From Oceanobacillus oncorhynchi (GTDB lineage: Bacteria; Bacillota; Bacilli; Bacillales; Amphibacillaceae), in assembly GCF_000821065.1 (NCBI RefSeq), contig NZ_CDGG01000001.1, positions 1,798,001 through 1,862,000 of the forward strand: 64,000 nucleotides of DNA, written 5' to 3'. Position numbers and translations under genes: made by a program. A model generated the notes under the pieces. That model was not told where the DNA came from, made no database searches, and was given only the letters and a program-made list of their open reading frames with translations. Numbering within the stretch: position 1 is the first letter of the stretch; each line of letters starts with the position of its first letter. Positions 1 to 64,000 of this stretch are shown in pieces.

Positions 1-1
1 G

Positions 2-79
2 GTGGAAGATGTGAAGGACCGCGGCGGCAGCGGTTATGTGATATCCAAGGCGAGAAGTATTTTTGAATATATGCAATAA
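2..79 (+). CDS. C-terminal end of an unidentified protein (partial)
   Basis: An open frame enters from the left edge and ends at a TAA at 77-79, giving 25 residues ending in RSIFEYMQ. A strong hairpin follows 15 bases downstream, as expected for the end of a transcription unit. The fragment is too short to assign to a family. Confidence 0.6.
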   Translation: MEDVKDRGGSGYVISKARSIFEYMQ

Positions 80-94
80 AGAATAAAAATGAGC

Positions 95-140
95 ATTCAC
101 CTGAATCCGGCAAAGAGGATTCAGGTGAATATGTTTTAGA
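95..140. terminator. Rho-independent terminator, probably bidirectional
   Basis: A 14-bp perfect stem (95-108 with 117-130, loop GGCAAAGA) is followed by a T-rich stretch. It lies between the 3' ends of two converging genes (the left-edge gene and the lipoprotein on the minus strand), so it probably serves both. Confidence 0.85.
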
Positions 141-148
141 TAGGTTTT

Positions 149-370
149 TTATTCCCCGCCTTCAAAAATGTCCTCCACCTTGTCCTCATCTGATCCACCT
201 TCGTTATCATTTTTCTCTGTATCTTCTGATTCCGCTCCATCTTCATTGTCATTTTCTTCTTGATTTGGTTCTTGATTATCCGGTTCTTCATTTTCATCGT
301 CCTGACATGCTCCAAGAAGAAGCATCAATGAAACTCCTAAGGCTGCAAGGTAGGATTTTTTCAATCGCAT
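149..370 (-). CDS. Small acidic lipoprotein
   Basis: This 73-residue protein starts with a short basic segment (MRLKKSY), a hydrophobic stretch and a lipobox LLGAC ending at Cys22, so it should be lipidated and anchored on the outer face of the membrane. The remainder is almost entirely Asp, Glu, Asn and Gly, low-complexity and probably disordered. An AGAAGGAG ribosome binding site precedes the ATG. Such Asp/Glu-rich mini-lipoproteins are common in Bacillaceae and have no assigned function; a surface spacer or cation-binding role would be a guess. Confidence 0.7.
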   Translation of the reverse strand: MRLKKSYLAALGVSLMLLLGACQDDENEEPDNQEPNQEENDNEDGAESEDTEKNDNEGGSDEDKVEDIFEGGE

Positions 371-568
371 GATGTATTATCACTCCTTCTAATGTATGCT
401 CTTACCCGATTTTAACAAAGAAAATCAGAAAAATTGCTTTTGTTAATAAATTGTAAAGAGCTTTAGGGACAACATGTCATGTTTCGTTTCAAATATGGAC
501 AAAATGTTCATATAGCTTTATTTATTTCTCTGTCAACTTCTTCATAAAAGTATCCGTATTTGTATAAC

Positions 569-1738
569 TCAAGGACGCTTATCCCAAGGCTCTAATGTTC
601 CAATAATTTTTATTTCCTGATTGTGAACAACAGCATCAATCACTCCATCGCTGATTTCCTGATGTGTTAGCCATCTGGAGTCTTCTTTCTCTAAAATAAA
701 TCCAAGCTGAATTTGTCTGTACTGGCAGCCCGGATATTTCTTTACAGCAGCATCTTTTATTTGATTTAAACTGGAGCTGCTCCCTAAGATGTGATAGAGT
801 TTCCAAGCTGGATTTTCCTGTGCAACTTCATGACAGATAATATCTAACGCATGGTGCGCATCCGAATGAATCCATGCAATAACCAAATCGATTGGACCGT
901 TCTGAAGGATGGCTGCTTTAATCCTTTCTTTCAGCCCCGCACTATCTTTGTAGTTAACAAATAACGGGGTAATAGAGGAAGCCGCCTCCGTCTTGTTAAG
1001 TACTCTCTCCATTTTAGTCTGATTGCGTGCGATAATGGAAACTTTATCTGAATGATCAGCAAGCCATAAAGAAGCAGCGGATAACATTCCTGTTCCGCCG
1101 ATAACCAAGGTGTGGGCAGGGAGGTCTTTCATTTTATTATGGATGATTTCCAGCCACGGATGCTTCCCGTTAAATTGCTGACGTAATGAATAATAAAGCC
1201 ACTTTATTTCATTCTTTTTCAGAACGGGAAGCAGCCGTTCTAAATCTTTATGATCCTTCTCTCTGATAACAGAGCTGCCGCCCTTATATAACAATTGTAT
1301 CTCCGGCTTTATATAGGGTATACCATCGTCTGTGAGTGCTCCAATCCTGCTGATAGACCGTTTGATTTGGTTATCTCTTTTGTAAATCCATTCGTCATTC
1401 TCTGAATCTATTAGCATGATTTCGAATAACCAGCTTGTTCCCTGCTTCTTTCTGACCCAAAGACTGCCTGATGCTACGCTTAGGCTTTCAGAATCTTCCA
1501 GCTGTGTCAACATACCGTTATCAGCAATAAATAATTCATAGCTTTCTCCTAAATACTTTTTTAGTGCATCTAAATCTTCGCTTCTAATCAAAATATCCAT
1601 ATCGCCATGCTCTCTTGTCTGCTGTCCATAATGCAAATCAAGCGCCCAGCCTCCAGCAATCCACCATGACACAGAGACATCTTTCATCAGGTGATTTATT
1701 TCTTCCACTGTCAAAGCTTCCCAAGGATAATGCTGCAA
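569..1738 (-). CDS. Fusion of an aminoglycoside-type nucleotidyltransferase domain and a Rossmann SDR-like domain
   Basis: The N-terminal half carries the IAGGWALDLHYG...HGDMDILI signature of ANT(2'')/LinB-like nucleotidyltransferases, where GG binds nucleotide phosphate and the D-x-D pair binds metal. The C-terminal half begins with LVIGGTGMLSAAS, a glycine-rich NAD(P)-binding turn of short-chain dehydrogenases, followed by IIARN and a Rossmann-like run; no YxxxK catalytic pair is obvious. Both domains are common separately in Bacillaceae, so the fusion is unusual. The start is uncertain: TTG at 1738 has the best ribosome binding site (AGAGGGGAG, 6-base spacing), while ATG at 1756 and TTG at 1813 are in frame without one. 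Substrates are unknown; antibiotic modification is only one option. Confidence 0.75.
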   Translation of the reverse strand: MQHYPWEALTVEEINHLMKDVSVSWWIAGGWALDLHYGQQTREHGDMDILIRSEDLDALKKYLGESYELFIADNGMLTQLEDSESLSVASGSLWVRKKQGTSWLFEIMLIDSENDEWIYKRDNQIKRSISRIGALTDDGIPYIKPEIQLLYKGGSSVIREKDHKDLERLLPVLKKNEIKWLYYSLRQQFNGKHPWLEIIHNKMKDLPAHTLVIGGTGMLSAASLWLADHSDKVSIIARNQTKMERVLNKTEAASSITPLFVNYKDSAGLKERIKAAILQNGPIDLVIAWIHSDAHHALDIICHEVAQENPAWKLYHILGSSSSLNQIKDAAVKKYPGCQYRQIQLGFILEKEDSRWLTHQEISDGVIDAVVHNQEIKIIGTLEPWDKRP

Positions 1739-1900
1739 AAAATCTCCCCTCTCCATATATTTTCTAGTAGGGCCTTTTATGTTTATTGTAAAAGCGTTTG
1801 CGCGAATCAGCAATGAAACCTATTCATTTTTCCTGCTAAATAAATTGTTATTTTCTGAAATTAATATTTGTGTTACATTAAAGTGGGGGAGTGGTAAAAA

Positions 1901-2161
1901 ATGGACTTCGAAACGGAAGAAGTATCCACAAAAGAAGCATTTCAAAAGGAAAAAAAGAAATTGCTTCCATCAAGTATACGATTTTTTTGTGTGTTCTTAT
2001 TTGCTTCCTTGTTGATGATGGTTATACGAAGTAATTATGCTAATGTAATTGATTATATTGTGCCACCGTTGATTGGCTTTTTTATATATTATTTTGTACA
2101 GTACGCTGAGGTAAGGAGAGCTTGCGGTAAAACACGAAATAATTTTAGAAAAAGAAAATAA
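1901..2161 (+). CDS. Small two-helix membrane protein, unknown
   Basis: This 86-residue protein has a charged N-terminus (about residues 1-26, Lys/Glu rich), two hydrophobic segments (about 28-45 and 52-70) and a very basic tail ending in FRKRK, which suggests both ends are cytoplasmic. GGGGGAG lies about 10 bases before the ATG. It stands alone, with no strong terminator before the next promoter. I do not recognise a family. Confidence 0.6.
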   Translation: MDFETEEVSTKEAFQKEKKKLLPSSIRFFCVFLFASLLMMVIRSNYANVIDYIVPPLIGFFIYYFVQYAEVRRACGKTRNNFRKRK

Positions 2162-2191
2162 AGAAAGTTCAGAATGTATTTTATAAAAACG

Positions 2192-2245
2192 TTGACTTTG
2201 TATGCGCTTTCGTGTTATTTTAATTTTACGTAAACGTTTACTAAG
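2192..2245 (+). promoter_or_regulatory. Promoter and LacI-family operator of the NRAMP-like transporter gene
   Basis: TTGACT (2192-2197) and TATTTT (2216-2221) have an 18-base spacer. Immediately downstream lies TTACGTAAACGTTTAC (2226-2241), which matches 16 bases of the perfect 20-bp palindrome before the aldolase gene. The central AAACGTTT is typical of LacI/CcpA-family sites. The regulator is probably the LacI-family protein at 4744-5748. Binding just past the -10 would block transcription. Confidence 0.75.
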
Positions 2246-2268
2246 GAAAATGGAACTGGAGGTAGATT

Positions 2269-3546
2269 ATGAGCCAGGAAAATCTAATTGAACAAGAACC
2301 TGTTCATGAATCCAATATTAGGCGCCTTCCTTTTAAAGATTTAATGAAGAGAATTGGCCCGGGTATAATATTGGCTGGGATTGTTATTGGACCTGGAGCG
2401 ATTACAACAGCTTCTATGGTAGGGGCGATGTATGGATACTCGTTACTTTGGATTATGATACCAATTGCTTTTATGGGTATATCTTTCTTATTAACAACAT
2501 ATAGAGTAGCTCTTTTGACTGGCATGCCAGCGTTACATGCGATTAGACATTATTTTGGCCCTTTAGCTGCTCAGATTGTTGGAATAACAACTTTTTTATC
2601 TTGTGTATTTTTTACTATAGGAAATATTTCTGGTACAGGTGCAGGTATGAATCTGCTATTCGGGATAGACTGGAAAATAGGTGCGTTAATTATGTTGGCC
2701 TTCCTAGTGTACTGTTATTTTTCTAAAGGTGTATATTCGAAAGTGGAAAAGATATCAATGTTGTGTGTTATTGGGTTAATATTGGCTTTTTACGCCACAA
2801 TATTTCAAACTGGAGGACCAAATTTAGGTGAATTAGCGTACGGAATAAGCCATTGGACTTTTCCGGTTGGAAGTTTAGCTTTAGTGTTAGGTTTTATTAG
2901 TACAAATGCTTCTATTACAACTGCGTTATATGGTACTTATTTAAGCAAAGAGAAAAAGTGGAAAAAAGCTGATTTATTTAATGGCGGTATGCTGGCTGAT
3001 TCGATAGCGCATATAGCGGGAGTGATATTAGTGAGCGGCGCAATAGTTCTAGTGGGCGCTATTGTGTTATTTCCTAATCAAGTAATAATAAGCTCTCCTA
3101 CGCAGCTAGCGGATATGCTAGTTCCTTTTATGGGAAGAGCTGCAAGTATAGTTATGGGACTTGCCCTAGTTGCTTGTGCGTTTTCATCACTTCTAGGAAA
3201 CACACACAGATCAATTGTATTATTAAATGCAGGTTTTAATAAACCGACTGGCTTAGAAGAAAAAAGTGTCCGTTGGGGGTCTCTTGTTGTCTTGGTTATT
3301 TCTGCAGTTGTTAGTTTCAGTTATGGAGGGTCACCAATACAATTGATATATGTGGCAAATATAGCTACGGCTGTTGCTGCGCCGTTTGGAGGCCTTTTTA
3401 TGTGTTTGCTTTTATATAACAAAGAAGTAAATAAAGGCTTGAAAAAACCAAAATTATTGCAAGTATGTATGACCATAAGTTATTTATTTTCTTTAATATT
3501 AATTACTTTTGTAATTATAGATGTAATTTCTAAAATATTCAGTTAA
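2269..3546 (+). CDS. NRAMP-fold transporter lacking the metal-site residues
   Basis: This 425-residue protein with about 11 predicted helices aligns by eye to the NRAMP/SLC11 family from IGPGIILAG (about residue 29) onward, including the GYSLLW and ALLTG blocks. True Mn/Fe transporters have DPGN in helix 1 and MPH in helix 6. Here helix 1 reads GPGA (residues 41-44) and the helix 6 region reads GFISTNAS (about 208-215), so the Asp, Asn and Met ligands all appear missing. A divalent-metal substrate is therefore unlikely. It shares an operator type with a DapA-family enzyme, so uptake of a small organic compound that the enzyme degrades is the best inference. GGAGGT lies 5 bases before the ATG. 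Confidence 0.8.
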   Translation: MSQENLIEQEPVHESNIRRLPFKDLMKRIGPGIILAGIVIGPGAITTASMVGAMYGYSLLWIMIPIAFMGISFLLTTYRVALLTGMPALHAIRHYFGPLAAQIVGITTFLSCVFFTIGNISGTGAGMNLLFGIDWKIGALIMLAFLVYCYFSKGVYSKVEKISMLCVIGLILAFYATIFQTGGPNLGELAYGISHWTFPVGSLALVLGFISTNASITTALYGTYLSKEKKWKKADLFNGGMLADSIAHIAGVILVSGAIVLVGAIVLFPNQVIISSPTQLADMLVPFMGRAASIVMGLALVACAFSSLLGNTHRSIVLLNAGFNKPTGLEEKSVRWGSLVVLVISAVVSFSYGGSPIQLIYVANIATAVAAPFGGLFMCLLLYNKEVNKGLKKPKLLQVCMTISYLFSLILITFVIIDVISKIFS

Positions 3547-3582
3547 TAAACGGAAGGATTTATATAAGGTCATTATTTATTA

Positions 3583-3633
3583 TTGACAATATAATGAAAC
3601 CGTTTTACCATTGTTACGTAAACGTTTACGTAA
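3583..3633 (+). promoter_or_regulatory. Promoter and perfect LacI-family operator of the DapA-like gene
   Basis: TTGACA (3583-3588), a 17-base spacer and TACCAT (3606-3611) are followed at once by TTACGTAAACGTTTACGTAA (3614-3633), a perfect 20-bp palindrome. The same core lies before the transporter gene. It gives the aldolase its own controlled promoter inside the cassette. The local LacI-family regulator is the expected ligand-responsive repressor. Confidence 0.8.
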
Positions 3634-3652
3634 AAAATAGGAGGAGATTATA

Positions 3653-4591
3653 ATGAAAAATAAAGAAAAATGGAGTGGAGTATTTCCTGCAGTATTAATT
3701 CCTTTTAAGGATGATTATTCAATTGACGAACCAGAATTTCGTAAATTAGTTAGATGGGTGGCAAGTCATGAAGGTGTAAATGGAATAGTGGTTAATGGGC
3801 ATACGGGAGAAATCATGACTTTATTACCGGAAGAGCGTGCAGAAGCAGTAAGGATAGCAGCAGATGAATTACAAGGGCGTATTCCAGTAATCTCTGGTGT
3901 TTCTGCAGAAGGGTCAATTGAAGCCATTCAACATAGTCAGGCAGTTGAGCAAGCTGGTGGGGAAGGAATTTTATTAATGCCTCCACATTCATGGTTACGC
4001 TTTGGAATGCAGCCGGATTCACCTGTTGAATTTTTTAAAGATGTAGCTGAATCGGTCAATATTGGAATTGTAGTCCATCAATATCCTACATGGACTAAAC
4101 CATCATATACGACGAGTCAATTATTGGAAATGGCGAAAATACCTAATGTGGTCTCCTTTAAAATCGGTCAACGTGATATGGCACAATATGAAGTAGACGT
4201 AAGAGCGCTTAAGGAGCATGCGCCAGATGTTTCGCTGTTAACATGCCACGATGAATATTTGTTACCGACACTTGTACAAGGTATTGACGGTGCATTAGTA
4301 GGATTTGGTTGCTTTGTTCCAGATTTGATTGCAGAACTGGTCAAACAAGTTAAGAATCAAAATTTAGCAGAAGCTAATAAAGTATATGATCGTATTTACG
4401 AATTAAAACAGGCAATCTATAAGATGGATGAACCTTCATCTACCTCACATTTAAGAATGAAAGAAGCAATGTATCAACGTGGTTTAATCAGCAGTTCTCT
4501 AGCTCGTCGTCCAGTATTACCATTAACTGAGGAAGAAAAACAAGAAATATCTGATGGACTTAAAAAAGTAGGGCTATCTGTAGAAGTATAA
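3653..4591 (+). CDS. DapA-family (class I) aldolase/lyase
   Basis: This 312-residue TIM-barrel protein has the family landmarks: GHTGE near residues 49-53 (GTTGE in DapA), Tyr144 in HQYPTW, and Lys170 in VVSFKIG as the Schiff-base lysine. DapA-family members condense or cleave pyruvate or related 2-oxo acids with aldehydes (dihydrodipicolinate synthase, N-acetylneuraminate lyase, KDG aldolase and others). No lysine biosynthesis genes are near, and the pairing with a transporter and a LacI regulator argues for catabolism of an imported substrate. GGAGGAG precedes the ATG by 7 bases. The exact substrate cannot be read from sequence alone. Confidence 0.85.
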   Translation: MKNKEKWSGVFPAVLIPFKDDYSIDEPEFRKLVRWVASHEGVNGIVVNGHTGEIMTLLPEERAEAVRIAADELQGRIPVISGVSAEGSIEAIQHSQAVEQAGGEGILLMPPHSWLRFGMQPDSPVEFFKDVAESVNIGIVVHQYPTWTKPSYTTSQLLEMAKIPNVVSFKIGQRDMAQYEVDVRALKEHAPDVSLLTCHDEYLLPTLVQGIDGALVGFGCFVPDLIAELVKQVKNQNLAEANKVYDRIYELKQAIYKMDEPSSTSHLRMKEAMYQRGLISSSLARRPVLPLTEEEKQEISDGLKKVGLSVEV

Positions 4592-4623
4592 GTATTATTA
4601 ATTAAAAATGTTTTATGATAAAT

Positions 4624-4666
4624 AAAAAGCTAGTATGTTCCTGGAAAAAGAACATATTAGCTTTTA
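4624..4666 (+). terminator. Rho-independent terminator after the DapA-like gene
   Basis: AAAAGCTAGTATGTTC (4625-4640) pairs with 4650-4665 with a single G-T wobble, loop CTGGAAAAA, and the right arm ends in CTTTT. It separates the aldolase from the regulator gene. Confidence 0.8.
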
Positions 4667-4743
4667 CATATATCCCTATTCTATGAATTGGTGTAAGAAT
4701 GTTTTATAATAAAAACAACAATCATTAAATGGGGGATAAGATA

Positions 4744-5748
4744 GTGACTGTCAGTATGAAAGATGTTGCATTAAAGGCAGGAGTTTCAATTGCCTCGGTT
4801 TCACGAGTCATAAGTGGAAAACCAGGTGTAGGCAAAGAAACTGAAAAAAAAATACGCGAAGTCATGGATGAACTAGATTACCGTCCTAATATGGGTGCTC
4901 GTGGGTTAGTTATGAAATCGACCGGAAATATTGCTATAGTAATACCCAGAGGTACATTTACTTTAAATAACCCTTTTTTTTCTACTGTACTAGAAGGTAT
5001 TGCGAAAGGTTTAGATAAAACAGATTACAATATGGTGATGTCTTTTACTTCCCTGCAGCAAAAAAGGTTGCTGGAAACTCAATCAGTTGATGGAGTAATA
5101 TTATTTGCTCCGAGATACAAAGAGTTGAAATTAGAATGGTTAGAAAGTATCGGATTGCCGATTGTAGTAATCGGTAGTTATTTAGAAGATTCGCCATTCC
5201 CTTGTGTACGGCCAAATGACGAGATGGGGACCAAAAAAGCGGTAGAAGAACTCTACAAATTAGGACACAGAAATATTGGTTTTATAAATGGGCCTATGGA
5301 CTCTATGCATAGTGTGAAATGCTTGAGAGGGTATAAAAATACAATAGAGTCATTAAATATGGAATACACTAAAAATAATGTGTTTGAAGTGGGTGAATTT
5401 GAAATACAAGCAAGAAATCAGGATTTAGAAAAATTTTTAATTGAAAATTCAAGAATAACTGGATTTGTTTGTTCATCTGATTATTTAGCAATTGGTTTAA
5501 TCAAAGCTGCCGGAAAAGTTGGTTTAAAGATACCTGAAGATTTATCTGTTGTTGGATTAGATGATGTGCCATTATCAAGCCATATTACTCCTGCGCTATC
5601 GACCGTGCATGTTGATTTGATTGGAATAGGAAAAAGAGCTTCAGCAATTTTAATTAATTTGTTAAAGGGTAAACAAATTCGCAAAAAAGAGATAGTTTTT
5701 GAAATGGATTTTATTTCAAGAGACACAACTGGAATTGTGAAGGATTAG
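4744..5748 (+). CDS. LacI-family transcriptional repressor of the cassette
   Basis: The N-terminus (MKDVALKAGVSIASVSRVISGK) is the classic LacI helix-turn-helix and hinge, followed by a periplasmic-binding-protein-like effector domain (NIAIVIP..., GVILFAP, VSVVGLDDVPLSSHITPALSTV). GTG at 4744 is preferred to ATG at 4729 because GGGGGATAAG sits directly over that ATG and 8 bases before the GTG; this gives 334 residues. The two TTACGTAAACGTTTAC operators before the upstream genes are its likely targets. I see no copy before its own gene. The effector is probably the transported compound or a breakdown product. Confidence 0.85.
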   Translation: MTVSMKDVALKAGVSIASVSRVISGKPGVGKETEKKIREVMDELDYRPNMGARGLVMKSTGNIAIVIPRGTFTLNNPFFSTVLEGIAKGLDKTDYNMVMSFTSLQQKRLLETQSVDGVILFAPRYKELKLEWLESIGLPIVVIGSYLEDSPFPCVRPNDEMGTKKAVEELYKLGHRNIGFINGPMDSMHSVKCLRGYKNTIESLNMEYTKNNVFEVGEFEIQARNQDLEKFLIENSRITGFVCSSDYLAIGLIKAAGKVGLKIPEDLSVVGLDDVPLSSHITPALSTVHVDLIGIGKRASAILINLLKGKQIRKKEIVFEMDFISRDTTGIVKD

Positions 5749-5797
5749 TTTGAATATAATAATTAATTAAGAACGAACAGAATTTTCCCGGTGCTAT

Positions 5798-5832
5798 TGT
5801 CATTTTACAAAAAACCTTTTTGTAAAATGACA
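5798..5832. repeat. Perfect 16-bp inverted repeat (hairpin)
   Basis: TGTCATTTTACAAAAA (5798-5813) and 5817-5832 are perfect reverse complements with a 3-base loop ACC. It follows the LacI-family gene and precedes the GNAT gene. There is no T-run after the stem on either strand, so it could be a weak terminator or a regulator site. Confidence 0.7.
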
Positions 5833-5863
5833 TGCTTAGCTCTATAAAAGAAGGTGTATGAAG

Positions 5864-6733
5864 ATGACCGTTATAATAGAACGAGCAAATAATCTTGAAT
5901 TAATAGCTGGTTTTCTTGCGGATATGAATCATCAAAAGACCAATCATATTGGTTTTTGCGGAACAGATAAAGCGGATATTTTACAAGCGCTTAAAGAGGA
6001 CTTCGTGAATGAGAAGGGAGAAGTTTCCTTTCTAATAGCTAAACGCAATACTGGAGAAATTGTGGCTGCTTGCGGATTGGATATAGAGAATAACGAAGCA
6101 GAAGTCTGGGGTCCGTTTAATAAGACGGAAGGAATGGAATGGGACGTTCAGCTTTGGCAGCGGTTAATCGATCGATATCCATCTGTTCAGTATTTTTCCT
6201 TCTTTATTAACGAAGAAAATAGAAAGCAGCAGGCATTTATGAAACAGATTGGAGCAAAACAAGGAAGGAAACACTTAAATTTAGTTATTTATCGGAACCG
6301 TTTTGAAAACGCTGATGAACGAAAATGCCGTTTCTTTACTGAGCCTGATTTTCCAGCATTCCGGCAGCTGCATGACAGCATTTTTCCAAATACATATTAT
6401 GACGCAGAAACCATCCGGAACAGGTTAAACAAGAATAATGTACTAAAGGTTTTGAAGGATGATCATGGAGATTTCGTTGGTTATGCTTATTTTGAAATAA
6501 ACAAAGAGCTTTCAGAGGCTTCATTAGAATATATTGCCGTAGCAGGCAGGTATCAAAATAAAGGATTTGGAAGGCTTTTATTAAAGGAAGTGTTAACAGC
6601 TATATTTGCTTTTCCTAAAATAGATGAGGTACATCTCACTGTGGATGCCGACAACGATCATGCGAATCATGTTTACGAAAAAATAGGATTTGAAAAGGGA
6701 GATACATTGATTCATTATAAAATTCAGTACTAG
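5864..6733 (+). CDS. Tandem GNAT-fold N-acetyltransferase
   Basis: The C-terminal half has a clear acetyl-CoA loop (RYQNKGFGRLLL) with preceding strand YIAVAG, then VHLTVDADNDHANHVYEKIGFEKG, the usual GNAT ending. The N-terminal half (about residues 1-140) looks like a degenerate second GNAT domain with no clear Q/R-x-x-G-x-G/A loop. AAGGTG fits the ATG at 5864 (7-base spacing) better than the ATG at 5858, giving 289 residues. The acceptor substrate is unknown. Confidence 0.75.
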   Translation: MTVIIERANNLELIAGFLADMNHQKTNHIGFCGTDKADILQALKEDFVNEKGEVSFLIAKRNTGEIVAACGLDIENNEAEVWGPFNKTEGMEWDVQLWQRLIDRYPSVQYFSFFINEENRKQQAFMKQIGAKQGRKHLNLVIYRNRFENADERKCRFFTEPDFPAFRQLHDSIFPNTYYDAETIRNRLNKNNVLKVLKDDHGDFVGYAYFEINKELSEASLEYIAVAGRYQNKGFGRLLLKEVLTAIFAFPKIDEVHLTVDADNDHANHVYEKIGFEKGDTLIHYKIQY

Positions 6734-6756
6734 CGGATATACAGTGAGTAAGGAGT

Positions 6757-6795
6757 AAAAGCAGTCTTTTCCAGGAAAGGCTGTTTTTATTTATT
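6757..6795 (+). terminator. Rho-independent terminator after the GNAT gene
   Basis: AAAAGCAGTCTTTTCC and GGAAAGGCTGTTTTT form a stem with one bulge and one wobble, followed by a T-rich stretch. Confidence 0.75.
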
Positions 6796-7008
6796 TAAGA
6801 GACTGTTCAAAAAGGTAGGAATGACCTTCCGTTAATTCCGTTAATTCCTGCTTCGTTAAATAAGTTTAGAGGATATCACTATACAGGCCATTAGTAAAAA
6901 TCACGGCTTTTTCATTTTAATAATCAAATTGAGATAGGGGGGGTCTTGTAGCGGGCTGCCTTAGCCGTCTTGTAAATAATAGGATGAAATACAAGATCAT
7001 CCCCCGAA
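6796..7008. other. Intergenic stretch with no gene; G7 run and distant inverted repeat
   Basis: No supported gene is seen. There is a short tandem repeat of GTTAATTCC near 6830-6847, a run of seven G (6937-6943), and TCTTGTA (6944-6950), which reappears inverted as TACAAGA (6990-6996) followed by CCCCC. The inverted pair lies just 3' of nsrR and may be an irregular terminator for it or the remains of a mobile element. Confidence 0.35.
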
Positions 7009-7449
7009 TTAATCTTTCATCCCCATCAATTCCTTCAGTTCCTCTTCATTCTGTATTAAATCCTCTAATGTATATTCTTCCAGCACTTTAAAAAATTGAA
7101 ATAACGCTTTATTCAGGACATGCTTTAAGGAGCACCCCGGTGAAATCACGCAATGATTGGTTTCTTTATCAAAGCATTCGAGTAAATTAAAATCACTTTC
7201 CAGAGAGCGGATCAATAATCCAATATTGATATCAGAAGCAGGCTTGGCAAGCTGGAATCCGCCGTTTCTTCCTCTGACAGATGTCAGTAATCCTCTTTTC
7301 GTTAAATCATGGACAACCTTTCTCAGGTGTTCTGGTGAGATGGCATACACATCGGATACTTCTTTGATTGTTGAAAGCTCGTCCTCCGGCTTTAATCCAA
7401 CAAAAATCAAGACGCGCAAGGAGAAGTCTGTATATTTTTTTAAGTTCAT
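7009..7449 (-). CDS. nsrR: NsrR, nitric-oxide-sensing Rrf2-family repressor
   Basis: This 146-residue protein is a close match to Bacillus NsrR: an N-terminal winged helix (MNLKKYTDFSLRVLIF, AISPEHLRKVVHDL, RGRNGGFQLA) and three cysteines at 92, 100 and 106 in ECFD...CVISPGCSLKHVLN, the same positions as in B. subtilis NsrR, which bind a [4Fe-4S] cluster. NO destroys the cluster and relieves repression. Start at 7449 is chosen because GGAGAGATATC precedes it directly; a longer reading to 7491 lacks a site. It is divergent from hmp and shares the operator at 7539-7565. Confidence 0.93.
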   Translation of the reverse strand: MNLKKYTDFSLRVLIFVGLKPEDELSTIKEVSDVYAISPEHLRKVVHDLTKRGLLTSVRGRNGGFQLAKPASDINIGLLIRSLESDFNLLECFDKETNHCVISPGCSLKHVLNKALFQFFKVLEEYTLEDLIQNEEELKELMGMKD

Positions 7450-7509
7450 GATATCTCTCCAATTGTTAATTGTTTCACATAATTGTAACATAAATTTGCT
7501 TTTGACACA

Positions 7510-7565
7510 TTGAATTCACATTTTAACCGTATTAAAATAAAAGATGTATTCAAAATACATCTTTT
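7510..7565 (+). promoter_or_regulatory. hmp promoter with perfect NsrR operator
   Basis: AAAAGATGTATT (7539-7550), centre CAA, and AATACATCTTTT (7554-7565) form a perfect 12-bp-arm palindrome that matches the B. subtilis NsrR consensus ATGTATTTTAAATACAT. A promoter TTGAAT (7510-7515), 17-base spacer, TAAAAT (7533-7538) fits just upstream, placing the operator at the transcription start. It would control hmp and possibly nsrR. Confidence 0.9.
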
Positions 7566-7636
7566 AAATGATCAAGATAAAATGTACCTTGGTGCAATCG
7601 TCTGTAACCTCTCTGTTTCAAGGATTAAGGTGATTT

Positions 7637-7699
7637 ATGAAGAGAAAACGGGAAGCAGCGGACGTGAATACCCCGATTGATTTAGCTAAAACTCTGTAA
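7637..7699 (+). CDS. Possible 20-codon leader peptide upstream of hmp
   Basis: An ATG with AAGGTG five bases upstream opens a 20-residue frame ([10 protein letters not shown]...) that ends 58 bases before the hmp start, within the likely hmp 5' leader. A short hairpin (GAGGG...CCCTC, about 7701-7716) follows its stop. No family is recognised and a chance ORF cannot be excluded. Confidence 0.25.
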
Positions 7700-7757
7700 G
7701 AGGGAAGCAGCCCTCCATGGAGTGAATTTTCACTATTTAACAAAGGAGTGTTTTATA

Positions 7758-8978
7758 ATGGCAACAACAACAGCGGGATTAGATCAGAAAACAATAGAAA
7801 CAATAAAGGCAACGGTACCAGTTTTGCAGGAGCATGGTGAAGCAATAACAGGGCACTTTTATAAAATTATGTTAGAAAATCACCCGGAACTGAAAAATGT
7901 TTTTAATCAGACCAACCAGCGGAAGGGCGGACAGCCAAAAGCGTTGGCAAATACAGTTTATGCAGCAGCGGCAAATATTGAGCATTTAGAGGATATCCTG
8001 CCGCATGTGAAACAGATAGCCCATAAACACACAAGCTTAAATATCAGACCAGAACAATATCCGATTGTAGGAAAATATTTATTAATTGCCATCAAGGATG
8101 TGCTTGGAGATGCTGCTACGGATGACATTATTAATGCATGGGAAAAAGCATATGGCGTGATTGCAGATGTGTTTATCAGCGTAGAAAAAGAAATGTATGA
8201 AGAAAAGCAAAATACGCCAGGAGGCTGGGTTGGATTTCGTGATTTTACAGTTACTAAGAAAGTTCCGGAAAGTGAAGTCATCACCTCTTTTTATTTAAAG
8301 CCTGCAGATAACGGAAAGCTTCCACCTTATCAAGCTGGACAATATATTACTGTAAAAGCACAAATGGAAGGGGAAGCCTATGACCATTTACGTCAATATA
8401 GTTTATCCACTGCGCCGGGACAGGATTTCTTGCGAATCAGTGTGAAGCGGGAAGATGAGCATCATCCGGAAGGAATTGTATCTAATTATCTTCATAACCA
8501 AGTAGAAGAAGGTGCTGTTCTGGCAATTAGCGCGCCAGCTGGAGATTTTGTATTAAACGAAACAGAACAAAAACCACTAGTGTTAATCAGTGGGGGAGTT
8601 GGATTAACCCCATTAATGAGTATGCTGGAAACAGTGGTAGAAGAACAGCCGGAGAGAGAAGTTATCTTTATCCATGCAGCTAGATCTCGCGCCTACCATG
8701 CAATGAAGGATAAAATAGCCTCTATTGCAGAATCCAATAAACAAGTAACGCAATATACGGTTTATGCGGATAATACAGACGCAGGTGTATGTGATAAAGA
8801 AGGGCATATTGACTTGGATTGGCTAAAAACAGTTATTCCAACGGTGGACGCATCTTTTTATTTATGCGGTCCAAAAGGATTTATGGGTGCGATGCATGGT
8901 CATTTGCAAGAAATGAATGTGGCAGATAATGATATTCACTTTGAATTATTTGAACCAATGGATGAGATAGCGAATTAA
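7758..8978 (+). CDS. hmp: Flavohemoglobin (nitric oxide dioxygenase)
   Basis: This 406-residue protein has the globin domain (about 1-145) with B10-type Tyr35 in HFYKIML and proximal His91 in [17 protein letters not shown]. An FAD domain follows (about 155-260; RQYSLST), then an NAD(P)H domain ([14 protein letters not shown] ... [10 protein letters not shown]) ending in FELFEP. It oxidises NO with O2 to nitrate in the cytoplasm and is the standard NsrR target. ATG at 7758 has AAAGGAG at good spacing; an upstream GTG at 7722 does not. It is fully intact and of normal length. Confidence 0.96.
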
Positions 8979-8982
8979 AAAG

Positions 8983-9030
8983 AAGAAGCTGGCCTGCTCT
9001 TATGAATAGTCAGCTTCTTTGGTTTTATTT
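8983..9030 (+). terminator. Rho-independent terminator after hmp
   Basis: AAGAAGCTG pairs with CAGCTTCTT about 20 bases later, with extra CT/AG pairs, and is followed by GGTTTTATTTT. Confidence 0.75.
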
Positions 9031-9126
9031 TGGCGAGAAAAGTAGATTCATGTATAGTAGATTATAAATGTCTTTATCACAAAAGTTCGCCCGTTCCTAC
9101 AGATTTACTTTACGCAGCTAAATGAT

Positions 9127-9495
9127 TCATTTGCTGTCTAAATTGTATTTTCTTCCTACATCTATCCATTCCTCTACGCGCTGCTCCAGTCGATACTGAT
9201 TTTCGTATAGATGAATCATTTCTTCTATCAGTTCCTTTTCAGACATAACTGTCATTAAATGATCCTGAGCGTGTACAAGAAGTATTGACCACGATTCCAA
9301 ATTTTCTTTTGCGTCCTCTTGAATAAAACTGGTTTGTATTTTGTGAGCCAGCAGTAATTCTTCGACAGCTTTTTCCAATTTACCCTCCTTATGCGAGAAA
9401 TCTCCAATTCTTGCTTGATGCAGAGCTTCATGCAGTGCATTTTTAGCATTTCCAGCATGTAAAATGATTTGCATGGATAAATTATCTATATTCAT
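9127..9495 (-). CDS. PTS lactose/cellobiose-family EIIA (chitobiose operon)
   Basis: This 122-residue all-helical protein has the family core LLVHAQDHLMT with His75 as the phosphorylated histidine. It receives phosphate from HPr and passes it to the EIIB encoded upstream. TTTGGAGG precedes ATG 9495, so the longer TTG reading (9510) is not used. It is the last gene of the leftward operon GH4-IIB-IIC-deacetylase-IIA, and its start overlaps the deacetylase stop by 14 bases. Confidence 0.88.
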   Translation of the reverse strand: MNIDNLSMQIILHAGNAKNALHEALHQARIGDFSHKEGKLEKAVEELLLAHKIQTSFIQEDAKENLESWSILLVHAQDHLMTVMSEKELIEEMIHLYENQYRLEQRVEEWIDVGRKYNLDSK

Positions 9496-10237
9496 TGTGT
9501 ATACCTCCAAAGTGAACTAGCTCAATAGAATGCTCGTGGATGATTTCCTTTAATCTGTAATTTGTTAAAATCTCTAATTCCTTCATTCTTATTTCTGTAT
9601 AGCTGCTGCCTGCAGTAAGCCAGGGATCTAAAAATGCCGGGTGACACATGATCTCGCTTGCCCCCTCTTCCAAATTTACCAGTATTGATTCGATGTAGGA
9701 GAGATTTACATTCTCTGTTCCATAAAAGTCATAATATAGATTGTCCGTACTGTCTGTGCTCTGCCAATGATTTTCTGTGAAGGAGCGTATCGGAAGCTTA
9801 TATGTTTCTGCTACTTCCAAGACTGCTTCCAATGCATCTGGCAGATGCAAATGCATATGATGATGGCTGTCAATATGCGTAACATTTGGATGCCATTGCA
9901 TTAATAATTCAAGCTGTACAAGCAACTCCGCTTTTATATCTGCTTTTTTGGCGGATTTCATTAGAGAATCGCCGGATAAAAATTGACCGGTTTGGTCTAC
10001 CAAGCTTGGCACTCGATGAGAAACGGGCTTTCCAGAATCCAAGACAAAATGTAAGCCAATACCGAGATTGGGATAGTTTGTTGCCAGAGCTAAGCTTTCT
10101 TTTGCGAAAGGACGATTTACCATTGCTGTAGTACTTGTTACAATACCAAACTGATGCGCATAGAGGATTCCCGCTGTAACACCAGGAGTCATACCAAAAT
10201 CATCCGCATTAATAATTGCTTTCTTCCTATTTGGCAT
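9482..10237 (-). CDS. chbG: ChbG/YdjC-type carbohydrate deacetylase
   Basis: The protein has the YdjC/ChbG landmarks: INADDFGMTPGV near the N-terminus (metal and catalytic Asp pair), HIDSHHHMH in the middle (metal ligands), and an MCHP motif. ChbG of E. coli removes an acetyl group from imported diacetylchitobiose-6-phosphate so that the GH4 enzyme ChbF can cleave it. The presence here between PTS genes and with a GH4 gene points to the same role. Start 10237 has AAGGATGA upstream and lies one base after the IIC stop; it gives 251 residues. Confidence 0.85.
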   Translation of the reverse strand: MPNRKKAIINADDFGMTPGVTAGILYAHQFGIVTSTTAMVNRPFAKESLALATNYPNLGIGLHFVLDSGKPVSHRVPSLVDQTGQFLSGDSLMKSAKKADIKAELLVQLELLMQWHPNVTHIDSHHHMHLHLPDALEAVLEVAETYKLPIRSFTENHWQSTDSTDNLYYDFYGTENVNLSYIESILVNLEEGASEIMCHPAFLDPWLTAGSSYTEIRMKELEILTNYRLKEIIHEHSIELVHFGGIHNEYR

Positions 10238-10238
10238 A

Positions 10239-11522
10239 TCAATCATCCTTTTCTTCAATTGATGCGTCTTCTTTATTATCTGCTTCTTCCTTTAAAAGTT
10301 GCTTATCATACATCTTAAAGAAAGGGAAGTAGATAAGCATCGCTACTAAAATATTTACAATCATAAGAATACCGCCACGGAAATCGCCTGTTGTCAGTAT
10401 TCCGGAAAATGGAGGAGGCGTTGTCCAAGGAACAATCGCATAAGGCTTACCGACCAGGCCAATCGACATAGTGAAATAAGTGATAATGCCGACAGCTAGA
10501 GGAGCCAGAATAAATGGAACAATCAATAATGGATTCATTACGATAGGTGCTCCAAAAATGACGGGTTCACTGATATTGAAAAAGGCGGCTCCTATGGAGC
10601 CTCTTCCAAGCCCTTTTAAATGTTTTGATTTTGCCATGAAGACAAGTAGTAAGGTGAGTGCCAGAGCCATGCCTGATCCGCCTACAGCCCACCAGATTGC
10701 CATATAAGGTTGACCGACAATATGAGGGAGCTCTTCTCCAGCTTGTTGTGCAGCTACGTTTTGTTCTGTCAGACTGTACCAGATAGGAGCCATGACACTG
10801 GCAACAACAGAAATGCCGTGAATTCCAAATGACCAGAGTAGATGGATTAGTATAATAGCAACCATCGCTCCCCAAAAACTTGATCCAAGCATTTGCAGAG
10901 GCTCTCTTAATACAGCTCCAACAATTTCGTGCAAAGATAGATTCCAAACAGCGCTGAGCAATAGGTCGATTCCCCATACCACTGCAATGATAACAGCTCC
11001 AGGAATAAGCGCGGTAAATGCTCTCCAAACAGAAGGAGGTACACTTTCAGGCATGCGAATGACAATATTTCGCTGTTCAAAGAAGCGGAATATCTCTACT
11101 GTAAGGATAGATAGGAGGATAGCGATGAAGAGTCCTTCGCTTCCAAGTAAGTTAAGCGGGATATTTCCATCTTCGGTCAAAGGTGTTGCAACAAAAAATG
11201 CTGCGATGCTTAATACTCCTGCCGAAAGTCCGTCCATTTTATAGCTTTTTGCCAAGCTGTATGCGATTGAAAATGCTGCTATTAATCCAAGCAGTCCAAA
11301 TGTAGCATCAACAGGGATACTTAGTTTAGCAGCATATGGCGCCATGAAATCTGCCCAAGTTTCAACGGGCGGCGAGGAAATAATTAAAAACACACTTCCG
11401 ATAATCAATAATGGCATAACAGCAATAATACCATCTCGTACTGCTTTTAAGTGGCGCTGTTCAGCAAGCCTTCCAGCAACTGGCATGAAATAACGTTCCA
11501 TAAATTCTTGAAACCCATTCAT
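10239..11522 (-). CDS. PTS lactose/cellobiose-family EIIC (chitobiose-type)
   Basis: This 427-residue permease has about 10 membrane helices, the N-terminal LAEQRHLKAVRDGIIAVMPL block and the NISEPVIFGAPIVMNPLL sugar-binding loop typical of the family. It brings in a disaccharide while EIIB phosphorylates it. Its start overlaps the IIB stop by four bases (ATGA), so the two are translationally coupled. A separate paralog lies at 15800-17071. Confidence 0.9.
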   Translation of the reverse strand: MNGFQEFMERYFMPVAGRLAEQRHLKAVRDGIIAVMPLLIIGSVFLIISSPPVETWADFMAPYAAKLSIPVDATFGLLGLIAAFSIAYSLAKSYKMDGLSAGVLSIAAFFVATPLTEDGNIPLNLLGSEGLFIAILLSILTVEIFRFFEQRNIVIRMPESVPPSVWRAFTALIPGAVIIAVVWGIDLLLSAVWNLSLHEIVGAVLREPLQMLGSSFWGAMVAIILIHLLWSFGIHGISVVASVMAPIWYSLTEQNVAAQQAGEELPHIVGQPYMAIWWAVGGSGMALALTLLLVFMAKSKHLKGLGRGSIGAAFFNISEPVIFGAPIVMNPLLIVPFILAPLAVGIITYFTMSIGLVGKPYAIVPWTTPPPFSGILTTGDFRGGILMIVNILVAMLIYFPFFKMYDKQLLKEEADNKEDASIEEKDD

Positions 11523-11842
11523 TGACCTTCTCTCCCTTGTTTATTTTTTAAACTCAGAGCTTGTTTTAATACCTTTTTTTCGTCAAGTACCCCGTAAGCT
11601 TTCATATCAATAACATCAATTGGTACACCAGCTTCTTCTGCTTGTTGGAATATTTTCCTTTTTTTATAGCGAATTTGCGGTCCAAGCAGGATGATATCTG
11701 CATTTTCCAGTTGTTCCTCTAAATCATCTGCAGAATATGCCTCAATAGTAGCATCAATAGACTGACTGGCAGCTTCTCTATTCATTTTTTTAACAAGCAA
11801 ACTTGTGCTCATTCCCAGCGCGCAGAGCAATATAATTTTCAT
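11519..11842 (-). CDS. PTS lactose/cellobiose-family EIIB (chitobiose-type)
   Basis: This 107-residue protein begins MKIILLCALGMSTSLLVKKM; Cys7 is the phosphocysteine of the P-loop-like active site. ADIILLGPQIRYK matches the conserved family strand. It transfers phosphate from EIIA (9127-9495) to the sugar bound by the adjacent EIIC. It sits between the GH4 and IIC genes. Confidence 0.9.
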   Translation of the reverse strand: MKIILLCALGMSTSLLVKKMNREAASQSIDATIEAYSADDLEEQLENADIILLGPQIRYKKRKIFQQAEEAGVPIDVIDMKAYGVLDEKKVLKQALSLKNKQGREGQ

Positions 11843-11917
11843 TTTTAAAATCTCCTAACATATTATTATCACAGACTAACTCGCTGTAATCCCTCCTCGC
11901 GAATACAAGATAGGCTG

Positions 11918-13213
11918 TCAGTTCCAGTTTAAATAAGGCTTATTGACCGCCAGCATATCATCAAGAATTTCTTTGGCTTTATCTGCGGAAGGGATAAGCG
12001 GATGTAGTGTTAAAGCTTGGATGGCAATCCCCTTATTTCCTGTTGTGGCAGCCTCAACGGTAAGCTCTTCATAAGCTTTTACTATTTGCAGTAATCCGCG
12101 GATTTGTGGCGATGGTTCGGAAGTTTGCAATGGTGTGATTTTATGCTTTTCAACTATACAATTGACTTCCACACAGGCAGATTCAGGAAGACAGGATATT
12201 GCTCCGTTATTTCTGACATTCAACGTATGAATGTGCTGTGTATCCAAATGAATTGATTTCATAAGCTGGATAGCAGCTTCGGAATAATAAGCTCCTCCCC
12301 GTTGTTCCAATGCTTCTGGCTTTCTGTCCAATTCTGGATTTTGATAAAGCTCAAAAAGTTCTTTTTCTACCTTTTGTACTTGATCTGCTCGTGTTTTTTT
12401 GTTTTTATATCCCGCTCTTTGTTTTTTTAAGATGGTATCGGTCTGATAATAGTATCTGTGATATCCGCAGGGGATAGCACCAAGCGACTGAAGGAAATCC
12501 ATATCCCAATCAAAATTTGGTATATTGGCAGCTTCATAGCTTTCTGATTGCCCTGTAAGAACATCCTGTATGTGTGATTGTCCGTGAATGTACAGTTCGG
12601 TTATCCAAATTAAATGATTCACTCCGGTAAAATGAATTCTTACAGCTTCCACTGGCACATCATATACGGCAGCAAACTTTTTATAGAAATTAATAGGGTT
12701 ATTACAGAGCCCGACCACTTTAATCTTAGAATGCTTCAGTACAGCTTCGGTTACTACACCTGCAGGGTTGGTGAAATTCAACAGCCACGCGTCTGGGGCT
12801 AACCTTTCCATCTCTTTGCAAATTTCTAAAATAACCGGAATAGTACGAAGCGCTTTCATAAATCCTCCTGCACCAGTTGTTTCTTGTCCAATAACCCCAT
12901 GCTTCATGGAAATATATTCATCATTTCTCCGCATTTCCAATTGTCCGACTCGAAATTGTGTGATGACATAATCTGCGCCTTCAATGGCTTTTTCTCTATC
13001 CATTGTTGCAAAGATATGAATAAGGAGACCAGATTTTTTAATCATTCTTTTTGCTAGTGCTTCGATGATATGAAGTTTCCGTTCACCTGCAGGAATATCG
13101 ACAAGCCATACTTCTTTTATTGGTAGATGTTCTGCTTCAGCAATTACACCCTCCAGAAGTTCAGGAGTATAAGAAGACCCACCGCCAATGATTGCTAATT
13201 TGATAGACTTCAT
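11918..13213 (-). CDS. chbF: GH4 family 6-phospho-beta-glucosidase / diacetylchitobiose-6-phosphate hydrolase
   Basis: This 431-residue protein has an N-terminal Rossmann motif (LAIIGGGSSYTPELLEG), the GH4 NAD-domain signature and the metal-binding GLCNNPI and TGVNHL segments. GH4 enzymes need NAD and Mn and hydrolyse 6-phosphorylated disaccharides by a redox mechanism. The neighbours (IIB, IIC, ChbG-type deacetylase, IIA) make deacetylated chitobiose-6-P the likely substrate, with cellobiose-6-P as the alternative. It is the first gene of the operon. Confidence 0.87.
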   Translation of the reverse strand: MKSIKLAIIGGGSSYTPELLEGVIAEAEHLPIKEVWLVDIPAGERKLHIIEALAKRMIKKSGLLIHIFATMDREKAIEGADYVITQFRVGQLEMRRNDEYISMKHGVIGQETTGAGGFMKALRTIPVILEICKEMERLAPDAWLLNFTNPAGVVTEAVLKHSKIKVVGLCNNPINFYKKFAAVYDVPVEAVRIHFTGVNHLIWITELYIHGQSHIQDVLTGQSESYEAANIPNFDWDMDFLQSLGAIPCGYHRYYYQTDTILKKQRAGYKNKKTRADQVQKVEKELFELYQNPELDRKPEALEQRGGAYYSEAAIQLMKSIHLDTQHIHTLNVRNNGAISCLPESACVEVNCIVEKHKITPLQTSEPSPQIRGLLQIVKAYEELTVEAATTGNKGIAIQALTLHPLIPSADKAKEILDDMLAVNKPYLNWN

Positions 13214-13405
13214 TCATTCCTCACCTCTTTTCTCTTTGTTATCTTTATTGTAGTTGAATATGTTGGACTTTTGCACCGCGTCCTTTTCTATCTGCAAAGG
13301 AAAAAAATCAAGTGGATAAAACTGGGGGTTATTATCAGGGGGCGCTTAAGAGTATGCAAAAAGAACATATTGAAAAGGATGGAGGCTGATGCCAAGCTAG
13401 AATAA
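13214..13405. promoter_or_regulatory. Intergenic region holding the promoter of the chb-like operon
   Basis: The 192 bases before the GH4 gene must contain the leftward operon promoter. I could not identify a convincing -35/-10 pair or a cre site. No gene is supported here. Confidence 0.3.
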
Positions 13406-13445
13406 TAAAGCCAGATGAATTCATTGTTCCATTCATCCGGCTTTA
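13406..13445 (-). terminator. Terminator overlapping the stop of the LicR-like gene
   Basis: TAAAGCCAGATGAAT (13406-13420) pairs with 13431-13445 with one A/C mismatch. The stem includes the TAA stop of the regulator gene, and AT-rich sequence follows on the minus strand. Confidence 0.7.
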
Positions 13446-15404
13446 AAGATCTTTCCATTGCTGCAAAGTATGATTGAATTGTTTGAAGGTAGTACATGCT
13501 ATTAATCTCTGAATTAAATCTCTGTCTTCCAGTAAATCACCTAAAGCTTCAAACATTTTTTTCATTTCTTTTGGATTCTCTTTCTTTACACTTAATAGAA
13601 ACACAAGCTGTACAGGCTTTTTTCCCCAATCAACCGGCTTTGCCAAAGTCATCACTGACCAGAATGTATGTGTGCTTTTCGGTTCAAGAGGGTGGGGGAT
13701 GGCGACTAAATTTCCAAAGCTGGTTGGCGCATACTCTTCTCGGCTTAAAACGGAATCAAGATAATTTTCATTAGCAAATCCTGCTTTGTAGATTTCGTTG
13801 CACATAAAATGAAGGATAGAATCAGGTTGACTGAAACTTTGCTGCAAATAAGTAAATGATTCATAAAGATAATTATCTGTTATATCTTTTCCTTTTCTTA
13901 GAAGCTGCTGTATGTTAGAAAGATCAGATTTCCCTAAGATAGTACTCACCTGGATAACTGGTTTCCCGGTATCCCAAGGAATAGCAATCGTGGTGATAAT
14001 CAAATCAATGTAATCCAGTGAATGGTATTTTAAGTTATGCATTTCGGTTGTTCCAACAATAACCAAGTCTTCTGACAGCATACTTTTAAGTTTATATTTC
14101 AGAAGATGTGCACTGCCCATTCCAGAAGCGCAAACGATTAGACAGCGTTTTTTGCTGGCAACCAGTTGTTTTCTTCGTTCTTGAGCCACTTCTATATGTA
14201 ATGCAAGGTAGGCGATTTCATCTTCTTTTATCGTAATTGATTTTTCTTCTATTAATACCTCACTCCCAGCTAATGCCGCTTCAAACGATAGGGGATAATT
14301 CATTTTTATCTCATCAAGCATTGGGTTGCGCATGTTCATCTGATATTGATAACGATTGATTGCTGGCTTTAAGTGTAAAGCCAATGCAAGCTTCAATTCC
14401 TTATCTTCTTTTAAATGAAATCCGTATTGATTGTCGATTCTTTCTATCATTTGTTCTGCCAGCTTGAGTGTATCCGCATCAATAACTTGATGGAGTTCTG
14501 TCGTACTTTCTTCATGAGAGAGGAGTTTTGTCCCCATCAGATGTATGGTTAAGTAGGCAACTTCATTACTTGGAAAAATAATAGATAAATTTTCTTCTAT
14601 CTCAAGTAATATCTTTTGGGCTACTTCATATTCTGTGGTGTCCTGTAAATTAGCATCGTATATATTTTTTTGAATGGTGTTGTTTTCTCTGAGACGTCTT
14701 ACAGAAATAGCTACATGTGTAATTAAATTATGAAGATTTATATCTGAAATAATGATTTTGTTTTGTCGCAAATGAGATAAAACTGTATCTCTAATCATTT
14801 TCAAATCTTTTTCATTTAAGATGGACAGGTCCATCTCATGATGCAGAAATGAAGTGCTTTGCTGAAAAAGCCATTCTGCGATACAAAAACGAATTTGCAT
14901 TTCATCGCCTTTCACTTTTATTCCGTAGTTCGGTTTCTGATCCAGCGTAAGCTGATAATCTGCTAAAATTTTGCGTACCTGTCGCAAATCACTCTGTAAG
15001 GTTGAACGACTGACATATATTTTCTCCATTATTTCGTTAAGCTTAATATAGTCGGTTTGCAGTAGTAATTTTTCCATTAGAAAATGAACCCTATCTTCTG
15101 GCTCAACAGGGATAGATTGTTCCATATGCTGTTGGTAGAAAGCAGTAATTTTTTTCTGGTCAGTATTTATTAATGTATAGCCTTTCCCGCGTACAGAGGC
15201 GATTTCTATATGGTAATCAGCTAGCAAGGGCCGGAGTTTCTTCATATCATTGCGAATTGTTTTGGAGCTGACTTGCAGCTCTATCGCTAATTCATGACTG
15301 GTTAAAGACTTCCCGGACGTGAGCAATAAATGTAAAATTTGTTTCCATCGCACATTCATATGCATACCTGATTGATCCTCTGTTCTGATTGTTTCATTAA
15401 CCAA
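13443..15404 (-). CDS. LicR/BglG-type PTS-controlled transcriptional activator
   Basis: The domain order is two N-terminal helix-turn-helices (LTSHELAIELQVSSKTIRND...), two PTS regulation domains with conserved His (about residues 180-390), a Gat-type EIIB domain (CLIVCASGMGSAHLLKYKL) and a mannitol/fructose-type EIIA domain (IPHPLEPKSTHTFWSVM). This matches LicR, a DNA-binding activator whose phosphorylation by HPr and EIIB reports sugar supply. The start is chosen at TTG 15404 (GGAGGAG, 6 bases), giving 653 residues; it overlaps the upstream gene by 8 bases. It sits between two lactose-family PTS sets and could control either or both. Confidence 0.87.
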   Translation of the reverse strand: MVNETIRTEDQSGMHMNVRWKQILHLLLTSGKSLTSHELAIELQVSSKTIRNDMKKLRPLLADYHIEIASVRGKGYTLINTDQKKITAFYQQHMEQSIPVEPEDRVHFLMEKLLLQTDYIKLNEIMEKIYVSRSTLQSDLRQVRKILADYQLTLDQKPNYGIKVKGDEMQIRFCIAEWLFQQSTSFLHHEMDLSILNEKDLKMIRDTVLSHLRQNKIIISDINLHNLITHVAISVRRLRENNTIQKNIYDANLQDTTEYEVAQKILLEIEENLSIIFPSNEVAYLTIHLMGTKLLSHEESTTELHQVIDADTLKLAEQMIERIDNQYGFHLKEDKELKLALALHLKPAINRYQYQMNMRNPMLDEIKMNYPLSFEAALAGSEVLIEEKSITIKEDEIAYLALHIEVAQERRKQLVASKKRCLIVCASGMGSAHLLKYKLKSMLSEDLVIVGTTEMHNLKYHSLDYIDLIITTIAIPWDTGKPVIQVSTILGKSDLSNIQQLLRKGKDITDNYLYESFTYLQQSFSQPDSILHFMCNEIYKAGFANENYLDSVLSREEYAPTSFGNLVAIPHPLEPKSTHTFWSVMTLAKPVDWGKKPVQLVFLLSVKKENPKEMKKMFEALGDLLEDRDLIQRLIACTTFKQFNHTLQQWKDL

Positions 15405-15702
15405 TAACATCTCCTCCAAATACAAAGGTCATTAAAGCACTGCTGACAAACCCGACAAGAAGGGCAACGATTATACGTTTTTTGAAATAAGGCTTCTCTT
15501 CTGCCTTTCCATCTATTTTAGTAAGAACAATGCCAATACCTAATGAAGCTGCTATCCCGGCACTGATAAAATAGCTTACTGCATCCGGAAGCTGGAAATA
15601 ACTTAAGAAAGTCGGAAAGACGAGCATTCCAACAAATAATATAAATAAAAACACAAGCACTCCTTTAAAGCTGATACGAGGTATTAATTTGGACTCTTTC
15701 AT
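15397..15702 (-). CDS. Small three-helix membrane protein within PTS operon, unknown
   Basis: This 101-residue protein has three hydrophobic segments (about 13-34, 41-60 and 75-95) and ends GGDVIG. GGGAGGAAAATATA precedes the ATG. It is between the EIIC gene and the LicR-like regulator and overlaps the latter by 8 bases, so it is probably part of the same transcript. I do not recognise a family. Confidence 0.65.
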   Translation of the reverse strand: MKESKLIPRISFKGVLVFLFILFVGMLVFPTFLSYFQLPDAVSYFISAGIAASLGIGIVLTKIDGKAEEKPYFKKRIIVALLVGFVSSALMTFVFGGDVIG

Positions 15703-15719
15703 TATATTTTCCTCCCTGG

Positions 15720-15778
15720 GAGAGGAAACCTGCTGATTTCCTCTCTTGAATTTATTACGGAGAATCGTCCGTAAAACT
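15720..15778 (-). repeat. Two hairpins between EIIC and the small membrane gene
   Basis: GAGAGGAAA (15720-15728) pairs perfectly with TTTCCTCTC (15737-15745), and a second imperfect inverted pair (TTACGGA ... TCCGTAA, about 15762-15772 region) follows. Neither has a clear T-run on the minus strand. They may attenuate transcription or stabilise the upstream IIB-IIC mRNA. Confidence 0.45.
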
Positions 15779-15799
15779 CCCGCTGAGTGACGTTTCGTC

Positions 15800-17071
15800 T
15801 TATGGAGCTGTATTATCTTCTTCCGTTTCTAAGTCCACCATTTTTCGATCATAGACTTTAAAGAATGGGAAATAGATTGCTACGGATATCGCGATATTGA
15901 CAAGAACCAGGAGGATAGCCCGCCAATCACCTCCCGTTGCCAGATAAGCGCCGATTGGAGCTGGCAGCGTCCAGGGGGCTCGTATAAATGTCGGCGATAC
16001 CAGACCTATGGACGTTGCAAAATAAGAAATAATTGCAAGAACGATAGGTGTAATGATAAAAGGAATAATCAGTATCGGGTTTAAGACAATCGGCAGTCCG
16101 AAAATAACCGGTTCATTGATGTTGAAAAGGGCAGGTACACTCACTGTTCTGCCTAGATTTTTTAAATATTTTGATCGTGCAAATAAGATCATCACAATAA
16201 CAAGACCAAGTGTGGCGCCTGAGCCGCCGACCCATATGAACCATTGATATAAAGGCTCAGGGGCAACATGAGGCAGAATCTCTCCTGCGGCGGCAGCTTC
16301 CCCGTTATTTAACAAATATACTTCCCATACTGGACGTGCGACCGATCCGACAACCGAAACACCATGGATACCAAACGACCAGAAAAAGGTAATGAGAAAA
16401 ACAGGGACTAATACACCAAATAAACTGTCTCCAGCTGTAACGAGCGGAGCGGCCAGCTTTTCAACAACTGTATGCAAATTCACTCCGATAACTACCGTAA
16501 TAAGAGTCATTAATACGATAACGATGGCTACCGGAATAAGTGCTTCAAAGGATCTGCTGACGGATTTAGGGACGGCATCCGGGAGTTTGATCGTAATCCC
16601 TTTCTGTTTACATATTCGGAAGATTTCTACAGACAGGATGGAAACAATAATCGTTACAAACAGACCGCTTCCGCCGAGAAACTCCATTGGTAAATAAAAC
16701 AACTCATCAATTACTGTTGGTGTAATGGTAAGAAGCAAAGAAGCAACTGCAATTTGTGCCCCTGACAAAGGGTCGACCTTATAGGATTGCGCTAAATTAT
16801 AGCCAATACCGAATGCGACGTAAAGGGACATAATGAACATGGTCATCCGATAAGGGATTAATATTTCTGCTGCATTATCTGCCGCCCATTGAGTAATTGC
16901 CCATGATTCGGGCAAAGGCGGAGAGGCAATAAGTAAAAAGAAAGATCCTACAATAATGAATGGCAGGGAAGAAATAACACCATCACGAATAGCTAAAAGA
17001 TGTCTTTGTTCCGCCAATCTGGCCATTGGATTAGAAACCTTTTCCTCCAAAAAATCTGTAAATTTAGCCAT
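15800..17071 (-). CDS. PTS lactose/cellobiose-family EIIC, second paralog
   Basis: This 423-residue, about 10-helix permease is a clear paralog of the chb-type EIIC: LAEQRHLLAIRDGVISSLPF at the N-terminus and NINEPVIFGLPIVLNPIL in the sugar loop. It forms a set with the EIIB just upstream and the divergent EIIA at 17677. Because that EIIA leads a MurNAc catabolic operon, a MurNAc- or GlcNAc-containing disaccharide is the inferred substrate. Confidence 0.88.
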   Translation of the reverse strand: MAKFTDFLEEKVSNPMARLAEQRHLLAIRDGVISSLPFIIVGSFFLLIASPPLPESWAITQWAADNAAEILIPYRMTMFIMSLYVAFGIGYNLAQSYKVDPLSGAQIAVASLLLTITPTVIDELFYLPMEFLGGSGLFVTIIVSILSVEIFRICKQKGITIKLPDAVPKSVSRSFEALIPVAIVIVLMTLITVVIGVNLHTVVEKLAAPLVTAGDSLFGVLVPVFLITFFWSFGIHGVSVVGSVARPVWEVYLLNNGEAAAAGEILPHVAPEPLYQWFIWVGGSGATLGLVIVMILFARSKYLKNLGRTVSVPALFNINEPVIFGLPIVLNPILIIPFIITPIVLAIISYFATSIGLVSPTFIRAPWTLPAPIGAYLATGGDWRAILLVLVNIAISVAIYFPFFKVYDRKMVDLETEEDNTAP

Positions 17072-17097
17072 GATACGTAACTCCTTTCCATCCTGAG

Positions 17098-17409
17098 CTA
17101 TGAAATCAATTCATTCAGCGCTTTTAATAACGTAGGACCGCCCAATGGGTTATAGGCCTGAGCAGGTATGGAGCCGCATGGAACGCCATGTTCATCCGCT
17201 TTTTCCTTGATGCCTTTAAAGCGATGTCTTATTTGCGGTGCAACCATAATGGCATCCCAATGATGGTCAAGTTCTGCGTCTACCTCACTGGAGCCTACAG
17301 CCTTTACGTCAAGATCCTGTCCGTGTTTTCCCGCTTCTTTTTTTAATGCATTCACCACAATTTCACTCGACATTCCACCAGAGCATACAAATAATACTTT
17401 TTTCATCAC
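17098..17409 (-). CDS. PTS lactose/cellobiose-family EIIB, second paralog
   Basis: This 103-residue protein begins MMKKVLFVCSGGMSSEIVV; Cys9 is the phosphorylated cysteine. The IMVAPQIRHRF strand matches the family. It is the first gene of the leftward unit IIB-IIC-small membrane protein-LicR-like regulator, divergent from the EIIA gene. Confidence 0.87.
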   Translation of the reverse strand: MMKKVLFVCSGGMSSEIVVNALKKEAGKHGQDLDVKAVGSSEVDAELDHHWDAIMVAPQIRHRFKGIKEKADEHGVPCGSIPAQAYNPLGGPTLLKALNELIS

Positions 17410-17551
17410 GTCACGTCCTTTAAAAATAATTATTTGGATTTTACTGCAGCCTTTTATCCGTTTCCTATAAACAGCAAGCGACTTAAAAATAAGCTCGATT
17501 TTTTTATTGGTGGCCTCCTTCCTGAAAATATTTTTTTGGATAAATGATTAA

Positions 17552-17676
17552 TTGCTTGAAAGGGCTTTCATATACTTGTATTATAGAATACATAAAATAA
17601 AATTTCAAATATATTTTAAAATTGTAAAATTAAAATTCAATCCGCTATCATGCGGAAATCAGCGGGAGGGGTTCAG
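17552..17676 (+). promoter_or_regulatory. Promoter of the MurNAc operon with a cre-like palindrome
   Basis: TTGAAA (17556-17561), a 17-base spacer and TATTAT (17579-17584) form a good promoter. The -35 overlaps TGAAAGGGCTTTCA (17557-17570), a 6-bp-arm palindrome one base away from the cre consensus (G in place of the central C). CcpA or the local MurR-type regulator could bind it. GGGAGGGG is the EIIA ribosome binding site. Confidence 0.5.
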
Positions 17677-17997
17677 ATGGATATGGAAAAAGAAATTTTT
17701 GAAATTATATCGAATGGTGGAGATGCGAAAGCAATGGCTTATGAAGCGCTCGAACTAGCGCATGAAAATGATTTTCAGCAAGCGGAAGAGAAGTTGAAAG
17801 AAGCAAATCAAACACTAAACACGGCTCATAATACGCAGACCAAACTGATTCAAGCAGAGTTAAATGGAGAAGGTGTTCCAATGACTTTGCTGATGGTTCA
17901 CGCCCAAGACCATCTGATGGCAGCGATAAGTGAAATGTCATTGATTGAAAATATGATTAAGCTGTTAAATAGAATTTCCGAATTAGAGAAGAATTAA
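17677..17997 (+). CDS. PTS lactose/cellobiose-family EIIA, second paralog
   Basis: The start at 17677 follows GGGAGGGG by five bases and gives 106 residues; the upstream in-frame ATG at 17650 lacks a site. LLMVHAQDHLMAA carries the phosphohistidine at His75. It complements the divergent EIIB and EIIC and leads the rightward operon into MupG, AnmK, a MurR-type regulator, a kinase, a hydrolase and MurQ. Confidence 0.88.
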   Translation: MDMEKEIFEIISNGGDAKAMAYEALELAHENDFQQAEEKLKEANQTLNTAHNTQTKLIQAELNGEGVPMTLLMVHAQDHLMAAISEMSLIENMIKLLNRISELEKN

Positions 17998-18027
17998 AAT
18001 GAATACATGAGGAGAGAGGTGTTCGAA

Positions 18028-19116
18028 ATGAAAAAGCTTGGTATTTCCATCTATCCCAATAAATCAAGTGTCGAAGAAGACTTGGAATATATACAAACAG
18101 CAAGGAAATATGGTTTTGAACGTATCTTCACTTGTCTGCTATCCGTAGAAGGGGATAAAGAAAAAATAATCTCTGATTTTAAGAAAACAATTTCTTTTGC
18201 GAAAGAAAAAGAAATGGAAGTGATTTGTGATATCAGTCCGCGCATATTTGCTGCATTGAATATTTCCTATCAAGACTTATCTTTTTTCGCTGATCTTGGA
18301 GTGGATGGTATCCGATTAGATATGGGATTTACCGGTAATGAAGAAGCAATGATGACGTATAATTCTTATGGATTGAGCATCGAGATTAATATGAGTAACT
18401 CCAATAAATATTTGGAAAATCTGTTAAGCTATCAGCCTAATTTATCTAAACTGACAGGATGCCATAACTTTTACCCGCATCGCTACGCCGGGCTATCCTA
18501 TGATTTTTTTATGGAATGCAGCCGGAAATTTAAACAGCATGGTTTGAGAACAGCAGCTTTTATCTCTTCCAAGGATGCTGCTTTTGGACCATGGCCAATC
18601 GTAGAGGGTCTGCCGACAGTTGAGATGCATCGTGAATTGCCAATTGACGTGCAAGCGAAGCATTTATTTGCCACAAACGTTATTGATGATGTCATTATCA
18701 GTAATGCTTATGCATCTGAAGCGGAAATGAAGCGCCTCAGTGAGATAAACAAGGAGAAAATAACGTTTACTGTCGATACGGTTTCTACCGCAAGTGATTT
18801 GGAAAAAGAAATTATTTTTCGTGAGCCGCATTTTTACAGGGGAGACGTTTCCGATTATATGATTCGTTCTACGCAGAGCAGAGTGAAATATCGCGGGCAT
18901 ACCTTCCCGGCTCATCATACGCCGGATATAAAAAGAGGAGATATCATTATAGAAAGTGATTTATATCAACAGTATGCCGGAGAATTGCAGATTGCTTTAA
19001 AAGATATGGTCAATTCCGGTAAATCCAACGTAGTTGCAAGAATTAGAGAGGAAGAGATTTTCTTAATTGATTATTTAAAGCCATGGGAAAAGTTTGCATT
19101 TACGGCAAGAGCATAA
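18028..19116 (+). CDS. mupG: MupG-like 6-phospho-N-acetylmuramidase (DUF871)
   Basis: This 362-residue protein starts MKKLGISIYPNKSSVEEDLEYI, the signature of the DUF871/MupG TIM-barrel family, followed by DGIRLDMGF, LTGCHNFYPHRYAGLS and the C-terminal cyclophilin-like part. S. aureus MupG cleaves MurNAc-6-phosphate-GlcNAc in the cytoplasm, releasing MurNAc-6-P and GlcNAc. The neighbours (PTS EIIA, MurQ, a kinase) fit exactly this use. The start at 18028 has GGAGAGAGGTG upstream; ATG 18007 overlaps that site. Confidence 0.88.
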   Translation: MKKLGISIYPNKSSVEEDLEYIQTARKYGFERIFTCLLSVEGDKEKIISDFKKTISFAKEKEMEVICDISPRIFAALNISYQDLSFFADLGVDGIRLDMGFTGNEEAMMTYNSYGLSIEINMSNSNKYLENLLSYQPNLSKLTGCHNFYPHRYAGLSYDFFMECSRKFKQHGLRTAAFISSKDAAFGPWPIVEGLPTVEMHRELPIDVQAKHLFATNVIDDVIISNAYASEAEMKRLSEINKEKITFTVDTVSTASDLEKEIIFREPHFYRGDVSDYMIRSTQSRVKYRGHTFPAHHTPDIKRGDIIIESDLYQQYAGELQIALKDMVNSGKSNVVARIREEEIFLIDYLKPWEKFAFTARA

Positions 19117-19143
19117 GCAAAGAATGAAGGGTATCTTATCAGA

Positions 19144-19157
19144 TGTTTAGGTAAACA
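19144..19157. promoter_or_regulatory. Small palindrome before anmK
   Basis: TGTTTAGGTAAACA is two perfect 6-bp arms with a GG centre, in the 110-base gap before anmK. It could be an operator for the MurR/RpiR-type regulator downstream, but no second copy was found to support this. Confidence 0.35.
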
Positions 19158-19226
19158 GTGTGACGGAGGCTGTGGCGCTTTTTCTGTTGTGTAGCATGAA
19201 GAAAACTTTCGTAAAGGGGAGATGAC

Positions 19227-20399
19227 ATGAGTAAATTGGTTGTAGGGTTAATGTCCGGGACATCCTTAGATGGTCTGGATGCGTCACTTGTAAAAATAGA
19301 TGGTTATGGCACCGATACAGAAATCGATATTATAAAAAGCATTTCATGGCCCTATGATGGTGCTTTAAAACAAGAATTATTGGATGCTATGGACGTTGAT
19401 AAATCAAATGTTGGAAAGCTGTGCAGCTTAAATGTGAAATTAAGCTATTCCTTTGCAAAGGCAGTTAAAAGGGTTTGCAGAGAGGCTGGGGTCAATTTAG
19501 AAGATGTTGATTTAATCGGCTCTCATGGGCAGACGGTCTATCATATTCCTGAAGCAGATGGCTCCAAGGTGCGGTCCACCTTACAAATAGGAGATTCCTC
19601 GGTGATTGCTTATGAAACCAAAACAATGGTTGTTTCCAATTTTCGAATGATGGATATTGCTGCTGGAGGGGAAGGTGCTCCCTTAATTCCGTATATTGAC
19701 TGGTTATTATATAGAGATCAGCATAAGGGAAGAATTTTACAAAACATTGGCGGCATTGGAAACTGTACGGTTATGGAAAAGGATTCATCTTTAGAAACGA
19801 TTTATGCATTTGATACAGGCCCGGGGAATATGATTATTGATGCCCTGTGTAGAAAATTGTTTCAGGTGGGCTATGATGCAGAAGGTGCAATTGCGAAAAA
19901 AGGAACGGTTCATCAAGCTATCGCAGCAGAATGGATGGAACATGATTTCTTTGCTCTTCAGCCGCCTAAATCAACAGGAAGAGAACAGTTTGGAGAAACG
20001 TTTACCTCTAGAGTTATCAAGAACCATAAAGATTTGCCATACGAGGATTTAGTAGCGACTGCCACCTATTTCACGGCATATTCTATTGCGGATGCTTATC
20101 AGAAATTTGTGTTTCCCAAAACAGATATTACAGACATTATTATCAGCGGAGGGGGAGGAAATAATAAGACATTAATCACAATGCTCCAGAGTTTATTGCC
20201 TTCTAAAAATGTGTACACAGCGGAACAGATAGGGATAACTGCAGATGAGAAGGAAGCAGTCGGATTTGCTGTTCTGGCGAATGAGACCATTCATCAGCAA
20301 AAAACGAATGTACCTAACGCGACAGGTGCCAGAGAGCCGGTTATATTGGGGCAGATAACGCTTCCTCCTTATGGAGTTAATCCAAATTTCCTTCTATAA
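19227..20399 (+). CDS. anmK: Anhydro-N-acetylmuramic acid kinase
   Basis: This 390-residue protein opens with VVGLMSGTSLDGLDASLVKID, the diagnostic AnmK phosphate-binding motif, and contains GSHGQTVYHIP, NIGGIGNCT, FDTGPGNMIIDAL and ISGGGGNN. AnmK opens the 1,6-anhydro ring of anhydroMurNAc and phosphorylates it to MurNAc-6-P, the substrate of MurQ. AAAGGGGAG precedes the ATG. In this Gram-positive context it suggests use of anhydro-muropeptides made by lytic transglycosylases, its own or from other cells. Confidence 0.94.
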   Translation: MSKLVVGLMSGTSLDGLDASLVKIDGYGTDTEIDIIKSISWPYDGALKQELLDAMDVDKSNVGKLCSLNVKLSYSFAKAVKRVCREAGVNLEDVDLIGSHGQTVYHIPEADGSKVRSTLQIGDSSVIAYETKTMVVSNFRMMDIAAGGEGAPLIPYIDWLLYRDQHKGRILQNIGGIGNCTVMEKDSSLETIYAFDTGPGNMIIDALCRKLFQVGYDAEGAIAKKGTVHQAIAAEWMEHDFFALQPPKSTGREQFGETFTSRVIKNHKDLPYEDLVATATYFTAYSIADAYQKFVFPKTDITDIIISGGGGNNKTLITMLQSLLPSKNVYTAEQIGITADEKEAVGFAVLANETIHQQKTNVPNATGAREPVILGQITLPPYGVNPNFLL

Positions 20400-20451
20400 T
20401 AAGTCTATACGATGCACAAGTCGAAAAATTAACAATGAAAGGTTTTATAAA

Positions 20452-21324
20452 ATGAGAAATAATGATGGATTAATCCGAATTAGAGAAGCATTGAATATCA
20501 TCAAACCAGCTGAAAGAAATGCCGCAAATTATATATTAGAGCATCCGGAAGAAGCAGTCCGGCTGTCAATCAAAGAACTCTCTGAAAGAAGCGGATCCAG
20601 CCAAGCCGCTATTATACGTCTATGTAAGAACATAGGCGTATCCGGATTTCAAGATTTAAAGCTGCGAGTTGCTGGGAATTTGCAAACTAGTGAGCTGAGC
20701 AACTATAACAATACAGAAATTTCCTCAGGGGAAAAGGTAAGCTCCATTATGGATATCATTTCACAGAAAAACATACAATCTATTGAGCAGACATTGAAGA
20801 TACTTGATTTATCCAGTGTGGAGAGAGCCATTGAAGCATTAGATAAGGCAAATCGAATTGATTTCTATGGAGCGGCTGCTTCACAGGTTATTGCACAGGA
20901 CGCACAGCAGAAATTTTTAAGAATTAACAAATATTGTACCGCATTTGAAGATGCGCACTTACAGTTGACCTCCTCCGTTACATTAACAGAAAAGGATGTG
21001 GCAGTCGGGATTTCTTATTCAGGAGAAACAAAGCATGTCAATTCATCGATTGAAAATGCGAAAAAAAATAATGCAATGGTGATAACGATTACAAGGTACG
21101 GAAAGAATACTCTGTCTGAGATGGCTGATATTCCTTTATATGTATCCTCTGTTGAGTCAGAACTGGTTAGAAGTGCAGCAACTGCATCACGGATGGCACA
21201 GCTTAATATCATTGATATTTTGTTTACCGGCGTTGCTTCAAGAAGTTATGATTCCACCTTATATTATCTTAATAAGACACGAGAAGTGTTGCAAAAGGAA
21301 TTTCGGAATCCACATAAAGGGTGA
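20452..21324 (+). CDS. murR: MurR/RpiR-family transcriptional regulator
   Basis: This 290-residue protein has an RpiR-type N-terminal HTH (LSIKELSERSGSSQAAIIRLCKNIGVSGFQDLK) and a SIS sugar-phosphate domain (VAVGISYSGETKHVNSSIENAK). MurR proteins sense MurNAc-6-P. ATG 20452 has AAAGG upstream; an earlier reading from 20371 overlaps anmK without a ribosome site. Its place inside the operon makes it the likely local regulator. Confidence 0.85.
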   Translation: MRNNDGLIRIREALNIIKPAERNAANYILEHPEEAVRLSIKELSERSGSSQAAIIRLCKNIGVSGFQDLKLRVAGNLQTSELSNYNNTEISSGEKVSSIMDIISQKNIQSIEQTLKILDLSSVERAIEALDKANRIDFYGAAASQVIAQDAQQKFLRINKYCTAFEDAHLQLTSSVTLTEKDVAVGISYSGETKHVNSSIENAKKNNAMVITITRYGKNTLSEMADIPLYVSSVESELVRSAATASRMAQLNIIDILFTGVASRSYDSTLYYLNKTREVLQKEFRNPHKG

Positions 21325-21330
21325 TGATAA

Positions 21331-22323
21331 ATGTATATCTTGGGAATTGATGGCGGTGGAACGAAAACGAAAGCGTTATTGTTTCATAAAACAGAGGGGC
21401 ATGTATGGGAAACGGAAGCAGAGGCTGCAAATCCCCACAGTACCAGCTATACTCATTCTGCTAAAGTCATCAGCCAAATCATAAGCGAGGCTTATGAACA
21501 CAATCATTTTTCGGATAATACAGAGGTATCGTTAGGTTTGGGTATAGCAGGCTTAGGCAGAGAAGCGGACCGGAAAAAATGGGTCGAGTACTTTCAAAAA
21601 ACATCACCGCATAGCTTCCCCATTAATGAAATCGTTGTGGAGCATGATGGAACCATTGCTCTTTATTCAGAAACATTCGGCGCAGATGGTATTGTGTCTA
21701 TCTGCGGAACAGGAGCAATAACGCTTGGGGTGCATCAATCAAGGACTGCCCGCGTTGGCGGATGGGGTCACGTGATTGGAGGAGACCCGGGCAGCGGCTA
21801 TGATTTAGGCTCGCAGGCCTTGATAGCTGTATTCAATGAATTAGACGGGCTGGGACCAAAAACTGCGCTGACAGACCTTATTTTGGATGGAGAAGAAATC
21901 GATTGTATAGAAGAATTGATTCCTATAATCTATCAACATTTTGAAAAACAGCGTGTGGCTGCATTCGCAAGCTATGTCTTTCAAGCGGCTGAAATGAAAG
22001 ATGATATTGCCCTAAAGATTATCCAAGAAACGGCTAAACAAATAGCGAATCGCGGCAATGTATTGTTTGAACGGCTGTTTCAAACAAGGGATGAGACTGT
22101 TTCTTTTGTGTTGGCAGGAGGCATTTTTCAAAATGACCTCATTGTCGAAAAGGTAAAAGCGGAACTCGCTGCAATTCCCTCGTTAAACGTTTTAACATCA
22201 CAAAATCCACCTGTGATTGGAAGTATTGCGCTTGTTCTAAAGCAGCAGGGCTATTTGCCGGAACAAATCAAACGAATGCTGTCAGATAAAGGGAGAAGAG
22301 GTGCCATAAATGAAGGCTTATGA
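21331..22323 (+). CDS. BadF/BadG-type amino-sugar kinase (GlcNAc or MurNAc kinase)
   Basis: This 330-residue ASKHA-fold protein has the phosphate-1 motif GIDGGGTKTKALL, an adenosine motif LAGGIFQNDLI and the GTGA and GSGYDLG segments of the BadF/BadG/BcrA/BcrD family, which includes NagK and MurK. MupG releases unphosphorylated GlcNAc, so a GlcNAc kinase is the most economical role; MurK-like dual activity is possible. The gene lies six bases after the regulator stop and overlaps the next gene by 14 bases. Confidence 0.8.
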   Translation: MYILGIDGGGTKTKALLFHKTEGHVWETEAEAANPHSTSYTHSAKVISQIISEAYEHNHFSDNTEVSLGLGIAGLGREADRKKWVEYFQKTSPHSFPINEIVVEHDGTIALYSETFGADGIVSICGTGAITLGVHQSRTARVGGWGHVIGGDPGSGYDLGSQALIAVFNELDGLGPKTALTDLILDGEEIDCIEELIPIIYQHFEKQRVAAFASYVFQAAEMKDDIALKIIQETAKQIANRGNVLFERLFQTRDETVSFVLAGGIFQNDLIVEKVKAELAAIPSLNVLTSQNPPVIGSIALVLKQQGYLPEQIKRMLSDKGRRGAINEGL

Positions 22324-23332
22324 ACGGTATTTAGAGGAATTAGTTACAAAGGATGAGATTCCTGCAGCTGTTTATCTTGTCAGGCATCATCAACAACAGA
22401 AAACGTTACGAAGTGCAGGCTCCTTTTTGAATAATGAAGGAAAGAGAATCCCTGTTACTGCAGAAACTTACTTTGACCTGGCTTCTTTAACAAAAATTAT
22501 GTGTACACTGCCGAGCATTCTATTTTTACATGAGCGAAATGAGCTGCATATAGACGATGCAGTAAATAAATATATACCCGCGTTTCCGCAAAAGCAGATA
22601 AGCATTCGCCATTTTTTACAGCATACCTCAGGTGTTTCAGCAGATTTATCTGTTAAAAACCGGTATCAGCAAAGAGACGTATGGAAGGAAATTTTGAACT
22701 GTACAGCAGTGCACCTGCCAGAGACACAGGTTTTATATAGCGATATCGGCATGATTGTTTTAGGAAAAGTTGTCGAAGCAATAACAAACCAACGGCTGGA
22801 TGTTTTTGCGGATAAGGAGCTGTATCAGCCCTGGGGGATGAAAGACACTGGCTTTCTCCCTGACAAAATAGAAAAAAATAAGATCGCTGCAACGGAAAAA
22901 GTTTGCGGAAAATTCGTTCATGGTGAGGTACATGATGAAAAAGCCTATCATTTGGGCGGCGTTGGCGGTTCAGCAGGTCTATTTTCTAATATTTCGGATG
23001 TAGCGGTCTATGCCGATTATTGGCTGTATCCGGAAAAGCAGTCGATATTAAGACCGGAAACAATGGCTTTAATCAAAGAAAATGTGATTCAAAATCGAGG
23101 TTTAGGCTTTGAAGTATTACATGATAAGACGCTTGGAACAACTTGCGGATCAGCCTGGTCCATCGGCTCGTTTGGACATACCGGATTTACAGGCACAAGT
23201 TTATGGATTGATCCAAAAGAAGAAATCATTACAATCCTGCTTACCAATATAGTGCACTATGGACGACAGCATCGATTGTCTGAAATCAGAAAAAGGTTTC
23301 ACACGATGGTTTTTGAAACGCTGATTACCTAG
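22310..23332 (+). CDS. Cytoplasmic beta-lactamase-fold serine hydrolase
   Basis: This 340-residue protein has the class C/DD-peptidase triad of motifs: SLTK (Ser59-Lys62), YSD (Tyr143) in place of Y-x-N, and HTG in FGHTGFTG in place of KTG. There is no signal peptide, so it acts in the cytoplasm. B. subtilis AmiE (YbbE), encoded in the murQ-nagZ cluster, is of the same general family and removes the peptide from MurNAc. A muropeptide amidase or esterase is therefore the best inference. Its start overlaps the kinase stop. Confidence 0.75.
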   Translation: MKAYERYLEELVTKDEIPAAVYLVRHHQQQKTLRSAGSFLNNEGKRIPVTAETYFDLASLTKIMCTLPSILFLHERNELHIDDAVNKYIPAFPQKQISIRHFLQHTSGVSADLSVKNRYQQRDVWKEILNCTAVHLPETQVLYSDIGMIVLGKVVEAITNQRLDVFADKELYQPWGMKDTGFLPDKIEKNKIAATEKVCGKFVHGEVHDEKAYHLGGVGGSAGLFSNISDVAVYADYWLYPEKQSILRPETMALIKENVIQNRGLGFEVLHDKTLGTTCGSAWSIGSFGHTGFTGTSLWIDPKEEIITILLTNIVHYGRQHRLSEIRKRFHTMVFETLIT

Positions 23333-23364
23333 TAAAAATATACATTTGGAAAGGGAGTTAATAT

Positions 23365-24252
23365 ATGTTGACGGAGAAGAGAAATAAACATTCCTATCAT
23401 TTACATGAACAATCCACCTATGACATCCTGCAATTGATGAACGAACAAGATAAGAAGGTACCTGAAGTTGTTGAGAATGTGCTTCCTCAAATAGAAAGGG
23501 CTGTAGAGACAATGGTTGCAGCGATAGAAAAAGGAAATAAAGTCATTTACTTAGGGGCAGGAACAAGCGGTAGGTTAGGTGTTCTGGATGCTTCCGAATG
23601 TCCTCCGACTTTTGGGGTTTCCTCTGACGTCATTCAAGGTATTATTGCTGGAGGAGATGGTGCACTGCGTGTAGCTGTGGAAGGGGCAGAGGATGATGAA
23701 CAACTTGGCGGAAAAGATGTAGAGGAGGCTGCAGAACATGGAGATGTTATTGTTGGAATTGCATCCAGCGGTGGAACCCCCTATGTATTAGGTGCTGTGA
23801 ATAAAGCCAAATCATTAGGACTTTCAACGATTGGAATTTCTTGTAACGAGGATACAAAACTATCGCAGGAAGCGGATATAGCTATCGAACTCCCCGTTGG
23901 TCCGGAGGTTGTCACAGGTTCTACAAGGCTAAAGGCGGGAACGGCTCAAAAAGTTGTTTTAAATATGTTGTCCACAGCAACGATGGTGCGGACTGGGAAA
24001 GTCTATGAAAATTTGATGGTTAATTTGCAGGCAAAGAATCATAAATTGCGTAAGAGGGCAGTCTCTATTATAAAAGAGTTGACGCAGGCAGATGATAAGG
24101 AAGCTGCTCAGGCTTATGATAAAGCAGATGGGGATACAAAAGCAGCTATTTTAATGCAGATGTTTGGCGTTGAGTTGGCAATAGCGCAGGAAAAACTGGA
24201 CAAGTACAAGGGGAATTTTGTCAAAGCAATAGGAGAATTGGATAGTGTATAG
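23365..24252 (+). CDS. murQ: N-acetylmuramic acid 6-phosphate etherase
   Basis: This 295-residue SIS-domain protein has LGAGTSGRLGVLDASECPPTF, EGAEDD, GIASSGGTPYVLGA and GPEVVTGSTRLKAGTAQK, all MurQ signatures. It removes lactate from MurNAc-6-P, giving GlcNAc-6-P for glycolysis. It receives substrate from both the MupG and AnmK branches encoded upstream. AAAGGGAG precedes the ATG. It is the last gene of the operon. Confidence 0.96.
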   Translation: MLTEKRNKHSYHLHEQSTYDILQLMNEQDKKVPEVVENVLPQIERAVETMVAAIEKGNKVIYLGAGTSGRLGVLDASECPPTFGVSSDVIQGIIAGGDGALRVAVEGAEDDEQLGGKDVEEAAEHGDVIVGIASSGGTPYVLGAVNKAKSLGLSTIGISCNEDTKLSQEADIAIELPVGPEVVTGSTRLKAGTAQKVVLNMLSTATMVRTGKVYENLMVNLQAKNHKLRKRAVSIIKELTQADDKEAAQAYDKADGDTKAAILMQMFGVELAIAQEKLDKYKGNFVKAIGELDSV

Positions 24253-24346
24253 CATGTCTGAAAAAATCTTAAACATTTTGTTGTTGCCATAGAAATTACT
24301 GTCCACCTTATTACATGCCTTTATCCAATCATATAAAGTAAGTTTG

Positions 24347-24378
24347 AACCTGCAGATACATGCGGTTATCTGCAGGTT
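24347..24378. terminator. Hairpin after murQ, possible bidirectional terminator
   Basis: AACCTGCAGATA (24347-24358) pairs perfectly with 24367-24378, loop CATGCGGT. There is no long T-run, only TTTGAAATT. It lies between converging genes. Confidence 0.5.
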
Positions 24379-24437
24379 TGAAATTCCAGATTCATACTCT
24401 CTGAAAATAGTTCCCCCTCAGCCGAAGTGCATCTATT

Positions 24438-25307
24438 TTATTCTATCTGCTTAGTCAGCTCTATCGGTTCATTATCATTCATCGTGGCTTGATATAATGT
24501 AATATTTCCATTCTGCCGCTCTGGTGTATCTTCATTAACCTGAAAATTTTCATCCAAAGAGACAGTCCAGGCAGCCTCGTTGTTTTTTTCTAAAACAACA
24601 GCAAGCGTTCCGAACTGATGGATATCGTCCCATTCAAAATGTTCGGATTCGCCATCAGTTGTGATAGAAATCCCTTCTGTATCACTGACCAGCTGAACAT
24701 TTTCTCCCTGCCATGTACCGTGAATCTCGGCACCAACATAATAGTAACTCGTTCCGCCCCCGCGATCTCCATAGGTAGCGATAAATTGCTGCGTGTTGTT
24801 ATCAGCAGTTTGATACGTAACCGCCGCCGCATCATTAGCCAGCCATTCTACTTTAAAGTCTCCTTTTACTGGGGACAGCAGTCTTTCTTCCGGCCGGCCG
24901 ATAATACCGAAATGAGGTCGATAATAAACGACCTCGGTCGTCTGCAGATTTTCTTTAATAGATAAAACATTTTTCCGGTCAGGAGATAGACTTGTTACGC
25001 TTTTAATCAGGTTATTACTATTGAAGAGCATGATAAGCTGTACCACGATGAGAAGAAGTACAATACCTGAACCAATGATTTTCAACCTTCTTGTCGTGGA
25101 AATAAAAAGAAAAACCCCAGACGCGAGAAAAATCATACAGGCGATATTGATAATGTAAAAGAGCCTGTGATCAATATAATCAATTAAATGGCTGGACCGG
25201 ATAAAGAGGTAGCCCATTTGTAAACAGAAAAAGCCAATCGCAAGAAGTAATAAAATAGCACCAATGATTTTTTGCCACTTTCTAACTTTATTCTGACGCT
25301 GTTTCAT
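24438..25307 (-). CDS. Membrane-anchored protein with large extracytoplasmic domain, unknown
   Basis: The 289-residue protein has a basic N-terminus, three hydrophobic helices within the first 95 residues (about 13-35, 47-68 and 76-94), then about 190 residues of beta-rich soluble sequence. A role cannot be assigned. It is translationally coupled to the BNR-repeat gene upstream (20-base overlap), so the two proteins probably act together at the membrane. Confidence 0.65.
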   Translation of the reverse strand: MKQRQNKVRKWQKIIGAILLLLAIGFFCLQMGYLFIRSSHLIDYIDHRLFYIINIACMIFLASGVFLFISTTRRLKIIGSGIVLLLIVVQLIMLFNSNNLIKSVTSLSPDRKNVLSIKENLQTTEVVYYRPHFGIIGRPEERLLSPVKGDFKVEWLANDAAAVTYQTADNNTQQFIATYGDRGGGTSYYYVGAEIHGTWQGENVQLVSDTEGISITTDGESEHFEWDDIHQFGTLAVVLEKNNEAAWTVSLDENFQVNEDTPERQNGNITLYQATMNDNEPIELTKQIE

Positions 25308-26238
25308 CAGGATCCACCTCCTCTAAAAAGTCCCATGTTTCTCCATTGTCTTCAGATACAAATTTTCCTTTTACGAAACCGCCGGCATAATCGCCATTAG
25401 GGCCCTGGTCCACTAAAACAGTCAACTGGTCTTCTTCCTGTACTGGGGTTTCGGCGATAACAAAGACATGATCGTATTCCTCGGGAATATGAAATGCAGC
25501 TTCTTTCCAGCTATCTCCGCCATTTTGTGTTACATAGAGCATTGGTTCTGCGGGATCAATGGTTCCAAATGATAAAAAACCTGTTGATTCATCTACAAAT
25601 CCGCCGTCTGCAATCATTCTTGATACTCCCGAATTATTGGTCTCTTCCCAGGTTTCTCCGCCGTCATGGGTAAGGAAGACGGTAGAAAATTCCTGAGACA
25701 TCGTGCGATCACCCGAAACGATAACATAACCAAATTGATCATTTACAAAATCAACTTTTCTAAAACGCATTGCTGGAAAAGCATCGGTTACTTCAGACGT
25801 TTCCCATGTCGCTCCCTGATCTAAAGAATAAGTGAGAAGAATGCTGCGCACGTGTTGATTCGACGATTCTGCATGTAAGAAGGCAGCCCGGTCTTCCGTC
25901 AGTATATAGCTGTGCTCCATCAATTCTTGCTTGTTTCCTTGATATTCTCCGGAAAATAGCTGTTCCTTCTCGATTGGTACGTTCACCCAATCTTCCCCCT
26001 GATTATAGGTGAGACGCAGTTCATCGTTTTGCAAGGAATAACTAGTGGAAGCTTCATAATCTACTGGCCGCAGCGCGTCAGCTGCCGGCCCTCCAGGTGC
26101 TGAAACAGTGGTATCGTCTATTTCAGAAAATCCTGGCGGAGAGGTTATAAAAAAATCAAGTTTTTGGTAAACAAACATACTGATGATAGTTAACAAGGTT
26201 AACATGAAAGCGGATATACCAAGTACAAAAGATTTCAC
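25288..26238 (-). CDS. Signal-anchored BNR/sialidase-type beta-propeller protein
   Basis: The protein begins with a signal anchor (KSFVLGISAFMLTLLTIISMF). The rest carries repeated Asp-box motifs of the type S/D-x-D-x-G-x-T-W: DQGATWETS, DGGETWEET, NGGDSWKEA and DNGETWDFL. Such repeats form beta-propellers in sialidases and in YCF48-like proteins; no catalytic sialidase residues are evident. GTG at 26238 has AAAGGGAG upstream and is preferred over the reading to 26280. First gene of a two-gene operon; role unknown. Confidence 0.7.
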   Translation of the reverse strand: MKSFVLGISAFMLTLLTIISMFVYQKLDFFITSPPGFSEIDDTTVSAPGGPAADALRPVDYEASTSYSLQNDELRLTYNQGEDWVNVPIEKEQLFSGEYQGNKQELMEHSYILTEDRAAFLHAESSNQHVRSILLTYSLDQGATWETSEVTDAFPAMRFRKVDFVNDQFGYVIVSGDRTMSQEFSTVFLTHDGGETWEETNNSGVSRMIADGGFVDESTGFLSFGTIDPAEPMLYVTQNGGDSWKEAAFHIPEEYDHVFVIAETPVQEEDQLTVLVDQGPNGDYAGGFVKGKFVSEDNGETWDFLEEVDPDETASE

Positions 26239-26488
26239 AAAAAAGACTCCCTTTGGACGATTTATTTTTAAATGAAACATTCATTCTAAATTAGAACACA
26301 AAAAAGTATAACATAGTTAAAAAGATGAAATATATATGTAACGAAAAAACTTCTTTTATTTTTTAACAAAACTATTTTTCTTTCTGGAGTCGATTATTTG
26401 TTAAAATAATAGCATGAAAAAACATTGGTAAGAGAGAGAGAGAAGGCTTTCCGATTACACATACAGTAATAAACGGAGGAGGAGAAGC

Positions 26489-26776
26489 GTGCCATTACCT
26501 AAAAGTAACCAAGAACTGGATTTGCATGTAAGCAGGATAGAATTAAAAGTAACTTCAATATATAAGTTGCTTTATCAGATAAATGATTTCGTCCTCGGGC
26601 TCATTTTTTTAACTGGAAGCTTTCTGTTTTTCAGTGACAATACAATGTTTGCCGGGACCGTTTTGTTTGTAATTGGAAGTATTCAGATGCTAATACGTCC
26701 ATTCATTTCGATTATCCATGATTTTCATCTGTCTAAGGTGAAGCAAAAGCAGAAATGGGATAACAACTCCCTTTAA
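26489..26776 (+). CDS. YrhK-like small membrane protein
   Basis: This 95-residue protein has two hydrophobic helices (about 30-47 and 52-70) with INDFVLGLIFLTGSFLFF and IGSIQMLIRPFISI, resembling the YrhK domain family. GTG start with ACGGAGGAGGAG just upstream. The function of the family is not known. It is a single-gene unit followed by a terminator shared with corA. Confidence 0.7.
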   Translation: MPLPKSNQELDLHVSRIELKVTSIYKLLYQINDFVLGLIFLTGSFLFFSDNTMFAGTVLFVIGSIQMLIRPFISIIHDFHLSKVKQKQKWDNNSL

Positions 26777-26792
26777 AAAACGTCTGATTGAT

Positions 26793-26828
26793 GATATAGC
26801 AGCTAAACATGATTTTAACTGCTATATC
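26793..26828. terminator. Bidirectional terminator
   Basis: GATATAGCAG (26793-26802) pairs with CTGCTATATC (26819-26828), and CTAAA/TTTAA extend the stem inward. It lies between the converging yrhK-like and corA genes. Confidence 0.75.
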
Positions 26829-26839
26829 ATTTCTGTTCT

Positions 26840-27790
26840 TTAAAACCACTTTTTTAATTTGAAATAAATGATTAACCCCATGCTGATAAGCAGCATAACA
26901 GCAAGCACTGCAACGTACCCATAATCCCATTGCAGCTCCGGCATATGCGAGAAATTCATGCCGTAAATACCGGTAATTAACGTGAGCGGCAAAAATATAA
27001 CTGAAACGAGTGTTAATATCTTCATTACATTATTTAAACGGTATGAGCTTAACGAATCATAATTATCGCGGATATCACTGGTCATTTCCTGTGCAGATTT
27101 AATGATGTTCATTTGTTTAATAATATGGTCCTCAATATGATGAAGGTAGAGCCGCTGTTTCTTTGTTTTGGTGAAGGCTGTTTCTTCTTTTAAATGCTGT
27201 ATCAATTCCTGCATCGGCAGAATAACACGCTTTAATTTAATCATCACCGCCCGGATTTGAAAGACGTCTTCCATCAGCTGATTATCGGCTGTATCATTGA
27301 CATGCCGGTCTTCAAAGGAAAATACTTCATCTTCTACGTGGTACACGTATTCAAAATAGCTGTCCACAATAAAATCTAAAATAATCAAAGCGACATCTGC
27401 CGGAGTAACAGGCTGGGACGGATAGCGTTTTTGAATTCCCTCTCCGATAGTGCCCAGCTTGTTTAGATCATCCTGATGATAGGTTACAAGAATATGATCT
27501 TTCATAAACAGGTTTACCGCCCGTGCGCGATAATCATCTGCATTCACAAGGTGACAAACTAAAAAGTGGTATTCTGGGTATTTTTTCAGCTTGGGCCGTG
27601 ACACTGTTTTTATCGTATCCTCAATGGCCAGCGGATCGAAATGAAATCGGGAAGCAAGCAATTCACTTTCCTCTGTACTGGCTTGTACAAAATCATACCA
27701 AATAAAAAGGGCATCACTGGGAACCGCTGCATCACTTTCTGCTTGTTTCCATTCTTTTGAAGCTGTTTGGTAATGTATTGAGATGGGCAT
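26840..27790 (-). CDS. corA: CorA-family magnesium/cobalt channel
   Basis: This 316-residue protein has the long acidic cytoplasmic funnel, two C-terminal helices and the family signature YGMNF (GMN filter) followed by the SHMPELQWDYGY loop. CorA forms a pentameric channel for Mg2+ and other divalent cations. AAAAAAGGAG precedes ATG 27790; the upstream TTG reading (27811) overlaps that site. Basic C-terminal end FKLKKWF is usual. Confidence 0.9.
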   Translation of the reverse strand: MPISIHYQTASKEWKQAESDAAVPSDALFIWYDFVQASTEESELLASRFHFDPLAIEDTIKTVSRPKLKKYPEYHFLVCHLVNADDYRARAVNLFMKDHILVTYHQDDLNKLGTIGEGIQKRYPSQPVTPADVALIILDFIVDSYFEYVYHVEDEVFSFEDRHVNDTADNQLMEDVFQIRAVMIKLKRVILPMQELIQHLKEETAFTKTKKQRLYLHHIEDHIIKQMNIIKSAQEMTSDIRDNYDSLSSYRLNNVMKILTLVSVIFLPLTLITGIYGMNFSHMPELQWDYGYVAVLAVMLLISMGLIIYFKLKKWF

Positions 27791-27964
27791 AATGAAACTC
27801 CTTTTTTGCACTTTAAAAAAGTATATAATAAAAGATAATTATATGGGAAGCGGATAAAGTATTAATTTTAAAGCTGTGTGCCAAGGTTACGGTTATATTA
27901 CCATCGATGAATTTAAGTAGACAGGAAGGCGGGAAGGGCTTATTGATAGTAGATTGATAACCAA

Positions 27965-28010
27965 TTTTCAACTATCTAGGAAACTGCTATAATAATGAGA
28001 GCGTTTTCGA
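27965..28010 (+). promoter_or_regulatory. Promoter of the lytS-type gene with weak cre-like element
   Basis: TTTTCA (27965-27970), a 17-base spacer and TATAAT (27988-27993) form a likely promoter. GAGAGCGTTTTCGA downstream resembles cre but mismatches at two conserved positions, so CcpA control at this site is doubtful. Confidence 0.45.
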
Positions 28011-28040
28011 GGTTTGATTAAAACGGAAGGGAGCATTATC

Positions 28041-29789
28041 ATGTTTGAATTATTAATTACGTTAGTAGAAAGAGTTGGAATTATTGTAACAATAGCCTTT
28101 GTGCTGACAAGGTTTCGCTTCTTCCGGAAAATGTTTTATCAGAATCAGCTGAATCGCCAGCAGCATCTTACAGCTATTCTTTTTTTCGCCTTTTTTGGGA
28201 TTATCGGTACATATACAGGGCTGAATGTAAATACGGACAGCCTGCAATTTAACCGTTGGGCAACGGACTTGATGTCAGAAGAAGCGATTGCAAACGCAAG
28301 GGTTATTGGCATCGTTATCGCTGGTTTACTGGGAGGGCCTAAGGTTGGTATTGGAGCCGGGGTGATTGCCGGAGTTCATCGCTTTACGTTGGGAGGGTTT
28401 ACAGCAATAGCCTGTGGTGTTGCCACAATGATTGCAGGAATTATTGCAAGTCTGTTCTATAAGAAAAATAAACGGATTAAACTGCAAACCGCTTTTTTTG
28501 TGGGGGCGATTGCTGAGGCAGTACAAATGCTGGTTATTCTGGCTTTAGCCCGGCCGATAGAGCAGGCTTGGGCTCTAGTTAATTTAATTGGGCTGCCGAT
28601 GATTTTAGCTAACGGCATCGGCTCAGTGCTTGTTCTGCTGGTTATTAAAAGTGTATTGAAAGAAGAAGAGAAAGCAAGTGCTGTACAGGCTCAAAAAACG
28701 TTGAGAATTGCAGATCAGACACTGACGCATTTACGTAATGGCTTGCAAATAGAAGCAGCAGAGGCAGTTTGCCGTATTATTCATAAAGAGTTAAACACAA
28801 GCGCTGTATCCATCACAAATAAGACAGCTATCCTTGCACATGTCGGACTTGGACATGACCACCATCAGCAGGAAAACCCAATTCAGACAAAAATTACTGC
28901 AGAAACCATAGCAAGCGGGAAAATCAAAATGGCAACAGCGGAATCGATTCATTGTACAAACCCAGATTGTCCGCTGGAAGCTGTTATGATTGCTCCTCTG
29001 AAAGAACAGGGAGAAATTATTGGCACGCTAAAATTTTATTTCCAGTCAGAAAATGATTTGACCAACGTTAATATGGAATTGATTACAGGGTTAAGCTCCA
29101 TGATCAGTCATCAGCTGGAAATTGGTCAGGCAGAACGCGTGTATCAGCTGGCCAAAGAAGCAGAAATAAAAGCGCTTCAGGCTCAGATTCATCCGCATTT
29201 TCTATTTAATACATTAAATACAATTGTATCACTTATCCGTCTTCATCCGGGGAAAGCTCGGAAAATGCTGATTTCCCTGTCTCATTTTATTAGACAGAAT
29301 CTATCCGCTACCACACAAAAAATAACGACTTTAGACCAGGAATTAAAACAGGTCCAGGCTTATCTGTCCTTGAATGAAGAAAGATTTAAAGATAAGTTAA
29401 CGGTGAATTATCAAATTGATGAGAAGGCGCTATCGGAAGTGATTCCGCCTTTAACCCTGCAGCCAATCGTTGAGAATGCAATCATGCATGGGTTTAAAGA
29501 TAAAGAAAGCGATTGTGTCTTAGAGGTTACGATGAAAAAACACCCAGACAGTGTTTATATCGGGATTAAGGATAATGGCATGGGGATGAGTGAAGAAGCA
29601 GCAAATCAAATACGTCAAGCACCGATAGATTCGACATCAGGAAATGGCTTAGCGCTTTACAATGTAAATCGGCGGCTGCGTATTCTGTTTGGCGAGGAAG
29701 CGTTACTTCAAGTAAGAACCAACGAGGAAGGGACCAATATTTATTTTGTCCTGTCGCATAAGGAGGAAGAAAAGCAATGGATCAGTTAA
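28041..29789 (+). CDS. lytS: LytS/BtsS-type sensor histidine kinase
   Basis: This 582-residue protein has the 5TM-5TMR_LYT sensor (about 1-205), a GAF domain (about 225-360), a His_kinase domain with HPHFLFNTLN carrying the phospho-His, and an HATPase domain (VENAIMHG, GNGLALYNVNRRL). ATG 28041 has GGAAGGGAG upstream. Family members LytS (Bacillus) and BtsS (E. coli) sense extracellular pyruvate. The CstA-type transporter gene immediately downstream of the regulator matches the pyruvate-uptake version. Confidence 0.92.
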   Translation: MFELLITLVERVGIIVTIAFVLTRFRFFRKMFYQNQLNRQQHLTAILFFAFFGIIGTYTGLNVNTDSLQFNRWATDLMSEEAIANARVIGIVIAGLLGGPKVGIGAGVIAGVHRFTLGGFTAIACGVATMIAGIIASLFYKKNKRIKLQTAFFVGAIAEAVQMLVILALARPIEQAWALVNLIGLPMILANGIGSVLVLLVIKSVLKEEEKASAVQAQKTLRIADQTLTHLRNGLQIEAAEAVCRIIHKELNTSAVSITNKTAILAHVGLGHDHHQQENPIQTKITAETIASGKIKMATAESIHCTNPDCPLEAVMIAPLKEQGEIIGTLKFYFQSENDLTNVNMELITGLSSMISHQLEIGQAERVYQLAKEAEIKALQAQIHPHFLFNTLNTIVSLIRLHPGKARKMLISLSHFIRQNLSATTQKITTLDQELKQVQAYLSLNEERFKDKLTVNYQIDEKALSEVIPPLTLQPIVENAIMHGFKDKESDCVLEVTMKKHPDSVYIGIKDNGMGMSEEAANQIRQAPIDSTSGNGLALYNVNRRLRILFGEEALLQVRTNEEGTNIYFVLSHKEEEKQWIS

Positions 29790-30508
29790 TGCAAGTGCTT
29801 ATCGTTGATGATGAACCATATAACCGGGAAGAATTAAAGCATTTACTAAGTGAATTCACACAAATACAATCTGTTCAAGAAGCAGAATCAGGTGAGGAAG
29901 CTATCATGAAGACCATGCAGTATCAGCCAGATGTTATTTTCTTAGATGTTGAAATGCCAAAAGTGAGCGGAATGGAAGTAGCGAAGGCGATACAAGAACT
30001 GAAAAAGCCACCGCTGGTCGTTTTTGCTACAGCATATCCGCAGTTTGCTGCAGAGGCTTTTCGCTATGATGCTGTAGATTATTTATTGAAGCCTTATGAT
30101 GAAGAACTGTTGAAAGAAACAATCGGGCGGCTGGAGAAAAAACGTGGTGTGAAAGAGCAGACAAATCAAGGGAAGGAACGTGGAAAGCTGGCGATAGAAG
30201 TGGAAGGAGATATTCACTATATAGATCTGAAAGATATTTTGTATATGTCACGAATAGAAAAACGGACAAAATTAATCACAAAGCAGGGAGAATTTGATAC
30301 CAAAATGCCGCTCAAAGAACTGGAAAATCGCTTGTTAGCGTATGGCTTTTTCAGAATTCATAAAAGCTTCTTAGTTAATCTGGAGCATATTCAACGATTA
30401 ACTCCATGGTTTAATGGCGCTTATCATTTGCAATTAGAAGGAAGTAAAGACACGCTTTCCGTCAGCAGAAATTATATAAAAGCATTACGTGCTAAATTAG
30501 AAATCTGA
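29777..30508 (+). CDS. lytT: LytT/BtsR-type response regulator
   Basis: This 243-residue protein has a receiver domain (acid patch DD, phospho-Asp57 in VIFLDVEMP, KPYDEE) and a LytTR DNA-binding domain (IDLKDILYM ... FFRIHKSFLVNLEHI). It overlaps the sensor gene by 13 bases. Its expected target is the promoter of the CstA-type gene 147 bases downstream, as in BtsSR-btsT. Confidence 0.92.
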   Translation: MDQLMQVLIVDDEPYNREELKHLLSEFTQIQSVQEAESGEEAIMKTMQYQPDVIFLDVEMPKVSGMEVAKAIQELKKPPLVVFATAYPQFAAEAFRYDAVDYLLKPYDEELLKETIGRLEKKRGVKEQTNQGKERGKLAIEVEGDIHYIDLKDILYMSRIEKRTKLITKQGEFDTKMPLKELENRLLAYGFFRIHKSFLVNLEHIQRLTPWFNGAYHLQLEGSKDTLSVSRNYIKALRAKLEI

Positions 30509-30613
30509 TGCTTTCTTTCAATGCATCTTAATTTCTTGAAAGAACATCATAACGCTTAAAAATAACCTTTTGTTCCTGATTTCCCCTTCTCCTGCTTTGT
30601 ATATTCTATACTT

Positions 30614-30628
30614 ATTGAAAACGTATTC
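30614..30628 (+). promoter_or_regulatory. cre-like site before cstA
   Basis: TTGAAAACGTATTCA fits all fixed positions of the CcpA consensus WTGNAANCGNWNNCW. It lies 28 bases before the TTG start, a place where CcpA would block transcription. Glucose repression of a pyruvate/carbon-starvation transporter is expected in Bacillaceae. Confidence 0.7.
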
Positions 30629-30655
30629 ATTGATGATGGAAGAGGGGGAGAAAGT

Positions 30656-32107
30656 TTGTATACATTTCTAGCAGGAATTGTTTTATTAATTATCGGTTAT
30701 TTTACGTATGGGAAATTTATTGAGAAGCTTTTCGGAGTCAAAGAAAGCCGGCCGACACCTGCCTATGTGAACGGAGACGGCATGGATTATATTCCAATGA
30801 GTACACCTAAAAATTCGCTGATTCAGCTTTTGAATATTGCTGGTACCGGTCCGGTTTTTGGTCCGATTATGGGAGCGTTATATGGACCGGCAGCATTTAT
30901 CTGGATAGTAGTGGGATGCATTTTTGCAGGGGCCGTCCACGATTATTTAACAGGGATGATTTCCATCCGGAATCGGGGAGCGCATCTGCCGGAGCTTGCG
31001 AGTAAGTTTTTAGGAAAGGTTATGAAGCATATCGTTAACGGCTTTGCAGTCCTTTTACTATTGCTAGTTGGTACGGTATTTGTTTCTACACCAGCAAGTC
31101 TGCTTCATTTATTAGCGGACGGGCGTGTCGCCCTAGGTATCTTCATTGCTTTTATTTTTGCTTACTATATCTTGGCTACGATGCTTCCGGTCGATAAAAT
31201 TATCGGCAGACTGTACCCTTATTTTGGAGCATTGCTTTTATTGAGTGCAATTGGTGTTGGAATTGGTTTAGTAGTAACGGGAGCACCAATTCCAGAGCTT
31301 TCTTTCCAAAATTTTCATCCTGAAGGGGCAGCTATCTTTCCATTATTGTTTTTTACTATTTCATGTGGTGCTTTATCTGGTTTTCATGCTACACAAACAC
31401 CGATTATATCGCGGACAACCAGAAAAGAAAAAGAAGGACGTAAAATTTTCTATGGCATGATGATTGCAGAAGGGATTATTGCAATGATATGGGCTGCAGC
31501 TGCCATGAGCATGTTTAACGGCTATAATGGATTGAATGACATTTTAGCGGCTGGCGGACCAGGAGCCATTGTAAGTGAAGCTTCCACTACGCTTCTGGGA
31601 GCAATTGGCGGAACGCTAGCCGTGCTGGGTGTTATCATACTTCCAATTACTTCTGGAGATACAGCATTTCGCAGTGCACGAATGATTATTGCAGACTACT
31701 TAAAAATTGGACAGAAAAAGTTCTCCAGCCGTTTGTGGATTGCCTTGCCATTATTTGCAGTATCGATGATTTTAACGCAAATTGATTTTGAATTATTGTG
31801 GCGTTATTTTAACTGGGCAAACCAGTCAACGGCAGTAATTGCTCTATTTGTTGGTTCGATGTATCTCTATATTGCAGGAAAAAATTATTTCGTCGCATTG
31901 ATTCCGGGAACATTTATGCTGATCATGGTTATTACCTATATTTTGTCACAGCCAATTGGTTTTAATTTACCTATGAATATCTCATGGGGAGGCGGCTTTA
32001 TTGGAGCAGCGCTGCTAGTAGTTCTATTTTTTAAAGCAGCTGCAAAGGCACGTGCTAATAATATTCCGCTTGAAGTGGATGTCTCTGATTGGAAGCAAGC
32101 TTCTTAA
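30656..32107 (+). CDS. cstA: CstA-family transporter, probable pyruvate uptake
   Basis: This 483-residue protein with about 12-13 helices has the CstA family blocks: YGKFIEKLFGV, GTGPVFGPIMGALYGP, FISCGALSGFHATQ and GDTAFRSARMI. It is the shorter family form found in Bacillota; E. coli BtsT and CstA are about 700 residues. BtsT is a pyruvate/H+ symporter. The start is TTG with GAGGGGGAG at good spacing. Control by the adjacent LytS/LytT pair and by CcpA is likely. Confidence 0.9.
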   Translation: MYTFLAGIVLLIIGYFTYGKFIEKLFGVKESRPTPAYVNGDGMDYIPMSTPKNSLIQLLNIAGTGPVFGPIMGALYGPAAFIWIVVGCIFAGAVHDYLTGMISIRNRGAHLPELASKFLGKVMKHIVNGFAVLLLLLVGTVFVSTPASLLHLLADGRVALGIFIAFIFAYYILATMLPVDKIIGRLYPYFGALLLLSAIGVGIGLVVTGAPIPELSFQNFHPEGAAIFPLLFFTISCGALSGFHATQTPIISRTTRKEKEGRKIFYGMMIAEGIIAMIWAAAAMSMFNGYNGLNDILAAGGPGAIVSEASTTLLGAIGGTLAVLGVIILPITSGDTAFRSARMIIADYLKIGQKKFSSRLWIALPLFAVSMILTQIDFELLWRYFNWANQSTAVIALFVGSMYLYIAGKNYFVALIPGTFMLIMVITYILSQPIGFNLPMNISWGGGFIGAALLVVLFFKAAAKARANNIPLEVDVSDWKQAS

Positions 32108-32111
32108 TTAT

Positions 32112-32157
32112 AAAAAACAAGATGACTGGAAGCGGTTATCTTGTTCTTTTTTTATAA
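32112..32157 (+). terminator. Rho-independent terminator after cstA
   Basis: AACAAGAT pairs with ATCTTGTT around CTGGAAGCGG, followed by CTTTTTTTAT. Confidence 0.88.
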
Positions 32158-32312
32158 ATTTTACAAATTCATTTCATTTTATTTAATTATTTGTGAATAT
32201 TAACCATAATTATGAGGATATCCCTTAAAAATTAAAAGAATGCTTCTACTTCTCATTGAAATTATGTTACATTTAAACTAGGTAAAAAATTTCACGAAGA
32301 GGAGAGAGGATT

Positions 32313-33542
32313 TTGGATTTAGGGCAAAAACTTAAATTTTTACGAAATAAGCAGAATTCTACCCAGCATGAGATTGTTGAAGGTATTTGTTCTGTATCCT
32401 ATTACAGCAAGATTGAAAACGGTAATGTCGTTCCTAATGAAGAGATTCTACAATTGCTGGCTGAACGGTTTGGAATCGCCCCTGAAGAATTAGTACAAAT
32501 CGAAGAAGTGGTGAATGATCAGGTTGTTCAAGAAGCGGAAAATATCTATAATTTGATTAAAGAAGACCAAGCTGCAGCCAAAGAAGCCTATCAATCATTT
32601 TTGGAAGACTTCGAAAATTCATCGGATCCTGGTATCCGACTGCTGATCAGCTTAATAGAGTTGCGATTTGCTCTAAGATTTTCAACAATGGAGGAAATTG
32701 AAGAAAAATTTCAAGAGGCAGAATCTTTGCAAGATTATAGTAATATGAAGATGATGCCTTTATTTAATAGAGTTTGTGGCTTATACTACTATGAAACAGG
32801 CGATTACGATGCTGCGTTAGAGTTATACCTGGGTCTGGCAAACTCTTTAAATTATCCATACAAAGCAGATATTCACTATGAACTTTCTCTGGTCTACAAC
32901 CGGAAAGGTAACATATATAAATCGATTAAGCATTTGGAAAAAGCTTTAAATAAGTATTTACAGGAAATGAACTATGATAAATGTACAGTTTGTTATTTTT
33001 TGCTAGGTATTAACTACTTTAAGATGGGCAATTATGACGAAGCGATTGATTATTATAATCGTATAGAGAAAGTTATAGAAGATGATAAAAATTTGCTTCG
33101 GAAGGTATATCATAACCTGGGACTGGCCTTTGAAAAAAAGAAGGATATTGAAAAAGCAATTGATTATTATCAACAAAGTCTCTCCGTCTCTATAGAAGAA
33201 CAACATAGTATGAAAACAATATATGCCTTAGCAAAATTGTACTTGAGCATGGAGAATAAAGACAAAGCGATACAGTATATTACGGAAGGAAAAGAAGTGG
33301 CAGAAAAAAAGGGGTTGGAGGAGTATATTATTAAGTTTCATGTACTTCAATTACAGTTGAATGAAGAGAACATTAAAGAATACTTAGAAACCGTTGCTAT
33401 TCCATTTTTTGAAGAGAAAAAGGATACAGAATTCCTCATTTACTCTAATGTACTGTTATCTGATTATTATTCTCAAAATAAGCAGTATAAACAAGCTTAT
33501 TTTAAGATAAAAAATGTTTTAGATATGAAAGGAGGGATTTGA
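32313..33542 (+). CDS. RNPP-type (PlcR/NprR-like) HTH-TPR peptide receptor and regulator
   Basis: The 409-residue protein has an Xre-type HTH at residues 1-60 (LGQKLKFLRNKQNSTQHEI, SKIENG) and a helical remainder with repeated TPR motifs (YNRKGNIYKSIKHLEKAL, YFKMGNYDEAIDYYNRI, LGLAFEKKKDIEKAIDYY and others). This layout is that of PlcR, NprR and Rap/Rgg receptors that bind re-imported oligopeptides. A secreted pro-peptide gene begins at the last base of its stop codon, as with plcR-papR. TTG start with GGAGAGAGG upstream. Its DNA targets are not known. Confidence 0.88.
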   Translation: MDLGQKLKFLRNKQNSTQHEIVEGICSVSYYSKIENGNVVPNEEILQLLAERFGIAPEELVQIEEVVNDQVVQEAENIYNLIKEDQAAAKEAYQSFLEDFENSSDPGIRLLISLIELRFALRFSTMEEIEEKFQEAESLQDYSNMKMMPLFNRVCGLYYYETGDYDAALELYLGLANSLNYPYKADIHYELSLVYNRKGNIYKSIKHLEKALNKYLQEMNYDKCTVCYFLLGINYFKMGNYDEAIDYYNRIEKVIEDDKNLLRKVYHNLGLAFEKKKDIEKAIDYYQQSLSVSIEEQHSMKTIYALAKLYLSMENKDKAIQYITEGKEVAEKKGLEEYIIKFHVLQLQLNEENIKEYLETVAIPFFEEKKDTEFLIYSNVLLSDYYSQNKQYKQAYFKIKNVLDMKGGI

Positions 33543-33667
33543 TGAAGAAATTAATAATTGCTGCATTAGCGGTATTCGCATTTTTCAGTGTAACCATGAC
33601 TGTAAGTGCTGTAGATGAAATTGAGTACCCAGATTCAACACATAGCCTAGATCCGAAAGATTTTTAA
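33542..33667 (+). CDS. Secreted signalling pro-peptide, likely ligand of the adjacent receptor
   Basis: This 41-residue peptide was found by reading on from the receptor stop: the TGA and ATG overlap (TGATG), with GGAGGG five bases upstream. It has a Lys-Lys N-terminus, a hydrophobic core (LIIAALAVFAFFSVTM) and a VSA signal-peptidase-type site at Ala23. The exported part is 18 residues ending SLDPKDF. Phr, PapR and NprX peptides are trimmed outside the cell to 5-8 C-terminal residues, so the active form may be within HSLDPKDF. The pairing and coupling to the receptor make this call strong. Confidence 0.87.
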   Translation: MKKLIIAALAVFAFFSVTMTVSAVDEIEYPDSTHSLDPKDF

Positions 33668-33685
33668 GAGGGTATGTGAAGGATG

Positions 33686-33732
33686 AAAGCTGTCTTGTAC
33701 CATTAGATTGGTGGAAGATGGCTTTTTTTTTG
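33686..33732 (+). terminator. Rho-independent terminator after the pro-peptide gene
   Basis: AAAGC-TG-TCTT and AAGA-TG-GCTTT form an imperfect stem around CCA/TGG, followed by nine T. Confidence 0.8.
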
Positions 33733-33870
33733 CAGAGCAGATGAATTTGGATGCTTTTTTAGGGAATAGATACATATCATAAGGAAGCGTTGGAAGTTAG
33801 AGAGCGGGTTCATCGAAAAAGAGATTGTTTTTATTTATATTTCATGGTAAAGTAATAATATTTCCGTTAC

Positions 33871-33891
33871 AAATCGTAATGATTACGTTTT
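33871..33891 (+). promoter_or_regulatory. Zur-box-like palindrome before the 119-codon gene
   Basis: CGTAATGATTACG (33875-33887) is a perfect 6-1-6 palindrome and lengthens to AAA/TTT outside one mismatch. It matches the core of the B. subtilis Zur box (TCGTAATNATTACGA). A copy with the same 13-bp core lies at 34371-34383. Confidence 0.78.
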
Positions 33892-33921
33892 TGATGAATT
33901 ATTTTATGGGGGGCGTTTAAA

Positions 33922-34281
33922 ATGGAAAGCTACATAGAAGCAAAACTTTTGAATAAGGTGATCAGCCGTTTTCTCTCAAACGAGGAGCGGTTATTATATG
34001 AAAAAGTAATAAATATAGAAAATATGATTTCTGAAAAAGCATTAACACCCGAACATTTTATAGATTTAATCCGAGCTGAATCTCCTCATAAGCATGTAGC
34101 TGAAGCGTTCAATTTATCCTTACACGAACTTCTGGAAGTGTTAAAAGAAATAGAAATAAAGATAGAGAAAAGAACGAAAATGATAAAAGCAGAAGCACGT
34201 TGGCTTGATTGTACAAATGTTGTTTCGACTGCCTTTGAAAAAAATGAACATAGAAAATATTTTTATACAGAAGGATTGTAA
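33922..34281 (+). CDS. Unrecognised 119-residue helical protein, Zur-box controlled
   Basis: The protein is predicted mostly helical, with no signal or membrane segment. It has a possible helix-turn-helix region (HKHVAEAFNLSLHELLEVLKEIE) and one cysteine (WLDCTNV). I recognise no family. GGGGGG is 8 bases before the ATG. The Zur-like box 30 bases upstream predicts expression under zinc starvation, together with the FAD-dependent gene downstream that has its own copy. Confidence 0.65.
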   Translation: MESYIEAKLLNKVISRFLSNEERLLYEKVINIENMISEKALTPEHFIDLIRAESPHKHVAEAFNLSLHELLEVLKEIEIKIEKRTKMIKAEARWLDCTNVVSTAFEKNEHRKYFYTEGL

Positions 34282-34367
34282 TGAAAGGTAATAGAGAAAA
34301 ACAACCATTCGAAAGCGGATATGGGAATCAAATAGGGAGGAATCTCAAGAAAAAATTTTAACTTTTG

Positions 34368-34386
34368 AACCGTAATGATTACGCTT
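34368..34386 (+). promoter_or_regulatory. Second Zur-box-like palindrome, before the FAD oxidoreductase gene
   Basis: CGTAATGATTACG (34371-34383) is identical in its 13-bp core to the site at 33875-33887. It lies 24 bases before the ATG, so a bound zinc repressor would overlap the promoter. Confidence 0.78.
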
Positions 34387-34407
34387 TAAGGAAGGAGAGG
34401 AACAGGT

Positions 34408-35568
34408 ATGTATAAATGGATAGTGATTGGTGGAGGAATCCAAGGAAGCTGTGTTGCTTCCCGGCTGCTTGAAGAGAAAAAAGCAGAGGTAAAAGATGTA
34501 CTGATTATTGATCCACATAAACAGCCATTGGAAAGATGGCGCACAATCACAGAAAAGATTGAAATGAAATATTTACGCTCTCCTTTAGTACATCATTTGC
34601 ATACGGATCCATACAGTTTAAAAAAATACTCTTCTGAAAACAATTATGCCTCGAGTTTGAAAGGACAGTATCAGCGACCGCGTTTGGATATGTTTAATCA
34701 GCACAGTATGGATTTGTTAGAAGAAACAGGCGTCATGGAATGTTGGCTGCAAGGAGTGGTAAACGGACTGTCATGGACGGAACAGAGATGGAAAGTTTGC
34801 ATTGCGGATGGACGTTGTTTCTTTAGTGAGCGAGTGGTGCTTGCTATGGGTGTTAACCATACCCCTCATTATCCCTCATGGATTGACTCGTATAAGGATC
34901 ATAAAGCAATAAATCATGTGTTTGAAATGGATAGCAGCCTTCCGGAAACGGGGGATGTGATTGTAGTTGGCGGCGGGATGACAGCAGCACATCTTGCCTA
35001 TGCACTTACACAAAAAGAATCTATTCATTCTGTCACCATGGTGAAGCGGCATCCGTTACGTGTTCACCATTTTGATAGTGATCCAGGATGGCTCGGGCCT
35101 AAGTATTTGAATAAGTATCATAAATTGACCAGCTATAAGGAACGAAGGTTGGTTATACAAGAAGCAAGGAATCGAGGTTCCATCACCAGAGATTTATATT
35201 TAAAATTATTGAAGCAAAAGAGAGCAGGAAGGCTGGATATTCATACAGGCTGTATTCAAAAGATTAGAGAAGACACGGATGGAAGTATGCAGCTGTTTAT
35301 GGAAAATGAAGCAAAGCTGGAAGGAACCGCTATTTTACTGGCAACCGGTCCAGCCATTGCAATGCCGGGAAAGGAATGGTTAGATCCGCTGATAGAGCAG
35401 ATGCAGTTGCCTTGTGCACCATGTGGTTTTCCAATCGTACCTAAATCGCTGGAATGGAAAAATGGTTTATTTGTGGCAGGAGCGTTAGCTGAGTTAGAGA
35501 TAGGTCCGGCTTCCAGAAATATTGCAGGAGCAAGGAAGGCTGCGGAACGGATTTTGCAGTTTGCTTAG
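34408..35568 (+). CDS. FAD/NAD(P)-binding oxidoreductase (lysine/ornithine monooxygenase-like fold)
   Basis: This 386-residue protein has an N-terminal FAD motif (WIVIGGGIQGSCVASRLL), a central NAD(P) motif (VIVVGGGMTAAHLAYAL) and an ATG-type segment (AILLATGPAIAMPG). QYQRPRLDMFNQHS resembles the substrate side of L-lysine/ornithine N-hydroxylases (SidA/IucD-like), but it is not a close match. GGAAGGAGAGG precedes the ATG. The Zur-like box suggests a role in zinc shortage, perhaps metallophore chemistry, though no synthesis or uptake genes are next to it. Confidence 0.72.
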   Translation: MYKWIVIGGGIQGSCVASRLLEEKKAEVKDVLIIDPHKQPLERWRTITEKIEMKYLRSPLVHHLHTDPYSLKKYSSENNYASSLKGQYQRPRLDMFNQHSMDLLEETGVMECWLQGVVNGLSWTEQRWKVCIADGRCFFSERVVLAMGVNHTPHYPSWIDSYKDHKAINHVFEMDSSLPETGDVIVVGGGMTAAHLAYALTQKESIHSVTMVKRHPLRVHHFDSDPGWLGPKYLNKYHKLTSYKERRLVIQEARNRGSITRDLYLKLLKQKRAGRLDIHTGCIQKIREDTDGSMQLFMENEAKLEGTAILLATGPAIAMPGKEWLDPLIEQMQLPCAPCGFPIVPKSLEWKNGLFVAGALAELEIGPASRNIAGARKAAERILQFA

Positions 35569-35589
35569 GGAAATAGAATAGGGAGTTAG

Positions 35590-35635
35590 AACCGCCTCAT
35601 TGTCCATAGATTATTGTGTGAGGCGGATTTTTTGG
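35590..35635 (+). terminator. Rho-independent terminator
   Basis: CCGCCTCA (35592-35599) and TGAGGCGG (35619-35626) form an 8-bp GC-rich stem, then ATTTTTTGG. Confidence 0.82.
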
Positions 35636-35720
35636 TTGGATGGCGATATGAAATTAGCTTTATTTTTATCATGTGTTTAATTATATCTAAAGATTCGCTT
35701 GAAAAATAATATACTTATTA

Positions 35721-36494
35721 TTAACGCTTTTTCTTGCGATTAAATACAATTGTAGCTCCAATAATAGAAAAAATAAGCAAACCAATAAACCAGATAATCG
35801 TAATCCATACATTATTATGAAGGGGTGTTCCAGTGAGTAAACTGCGTAATGATTCTATAAATGGTGTCATTGGCTGATTCTCTGCAAAAGTATGGAGCCA
35901 TTTAGGCATGGTTTCTGTTGGCACAAAAGCACTGCTTAAATAGGGAAGGAAAAGCATTGGAAATGTTATCGCATTAGCACTCTCTACACTTTTTACAATA
36001 AGGCCAAACAGTACAAATAACCAACTAGCAGCGAACATAAATAATGCTAAAATACCGACAACTCCAAGCCATTCTAATAATCCAGCAGTTGGTCGGAATC
36101 CAATAATAACTGCTACGAGAATAGTAATGGCTGTAGCGAGCCCATTTCTAGCCATTCCTCCAATAACATGACCTGCTAATAAAGCGGAGGGAAGGATAGG
36201 CATCGTACGAAAGCGTTCAAATAAACCTCCAGTCATATCATCAGCAACTTCTACAGCAACAAGCGAACTCCCAAAAGCGACACATGTTACAATAACGCCT
36301 GGAACAACGTAATTTATATAAGATGTTCCTGTGTCTATTGCACCACCAAAAATATAAACAAACATAAGCATAAGTGCAATGGGGAGACCAATACTCATCA
36401 TCAGTGATTCTATATTTCGGAAAATATGTTTTAATGTACGCTGTGTCATTGTCCAACTATCAAGAATAATCCAAGTCCATTTTGATTCATTCAT
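35721..36494 (-). CDS. ABC-2 family permease, DrrB-like
   Basis: This 257-residue, six-helix permease has the DrrB-type blocks SYINYVVPGVIVTC, GLFERFRTMPILPSALL and AFVPTETMPKWLHTFAENQPMTPFIESLR. It pairs with the ATPase 22 bases upstream to form a daunorubicin-type drug or lipid exporter. It is the last gene of the TetR-controlled operon. Confidence 0.87.
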   Translation of the reverse strand: MNESKWTWIILDSWTMTQRTLKHIFRNIESLMMSIGLPIALMLMFVYIFGGAIDTGTSYINYVVPGVIVTCVAFGSSLVAVEVADDMTGGLFERFRTMPILPSALLAGHVIGGMARNGLATAITILVAVIIGFRPTAGLLEWLGVVGILALFMFAASWLFVLFGLIVKSVESANAITFPMLFLPYLSSAFVPTETMPKWLHTFAENQPMTPFIESLRSLLTGTPLHNNVWITIIWFIGLLIFSIIGATIVFNRKKKR

Positions 36495-36516
36495 AAAATT
36501 ATCAGCTCCTTTCCTG

Positions 36517-37443
36517 TTATTCAGACTTTTTGATTTTTGTTATCTGTATAAATACATCATCTAAGGTTGGTTTACGAATACTTATCGAGGCAGGTTCAAT
36601 TCCATTTTCATGAAGGAGTTGTAATTGTTCGCGCAAACTATTTACGGATGATAACGGAACAAGAATAGTAAGATTCTTTTCATCTGCTTTTCCAGCCAAA
36701 AGCTGCTTGGCAATGGACCAACTTTCTTTTTGATTAGCAAGGTTAATTTCTAGTTTTTCCTCACCCACTAATTTTTTCAATGTTTCTGCTGGACCTTGTT
36801 CTACAATTTTTCCCTCATGTAAAATAGCAATTTTATCAGCGAGTTGATCAGCTTCTTCCAAATACTGCGTTGTAAGAAAAATCGTAACACCTTTATTGGA
36901 AAGTTCTTGGATAAGCTTCCACATGTTGTTTCGGCTTCTTGGGTCTAGTCCAGTTGTAGGTTCATCGAGAAAAATAACCTCTGGAGAAGCAAGCAGACTG
37001 ATTGCGATATCGAGGCGTCGTCTCATTCCTCCTGAATATGTTTTTACAGATTTATTTGCTGCATTTACTAAATCAAACTGATGTAAAAGTTCGATGGTTC
37101 GTTTTTTTACTGTTTGTCTGTCTAAATGATTCAAGCGTCCCATCATCATAAGATTTTCTTTTCCAGTCAGTAATTCATCTACAGCAGCGTATTGTCCAGT
37201 TAAACTGATTCGTTTTTTTACGTTATCGGTATCTTTGCGTGTATCATATCCTCCAATTAGGACAGAGCCGCTAGTAGCGGAAATGAGTGTAGAAAGTATA
37301 TGAACAGTAGTTGTTTTGCCGGCCCCATTTTCCCCCAATAAAGAAAAAACACTCCCTCGCTCTACTTCGAAGTTTATTCCTTTTAAAACAGAATGATTTC
37401 CGTATACTTTTTCTAAATCTTTCACTGAAATAACAGTTTCCAA
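36517..37443 (-). CDS. ABC transporter ATP-binding protein, DrrA-like
   Basis: Walker A is GENGAGKTT, the signature motif is YSGGMRRRLDIA, Walker B is VIFLDEPTTGLDPRSR, and the DrrA-type C-terminal domain ends in PTLDDVFIQIT. TTG at 37443 has AAAGGAGG six bases upstream and is chosen because the longer frame (to 37482) would run into the operator. Substrate unknown; export of a toxic compound is likely. Confidence 0.88.
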   Translation of the reverse strand: METVISVKDLEKVYGNHSVLKGINFEVERGSVFSLLGENGAGKTTTVHILSTLISATSGSVLIGGYDTRKDTDNVKKRISLTGQYAAVDELLTGKENLMMMGRLNHLDRQTVKKRTIELLHQFDLVNAANKSVKTYSGGMRRRLDIAISLLASPEVIFLDEPTTGLDPRSRNNMWKLIQELSNKGVTIFLTTQYLEEADQLADKIAILHEGKIVEQGPAETLKKLVGEEKLEINLANQKESWSIAKQLLAGKADEKNLTILVPLSSVNSLREQLQLLHENGIEPASISIRKPTLDDVFIQITKIKKSE

Positions 37444-37458
37444 ACTAGAACCTCCTTT

Positions 37459-37489
37459 TTGTTGATTGACTAATTCAGTCAATCAACAA
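37459..37489 (-). promoter_or_regulatory. TetR-type operator of the exporter operon
   Basis: TTGTTGATTGACT (37459-37471) and AGTCAATCAACAA (37477-37489) are perfect 13-bp inverted arms around AATTC. It lies in the leader/promoter of the ABC ATPase gene, just ahead of its ribosome site. The TetR-family protein upstream is the obvious ligand. Confidence 0.88.
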
Positions 37490-37497
37490 TTTATAAT

Positions 37498-37540
37498 AAA
37501 CTCCTCCTTTTGTCAAATCTTTTTTGGAGGAGTTTTGTTT
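37498..37540 (-). terminator. Terminator between the TetR gene and the exporter operon
   Basis: AAACTCCTCC (37498-37507) pairs with GGAGGAGTTT (37526-37535), with T-rich sequence on the minus side. It isolates the repressor transcript from the exporter promoter. Confidence 0.75.
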
Positions 37541-37572
37541 TTAATTTTAGGATTTGGAAGTCAGGGGAGAGG

Positions 37573-38181
37573 TTATCGTGTAGTAATCATTCTGAGCAAA
37601 ATTTCTACTTTGCGCTCCATGTCCTCTTGCCAAAATGTAATATCATCAGCAATGACACCTGATAAAGTTGTAAGGAAAATCCCGACAAGTTCTTCGGAAT
37701 CTTCTTGGATAATTTCTCCGTATTCTTGTCCTTCTTTTATAAGAGGTATAAGGAAATTGATATACATTGTCCCAAGACTATCCACGTAATTTTTAACTTC
37801 TTGCGGAGTTTCTTCTTTATTATCCAAATTTTGTATAATTCGAAACACGTAACTAGAAGTGGAGTCTGTGGAGGAAAATGCATATAGAACAAATTTTTTA
37901 ATTTTTTCAGATGGAGGCAGATCATCTTCTTTTAATTTTTCTAAAAAATTAGTTGATGTATTGACAGCAGTTGCCCACTTTAAGCTTTCATACAGAACTT
38001 CTTCTTTTGAAGAGAAATAATGATATATTAATCCATGGCTTACCTTTGCAGCTTTTGCTATCGTGCTTATTTTTGTCAGCTTAATGCCATTGTCTGCAAA
38101 AACTTGAAGTGCTGCACTCATAATCTGTTCTTTTCTTTCATGACGAATCTGTTCTAATTGATTTTCGTTTAAAGGTGCCAT
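37573..38181 (-). CDS. TetR-family repressor of the DrrAB-like exporter
   Basis: This 202-residue protein has the TetR N-terminal HTH (QIMSAALQVFADNGIKLTKISTIAKAAKVSHGLIYHYFSSKEEVLYES) and an all-helical ligand domain. It lies directly upstream of, and in line with, the exporter genes; the perfect palindrome between them is its likely operator. The inducer is probably a compound the pump exports. Confidence 0.88.
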   Translation of the reverse strand: MAPLNENQLEQIRHERKEQIMSAALQVFADNGIKLTKISTIAKAAKVSHGLIYHYFSSKEEVLYESLKWATAVNTSTNFLEKLKEDDLPPSEKIKKFVLYAFSSTDSTSSYVFRIIQNLDNKEETPQEVKNYVDSLGTMYINFLIPLIKEGQEYGEIIQEDSEELVGIFLTTLSGVIADDITFWQEDMERKVEILLRMITTR

Positions 38182-38619
38182 CAGCAGTGACCTCCATCTT
38201 CTTTTATTAAAGTAATTATTTTAATTTAGCCAAAATCGGGATAAAGGTAATCATTCTTGGATGTGACGATGCATTTAAATAGTTTTAGTCCGTGTGTCCC
38301 TATATAAAATAAGGAGAAAAATCTTTTAAGTAAAAAGAGCTTAAGATAATCCTACTTTACCATAAATATAAATGATAAATAAACTTTATTATCTTTAGCA
38401 TCGAACAGTTTAAAAAGAATTTCCTTGTTAAAATAAATTAATACTAAAAGAGAAGCTAGGTTAATGTTTAAATTTTGTTTAAAAATAGAAGTTGTCTATT
38501 CTTTTCATTTGCAGAATTGCTATGATTGTTTATAGAGGAATGGTTATGTTTAATTTAAGAAACATACCAGAAAAGAAAAAGGCATTATCAGGAAATTCAT
38601 TAGATTATGAGGTGGAAAA
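38182..38619. promoter_or_regulatory. 438-base intergenic region with response-regulator box
   Basis: The region is AT-rich and carries the divergent promoters for the TetR gene and the two-component operon. A direct repeat GTTTAAA-N4-GTTTAAA (38466-38483) lies 135 bases before the response-regulator gene. It is the reverse-orientation form of the box before the ABC transporter operon (41251-41272). Nothing else is recognisable. Confidence 0.6.
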
Positions 38620-39288
38620 ATGGCACACATCCTGTACATCGAAGACGAAAAAGAAATCGGACAATGGGTAACAGAAGATCTGACAGGAAGAGGACATGAA
38701 GTAGTTTGGCTGACCTCTGGAAATGAATTAGAAACATATATAAACCATATAGACCTTGCCATTTTAGATATTATGCTGCCGGGATTGGATGGTTTCTCAA
38801 TCGGAAAACGAATCAAAAAAGCGAATCAAGAAACGCCGATTGTGATGTTGTCCGCACGTTCCGCGGTGGAGGACAAGATAGAAGGCTTAAGTTTTGCGGA
38901 TGATTATGTGACAAAACCTTTTCATCCTGATGAATTAGCTGCACGCGTGGATGCATTGCTTCGCCGTTTTCAAAAGAAAGAGGACACGATTGAAATCGGA
39001 CATCTGCAAATCGATACGAAATCATTGGTTATTACCAATAAGCATACAGCAGAAGAGATTTTGTTGACAGGAAAGCAATATCAACTGTTTCAATATTTCA
39101 TTCGCCACCTGAATCAAATTTTGACGAAGGAGCAGCTTTATGAAGGCGTATGGGGGGAGCGTTTTATGGAAGGAGATAAAACGCTGATGGTGCATATCCG
39201 CTATTTGCGTGAAAAAATTGAAGCAAATCCGGCGAAACCAACAATTATTGAGACAATTCGCGGGATTGGATATCGGGTGAAAAAATGA
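38620..39288 (+). CDS. OmpR-family response regulator
   Basis: This 222-residue protein has an acidic N-terminal patch (YIEDE), phospho-Asp50 (AILDIMLPG), Lys in VTKPFHP, and a winged-helix DNA-binding domain (LLTGKQYQLFQYFIRH ... YIRYLREKIEA). It overlaps its kinase gene by four bases (ATGA). Shared 11-bp repeat boxes before its own operon and the ABC operon at 41.3 kb suggest autoregulation plus control of the transporter. Confidence 0.9.
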   Translation: MAHILYIEDEKEIGQWVTEDLTGRGHEVVWLTSGNELETYINHIDLAILDIMLPGLDGFSIGKRIKKANQETPIVMLSARSAVEDKIEGLSFADDYVTKPFHPDELAARVDALLRRFQKKEDTIEIGHLQIDTKSLVITNKHTAEEILLTGKQYQLFQYFIRHLNQILTKEQLYEGVWGERFMEGDKTLMVHIRYLREKIEANPAKPTIIETIRGIGYRVKK

Positions 39289-40652
39289 AGCGGTTTTTGA
39301 AATCTTTATTAGCGAAATATATATTGATTATCCTCATTGCCATTTTTTTAATACAAGCAGCCTACTTCATTATCATTTTTGTTTTTTTTAATTTAGTAGA
39401 TGATTCAGATTCACCGGAGGATGGGGAAAATACATTTACAGAAATAGAGGAGAAATGGCATCAGGAAGCCAATGCCGTAGTATCGGAAGACGATGTGAAT
39501 CAACTATTTGAAGAGTGGCGGGAGGTCTATTCAAACGCATCTATGTTTTGGGTGAATGGGAATGGTATTTTGACTGTACAAAGCAACCTTCAAGAAAACT
39601 TACCTGTGGAATGGGACGCAACTTATACTGCGGATTTCTTAAAAAGAAATTACAATAATGATCCATTTACTGTTGTTGCTTTTGCAGGAGAAAATGAGGA
39701 AGATGGCTTTATTGTCTTTCAACTGGAGCGGGAAGCGATGAAGCCTCAAGGACAACGCCTTTTTGATCAGTATAGCTGGGCTATTGTTATGTTAACGATA
39801 GGTGTTGTGTTTTTGTTTATTTTTATATCCCTATGGTTTTTCAGAGGAATTCGTAAACGTCTTGTCCACCTGCAAGAAGCAATGGAAATTCGAGATACAG
39901 ATGGGTTACCGATTCTTATTGAAGAAAAAAAACAAGATGAGATTGGTGATTTAGAGAAGTCTTTTAATCAAATGGTACAGGAATTAAGGGCAAGCAGAGA
40001 ACGTGAACAAGAAGAGGAACAGCTGCGTAAAGAACTGATTGCTAATTTATCACATGATTTACGTACACCTTTAACTAAAATAAACGCACAAGCGTATACA
40101 TTGCAGAAAATGAATTTGCCAAAAGAGGCAAAGCATTCCCTTAAGTTGGCGACAACCTCTATTGAAGAGGTGGATAAATTAATCGAAAATTTAATGTCTT
40201 ATACGTTGCTTATGGCGAGTAAATATAAGAAGGAATTAAAAGAAATAGATATGATGCGTTTTCTCCGCCAATATTTAGCAACCTGGTATCCGGTTTTTGA
40301 GAAGGAAAGGTTTGAAGTTGATATTGACATAGAACCTTTTGAACAAAATATGTGGAAAGTAGATTCATTGTGGTTCAGCCGGATTTTAGATAATTTGTTA
40401 CAAAATGTGCTGCGTCATGCGGCAGATGGCGAATATATCGCAGTGCGGACAGAGTCAACGGGGCACCACGATGCCATTGTTATTATAGATAAAGGAAAAG
40501 GAATGCAGACGAGTACAGATCAAAATGGCGCAGGCATCGGTCTTTCTATTGTTGATATGATGGTAAAAGGTATGGACCTGGATTGGGACATGAATTCTAC
40601 GGAAGAAGGAACAACGATAAAAATTATTAGAGTAAAAAGAGCTGATGATTAG
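39285..40652 (+). CDS. Sensor histidine kinase
   Basis: The 455-residue protein has two membrane helices (about 10-33 and 160-185) around an external sensor of about 125 residues rich in acidic residues, a HAMP-like linker, the HisKA motif SHDLRTPLTKINAQA and HATPase boxes (DNLLQNVLRHA, DKGKGM, GAGIGLSIVDMM). The acidic external loop could bind cationic peptides. It is encoded with the response regulator and near a lantibiotic-protection type ABC transporter. Confidence 0.9.
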   Translation: MKRFLKSLLAKYILIILIAIFLIQAAYFIIIFVFFNLVDDSDSPEDGENTFTEIEEKWHQEANAVVSEDDVNQLFEEWREVYSNASMFWVNGNGILTVQSNLQENLPVEWDATYTADFLKRNYNNDPFTVVAFAGENEEDGFIVFQLEREAMKPQGQRLFDQYSWAIVMLTIGVVFLFIFISLWFFRGIRKRLVHLQEAMEIRDTDGLPILIEEKKQDEIGDLEKSFNQMVQELRASREREQEEEQLRKELIANLSHDLRTPLTKINAQAYTLQKMNLPKEAKHSLKLATTSIEEVDKLIENLMSYTLLMASKYKKELKEIDMMRFLRQYLATWYPVFEKERFEVDIDIEPFEQNMWKVDSLWFSRILDNLLQNVLRHAADGEYIAVRTESTGHHDAIVIIDKGKGMQTSTDQNGAGIGLSIVDMMVKGMDLDWDMNSTEEGTTIKIIRVKRADD

Positions 40653-40695
40653 GCCTTGTTTTGAGTAGAGAAATTCTCTTAAGGGAGAAGTGATA

Positions 40696-41190
40696 ATGAA
40701 AAGTGCTTACGTATATTGGGGAAATGGAAAAGTAAAATTAACTTGGATACAAGCTAACGAACTTCCAGAAAAGGAATTGATAACAAGTGTACACGGTTTA
40801 TGCTTCAAGGATAATAAATTGATCCTGGTGAATTTAAATCACAGGGGCTGGGATATACCGGGCGGGCATATTGAAAAAGAGGAAGCGCCTGCAGATTGTT
40901 TTAAACGTGAAGCTTATGAAGAAGGCTATATTACAGGCAGTTGTTCGCTTTTAGGATATATCGCAGTAGATCATACCGAAAATATCGAATGGAATTCGGA
41001 AGGACGTTACCCAAAAGTTGGTTATCAGATTTTTTATCGTATGGATGTGCAGCAAATTTATGAATTTAAAGCCGCTCATGAATCGAGAGATAGAATATGG
41101 ATAAATCCGAAAGATATAAAAAAATATAATAAAAATTGGAATACATTACATCAAAGTATTTTAGATGTTGCAATGAAAAGAGACGGGTGA
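40696..41190 (+). CDS. Nudix hydrolase
   Basis: This 164-residue protein carries a full Nudix box: GGHIEKEEAPADCFKREAYEEG (G-x5-E-x7-REUxEE). The catalytic glutamates are present. Start at ATG 40696 after GGGAGAAGTGATA. It lies between the kinase gene and the ABC operon, and the substrate (a nucleoside diphosphate derivative) is unknown. Confidence 0.82.
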   Translation: MKSAYVYWGNGKVKLTWIQANELPEKELITSVHGLCFKDNKLILVNLNHRGWDIPGGHIEKEEAPADCFKREAYEEGYITGSCSLLGYIAVDHTENIEWNSEGRYPKVGYQIFYRMDVQQIYEFKAAHESRDRIWINPKDIKKYNKNWNTLHQSILDVAMKRDG

Positions 41191-41250
41191 TATAAACTGT
41201 CTCTTTTTTTGGCATTTCAACAAGCAAGATAACTTAAAAATTCCGGCTTT

Positions 41251-41272
41251 TTTAAACAAATTTTAAACAAAG
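41251..41272 (+). promoter_or_regulatory. Response-regulator box before the ABC transporter operon
   Basis: TTTAAACAAAT and TTTAAACAAAG are two consecutive 11-bp direct repeats (one helical turn), the typical layout for an OmpR-type dimer. The reverse complement of 38464-38486 gives the same motif. The site is 55-76 bases before the ATPase start. Confidence 0.72.
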
Positions 41273-41326
41273 CACATACTTTATTTTAACCTTCCATCTT
41301 TAACTTTGAAAGTAGAGGTGATAATC

Positions 41327-42238
41327 ATGGAATATATCGTAGAAACAAAGAACTTAACAAAATCATTTGGAAAAGAAAAAGCAGTGTCAAATTTAGAAAT
41401 GAAGATACCAAAGGGAGAAATCTATGGCTTTCTTGGTCCTAACGGGGCTGGTAAAACGACAACAATTCGTATGCTGTTAGGGTTGATGCGGCCAACTTCC
41501 GGCTCTGTTCAATTATTTGGCAAAGATATGAAAAACAACCGGATAGACATTTTGAAAAATGTGGGTTCGCTGGTAGAAAACCCTTCGTATTATCCGCATT
41601 TAACCGCTAAAGAAAATTTAGAAGCTAGCAGAAAAATTCTACATGCACCAAAGGAAAGAATAGATGAAGTATTGAAGCTGGTCCGCCTGCATGGAGTTAG
41701 AAATAAAAAAGTAAAAGGTTTTTCACTTGGGATGAAGCAGCGCCTTGGGATTGCTGCTGCCATGCTTCATCAGCCGGAGCTGCTAATTTTGGATGAGCCT
41801 ACAAATGGACTGGATCCATCCGGTATTATTGAAATGCGTGAATTGATTCAAAGTTTGCCGAAAGAATATGGAATGACGGTATTGATATCCAGTCATTTAT
41901 TATCTGAGATTGACCAGATGGCAACAAGGGTAGGGGTAGTGACTAAAGGGAAAATGATTTTTCAGGATTCGATTGAAACCATGCGTAAAATTGCACAAGC
42001 TTCTATTCAAATAAAGGTAAATGATAATGAAGCAGCTTGGCGTTCAATGCTTGCCAATGGACAAAAAGCCGATTTAGGAGAAGAACATATCAATCTGCAA
42101 GTGGAGGACGATGAACAGGTAGCTGCTTCCATTGACTACCTCGTCCAGCAAGGCTTCTCTATCTATCGGGTGCAAGAAGAAACACGGTCTTTGGAGAATA
42201 TCTTCTTGGAGATGACAAAGGAGGAACATGCAGAATGA
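41327..42238 (+). CDS. ABC transporter ATP-binding protein (BcrA/lantibiotic-protection type)
   Basis: Walker A GPNGAGKTTT, signature FSLGMKQRLGIA and Walker B LLILDEPTNGLDPSG mark a BcrA/LanF-type ATPase of 303 residues. ATG 41327 follows AGAGGTGATAATC. The next gene starts four bases before its stop (ATGA), coupling it to the first permease. The transporter probably removes a peptide antibiotic from the membrane. Confidence 0.9.
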   Translation: MEYIVETKNLTKSFGKEKAVSNLEMKIPKGEIYGFLGPNGAGKTTTIRMLLGLMRPTSGSVQLFGKDMKNNRIDILKNVGSLVENPSYYPHLTAKENLEASRKILHAPKERIDEVLKLVRLHGVRNKKVKGFSLGMKQRLGIAAAMLHQPELLILDEPTNGLDPSGIIEMRELIQSLPKEYGMTVLISSHLLSEIDQMATRVGVVTKGKMIFQDSIETMRKIAQASIQIKVNDNEAAWRSMLANGQKADLGEEHINLQVEDDEQVAASIDYLVQQGFSIYRVQEETRSLENIFLEMTKEEHAE

Positions 42239-42945
42239 TTTTTCCACTGATACAATCGGATTTTTTAAAGATAAAGCGTAAAGGTATGTGGCTGTTGTGT
42301 CTGATTGGCCCTTTTGGTGTAGTGGCATTGCAGATGGTCAATTATGGAGTGCGAAAAGATTATCTGTTTGAGCAGATGGATGATCGCTGGCTTTACTATC
42401 TTTTGAATATCAATACATTTACCCCGCTTGCGATTGTTTTGGGGATTGTGATTTTAACATCTTTTATGTCGAGTATTGAAGATGAAACCAATGCATGGAA
42501 GCAGTTAGTTGCTTTGCCTGTATCCAAACGGTCAGTATATCTATCTAAGTTTACGGTAATCAGCTGTATCTTATTTTTGTCCTCCGTCCTTTTATTCCTG
42601 TTTGTATTTGGTTACGGTCTGACATTGGGATTAGGAGAAGATATTCCGTATTTACGGTTAATGGAGTACAGTTTTTTACCTTTCTTTGCTGCGCTGCCGG
42701 TGTTAGGACTGCAGCTCTGGGTGGCTACGATAAGTAAAAATCAGGCTATCCCGGTAACTCTAGGCGTGATTGGTGTTATTTTTGCATATTCTGCTCCGCT
42801 TCTACCTGATTGGATGATTTGGAAATGGCCGGCACTATCGAATGATTGGGGCCATGCGTATATCAATGCCTTGTTAGGAATCGGCTTTGGAGTGTTGCTG
42901 TATTTGCTGGGGATGGTTGATTTTAAAAGAAGGGACGTTAAATAA
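42235..42945 (+). CDS. ABC-2 permease, LanE/BcrB-like subunit
   Basis: This 236-residue protein has six hydrophobic helices and the SFMSSIEDETNAWKQLVALPVSKRSVYLSKF block found in lantibiotic-immunity permeases (MutE/EpiE/SpaE class). It is adjacent to a second, related permease with no gap. Together with the ATPase they form the usual F-E-G set. Confidence 0.84.
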   Translation: MIFPLIQSDFLKIKRKGMWLLCLIGPFGVVALQMVNYGVRKDYLFEQMDDRWLYYLLNINTFTPLAIVLGIVILTSFMSSIEDETNAWKQLVALPVSKRSVYLSKFTVISCILFLSSVLLFLFVFGYGLTLGLGEDIPYLRLMEYSFLPFFAALPVLGLQLWVATISKNQAIPVTLGVIGVIFAYSAPLLPDWMIWKWPALSNDWGHAYINALLGIGFGVLLYLLGMVDFKRRDVK

Positions 42946-43674
42946 ATGATTTCCGTAATAAGTTCTGAGTGGTATAAACTGCGAAAGTCAAAAGTGCTGC
43001 TACTTCTATTGGTGGCGCCGCTGGTTGGATTATTTATTGGAATGTCCAGCTCGTTAGGCGATATAGGAGCAATAAATCCATGGTATGAAAAATTGGTGAT
43101 GATGAATTTTACTTATGCTGTTTTATTTCTGCCTTTAATTTCAGGTGTCTTAGCTAGTGTGATTTGCCGGTACGAACATCAGAAGGGAGGCTGGAAACAG
43201 CTGCTGGCACTGCCGGTAACAAGAGGAAAGGTCTTTCTTTCCAAATATGTATTATTGCTGCTCCTTATATTTGTAATGCAATTATTATACTTGGTCTCTA
43301 TTTACTTAGTAGGTATGATAGGTGGGATTACAGAGCCTTTTCCGATGGATATTGTGTGGAAAACGATTGTAGGAGGCTGGATGGCAACATTTCCGTTGAT
43401 TGCTTTACAGCTATGGGTTTCGATTGCATTTAAAAGCTTTGCAGCTCCATTTGCGATAAATGTTATCTTTACATTGCCGACGATTTTAGTAATTAATTCG
43501 GAGCGATTTGGGCCATATTATCCGTGGGGACAGCCCTTTTTAATGATGAATATTGGTGGAAGTGCAGAAGATTTCTTTTTTGTACCCTGGGATCAGATAC
43601 TAATGGTTGTGGGCGGCAGTTTTTTATTATTTTTCATTGGAGGCTATCTGTATTTTCAGAGAAAAGCGATTTAA
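42946..43674 (+). CDS. ABC-2 permease, LanG-like subunit
   Basis: The 242-residue, six-helix protein starts on the base after the previous stop. VICRYEHQKGGWKQLLALPVTRGKVFLSKY matches the same family block as the upstream permease, so the two arose by duplication. It forms the second half of the membrane channel. Confidence 0.84.
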   Translation: MISVISSEWYKLRKSKVLLLLLVAPLVGLFIGMSSSLGDIGAINPWYEKLVMMNFTYAVLFLPLISGVLASVICRYEHQKGGWKQLLALPVTRGKVFLSKYVLLLLLIFVMQLLYLVSIYLVGMIGGITEPFPMDIVWKTIVGGWMATFPLIALQLWVSIAFKSFAAPFAINVIFTLPTILVINSERFGPYYPWGQPFLMMNIGGSAEDFFFVPWDQILMVVGGSFLLFFIGGYLYFQRKAI

Positions 43675-43685
43675 TAGGAAGAAAT

Positions 43686-43726
43686 ACAAAAGGAATGGCA
43701 GTCGTCTGCTGTTCCTTTTTCCATTA
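43686..43726 (+). terminator. Rho-independent terminator after the ABC operon
   Basis: AAAAGGAA-TG-GCAG pairs with CTGC-TG-TTCCTTTTT. Confidence 0.85.
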
Positions 43727-43769
43727 TAATAGGGAGAAGGCAATGCTTTAAAAGAGAGGATATCTTAAA

Positions 43770-44750
43770 GTGCGAAACAGATATATTTATTGTGATTCAT
43801 TTGGTAATCCTAATGAAGTATTAAAAATAACAGGCAAAGAAACCACTCCCCCTGAAGCAGGAGAAGTACTTGTACGCATGTTAGCCAGACCAATTAACCC
43901 CTCGGACTTAATCCCGGTAAGAGGAAGCTATTCACACAGAATTCCTCTGCCCTATATTCCGGGCTACGAAGGCGTTGGAGTTGTAGCGGATGTTGGCGCT
44001 AATGTCAGCAAAGAGCTAATAGGCAAGCGTGTTTTACCATTACGGGGTGAGGGGACATGGCAGGATTTTGTTCGGGCGCCAGCTGCATTTGCTGTACCTG
44101 TGCCGGAATCCATTGATAAGATACAGGCTGCGCAACTATATATTAATCCTGTGACGGCGTGGGTTACGCTGACAGAGATATTGAAATTACAGCCAGGTAG
44201 TGTGCTGTTAGTTAATGCCTGTGGGTCAGCAATAGGACATTTATATGCGCAGCTTGCAAGAGTTTTAAATTTACGTTTGATTGCAGTTGTGAGAAATGAT
44301 AAACATACACAGAAGCTTTTAGAGCTTGGCGCTTCTGAAGTGGTAGATACCTCAAGACAATCCCTTTTTGAAATGGTGATGAATAAAACAAATGGAAAAG
44401 GAGCCGATGCTGCAATTGATTCATTGGGAGGCAGTGCTGGTTCTGATTTAGCTGGCTGTTTACGCAATCAGGGCCGTTTTTTGAGTATCGGCTTGTTGTC
44501 TGGACAGCAGATGGATTGGGGAGCCTTTGCAGATAAAGTGAAAATGAATATTTTTCATTTAAGACACTGGAATAAAAGGGTAAGCCAGGCGAGATGGCAG
44601 GGAACCTTCCAGCAAATCATCAGGCTTGTGGAGAAGAAAGAGCTGCTGCTTGGCCTTGAGAAAGCAAATTATGATTTGGCAGATATAAAGCAGGTAATGG
44701 ATACACTTGCGGATGGCAGAAAAGGAAAAGTAATCTTATCCAGCAGCTGA
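43770..44750 (+). CDS. Zinc-free MDR quinone/enoyl reductase
   Basis: This 326-residue medium-chain reductase starts GTG. It has the catalytic NPSD region (RPINPSDLIPVRG), IPGYEGVGVV, and a nucleotide-binding fold VLLVNACGSAIGHLYAQLAR. The structural and catalytic zinc cysteines are absent, which is typical of quinone oxidoreductase and 2-enoyl reductase (MECR/ETR) types. NADPH-dependent reduction of a quinone or enoyl substrate is likely. Confidence 0.82.
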   Translation: MRNRYIYCDSFGNPNEVLKITGKETTPPEAGEVLVRMLARPINPSDLIPVRGSYSHRIPLPYIPGYEGVGVVADVGANVSKELIGKRVLPLRGEGTWQDFVRAPAAFAVPVPESIDKIQAAQLYINPVTAWVTLTEILKLQPGSVLLVNACGSAIGHLYAQLARVLNLRLIAVVRNDKHTQKLLELGASEVVDTSRQSLFEMVMNKTNGKGADAAIDSLGGSAGSDLAGCLRNQGRFLSIGLLSGQQMDWGAFADKVKMNIFHLRHWNKRVSQARWQGTFQQIIRLVEKKELLLGLEKANYDLADIKQVMDTLADGRKGKVILSSS

Positions 44751-44841
44751 TGATGCTTTTCCGATAAAATCCGTTTCTTTTTTGTCGAGTCATTTTTATG
44801 AATAGCTTCTATACTTGAATCAATGGAAGGGAGGAAAGGAA

Positions 44842-45714
44842 ATGCAAAGCAGCATGAACGAAGCATTACAGTATATTGAGGAGAATTTAGATACAGAAAT
44901 CGATGAGAAAGAAATTGAAAAAATTACTGGTACATCGATTTATCATTTCCGGCGCATGTTTTCTTTCTTAGCCGGGATGACGCTGACTGCCTATATTCGT
45001 AATCGGAGGCTTTCCAATGCAATGTTTGATCTGCTGCGGGAGGATGTTAATGTGACAGATACGGCCTTTAAATATGGTTATCATTCTATCGATGGTTTTT
45101 CCCGTGCGTTCCGGGAATGGGCAGGGTGTAAACCTTCTGAAGTGAAACAGCAGCAAAAGCAATCCCTTAAAGCTTTTCCGAAACTCACCTTCCAATTAAC
45201 GATTCAAGGAGGAGTAGAAATGAATTATCGAATTGTAGAAAAAGAAGCATTTAAAATAATTGGTGTCAGTAAAAGAGTGCCAATGCAGTTTGAAGGAGTT
45301 AATCCGGAAATTGAACAGTTGGCGCAAAGTATTACGGAATCTCAAAAAGGCAAAATGCATGAACATGCTAATCTAGAGCCTAGACAAGTAATTAATGCTT
45401 CGTATCATTTTGATGAAGGCAGAATGGAAGAAGAAGGCTATTTGGAGCATATGATTGGTGTATTGACAAATGAAGAAGGACCATTTGGAGAGCTGGATGT
45501 GCTGGAGGTACCTGCTCATACTTGGGCTATTTTCTCTTCACAAGGACCGTTCCCTCAAACGATGCAGGAAACATGGGCAAAAATTGCTGCTGAATGGCTT
45601 CCTTCCTCCGATTATGAATTAGTGGAAGCGCCTGAAATCTCTTTTGTAGAAGATTATAGCAATCTGGATAATGTGTATAGTGAGATTTGGATGGCTGTAA
45701 AGAGAAAGGATTAG
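44842..45714 (+). CDS. AraC-family regulator with GyrI-like effector domain
   Basis: An N-terminal AraC DNA-binding domain (two HTH; ITGTSIYHFRRMFSFLAGMTLTAYIRNRRL and DTAFKYGYHSIDGFSRAFREWAG) is joined to a C-terminal GyrI-like small-molecule domain (about residues 125-290). This is the layout of B. subtilis YdeE and similar multidrug-responsive activators. GGGAGGAAAGGAA precedes ATG 44842; 290 residues. Confidence 0.88.
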   Translation: MQSSMNEALQYIEENLDTEIDEKEIEKITGTSIYHFRRMFSFLAGMTLTAYIRNRRLSNAMFDLLREDVNVTDTAFKYGYHSIDGFSRAFREWAGCKPSEVKQQQKQSLKAFPKLTFQLTIQGGVEMNYRIVEKEAFKIIGVSKRVPMQFEGVNPEIEQLAQSITESQKGKMHEHANLEPRQVINASYHFDEGRMEEEGYLEHMIGVLTNEEGPFGELDVLEVPAHTWAIFSSQGPFPQTMQETWAKIAAEWLPSSDYELVEAPEISFVEDYSNLDNVYSEIWMAVKRKD

Positions 45715-45728
45715 AAGGGACACAAATG

Positions 45729-45767
45729 TGAAAAACGAGGTGCTGCTTTAGAGCACCTCGTTTTTCA
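45729..45767 (+). terminator. Strong terminator after the AraC-type gene
   Basis: GAAAAACGAGGTGCT pairs perfectly with AGCACCTCGTTTTTC around CTTTAG-type loop bases. Confidence 0.9.
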
Positions 45768-45820
45768 TAATGATGATATTTGTTTTGGGGATTCATAAAG
45801 GATGCTTCCCTCATGATGTG

Positions 45821-46945
45821 CTAACTCTCCAAATTATAATTAACCCACATCCCGTAATCCGGAAATGTAAGCAGGGATGGATTTGGAAAAAGCAGCTGAA
45901 CATCCTCTACATCATCACTGACTATTTCATAATAGACGGTTCCTGCCAGCGTTTCACCTGGACCAATTTTTCCCTCAGGCCCCTCATATAAATCTTCGAC
46001 AGGTTGTCCATCGATTACAAGATGAACAGAACTGTTTGCTCCTTGACCATCTACCAGGCCTTCTACATGCGGCTGCGGAAATTTATGATATAAAGTTACA
46101 TCTTCATCAAGTTGATTTTCAAATGTCATATCAACAGCAAGGACAGATTCCGTTTCATCTCTTAAATCAAGATTTTCATTCCCTTCATTGATTTCCACAT
46201 TGCTGATATTCACCTTAAAAAATGTATCTTCTCCATAATCGTTTAAATACATGTCTTCTCCAATATCATAGGTGCCAATCTGATCTCTGCGCTCATCCTG
46301 TGGAGTATAGAAAACAATCTCAGGAATGTCCTGTACGAAATTCCACATCAGTGCACCGGCATAGAGTGATTTTTCATCTGCCGCAACAGCTCCGACCAAA
46401 TCCATGGATTCGCCTTCGTCTAAACTTTCCTGGAAAGACGCCAGCTGGTCAGTGAATGTATCGTTTTCAGGGTAACTCAAATCAAGGTCGAAACTTCCAT
46501 TAAGAGCTGCGTATTCCGGAATAACGTCCCCCATATTAATGGAACGATCCCCGATATTTTCTACGGTATAATCAACAAATGCAACGGCGTCATCCTCTGA
46601 TGGGGAAGCGATACTTTCTTCAATAAATGCTTGATGATCTTCTCCGTCCTCTATCCATATCTCATTAACGGTAATTTCTGCAGGGACACCAGAACTGTAT
46701 CCCTCGATTTCAAATGTTTCTCCCATTTCATGATAGAGCTCAGAACCTTCTGATTCATCATTTGTAACTTCTTCCTCTGTACCGTTAGCCGCTGTATCTT
46801 CCGTCTCTTCATTTTGATTTGCTGTGACACTGGAGTCTTCATTGTTTTCATCAGAATTAGAGCTGCATCCCATCATAAAGACTGCGAAAGCAATGAATAA
46901 AAGGAGTGTCCGAAAAAAACCTGCTGTTCTTGCTGTTTTGTACAT
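45821..46945 (-). CDS. Large acidic lipoprotein with two Ig-like (DUF4352/DUF5068-type) regions
   Basis: Start at ATG 46945 (GGAAG upstream; longer readings have no site) gives 374 residues. A signal segment ends in a lipobox FMMGC, followed by an acidic low-complexity linker and two beta-rich regions, each with the pattern of DUF4352-like extracellular domains (VAFVDYTVENIG and LAVDMTFENQL). Bacillaceae have many such lipoproteins, some involved in stress or substrate binding; the role here is unknown. It is a single-gene unit on the minus strand. Confidence 0.75.
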   Translation of the reverse strand: MYKTARTAGFFRTLLLFIAFAVFMMGCSSNSDENNEDSSVTANQNEETEDTAANGTEEEVTNDESEGSELYHEMGETFEIEGYSSGVPAEITVNEIWIEDGEDHQAFIEESIASPSEDDAVAFVDYTVENIGDRSINMGDVIPEYAALNGSFDLDLSYPENDTFTDQLASFQESLDEGESMDLVGAVAADEKSLYAGALMWNFVQDIPEIVFYTPQDERRDQIGTYDIGEDMYLNDYGEDTFFKVNISNVEINEGNENLDLRDETESVLAVDMTFENQLDEDVTLYHKFPQPHVEGLVDGQGANSSVHLVIDGQPVEDLYEGPEGKIGPGETLAGTVYYEIVSDDVEDVQLLFPNPSLLTFPDYGMWVNYNLES

Positions 46946-47134
46946 TGCCGTACTTCCTTTCTTAATAATTTTTAGAAATTTGAGCAAATAATCCTTTGTT
47001 CTTACCTTATCATTTAAAGACAATGGCATCAAATAATTCTAAAATATGTGAATAATATAATTATGTTATGGATGTCCCAAAAGGGCAGTATATGATAAAA
47101 TTTTAGTATATAAAATGAACAGGAGCTGTTAGGC

Positions 47135-47434
47135 ATGATTAAACATATCGTACAATGGAATCACCGTGAAAATTTTAGTGAAGCAGAGAAGAAGACAAAT
47201 GCAGAAAAAATCAAGAACGAGTTAGAGAGTTTAAAAGATAAGATAGAAGGTGTTGTTTCTATCCGTGTCATTCTTAATCCGCTGGCAACAAGTGACCGTG
47301 ATATTATTCTGGATAGTGAATTTGAAACGGAAGAAGCGTTACAGCAATATCAAATACACCCGGAGCATGTCCGTGTATCCGGATTTGTAAAGGAATGCGT
47401 GCAGGATAGAGTTTGTGTAGATTATCAACTATAA
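47135..47434 (+). CDS. Dabb (stress-responsive A/B-barrel) protein
   Basis: This 99-residue protein starts MIKHIVQWNHR and carries the Dabb fold pattern (FETEEALQQYQIHPEHV...). Dabb proteins form dimeric alpha-beta barrels with varied roles. AGGAGCTGTTAGGC precedes the ATG. Single gene with its own terminator. Confidence 0.85.
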   Translation: MIKHIVQWNHRENFSEAEKKTNAEKIKNELESLKDKIEGVVSIRVILNPLATSDRDIILDSEFETEEALQQYQIHPEHVRVSGFVKECVQDRVCVDYQL

Positions 47435-47444
47435 ACATAGATAG

Positions 47445-47480
47445 AAGCAGTGTAGAAAGGTTTTCTATGCTGTTTTTTCC
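47445..47480 (+). terminator. Terminator after the Dabb gene
   Basis: CAG-TG-TAGAAA pairs with TTTCTA-TG-CTG, then TTTTTTCC. Confidence 0.72.
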
Positions 47481-47530
47481 TATGTCGCAGCAAGTATACA
47501 TAAAATGAATCAATGAAAGGATGCAGTTGG

Positions 47531-48148
47531 ATGAGTGATAAATGGCTAGAATGGGCAAAGCAAATCCAGTCGTTAGCACAGGCAGGATTAACTTTCACAA
47601 ATGATATGTATGATAAAGAGCGGTATGAACAGCTGCGTACCTTAAGCATCGAGATTATGAACGAATATACGGGCCACGATTTTGAATCTATCCGTGATTT
47701 ATTTGCTAATGAAACAGGATATCAGACTCCAAAAGTAGATGTGCGGGGCGTGGTTTTCAAGAATGACCGTATTTTAATGGTACGTGAAAAACATGATGAT
47801 GCTTGGGCATTGCCAGGCGGTTTTTGTGATGTCGGTGAATCTCCAAGAGAAAATGTTACCAAAGAAATTCAGGAAGAAGCGGGTTTTCATGTTGAAGCCA
47901 AAAAGCTGCTCGCTGTTTTTGATACGAATAAGCATGCGCATCCGCCGCAGCCTTACCAATATTATAAATTATGTATTCAGTGCGAGATTATCAGCGGGGA
48001 AGCCAGCTTAGGTATGGAGACAAAGGGGATTGATTTTTTTGCAGAGGATAACCTGCCTAATCTTTCATTAAACCGGAATACGGAAACACAAATCAAACGT
48101 TTATTTGAATTTTTAAGAGACCCGGAGAAACCGGCATTATTTGATTAA
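47531..48148 (+). CDS. Nudix hydrolase with N-terminal Nudix_N domain
   Basis: This 205-residue protein has a helical N-terminal domain (WLEWAKQIQSLAQAGLTFT...) typical of the ADP-ribose pyrophosphatase-like group (B. subtilis YjhB), and a Nudix box GGFCDVGESPRENVTKEIQEEAGF in which the usual Arg of REUxEE is Lys. ATG 47531 has AAAGGATG upstream. ADP-ribose or a related nucleotide is the probable substrate. Confidence 0.85.
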   Translation: MSDKWLEWAKQIQSLAQAGLTFTNDMYDKERYEQLRTLSIEIMNEYTGHDFESIRDLFANETGYQTPKVDVRGVVFKNDRILMVREKHDDAWALPGGFCDVGESPRENVTKEIQEEAGFHVEAKKLLAVFDTNKHAHPPQPYQYYKLCIQCEIISGEASLGMETKGIDFFAEDNLPNLSLNRNTETQIKRLFEFLRDPEKPALFD

Positions 48149-48214
48149 TACCATACGGATGAAGCATTGCTTCTTGGGAAGAAGAGAATATTTCTGCTGT
48201 TCTAAATTTCTTGT

Positions 48215-48252
48215 AAAACACGTCCATGTCCTTTAGAATAGGGATGTTTTCT
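48215..48252 (+). terminator. Possible terminator after the Nudix gene
   Basis: AAAACA-CG-TCC pairs with GGGA-TGTTTT with a small bulge; T-rich sequence follows. Confidence 0.4.
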
Positions 48253-48361
48253 TATATGATGAGGTATGCATAGGAAGAAAAGAATTCCTGGCAATCCGAA
48301 AGTAAATGGAATAATCAAAAGTGGAAACACATTGATATAGAAGCAAAAAAGGAGAGTAGAC

Positions 48362-49126
48362 ATGGACCGGACGAAATTGAGCTCGGAAAGTAATCGATTT
48401 ATCGAAAAACTGCGGCTGTATTTATTTTCTCAAGGGATTGAGCAATCGGATATTGAAGATGTTGCAGATAATCTGGCACAGCAGCTTTATGAGATGGAAC
48501 AGAATAATGAGCCGATTGAACAAATTACGAATCAATCCCCAAAGGAATATGTAGACAAGCTGAAGAAAGAAGTGGAAAAAAAGAATCCGTCGGTATCTTG
48601 GCTGATACCTTATATTCTAATAGGCGCGATTGTTTTTATGCTGTTTGGGGACGCCTTACGCGGGGTATTGTATGGAGAAATTGTAGCGTACAGTCTTTTT
48701 AGAATCCTGAGTACCGTTGTTATTGGGCTATTATTTATCATTGGTTCTGTATTTGCAGTGCGGTATACTTCTGGAAATCAGTTATCTGAATCTAAAAAAT
48801 ATGCCATGCTCGCTATTCCGGCAGTGATTAGCATGCTTTTATTTATAGCGGCTTATTTTATAGATGGTTATGTGGAAACGTCGCTTGTTACGATTCCATT
48901 CGCAGGTAGTATGATTTTATTAGGAGTTGTAACAGCAACGGCGATACTGCTCTCTGTTTGGGCGAAAACATGGATATTGCCCGTTATTTTAATAGCTTGG
49001 AATTTTCCGCCCTTGATTTTGGAAAATACACCGCTTGGAGTAGATATGCAAGCGTTTCTGGGTATTATTTTAACGGTGTTGATTGTAGGGGCTTATATTT
49101 ATTTAGAGTTTCAAGAAGAAAAATAG
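48362..49126 (+). CDS. HAAS-domain membrane protein
   Basis: The 254-residue protein has an N-terminal helical HAAS-type domain (LYLFSQGIEQSDIEDVADNLAQQLYEMEQN... SPKEYVDKLKKE) and six hydrophobic helices. HAAS proteins often partner with PadR regulators or envelope stress systems, but no PadR gene is next to it. AAAAAGGAGAG precedes the ATG. Confidence 0.75.
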   Translation: MDRTKLSSESNRFIEKLRLYLFSQGIEQSDIEDVADNLAQQLYEMEQNNEPIEQITNQSPKEYVDKLKKEVEKKNPSVSWLIPYILIGAIVFMLFGDALRGVLYGEIVAYSLFRILSTVVIGLLFIIGSVFAVRYTSGNQLSESKKYAMLAIPAVISMLLFIAAYFIDGYVETSLVTIPFAGSMILLGVVTATAILLSVWAKTWILPVILIAWNFPPLILENTPLGVDMQAFLGIILTVLIVGAYIYLEFQEEK

Positions 49127-49203
49127 CTGTAACCAGACATATTTTGTTAGAATGTAAGCAATGAAAGATAAGCAGGAATCAAAATAGATAAGAGGTGCTT
49201 GAA

Positions 49204-49692
49204 GTGAAGGGTTACTTGGCAAATGGGTTATTTTCAATGGGCGATCGTTATGTGAATGAACAGCTGGCAAAGGCGATTCGTGAAGCTGTTCCAGAGATAG
49301 ATTTATATCTCCCGCAGGAAAATGCTGCAATTAATGATAAAACGGCTTATGCCAATAGTGAGATTATTGCAGAAGCGGATTTATCCAAATTGGAAAAGAG
49401 TGATATTTTAATCGCAGTACTGGACGGTGTAGAGATAGATTCTGGTGTAGCTGCTGAGATTGGTGCTTTTTCGATGTTGAAACGTCCGATTGTTGGTGTA
49501 TTTACGGATACCCGCCAGCAGGGGAGAGATAATCAGAAAAAGATAGATGCGCTTGTGGAAGATGCTTTAGAAAATCAATTTGTTTATCGCAATTTATTTT
49601 TAGTAGGCTTAGTTAAGCGGAATGGTGTGATTACCTCTACGATAGAAGAGGCTGTGGAAGCTGTATTAGAGGTAAAGAATAGACAGCTATAA
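49204..49692 (+). CDS. Nucleoside 2-deoxyribosyltransferase-family protein
   Basis: This 162-residue protein has GYLANGLFSMGDRYVNEQLAKAI at the N-terminus, SDILIAVLDGVEIDSGVAAEIGAF in the centre (catalytic Asp and Glu in D-G-x-E/D...E-I-G) and a C-terminal NLFLVGL. The family moves deoxyribose between bases or hydrolyses nucleotides. GTG 49204 with AAGAGG eight bases upstream is chosen over GTG 49195. Confidence 0.85.
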   Translation: MKGYLANGLFSMGDRYVNEQLAKAIREAVPEIDLYLPQENAAINDKTAYANSEIIAEADLSKLEKSDILIAVLDGVEIDSGVAAEIGAFSMLKRPIVGVFTDTRQQGRDNQKKIDALVEDALENQFVYRNLFLVGLVKRNGVITSTIEEAVEAVLEVKNRQL

Positions 49693-49699
49693 TGCTTTT

Positions 49700-49762
49700 A
49701 GAGAAAATCAAAATTGTCCTTCATGCTGCTATGATGGGCGGGTTTGGTTTTCTCTTTTTTAT
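49700..49762 (+). terminator. Terminator after the deoxyribosyltransferase gene
   Basis: GAGAAAATCAAA and TTTGGTTTTCTC are inverted arms around a second small hairpin, then TTTTTTATT. Confidence 0.75.
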
Positions 49763-49817
49763 TGATGTCCTCCATCCTATTTAATGAATAAACAGATAAT
49801 GTTGAAGGAGAAGGGTT

Positions 49818-50297
49818 ATGTCAAAAACGGAAAGAATCACCTTAAAGCTTTTATCCGAAGAATACATGGATCAGCTGTATCAATTTGAGCTTCCGGAAGA
49901 GCAGCATCAATTTACTGCGCTGCCGAAAGAGGTCGTTGATCTGGCTGAAGGTCAGTATGGCGTTATGATTATGAATCACGGGGAGCCGGTGGGTTTTTTC
50001 CTGCTGCATCAGACAGACCGTGTAAAAGAATACACCGATAACCCTCATGCTATCCTTTTGACTGCGCTATCTATTGATCAAGCTCATCAACGCAAGGGGT
50101 ATGCCAGAAAAGGGATGCGGTTACTGGAGGATTTTGTGAAGGATACATTTCCTGAATGTGATGAGATCATTTTAGCAGTTAATCATAAAAACACAGCCGC
50201 ACAAAAGCTTTATCAACAAGTTGCATTTGCAGATACGGGTATACGAAAAGAAGGTCCTAAAGGAGAGCAATATATTCTAGCTTTAAAGCTTAGGTAA
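49818..50297 (+). CDS. GNAT-family N-acetyltransferase
   Basis: This 159-residue protein has strand ALSIDQAHQRKGYARKGM (acetyl-CoA loop Q-R-K-G-Y-A) and NHKNTAAQKLYQQVAFADTG near the end. GAAGGAGAAGGGTT precedes the ATG. Substrate unknown. Confidence 0.88.
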   Translation: MSKTERITLKLLSEEYMDQLYQFELPEEQHQFTALPKEVVDLAEGQYGVMIMNHGEPVGFFLLHQTDRVKEYTDNPHAILLTALSIDQAHQRKGYARKGMRLLEDFVKDTFPECDEIILAVNHKNTAAQKLYQQVAFADTGIRKEGPKGEQYILALKLR

Positions 50298-50460
50298 ATC
50301 GAGTAAAAAATATTCCTGTTTCTAGGTATTGTAAAAACACAGGACAATTGTATTGTTATTGAAAGAAATTAAAAGAATAGAATGAAAAATCAGTTCTTTT
50401 TCCCTGTTGATTTCCAATCTCGCTATGCTATTTTTAAAAGGAAAAGACGGGAGGAAGAAA

Positions 50461-51045
50461 ATGAAAAAAATACTTGGTTTGATGACAGCGGGAATAATGG
50501 CTTTATTTGTACTGGCTGCGTGTGGAAATGATGAAGGTAATGAGAATAATGCTTCTGACAATGAACAGGCAGAGGAAAGTGAGCAGGCTGAAAGTGGCGA
50601 ATCTGCCGGTGATGGAGAAGAGAGTACAGAAGAAGAGCAAGAGCAGGAAGAAATCCAGCCGGGCGATGTAGAATCAGATATATTTTCCGCGCTTGTGGCA
50701 GGTTCGGAGACGTATTCTGTTCAGGAAAACGGCGTTGATATTTTAGAAGATGGTTCTGTACATAGCCGCTTAAAGGTAAATCTGGAGATTGATGATGGTG
50801 ACATTGATTTTGATTATATGAAACAAACCGCAGAGGATGATACGGAGATAATTGGAGAATTATTAGGGGAAGTGGAAGCCGTTGAAACAGCTGAACTGAC
50901 GTGGTTATTTAATTACCATGGTCCGTTTTACACCTTTCAATTAGAGCGGGATGGCGATAAATTAATGGTTACGGAAGAAGATTTTAACGGAGACCAATTA
51001 AATGATCATATAGAATCGTATGTCCCTGCGTCAGAAGTAGAATAA
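50461..51045 (+). CDS. Acidic lipoprotein
   Basis: Start at ATG 50461 with GGGAGGAAGAAA upstream gives 194 residues. The signal peptide (MKKILGLMTAGIMALFVLAAC) has a lipobox LAAC, followed by an Asp/Glu/Ser-rich linker and a beta-rich C-terminal domain. No family is recognised. Confidence 0.75.
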   Translation: MKKILGLMTAGIMALFVLAACGNDEGNENNASDNEQAEESEQAESGESAGDGEESTEEEQEQEEIQPGDVESDIFSALVAGSETYSVQENGVDILEDGSVHSRLKVNLEIDDGDIDFDYMKQTAEDDTEIIGELLGEVEAVETAELTWLFNYHGPFYTFQLERDGDKLMVTEEDFNGDQLNDHIESYVPASEVE

Positions 51046-51147
51046 GATTTAGATTATCTGCAAATATAGAATTCATTGCTCCGACAGGCGGGAAGACACC
51101 TTTTTCAAGCGTGTGAAAGGTATAGACTAAGTGAGGGGGAAACGAAT

Positions 51148-51600
51148 ATGAGTAACGTATTTACTGCATACGAAAGTACGATAGCCGCTGTTTCCGAACT
51201 GAAAAAAGTAGAGGAACAGACATTGAACACTCCTATAAAAGAAGATGCCTGGTCGATAAGAGAAATTATTGGTCATATGTATTATTGGGATGACTACAAT
51301 CTTCATAATATGGTTTCCCAAATGCAGCAGGGAGCGAACCTGCCGGCATTTCCAGACCACGATACGCAGAATGAAAAGGCGATTCAATCACTTGAGGGAA
51401 AAACCGTTGATGAAATAATAGAGTTATTTATGGAACGGAGGAAGCAGCTGTTAGAGAAGATTAGAACGGTAGATAAAAATGATAGATTTACCATCGGAAG
51501 CGGAAAGCGGAAATTTTCAGCAGAGAGCTTCCTTAAAATTTTTACAAAACATGATGAGCATCATTTAAAACAGATAAAAGATTTTCTGGCTGCGGCTTAA
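51148..51600 (+). CDS. DinB-family protein (four-helix metal enzyme fold)
   Basis: This 150-residue protein has the DinB/YfiT layout with metal-ligand histidines in IIGHMYYWDDYN and the C-terminal KHDEHHLKQI. DinB proteins bind divalent metal; many act as thiol transferases (bacillithiol) or are stress-induced. GTGAGGGGGAAACGAAT precedes ATG 51148. Longer reading from 51076 has no site. Confidence 0.85.
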   Translation: MSNVFTAYESTIAAVSELKKVEEQTLNTPIKEDAWSIREIIGHMYYWDDYNLHNMVSQMQQGANLPAFPDHDTQNEKAIQSLEGKTVDEIIELFMERRKQLLEKIRTVDKNDRFTIGSGKRKFSAESFLKIFTKHDEHHLKQIKDFLAAA

Positions 51601-51606
51601 GCGGCA

Positions 51607-51653
51607 AAAAGCGATCCGGCGGGCAGGTTGATTCATTGCTTGTTGGATCGCTT
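51607..51653. terminator. Bidirectional terminator
   Basis: AAGCGATCC and GGATCGCTT are perfect inverted arms, between converging genes. Confidence 0.75.
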
Positions 51654-51668
51654 ATTGTATGAAAACAT

Positions 51669-52469
51669 TCATTTAAAGTTAGCATATACTTTCAGCTTCC
51701 GGATGGTTTCAAAGCCGAGCTTTCGATAAATACCCTCCGCTTCCGGAGAGGCTTGAAGGGTGCAATATTCAGCTCCTGCAGCTATAGCAGACTCTATCAG
51801 ATGGTACATCAGCTTTGTACCCAATCCGCGTCCTCTTTCCCTTTCTAACACAGCAATATCATGAATTCCTGCTGTGTTTTCCGTAAACAATAATGAACCA
51901 ATAGCAACCGGTTTGCCCCGGTAATAGCCAAGAAAATGCTGTGACTGTTTATAATCTGTAAAGCTATGCTGTGCAGCACGATGAAAATAATGATTGATTT
52001 GTATTTCTTCCTCGGTCTCCTCATATAGACTGGCCAGAATTGCACCGAAAGTAATCAGTTGTTCTGGAGCAGTAACTTTTTTAAATTGCATCGTTGAATC
52101 TTTATGAGGACCCCCAGGATGAAAAGCTGTCAAATCAGCAATCATTCCTAAATAATCCGTTTCGTATTCAACTAACCCCGCTTTTTTAAACATACTGGTT
52201 ATCTCTGGTTGGTCTTCCCATCCCCATACATTCATGGGGTATCCTTTATTTTCATACATAGCTATGATTTTTTGAACATGTTCCTCTTGCGGGAGCGGGG
52301 TATCTTCGGATAAGGTAACGACATTAAAATTATAGGATGGAAGCTGGGCATCGATATATGTAAAGCCATGTTCTTCGTAAAGCACTGCTTCCTTTGTTTT
52401 TCTTGCTGCTGCTTTTGATTTCTCGGTTAAGTTATGCATCATGATTTGCTTCTGCTTTTTCTTATCCAT
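51669..52469 (-). CDS. GNAT-family N-acetyltransferase, two-domain
   Basis: Start at 52469 with AAAGGGAG gives 266 residues. The C-terminal GNAT domain has HDIAVLERERGRGLGTKLMYHLI and YCTLQASPEAEGIYRKLGFETI. The N-terminal half is a divergent, probably degenerate domain. Acceptor unknown. Divergent from copZ. Confidence 0.85.
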   Translation of the reverse strand: MDKKKQKQIMMHNLTEKSKAAARKTKEAVLYEEHGFTYIDAQLPSYNFNVVTLSEDTPLPQEEHVQKIIAMYENKGYPMNVWGWEDQPEITSMFKKAGLVEYETDYLGMIADLTAFHPGGPHKDSTMQFKKVTAPEQLITFGAILASLYEETEEEIQINHYFHRAAQHSFTDYKQSQHFLGYYRGKPVAIGSLLFTENTAGIHDIAVLERERGRGLGTKLMYHLIESAIAAGAEYCTLQASPEAEGIYRKLGFETIRKLKVYANFK

Positions 52470-52564
52470 CACGTCACTCCCTTTCCTGATAAAGCTCGCT
52501 TTTATTCTATCAATGATAAGTTTGCGGTGTCCATTAATCGTGAAAAGAAATCCAATCATCTCTC

Positions 52565-52595
52565 TTGACAATACCTATAAGGGGTATGTTATGAT
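52565..52595 (+). promoter_or_regulatory. copZ promoter with CsoR-like operator
   Basis: TTGACA (52565-52570) and TATGAT (52590-52595) flank ATACCTATAAGGGGTAT (52571-52587), which closely resembles the B. subtilis CsoR site between ATACC and GGTAT. The 19-base spacer fits a copper-controlled promoter. CsoR releases DNA on binding Cu(I). The csoR gene is not in this window. Confidence 0.82.
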
Positions 52596-52624
52596 AGATA
52601 TAGAATGTAAGGGAGGTTAGAAAA

Positions 52625-52831
52625 ATGGCTAACGAAACAATTCAAGTTCAAGGTATGTCTTGTCAGCACTGCGTGAGTTCTGTTGAAGGAGCGGTAGGCG
52701 GTCTGGATGGCGTAGATACAGTGAACGTTCATCTTCAGGAAGGTAAAGTGGATGTTGCCTTTGATGAAGGGAAAGTTAAGCTGGACGATATTACAGAAGC
52801 AATTGAAGATCAAGGTTATGATGTTGTTTAA
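52625..52831 (+). CDS. copZ: Copper chaperone CopZ
   Basis: This 68-residue HMA-domain protein has the Cu(I) site GMSCQHC with Cys13 and Cys16, and normal ferredoxin-like beta-alpha-beta order. It carries Cu(I) to CopA. AAGGGAGG precedes the ATG, and the CsoR-like operator is upstream. Confidence 0.95.
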   Translation: MANETIQVQGMSCQHCVSSVEGAVGGLDGVDTVNVHLQEGKVDVAFDEGKVKLDDITEAIEDQGYDVV

Positions 52832-52865
52832 ATAGGAACACATCTTGTCTAGATATTTTAATAAA

Positions 52866-52900
52866 GGTCGTGCGAGAGATTCCGCACGATCTCCTTTTTA
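52866..52900 (+). terminator. Terminator-like hairpin between copZ and copA
   Basis: AGGTCGTGCG and CGCACGATCT are inverted arms (one G-T wobble), then CCTTTTTAAA. It would give more copZ than copA message. Confidence 0.78.
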
Positions 52901-52908
52901 AAGGATTA

Positions 52909-52927
52909 CATACCCTGTATAGGTATG
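52909..52927 (+). promoter_or_regulatory. Second CsoR-like site before copA
   Basis: CATACC-CTGTATA-GGTATG is a perfect 6-bp-arm palindrome resembling the copZ operator. It lies between the hairpin and the copA ribosome binding site (GGGAGGCGG). Confidence 0.6.
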
Positions 52928-52940
52928 GGAGGCGGTTTGG

Positions 52941-55367
52941 ATGGAAGCTAAAAAAGAAGTCACATTGCCTATTGAAGGAATGACCTGTGCGGCTTGTGCT
53001 ACCCGAATTGAAAAAGGCTTGAAGCGGGTAGATGGTGTAGAAGATGCTAATGTTAATTTTGCAATCGAAAAATCGACGATTCACTATAATCCAGAGCAGA
53101 CATCGGTAGCGGATTTTGAGAAGAAAATCGAGCAGCTGGGCTATCATGTCCAGCATGAAAAGCAGACCTTTGATGTTGAGGGAATGACGTGTGCAGCATG
53201 TGCGAATCGGATTGAGAAACGTTTAAACAAAATGGATGGCGTGACAGAAGCCAATGTCAATTTCGCATTGGAAAATGTGGCGGTTGAATATAATGAAAAT
53301 CAAGTAACATCCCAGGATATGATGGAGGTAGTGAAGAAACTAGGGTATGCTCTTAAACCCCAGGTATCTAAGGAAGAGACGTCAAACCGGAAAGAAGAGG
53401 AAATTCGTCATCAGACCGGAAAATTTATCTTCTCCGCTATTTTGACGCTCCCGTTGTTATGGACGATGGTGACGCATTTTTCCTTTACCTCGTTTATTTA
53501 TTCACCGGATATGCTGATGAATCCATGGGTACAATTAGCGCTGGCAACGCCCGTGCAGTTTATTGCAGGGAAGCAGTTTTATATAGGGGCTTATAAAGCA
53601 CTAAGAAATAAAAGCGCGAATATGGATGTACTCGTTGCTCTAGGAACATCGGTAGCCTATCTCTATAGTATTTTTCTCGGAATAGAGTGGCAGATACAAG
53701 GCGCAGCCGGCATGCCTGAACTTTATTTCGAAGCTGCTGCGGTGATTATTACGTTAGTTCTGCTTGGGAAATTATTCGAGGTACGTGCGAAGGGACGCAC
53801 TGGTCAGGCGATTAAAAAGCTGTTAGATATGCAGGCGAAAACAGCCCGTGTTATCCGTGACGGGGAAGAGTTGGAAATTGCCATAGAAGAAGTAGCTGTC
53901 GGCGATCAGGTTATCGTCCGTCCAGGAGAGAAAATACCGGTTGATGGCGCGATTGTCAAAGGCAAATCAGCTGTAGATGAGTCAATGATTACCGGTGAAA
54001 GTATTCCGATTGATAAAAATATCGGGGATACGGCGATTGGTTCCACCATCAATAAAAATGGCATGCTGACAATTGAAGCAACGAAAATTGGAAAGGATAC
54101 CGCACTTGCGCAAATTGTAAAAGTTGTCGAGGAAGCGCAGGGAAGCAAGGCAGATATTCAGCGGGTAGCAGACCGTGTATCTGGAATCTTTGTTCCTGTG
54201 GTTGTCAGTATTGCGATTGTGACATTCCTTGTCTGGTACTTCTTGGTTGCTCCAGGAGATTTACGTGCAGCTTTAGTTCCTGCAATTACTGTCCTGGTTA
54301 TTGCTTGTCCCTGTGCACTTGGGCTTGCAACGCCGACATCGGTTATGGCCGGCTCAGGCAGAGCTGCGGAATTAGGTGTTCTGTTTAAAGGCGGAGAGTA
54401 TCTAGAAAATACACGTTTGATTGAAACAATTGTGCTGGATAAAACGGGAACCGTCACCAAAGGAGAGCCTGCTTTGACAGATGTTGTTCCTCAAGGAGAT
54501 ATTATCAAGGAAGAGCTGTTAAAAATGGCTGCTTCTGCTGAGAAGCATTCAGAGCATCCGCTCGCAGAAGCCATTGTTAAAGGCGCCGATGAACAGGATA
54601 TTGATTTAATCGAAACGACCGACTTTGAATCGGTACCCGGAGCAGGTATTCAAGTAACCTGGGAGGGAGAACCTCTCCATATTGGTACAAGAAAATTGAT
54701 GAAGCAGCAAAATATCGAAATTGATTCCATCGAAGAAAAAATGATAGAGCTTGAAGCTGCAGGAAAAACGGCAATGCTTATCGGTTATAGAGGTGCACTG
54801 GCAGGAATGGTTGCTGTTGCTGATACGGTGAAAGAAACATCAAAAGAAGCGATTGAACGTTTGCATGAACAAAACTTGGAAGTTATTCTGCTTACAGGAG
54901 ATAACGAAAGAACAGCGCAGGCCATTGCCAAAGAGGTTGGTGTCGACCGTGTCATTGCAGAGGTCTTGCCAGATCAAAAAGCAGATGAAATTAAACGTCT
55001 GCAGCAGGAAGGCAAAAAAGTAGCGATGGTAGGCGACGGCATTAACGATGCCCCCGCTCTGGCAATTGCCGATATTGGAATGGCAATTGGTACAGGAACC
55101 GATGTCGCCATAGAAGCAGCAGATGTGACGCTAATGCGCGGTGATTTACACAGTGTGGCTGACAGTATTGAGCTAAGCGCCAAAACAATGCGGAATATCA
55201 AGCAAAATCTATTTTTCGCCTTTGCCTATAATTCTGCATCTATTCCAGTTGCTGCGATTGGACTGTTAGCCCCATGGGTTGCTGGCGCAGCGATGGCGTG
55301 CAGCTCCGTATCCGTCGTGCTCAATGCACTCAGACTTCAGCGCTTGAAGCTGAAAAGGGAGGCGTAA
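52941..55367 (+). CDS. copA: Copper-exporting P1B-type ATPase CopA
   Basis: This 808-residue protein has two N-terminal HMA domains, each with GMTCAAC, eight transmembrane helices, the CPC ion motif (VIACPCALGLATP), the DKTGT phosphorylation site, the SEHPLAEAI HP motif and GDGINDAP. It exports Cu(I) from the cytoplasm using ATP. ATG 52941 with GGGAGGCGG upstream. The following small ORF starts four bases after its stop. Confidence 0.97.
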   Translation: MEAKKEVTLPIEGMTCAACATRIEKGLKRVDGVEDANVNFAIEKSTIHYNPEQTSVADFEKKIEQLGYHVQHEKQTFDVEGMTCAACANRIEKRLNKMDGVTEANVNFALENVAVEYNENQVTSQDMMEVVKKLGYALKPQVSKEETSNRKEEEIRHQTGKFIFSAILTLPLLWTMVTHFSFTSFIYSPDMLMNPWVQLALATPVQFIAGKQFYIGAYKALRNKSANMDVLVALGTSVAYLYSIFLGIEWQIQGAAGMPELYFEAAAVIITLVLLGKLFEVRAKGRTGQAIKKLLDMQAKTARVIRDGEELEIAIEEVAVGDQVIVRPGEKIPVDGAIVKGKSAVDESMITGESIPIDKNIGDTAIGSTINKNGMLTIEATKIGKDTALAQIVKVVEEAQGSKADIQRVADRVSGIFVPVVVSIAIVTFLVWYFLVAPGDLRAALVPAITVLVIACPCALGLATPTSVMAGSGRAAELGVLFKGGEYLENTRLIETIVLDKTGTVTKGEPALTDVVPQGDIIKEELLKMAASAEKHSEHPLAEAIVKGADEQDIDLIETTDFESVPGAGIQVTWEGEPLHIGTRKLMKQQNIEIDSIEEKMIELEAAGKTAMLIGYRGALAGMVAVADTVKETSKEAIERLHEQNLEVILLTGDNERTAQAIAKEVGVDRVIAEVLPDQKADEIKRLQQEGKKVAMVGDGINDAPALAIADIGMAIGTGTDVAIEAADVTLMRGDLHSVADSIELSAKTMRNIKQNLFFAFAYNSASIPVAAIGLLAPWVAGAAMACSSVSVVLNALRLQRLKLKREA

Positions 55368-55370
55368 TCG

Positions 55371-55535
55371 ATGGCGATTAAAAAATGGGTAAGTATCGGG
55401 ATTATTTATGTATGTGCTGTAGTTATTGCATATGGTGTGATCACAGGGGATAATCCATTTGAAAGCAATGATTTAGAACCTCATGATCATGCAGCAGCAC
55501 AAGTTGTAGAAGTAAATTCAACTGATTTTATATAG
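55371..55535 (+). CDS. 54-residue membrane protein in the copper operon
   Basis: The ORF starts three bases after the copA stop with GGGAGG eight bases upstream, and runs to TAG at 55533-55535. One hydrophobic helix (about residues 7-25) is followed by a soluble tail with two histidines in EPHDH (His38, His40) and ending STDFI. A strong terminator follows 8 bases later, so it is the last gene of the copper operon. I do not recognise a family; the His pair next to the membrane suggests a metal-related accessory role, unproven. Confidence 0.72.
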   Translation: MAIKKWVSIGIIYVCAVVIAYGVITGDNPFESNDLEPHDHAAAQVVEVNSTDFI

Positions 55536-55543
55536 AAATAGAT

Positions 55544-55585
55544 AACAGCCTGTATTCTTTTATCGAGAATACAGGCTGTTTTTTA
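55544..55585. terminator. Strong terminator after the copper operon, bidirectional
   Basis: AACAGCCTGTATTCT (55544-55558) pairs perfectly with 55566-55580, then TTTTTATT. Confidence 0.92.
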
Positions 55586-56455
55586 TTAGGAAGATGTCCA
55601 GCTTCCTCCGTTAATATGAATAGCTTGTCCAGTCATATAAGAAGCTTCCTTGGAGGCAAGCATCACATAAGGCCAAGCATGCTCTGATGGCTGACCGGGC
55701 CGTCCCATTAAAGAATCTTGTCCAAATTGTTCCACTTTCTTTTCGTCAAATGAAGATGGAATCAACGGTGTCCATACAGGTCCAGGAGCGACGGTATTCG
55801 CTCGAATTCCTTTTTTAGCAAGACTTTGTGCAATACTTCTAGTGAAAGCAGTAATCGCCCCTTTGGTTGCCGAATAGTCCATTAATGTAGCATTTCCTTT
55901 ATAGGCATTGATGGAAGAGGTATTAATGATTGAATCTCCTTGTCCCATATGCGGAACAGCTGCTTTCGTCAGATAAAATTGCGAGAAGAAATTCACGCGG
56001 AATACTTCTTCAAACTGTTCAGAAGGAATATCTTCTACATTTTCCTGGTCAAATTGGATGGCAGCATTATTGACTAAAATATTGATGCCGCCAAATGCTT
56101 CTACTGTTTTTTGGACTAAATCAATACAATGAGCTTCTTCTTTGATATCTCCAGGAAGAAGGAGACATTGGACGCCCTCTGCTTCGACTAGCTTTTTCGT
56201 TTCCTCTGCATCTCCGTGCTCATCTAAATGAGAGATGGCAACATTTGCTCCCTCTTTCGCGTATAAAATAGCAACAGCACGGCCAATTCCGCTGTCACCG
56301 CCGGTGATCAGCGCATGTTTTCCTCTTAGTTTATCTGTACCTGTATAATCTGTTGGCTGATGCGGGAGCGGGTTCATTTTCGATTCAATTCCCGGCTGCT
56401 TATCTTGTGTTTGTCTTGGTGTACTGCCTTTTTGCATTTCTGTCGGTTTCATCAT
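55586..56455 (-). CDS. SDR-family oxidoreductase, general-stress type
   Basis: This 289-residue protein has a proline- and glutamine-rich N-terminal extension (MMKPTEMQKGSTPRQTQ...), then the SDR cofactor motif TGGDSGIGRAVA, NNAA, the catalytic Ser and YSATKGA (Tyr-x3-Lys). It resembles B. subtilis YdaD/YhdF/YhxC-type SDRs that are often SigB-controlled. Start 56455 after GGGAGGAACGT. NAD(P)H-linked aldehyde or ketone reduction is the expected activity. Confidence 0.88.
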   Translation of the reverse strand: MMKPTEMQKGSTPRQTQDKQPGIESKMNPLPHQPTDYTGTDKLRGKHALITGGDSGIGRAVAILYAKEGANVAISHLDEHGDAEETKKLVEAEGVQCLLLPGDIKEEAHCIDLVQKTVEAFGGINILVNNAAIQFDQENVEDIPSEQFEEVFRVNFFSQFYLTKAAVPHMGQGDSIINTSSINAYKGNATLMDYSATKGAITAFTRSIAQSLAKKGIRANTVAPGPVWTPLIPSSFDEKKVEQFGQDSLMGRPGQPSEHAWPYVMLASKEASYMTGQAIHINGGSWTSS

Positions 56456-56792
56456 ACGTTCCTCCCTTTTTTCAGTTTCCAAGTATGTATCAACATTTTT
56501 CCACTTACGAGCGTTTTATAAACCTTTTAATTTGAAAGGCATATCAAAGAGATGAATAGAAGCTGCAAGTTTTTAAAATTTTAATTGTATCAAATTAGAA
56601 GAGAGCTGATTCTAGAGAGCGCGGAGCAGGAGTATTCTTTTCTCTTTAACTCATATCATCTTTTATACAATCAAAGCTCTTCGTGATAGCACTATATGAT
56701 GATGTAATACATTTCATAAATATAAAATATTAAATTCTATATTTATAGAATATGTGTTAAACTAAAATAAATAACATACGAGGAGTGATCAA
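56456..56792. promoter_or_regulatory. 337-base intergenic region with ArsR-type palindrome
   Basis: No gene is supported. ATTCTATA (56734-56741) and TATAGAAT (56744-56751) form a perfect 18-bp palindrome with a TT centre, 42 bases before the GTG of the ArsR-type regulator gene. This position and symmetry suit an autoregulatory operator. Confidence 0.65.
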
Positions 56793-57836
56793 GTGGATGT
56801 TCTGCAAACAACAAGCAGAGAAAGAGAAACGTATCAAGTCAAGCTCCATTATTCTATTTTGTGGGAATGTGCGTTAGGAATTGCGGCAATAACAAATACC
56901 CGGCTGCTGGATACATTAGATAAGCCTAAAGAATATTGGATGCAGATAAGAGAATCTATTTCCGCAGCGTTATCGGAGGAATTGGAATTTGTTGAAAAAA
57001 ATAATACGTGGAAAGCATTGCTCCAAATACTTCATCAGCAGGAATTTTCAAGTCTAGAAACGTTCGAGCAATATGTACAAGGTTTAACAGATACAGAGCT
57101 GAAGTTTATCTGCCTGCCTTTTGTCGGAGGTCATTATCAGACCGACCGGGAGCAGGCTGCGCAAGGAGAGACAAAGGCAGTCAAAGAGCTGATGCGTGTT
57201 ACAGAACATAACCCGTTCTTTCCAGCATATATCGAATTTATCAGTACCTGTGAAGCGGAATCTTTAAAAAAGCATCTGACAAAGGTAATGAACAGCTGGT
57301 ATCAAGAAGTAGGGAAGGAGAAACAGCAGGAAACCGAAGCAATTTTAGAAAAGGATTATCAATCAAAAAAAGAGAGGCAGCAGAAAGTGTCTTCGGAGGA
57401 ACTAGTGCAATGGGCGACCGGCGGGGTGACTTATATACCTGAACCCAGTGTCCACACCGTCTTATTGATTCCTCAATATATTTATCGTCCGTGGAATATT
57501 GAAGCAGATATCGAAGGAACCAAAGTATTTTATTATCCGGTTGCGAATGAAAGTGTGTCTCCAAGCGATCGGTATATGCCTGATTATTTTCTCGTTCAGA
57601 AATATAAAGCATTAGGTGACGAGGTACGCTTGAAAATGGTTAAATTATTATCTGAACATCCAAGGACGCTGCAGGATATGACAGAAAGACTAGATATCGG
57701 GAAATCGACGATTCACCATCATTTAAAAATATTAAGAGCAGCAAAAATCGTAGAAATACGCGATTCCAAATATTGCTTGAAAAAGAATGTATTTTCCCTT
57801 TTAGCGAAAGAATTTGACTGGTATCTGGAAAAATGA
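56793..57836 (+). CDS. ArsR-type HTH regulator with N-terminal DUF5937-like domain
   Basis: The 347-residue protein has a large helical N-terminal region (about 1-265) and a C-terminal winged HTH (YKALGDEVRLKMVKLLSEHPRTLQDMTERLDIGKSTIHHHLKILRAAKIVEIRDSK). GTG start with GAGGAG upstream. Such long ArsR-type repressors usually control an adjacent transporter, here the MFS gene that overlaps its stop by four bases. The ligand is unknown. Confidence 0.85.
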   Translation: MDVLQTTSRERETYQVKLHYSILWECALGIAAITNTRLLDTLDKPKEYWMQIRESISAALSEELEFVEKNNTWKALLQILHQQEFSSLETFEQYVQGLTDTELKFICLPFVGGHYQTDREQAAQGETKAVKELMRVTEHNPFFPAYIEFISTCEAESLKKHLTKVMNSWYQEVGKEKQQETEAILEKDYQSKKERQQKVSSEELVQWATGGVTYIPEPSVHTVLLIPQYIYRPWNIEADIEGTKVFYYPVANESVSPSDRYMPDYFLVQKYKALGDEVRLKMVKLLSEHPRTLQDMTERLDIGKSTIHHHLKILRAAKIVEIRDSKYCLKKNVFSLLAKEFDWYLEK

Positions 57837-59074
57837 AGGGGATAAAGCAGAAGGAAATGTCCATTTTTAAGAATAGATCTTTTCTGTCCATATGGATTGG
57901 CAATGGAATTTCAGAGCTGGGCGGTGCTTTTGGAACCTTTTGTAACTCCATTTTGATTTATCAATTAACCGGCTCGACCCTCGCCCTTGGGAGTATGTGG
58001 CTGTTATATTTTATCCCTTCTTTGGTGCTCCAATTATTTATCGGTCCGTTTATTGACCGCTGGAGCCGCAAGTGGATATTGATATTCTCCCAGATGGCAA
58101 GAGGCTTTGTCTTTCTTGTGCCGCTGTTTGCTTTATGGACAGATTCGCTTTTGCCATGGCATGTCTATTTCGTGCAGATTATCATTGGCTTAATTACACC
58201 GCTGTATGTTCCGGCAAATCAGGCAATCACGCCTTCCATCGTGGCAAAGGGGCAATTGGAAACAGCGAACGCCTATCTGGAAGGAACAGCACGGCTCATG
58301 ACCTTTACCGCTCCTTTTTTAGGGGGAGTCGTGATTGAATATCTGGGTGTCTTGCCTACGATGGTTCTAGTAAGTACATTGCTTTTGTTAAGCGGTTTCA
58401 CGTTGCTTTTTATCCAAGAGACGAGAATCCAGCAAAAAACAAGAGCGCCGTGGATAAAGGAATTTACAGAGGGTATCACTTACTTTTTTAGAAAACGGGT
58501 GATTGTCTGGTTAGGAATATTTCTTGGCTTTGTCCAATTTGGTGTTGGGGTGACAATGGTTACGACGCTTCCTTATATAACAGAGGAGTTATCTGGAAGC
58601 TACGCAGCATACGGTTATTTTATGGCCGGTTTTCCTGTTGGTTTTATCTTAGGTTCTATTTTGGTTGGTAAGATAAAGTATAAAAGCCGGAGAAAACTCA
58701 TGCTCGGCGCTTTGTTTATCGGCGGGCTGACCTTTGTATTTCTATTTTTTAATACAAGCATTCTATTGGGGATTCTGACAGAGGTAATTGGCGGAGTAGC
58801 TATGGCTGTTTTCGCGATACATAATACGACAATCTGCCAAAAAATCATCCCGCATCATTTAATGGGGAAAATATTCTCTGTGAGGCTGTTAATTATTCTA
58901 TGTATGATGCCATTAGGTGTCCTGGCCGGTGGTTACTTAAGTGACATGTGGGGCGTCCGGCCATTATATTTATTGATAGGGATGGTGATAAGCACCACTT
59001 CTTTATTGGGAATCTTGCTTCCATATTTTAAATTTATAGATGAAGATGCAGACAAAGAAAAAGAAGCTGTATGA
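57833..59074 (+). CDS. MFS transporter
   Basis: This 413-residue protein has 12 predicted helices with MFS loops (DRWSRKWIL, and GKIKYKSRRKLM). It overlaps the regulator gene by ATGA and is probably co-transcribed and repressed by it. Efflux of a drug-like compound is likely. Confidence 0.87.
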   Translation: MKGIKQKEMSIFKNRSFLSIWIGNGISELGGAFGTFCNSILIYQLTGSTLALGSMWLLYFIPSLVLQLFIGPFIDRWSRKWILIFSQMARGFVFLVPLFALWTDSLLPWHVYFVQIIIGLITPLYVPANQAITPSIVAKGQLETANAYLEGTARLMTFTAPFLGGVVIEYLGVLPTMVLVSTLLLLSGFTLLFIQETRIQQKTRAPWIKEFTEGITYFFRKRVIVWLGIFLGFVQFGVGVTMVTTLPYITEELSGSYAAYGYFMAGFPVGFILGSILVGKIKYKSRRKLMLGALFIGGLTFVFLFFNTSILLGILTEVIGGVAMAVFAIHNTTICQKIIPHHLMGKIFSVRLLIILCMMPLGVLAGGYLSDMWGVRPLYLLIGMVISTTSLLGILLPYFKFIDEDADKEKEAV

Positions 59075-59096
59075 AACGAGATTTTCATACAGCTTC
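59063..59096 (+). terminator. Terminator overlapping the MFS stop codon
   Basis: GAAGCTGTATGAAA (59063-59076, containing the TGA stop) pairs with 59082-59096 around CGAGA. Only CCTTCC follows, so termination may be weak. Confidence 0.65.
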
Positions 59097-59140
59097 CTTC
59101 CATTACTGTATGCTCTTCCTTCATTATTAGCTGGAATGCT

Positions 59141-60292
59141 TTACAGTTCGCGTATCGACTTATCCGCTAATTGCATCACCGTCATATCATCCATCGGCGG
59201 ATTATGCAATCCGGCGCGGACATCACGGTAATAGCGTTCAAAATTATTTTTCAGCTTGAGGCTTTGCGCGCCGGCAACACGCATGGCAAGGTCTACACCT
59301 TGAACGGCTTTATTGGTGACAGACAGCTTGACTGCTCCTAATTCCGGGCCCATTGTATTTCTGGTTTCTTCATCGCCTTTATCCCACTTATCTGCAATGG
59401 CATGCAGGAAGTATTCAGATTCTAGTAAAAGAAGCTCTAAATCACCCAGTTTTTGTTTCACATTCGGCAGCTCGGAAATCGTCCCTTTGATACTGTTTGG
59501 TGAATAGCTTGTAGCAAAGGCGACAGCATCTTTTTGAGCAGCCTGTGCGATGCCGAGATAGCATGCCGGTATATGCAAGAGCCAGCCTGCTGGTTTTCTT
59601 TTCTGATTGGATATGATTTCAACGAGATCTTCTTTCTCTAAATGAACCTCTTCTAAAACGAGATCATGGCTGCCAGAACCGCGCATCGCAATCGAATCCC
59701 ATGTTTCTTCTACGTTAACACCTTCCAAATCATGCTTTACCAGGAAGTTACCGACGTCATCTGTTCCATCAATAGAAGCACTAACGACAAAGTAAGTTAA
59801 GATTGGCGATAACGTCGTAAAGGTTTTTCGTCCGGTAATCACCCAGCCACCGTCTTTTTTGACAGCAGTTGTTTCCGGTTTGCCGCCGCGCGTCGGGCTT
59901 CCAGTTGCCGGTTCTGTTGCGGCATTGTTTAATAATGCACCATTTTCAACCACGTCCTTGATTACCTTCGTATACATCTGTTCGTCCCAGGGCTTGCTTT
60001 CCCCTAAATGTTTTATGATTCCCATATGCCAGCCGATAGATAATGCAGTGGAACCGTCTGCCCGGGCAATTATTTGCTGATAGGTAAGCAGTTCATCCAG
60101 CGGAATACCCGCTCCGCCATCTTCCTTAGGTACAGTGAGTGCCGGGTAACCGATTTCTTGCAAGTCTTTAAAGTTCTCATATGGAAAAGCGCCGTCGGGA
60201 AGCTCCCGAACACGTTCACCAAAGGGCTCCACTGTTTTGGATAAAAGCTGGACCCGCTCCTCTTTTGTTTTTAGGGCTGTTATAGAACTCAT
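59141..60292 (-). CDS. ACAD-fold flavoprotein (acyl-CoA dehydrogenase / DszC-SfnB-like)
   Basis: This 383-residue protein has an acyl-CoA dehydrogenase fold: N-terminal helices, the middle beta domain (ATEPATGSPTRGG, GRKTF) and a C-terminal helical bundle (ERYYRDVRAG). True acyl-CoA dehydrogenases have a catalytic Glu near the final EG-T motif; here the equivalent stretch reads GLHNPPMDDM, without it. That is like the flavin monooxygenases DszC and SfnB of the type-2 domain. Dehydrogenase activity should not be assumed. Start 60292 after AGGAGG. Confidence 0.8.
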   Translation of the reverse strand: MSSITALKTKEERVQLLSKTVEPFGERVRELPDGAFPYENFKDLQEIGYPALTVPKEDGGAGIPLDELLTYQQIIARADGSTALSIGWHMGIIKHLGESKPWDEQMYTKVIKDVVENGALLNNAATEPATGSPTRGGKPETTAVKKDGGWVITGRKTFTTLSPILTYFVVSASIDGTDDVGNFLVKHDLEGVNVEETWDSIAMRGSGSHDLVLEEVHLEKEDLVEIISNQKRKPAGWLLHIPACYLGIAQAAQKDAVAFATSYSPNSIKGTISELPNVKQKLGDLELLLLESEYFLHAIADKWDKGDEETRNTMGPELGAVKLSVTNKAVQGVDLAMRVAGAQSLKLKNNFERYYRDVRAGLHNPPMDDMTVMQLADKSIREL

Positions 60293-60508
60293 ACCAGTAT
60301 TCCTCCTTGAAAAAGACAAAGTATATTCATCAGATTTGTTTTATTTATATTATTTCATTGTTTGCAGAATAGTTCAATTATCTTGAATGGGCCGAAATAT
60401 ATTTTGCGCCGTAAGAGGCACGGTGGAGTTATTTAAAGGGGAATGCTTAACAATTAACTAAAATGGGGTAAACTTATAGAGGAGATATAAGAACGAGGAG
60501 TGTATACG

Positions 60509-61105
60509 ATGAAACAAGATCCTAATCTAACCCCATTACCAGACGCATTTTATCAGTATCCGACCTTACAGTTAGCAGAAGAATTGCTTGGATGCATTTT
60601 AGTAAAGCAAACGGAGGAAGGAACAAGCGCTGGATATATTGTAGAAACGGAAGCATATCTGGGAAATGCTGACAGAGCAGCGCATGGATTTGGAAATCGG
60701 CGAACGAAACGGACAGAGATTCTCTATGCAGAGGCTGGAATGACCTATACGCATCTCATTCATAATCATTGCTTAATTAATGTGGTCAGTGCGGAGAAGG
60801 AAGTACCGGAAAGCGTATTAATTCGTGCAGTGGAGCCTTATACAGGAATCGATCTGATGATGGCCCGCCGTCCAGTGAAAAAATTTCAAAATCTAACAAG
60901 CGGGCCGGGCAAACTATCGCAGGCTTTAGATATTAATATGAGAGATTATGGACGGTCTCTCAAGGAGCCGCCGCTGTTTATTGCGGAAGGAAAAAAGCCG
61001 GAGAAAATAAATCGCGGTCCGCGGATTGGTATTGATAATTCTGGAGAGGCCAGAGATTATCCCTATCGCTTTTGGGTAGCCGGCAATAAATTTGTTTCTA
61101 AATAA
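60509..61105 (+). CDS. mpg: 3-methyladenine DNA glycosylase (AAG family)
   Basis: This 198-residue protein has the AAG/Mpg signature VETEAYLGNADRAAHGFGNRRTKR, with the catalytic Glu in VETEAY, then THLIHNHCLINVV and TSGPGKLSQAL. It excises alkylated purines in base-excision repair. ATG 60509 has GAGGAG upstream; the GTG at 60500 does not. Confidence 0.92.
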   Translation: MKQDPNLTPLPDAFYQYPTLQLAEELLGCILVKQTEEGTSAGYIVETEAYLGNADRAAHGFGNRRTKRTEILYAEAGMTYTHLIHNHCLINVVSAEKEVPESVLIRAVEPYTGIDLMMARRPVKKFQNLTSGPGKLSQALDINMRDYGRSLKEPPLFIAEGKKPEKINRGPRIGIDNSGEARDYPYRFWVAGNKFVSK

Positions 61106-61111
61106 CCCTTA

Positions 61112-61152
61112 AAATTCCCGTTATCATTTGTACGATAACGGGAATTTTTATG
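61112..61152 (+). terminator. Strong terminator after mpg
   Basis: AAAATTCCCGTTATC pairs with GATAACGGGAATTTT around ATTTGTAC, then T. Confidence 0.9.
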
Positions 61153-61387
61153 TAGCGGTAGCTATTAATATTAAATTCAATTTATTATAGTAAGAAAATA
61201 AAAACAGATAACCTGATAGTCTAAACAAATCTGGGAATGGATGGTTTGAGGAAAATATATACTTACATTATAATAATACTAGGTTTTGAATAGGATATGG
61301 CAGCAAATGGTAGGCTGGTCATGTTTATAATAGAGAATGTACACAGGGGAAGATTTGGTCTAAAAAATATGCAGAGGAGCATGCGGC

Positions 61388-62653
61388 ATGAAACAGATAG
61401 ACATTGCAGTAACGGGGATGGGCGCTGTCTCGCCATTTGGCATGGGAGTACCCGCGTTTTGGGATAATTTAATTGCGAATCATTCTGCGGTAAGGGAAAT
61501 AACCGATGAAAATATACGAAAGTGGACAAAAGCAGGAGCTCGTGTACCTGATTTTGAAGTGTCTGATTTTCTATCTAAAAAGATTATCCGAAATACGGAT
61601 TATTTCACCCAGCTGGCTTTGATAACAGCAGATGAAGCATTAAAGGATGCCGGATTGTTAAAAAATGATGGAGAATCCTTCATAGATGGGGTAGACCGAA
61701 ATCGGGTCGGAACAGCGATTGGAACAGCTTTTGGCGGGATTCAGTCGTTGGAGCAGGCGTCTGAAAAATTAGCGACGGGTAAAGCAAAAAGAGTCGGACC
61801 GCGTATGATTTCTAAATCGATTCCGAATGCAGCGGCAAGTACGATATCGATTCAATACGGATTCCGCGGTCCGTCGAATACATATGTCACTGCATGTGCT
61901 GCTTCGGCTAATGCTATCGGAGAATCTGCTTACTGGTTTTTCCGTGACGATGTGGATTATATTCTTGCTGGAGGCGTGGATAGCTTATGGTCCAATGTCT
62001 TTTTATCCGGTTTAGGTGATGCGGGCGCATTGGCAGCAAAAGGTCCGGAAGATATTTCCACATGGTCCCGGCCGTTTGATGCAGCGAGGACAGGAATGGT
62101 TATGGGAGAAGGAGCAGGTTTATTTGTTCTGGAACCGCTGGAGCGTGCCAAAGCAAGAGGAGCGCATATATACGCAACGTTAAAAGGATATGGAGCTTCG
62201 AATGATGCGTATCATGACACCTCTCCTGACCCGGAAGGAACAAGCGCCGCTTTGGCAATCGAGCGGGCGCTCCGTTCCGCACAGTTAAAACCGGAGGAGG
62301 TTGACTATGTTAATGCGCACGCAACGTCGACTCCGGCTGGAGATATTGCAGAGACGAAAGCATTAAAGATGATATTTGGAGAGAATTTGGATAACATGCC
62401 GGTCAGCTCCATTAAAGGCAGCGTCGGGCATTTATTAGGAGCGGCTGGAGCCATTGAAAGCATTGCATCGATTAAGGCAATAGAGACGGGAATATTGCCG
62501 GCAACCCTTCATTCAGAAAATAGGGACGAAGCGGCTCCGCTGGATATTGTTCCAAATGTAAGCCGCAAGCAGCAAATCCAGACAGCAATGAGCAATTCCT
62601 TTGGCTTTGGCGGACAAAATGGAATTGTGATTTGGCAGGCACCTCAAGGTTAA
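61388..62653 (+). CDS. FabF-like beta-ketoacyl-ACP synthase
   Basis: This 421-residue thiolase-fold protein has the Cys-His-His triad of KAS II enzymes: Cys in TACAASANAIGE, His in NAHATSTPAGD and His in GSVGHLLGAAGAIE. It condenses acyl thioesters with malonyl-ACP in the cytoplasm. GAGGAGCATGCGGC precedes the ATG. It is next to an acyl-adenylating enzyme rather than in a fab cluster, so a specialised acyl product is more likely than bulk fatty-acid synthesis. Confidence 0.88.
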   Translation: MKQIDIAVTGMGAVSPFGMGVPAFWDNLIANHSAVREITDENIRKWTKAGARVPDFEVSDFLSKKIIRNTDYFTQLALITADEALKDAGLLKNDGESFIDGVDRNRVGTAIGTAFGGIQSLEQASEKLATGKAKRVGPRMISKSIPNAAASTISIQYGFRGPSNTYVTACAASANAIGESAYWFFRDDVDYILAGGVDSLWSNVFLSGLGDAGALAAKGPEDISTWSRPFDAARTGMVMGEGAGLFVLEPLERAKARGAHIYATLKGYGASNDAYHDTSPDPEGTSAALAIERALRSAQLKPEEVDYVNAHATSTPAGDIAETKALKMIFGENLDNMPVSSIKGSVGHLLGAAGAIESIASIKAIETGILPATLHSENRDEAAPLDIVPNVSRKQQIQTAMSNSFGFGGQNGIVIWQAPQG

Positions 62654-62695
62654 TCGGGCAAAAGAGGAAACGAATAATGAAATGGAGAGATAAGA

Positions 62696-64000
62696 ATGCT
62701 AGAAGAACGGCAAGGCCATGGGAGTGTAGTGGAGCGGCAGGCTGCACTGGAAAAGATGTATCCGAGCTGGGAGAGGCGGACGATTGCGACGCATTTTCAT
62801 AAGCAGTGCCAGCAATATAGCGATAATCCTTTGATTATGATGCCGAATCAGGCTGTAACTTATGGGGAAATGTGGGAGCGGGCACGTGAATATGCAAAGG
62901 CAATGCTGCATTTAGGCGTTAAGCCGGGGGACCATATCGCAGTTTTAATGGAAAATGAACCGGAATACGTCGCATTATTTGTAGCTTCCTCGATGGCAGG
63001 AGCAGTGATGGTCCCGCTGAATACGCAGCTGCAAAAGGAAGAATTGACCTATATGCTGCGTCAATCCGATACCAATTGGCTGATTACGCATCAATACGCT
63101 GGAAAACAGCATCATGCCGAAGGGGTAAAGAATATTGTTTCTGAACTCCAAGCGGATGCAGAGAGCCCTTTTACTAAAGCAGTTTGTATTCCCAACAAAG
63201 AAGCAGATGTACCGGAAATCTATATGACATGGGAAGTATTTTTACAAGGTGCACGAGCAGTGGAAGAAACGGCGTTAAACAAACGCTGGAAGGAAACAGA
63301 TAATCCAGACGCAACTGCAGCTATTATTTATACTTCCGGCTCTACAGGCTTGCCGAAGGGCGTGATGCTGACGGATGATATGCTGCTCCGTTCTGGTTTT
63401 GCAACGTGCTTAACCAGAGGATATGAGGTAGGAAGACGTATTTATGCTCCGCTGCCGATGTACCATGTTTACTTTCTGCAGGAAGGCTTGTTTGCCGCTT
63501 CCTTTGTAGGAGGAGGGATGGTGACCTGTCATGCGTTTCAGCCACTTCAGTCACTGGAGCTGATGGAGAAATACCAGGTTCATGATTTTCTGGCTGTTCC
63601 ATCGATGCTTGTTGCCTTATTAAATCGTCCGGAAGTAAAGCATACCAATCTAAAGTCTCTTTATGCGCTATTATGCTGTGCCGCTCCTTCGCCGGTCCCG
63701 TTATGGAAAAGAGCAGTAGATGAATTAGAAGTGACCGAAATTGGTACAGGCTGTGGCGCGACAGAAGCGGGCTCTACCACAATGCTTACTGAAATCGGAG
63801 ATCCATTAGAAATTATTTCTACAACAGTCGGGAAAGTAAAAACAGCAGGAGCCGCTGCTCATCCGGAGTTTGGAGATAAAAGTGTCACGTACAAAGTGAT
63901 TGATCCCGATACAAGAGAAACACTGCCAAGCGGTTCTGCCGGCGAGTTAGCGGTGCGGGGAAATGTGGTAACAGAAGGGTATTATAAAAAGCCGGAAGAG
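62696..64000 (+). CDS. Acyl-CoA/acyl-ACP synthetase, AMP-forming (5' part; runs off the window)
   Basis: The open frame from ATG 62696 (GGAGAGATAAGA upstream) continues 435 codons to the edge. It has the ANL-superfamily motifs: AIIYTSGSTGLPKGVM (phosphate loop), PLPMYHVY, and IGTGCGATEAGST, with GELAVRG near the edge. The C-terminal domain with the catalytic Lys lies outside. It activates a fatty or aryl acid and is probably co-transcribed with the FabF-like gene 42 bases upstream. Confidence 0.88.
   Translation, partial: MLEERQGHGSVVERQAALEKMYPSWERRTIATHFHKQCQQYSDNPLIMMPNQAVTYGEMWERAREYAKAMLHLGVKPGDHIAVLMENEPEYVALFVASSMAGAVMVPLNTQLQKEELTYMLRQSDTNWLITHQYAGKQHHAEGVKNIVSELQADAESPFTKAVCIPNKEADVPEIYMTWEVFLQGARAVEETALNKRWKETDNPDATAAIIYTSGSTGLPKGVMLTDDMLLRSGFATCLTRGYEVGRRIYAPLPMYHVYFLQEGLFAASFVGGGMVTCHAFQPLQSLELMEKYQVHDFLAVPSMLVALLNRPEVKHTNLKSLYALLCCAAPSPVPLWKRAVDELEVTEIGTGCGATEAGSTTMLTEIGDPLEIISTTVGKVKTAGAAAHPEFGDKSVTYKVIDPDTRETLPSGSAGELAVRGNVVTEGYYKKPEE

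Follow-up and report, generated by a model that had tools for sequence, protein, structure and literature searches.

A probable RRNPP-type receptor with its own propeptide and a predicted internal pheromone in Oceanobacillus oncorhynchi

A receptor gene of Oceanobacillus oncorhynchi and the short open reading frame that begins inside its stop codon form a real pair. Our best explanation, held at roughly three chances in four, is that they make up a complete RRNPP-type unit: a transcription factor with an HTH domain and nine TPRs, encoded together with its own propeptide, whose pheromone would lie inside the exported tail around the residues EYPDSTHS. The stretch of DNA analysed, called the window here, is 64,000 nucleotides long and belongs to a 4.6-Mb single-contig genome. 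The parts of the locus, counted from the first letter of the window, are as follows.

32265..32282, forward strand: TGTTACATTTAAACTAGG, a block immediately ahead of the receptor, conserved in 7/7 aligned upstream regions
32313..33542, forward strand: receptor, 409 aa, with an HTH (residues 7-60) and nine TPR helix pairs, from ORF calling, the HTH_3 match, the AlphaFold model and Foldseek
33530..33535, forward strand: Shine-Dalgarno site AGGAGG of the propeptide, within the receptor frame, kept in 7/7 orthologues
33542..33667, forward strand: propeptide, 41 aa, sharing one base with the receptor stop
33542..33610, forward strand: predicted Sec-type leader, residues 1-23, with its VSA end at Ala23
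33623..33646, forward strand: predicted pheromone core EYPDSTHS, residues 28-35, from its retention in orthologues and from the P-D segments, some in tandem, of relatives
33683..33730, forward strand: intrinsic terminator ending the two-gene unit, a stem-loop with a T run in 7/7 orthologues

The receptor frame opens with a TTG start codon, and its TGA (33540-33542) shares one base with the ATG of the propeptide (33542-33544), which follows the AGGAGG site after six bases. The propeptide carries KK at positions 2-3, a hydrophobic core and, beyond the putative cut after VSA, an 18-residue tail that ends in SLDPKDF. The first-pass annotation of this DNA had described a 409-residue HTH-TPR protein, a 41-codon ORF starting in TGATG, a ribosome-binding site upstream of it, and a peptide with Lys-Lys, a hydrophobic core, VSA at Ala23 and this same tail; its coordinates, the overlap, the binding site and the peptide landmarks all proved correct. 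The block TGTTACATTTAAACTAGG is probably a promoter or operator. A simple terminator scan missed the terminator, either since its loop goes beyond the limits of the scan or since its stem does not satisfy the stem rule.

To see how unusual such a follower is, 344 genes were scanned, namely the ORFs of 150 aa or more in 20 pieces of 20 kb from the same genome (400 kb) and in the window, using a score for leader hydrophobicity, K/R at positions 2-7, Shine-Dalgarno match, ATG start and few acidic residues in the leader that was devised after the peptide was known. A follower scoring at least 8 between -60 and +400 was found behind one gene of the 344, the window receptor; at a score of at least 7 between -60 and +60 there were four, the window receptor counted. 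The scan also gave a score of 7.6 to a 54-aa leader-like ORF directly after another gene of the window, at about 55371-55535.

The receptor is present at 77% identity or more in 7 of the 28 Oceanobacillus genomes searched, its own counted; close orthologues occur in records named O. jeddahense, O. sojae (two records), O. neutriphilus and O. sp. CFH 90083. The small ORF overlaps the receptor by 1 or 4 bases in all seven, so no close relative that keeps the receptor has lost it; this joint retention supports the earlier claim that an RNPP/RRNPP receptor and an exportable propeptide are translationally coupled here. The small ORF is under purifying selection: among the seven orthologues, dN/dS (NG86) is 0.17 for the whole ORF and 0.12 for the leader (21 pairs each), and 0.30 for the tail, for which 15 of the 21 pairs were usable and the mean dS of 1.0 is near saturation. 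Because the DNA diverges just beyond the propeptide stop and the stem-loop with its T run comes next in every orthologue, the receptor and the propeptide are probably transcribed as a two-gene unit that has an end of its own.

Leader-like short ORFs are easily over-read, and the family matches of this one are all sub-threshold; both points speak for a coupled membrane or secreted peptide of some other kind that is not a signal. However, candidate propeptides were found behind 104 of the 132 receptor loci examined, many with a common P-centred core and some with tandem copies of it, and we consider such a non-signal peptide very improbable. The picture has gaps all the same: no propeptide was found at the other 28 loci, or, among the 32 relatives standing closest to the clade without belonging to it, at 9, and this counts against our explanation.

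The receptor itself matches HTH_3 at 38.7 bits (cut-off 23), and several TPR families also exceed their cut-offs. Its AlphaFold model, built from a 49-sequence alignment, has a pLDDT of 92.6 and a pTM of 0.83, and its helix list gives nine predicted TPR helix pairs besides the HTH. The top solved chains in Foldseek are Rap and NprR, for example 5dbk_B (TM 0.83 by target length), and PlcR comes at rank 48. Scored with a profile built from 49 relatives, NprR reaches 196 bits and Rap proteins 139-160 bits; through repeated matches, two designed consensus-TPR proteins reach 320 and 174 bits. A PDB search with L030 at an E-value of 1e-15 returned no matches. In the part of PMC12700828 drawn on here, nine nondegenerate TPRs define clan B (QssR, NprR and Rap), where the modelled receptor with its HTH would belong; five-TPR PlcR is placed in clan A, and AloR of Paenibacillus, with more degenerate TPRs, in clan C. 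The pair also fits the sizes and spacing stated for RRNPP_detector in the portion of PMC10075063 that we used, that is, a TPR receptor 250-500 aa long, which in most subfamilies also has an HTH (here 409 aa), and a propeptide of 10-100 aa with an export leader between -60 and 400 bp (here 41 aa at -1 bp, the leader being predicted). RRNPP_detector has 21 candidate RRNPP subfamilies, of which this clade may be one.

With this fold, known pairs can be compared one by one. PlcR-PapR shares the order of an HTH receptor followed by a secreted propeptide, but PlcR belongs to the five-TPR clan and the window receptor is modelled with nine TPR pairs, and the acidic-aromatic C-terminal end of the PapR type is found in only four of the seven orthologues. 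Rap-Phr shares the nine-TPR fold, and the leader is weakly Phr-like (15.9 bits against the Phr leader model TIGR04429, under its cut-off of 25); Rap receptors, however, have no HTH domain, and three of the four Spo0F contacts treated below differ. The first-pass annotation had taken both PlcR-PapR and NprR-NprX as its models; the former falls away on TPR number and fold rank, and the latter stands as the better analogue.

How far the likeness to NprR goes is a more delicate matter. Both systems have an HTH and nine TPRs and the same gene order, with the receptor ahead of a short Sec-type propeptide; among the solved relatives NprR is one of the best matches, and the NprX signal SSKPDIVG given in the sections of PMC4970707 available to us also has an x-P-D core. 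One could thus suppose that the window receptor is a true NprR orthologue, bifunctional, inhibiting Spo0F without its peptide and activating transcription with it. The residues argue otherwise. They were compared through an alignment of about 20% identity, possibly off locally by a residue or two, using NprR residues from those same sections with a numbering offset of 59, which fits W79, R126, Y165, W167 and the Y223A/F225A mutant chain. The Spo0F-contact residue D107 of NprR corresponds to D105 (N in one of the seven orthologues), but the contacts Y118, E188 and Y223 become E116, K184 and M219, the lock Y165/R343 becomes G163/G334, and W79 becomes I78. The NprX contacts R126, W167, H201, N306 and D309 are not conserved either (S124, Y165, R197, H298 and K301 here), which we count against our own explanation as well. 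Judging from these sequences, the window receptor probably lacks the Rap-like inhibition of Spo0F, unlike NprR. We find a true NprR orthologue quite unlikely; the window receptor also belongs to a well-supported clade separate from an EPSIFS-type clade of 49 rows, and NprR is insecurely placed in the trees.

One residue does hold across the divide. Asn268 of the window receptor is aligned with an Asn of NprR and is invariant in 49/49 relatives, and we take such an Asn to hold the peptide backbone in this receptor family. Because the contact and lock residues differ and NprR has no secure place in the trees, we therefore say that the receptor acts like NprR-NprX as a transcription factor, without claiming that it is NprR.

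The trees were built from 106 and 104 receptors: three of 109 were dropped from the first for being shorter than 380 aa (L041, L044 and L080), and L012, L015, L024 and L051 were also left out of the second. Together with L040, L042 and L043, the seven rows of the window clade are grouped with strong support (99* and 100/100). Two other clades stand apart from this group: one of 49 rows, with mostly EPSIFS-like peptides, and one of 24 rows, with peptides such as EPDP and EHPDP. NprR and Rap stand on long branches. The motif classes of the propeptides cluster on the tree, needing 22 changes where shuffling gives 55 on average, and neither class has a single origin (6 changes for EPS, 14 for xPD); these classes come from a crude regular expression, which calls L022 and L105 xPD though they lie in the EPSIFS clade and calls L040 (DDDLPPPL) EPS.

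Where in the tail the signal sits is best seen from the seven orthologues. After the leader their tails read VDEIEYPDSTHSLDPKDF (window), AVGIEYPDSTLSIEPEDA, DEIEYPNSTLSVEKGK, AEPEYPDSTHSLNPNDDF, DEIQYPDSTHSLDPKDS, GDLEYPDSTHSLNPNDDF and GGSVEYPDSTHSLNPNDDF. The first-pass annotation had placed the signal in the C-terminal 5-8 residues, here SLDPKDF, which one cut would free as in most Phr peptides. This is where the pheromone of most known quorum-sensing propeptides lies, Phr and PapR included, according to the part of PMC9765709 consulted, and this counts against an internal signal; four of the seven orthologues moreover share the D-F end, acidic plus aromatic. But the ends vary (LDPKDF, IEPEDA, VEKGK, LNPNDDF three times and LDPKDS, with DA, GK and DS in place of D-F), while YP[DN]ST[HL]S is kept in all seven, and the unit that is repeated in the tandem propeptides of relatives is the P-D segment. 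We therefore judge a C-terminal signal unlikely and place the pheromone within EYPDSTHS, since repeats mark the part that matters. Internal pheromones freed by two cuts have been described for PhrH and PhrK (PMC7425212, as far as the text used here goes), and repeated propeptides are known from NprR systems, where they account for 17 of 17 atypically large ones in the consulted part of PMC9765709.

The more distant relatives carry this argument further. Their segments equivalent to the core follow an acidic-x-P-[D/E] pattern. Single P-D segments outside the clade include DDYPDPLK, EDDYPDPLN, DEELPDPIH, DDELPDPRV, SADLPEPYS, EESDYPDSP and GHEYPDTHA, and the tandem units include HERFPDS three times (L162), DELYPDP three times (L011), EEEHP[DE]PS two or three times (L018 and L023) and ESHPDP six times (L016). 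Other repeat units, NNPGIK, NNPSIK and SEPDHPKIV in L155, L159 and L165, count against the P-D reading. The motif [FYWHL]P[DEN] was sought after residue 22 in non-identical propeptides of receptors outside the clade and compared with 2000 shuffles. Behind receptors of at least 130 bits it occurs in 13 of 23 propeptides (shuffled mean 3.7, maximum 9), and behind those of 110-130 bits in 7 of 13 (mean 1.8, maximum 7). Below 110 bits its 12 occurrences in 57 do not go beyond the shuffles (mean 6.3, maximum 16).

There is also a hint that receptor and core are matched. The core has an L in the orthologues L002 and L003 and an H in the other five, and these two receptors share six residues (178, 181, 191, 194, 251 and 351) at which the other five are uniform and different. 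Four of the six fall within 17 residues and adjoin R197, which is aligned with the peptide contact H201 of NprR in the residue set used above. Other orthologue pairs share 0-2 such residues, except L003 and L005, which share five scattered ones. With seven sequences and an unsettled branching order, the matching is offered as a prediction.

In the mechanism that we propose, the propeptide would be exported by Sec and cut after VSA, and trimming of its tail from both ends would leave a short peptide from the interior with EYPDSTHS at its centre; YPDSTHS and EYPDST are possible forms. This peptide would be re-imported by an Opp permease, for which the eight oligopeptide-binding proteins of the genome should be enough, and its binding in the TPR groove would switch the DNA binding of the receptor. 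Translational coupling would keep the ratio of receptor to signal fixed, and the likeliest first direct target is the promoter of the receptor itself. A whole-genome scan for the TGTTACATTTAAACTAGG block with up to 3 mismatches gave 114 sites, and the reversed control likewise gave 114, so that no regulon site emerged; this counts against our explanation. A promoter scan gave 11 sites with 10.7 expected, and Rfam had no matches on 31900-34500.

The genes next to the pair vary on the left and are more constant on the right. The left neighbours are LytS-LytR-CstA-type genes in the window and L034 (CstA by Pfam, the others by eye) and, all by eye, a sugar-ABC-like cluster with a HAD-like gene in L031, L032, L033 and L035 and a CorA-like gene in L149. 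On the right, six of the seven orthologous stretches have a 119-aa gene and then an FAD oxidoreductase, which in the window are arranged as follows.

33871-33891: Zur-type box, 1 mismatch, before the 119-aa gene
33922-34281: 119-aa gene, an ORF for which Pfam has no family
34367-34387: Zur-type box, 3 mismatches, before the FAD oxidoreductase
34408-35568: FAD oxidoreductase

The boxes were called with what we take to be the Zur consensus, and the first has a chance expectation of 0.02 per window. Box cores were present at 11 of the 11 loci examined of homologues of the 119-aa gene (14 loci were fetched), and one distant homologue adjoins a CobW-like GTPase, by eye. A close copy of the gene (at least 66% identity) occurs in 6 of the 7 receptor-bearing genomes and in none of the other 21 of the genus; two of these 21 carry a copy at 31-33%. 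The gene was considered as a target of the receptor and rejected: it lies beyond the terminator, it has a Zur-type box, and the seven genomes may be one branch of the genus. We take it for a zinc-regulon gene. As each follows a Zur-type box, the 119-aa gene and the FAD oxidoreductase are more likely zinc genes than receptor targets. Past the FAD oxidoreductase and ahead of a two-component system, the window has ABC transporter and TetR-type genes (35721-38181); the other six orthologous stretches showed no homologue of them.

The RRNPP receptor-propeptide kind is already known. The motifs EHPDP, EYPDS, DYPDP and ELPDP were not found in the searched literature on RRNPP or propeptides, nor is Oceanobacillus named in the main texts of the RRNPP literature examined; supplements lay outside both searches, as did the RRNPP_detector propeptide set for the motifs. 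Accordingly, the exact pair with its EYPDST core was not found in print, which is not to claim that it is uncatalogued. More tentatively, and leaning slightly against it ourselves, we raise the possibility that the window represents a so far undescribed RRNPP subfamily, made up of nine-TPR transcription factors, that would stand apart from NprR, would have lost the Spo0F job, and would use internal acidic-[Y/F/H/L]-P-[D/E]-[S/P/T] pheromones across several families of the order, with residues 178-194 helping to set H-versus-L specificity.

What the pair offers is a candidate pheromone with a predicted core, directly testable, for a genus without an RRNPP signal named in the literature searched. 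Retention across relatives and tandem-copy propeptides can together locate an internal pheromone, and a synthetic peptide chosen by the customary C-terminal rule would, on our placement of the signal, be the wrong one here. Should the Spo0F contacts truly have been lost, this clade would offer a natural test case for the parting of transcription-factor receptors from Rap-type inhibitors.

Relatives of the receptor also turn up on mobile elements. A phage search gave 12 records, all of which fell short of 80% query coverage; the best 10 of the 12 reach 43% coverage and come from phi3T/SPbeta-like phages, five of them annotated as Rap. Among 112 plasmid records, 11 are nearly full length at 24-31% identity. 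The nearly full-length relatives H1-H8 (27-31% identity) are on large plasmids of Priestia, Cytobacillus and Mesobacillus and are annotated as HTH or TPR proteins only.

The window genome has a second receptor of the family, L059 (G000:C1:2850836-2853847), which belongs to the EPSIFS clade and has no propeptide candidate downstream. Three sister receptors, L095, L102 and L104, likewise lack a propeptide candidate downstream, and the four are possible orphan receptors. In two cases receptors of different clades stand side by side, each with its own propeptide type: L041 with L098 (G125:C28), and L044 with L100 (G175:C29), where a stop falls within the receptor match of L044. Finally, five propeptides of 110-126 aa contain six or seven tandem pheromone-like units, which are ESHPDP in L016, EHEPSIFS in L067, HDAEPSIFS in L117, DN[SN]PGIK in L155 and DNNP[SG]IK in L159.
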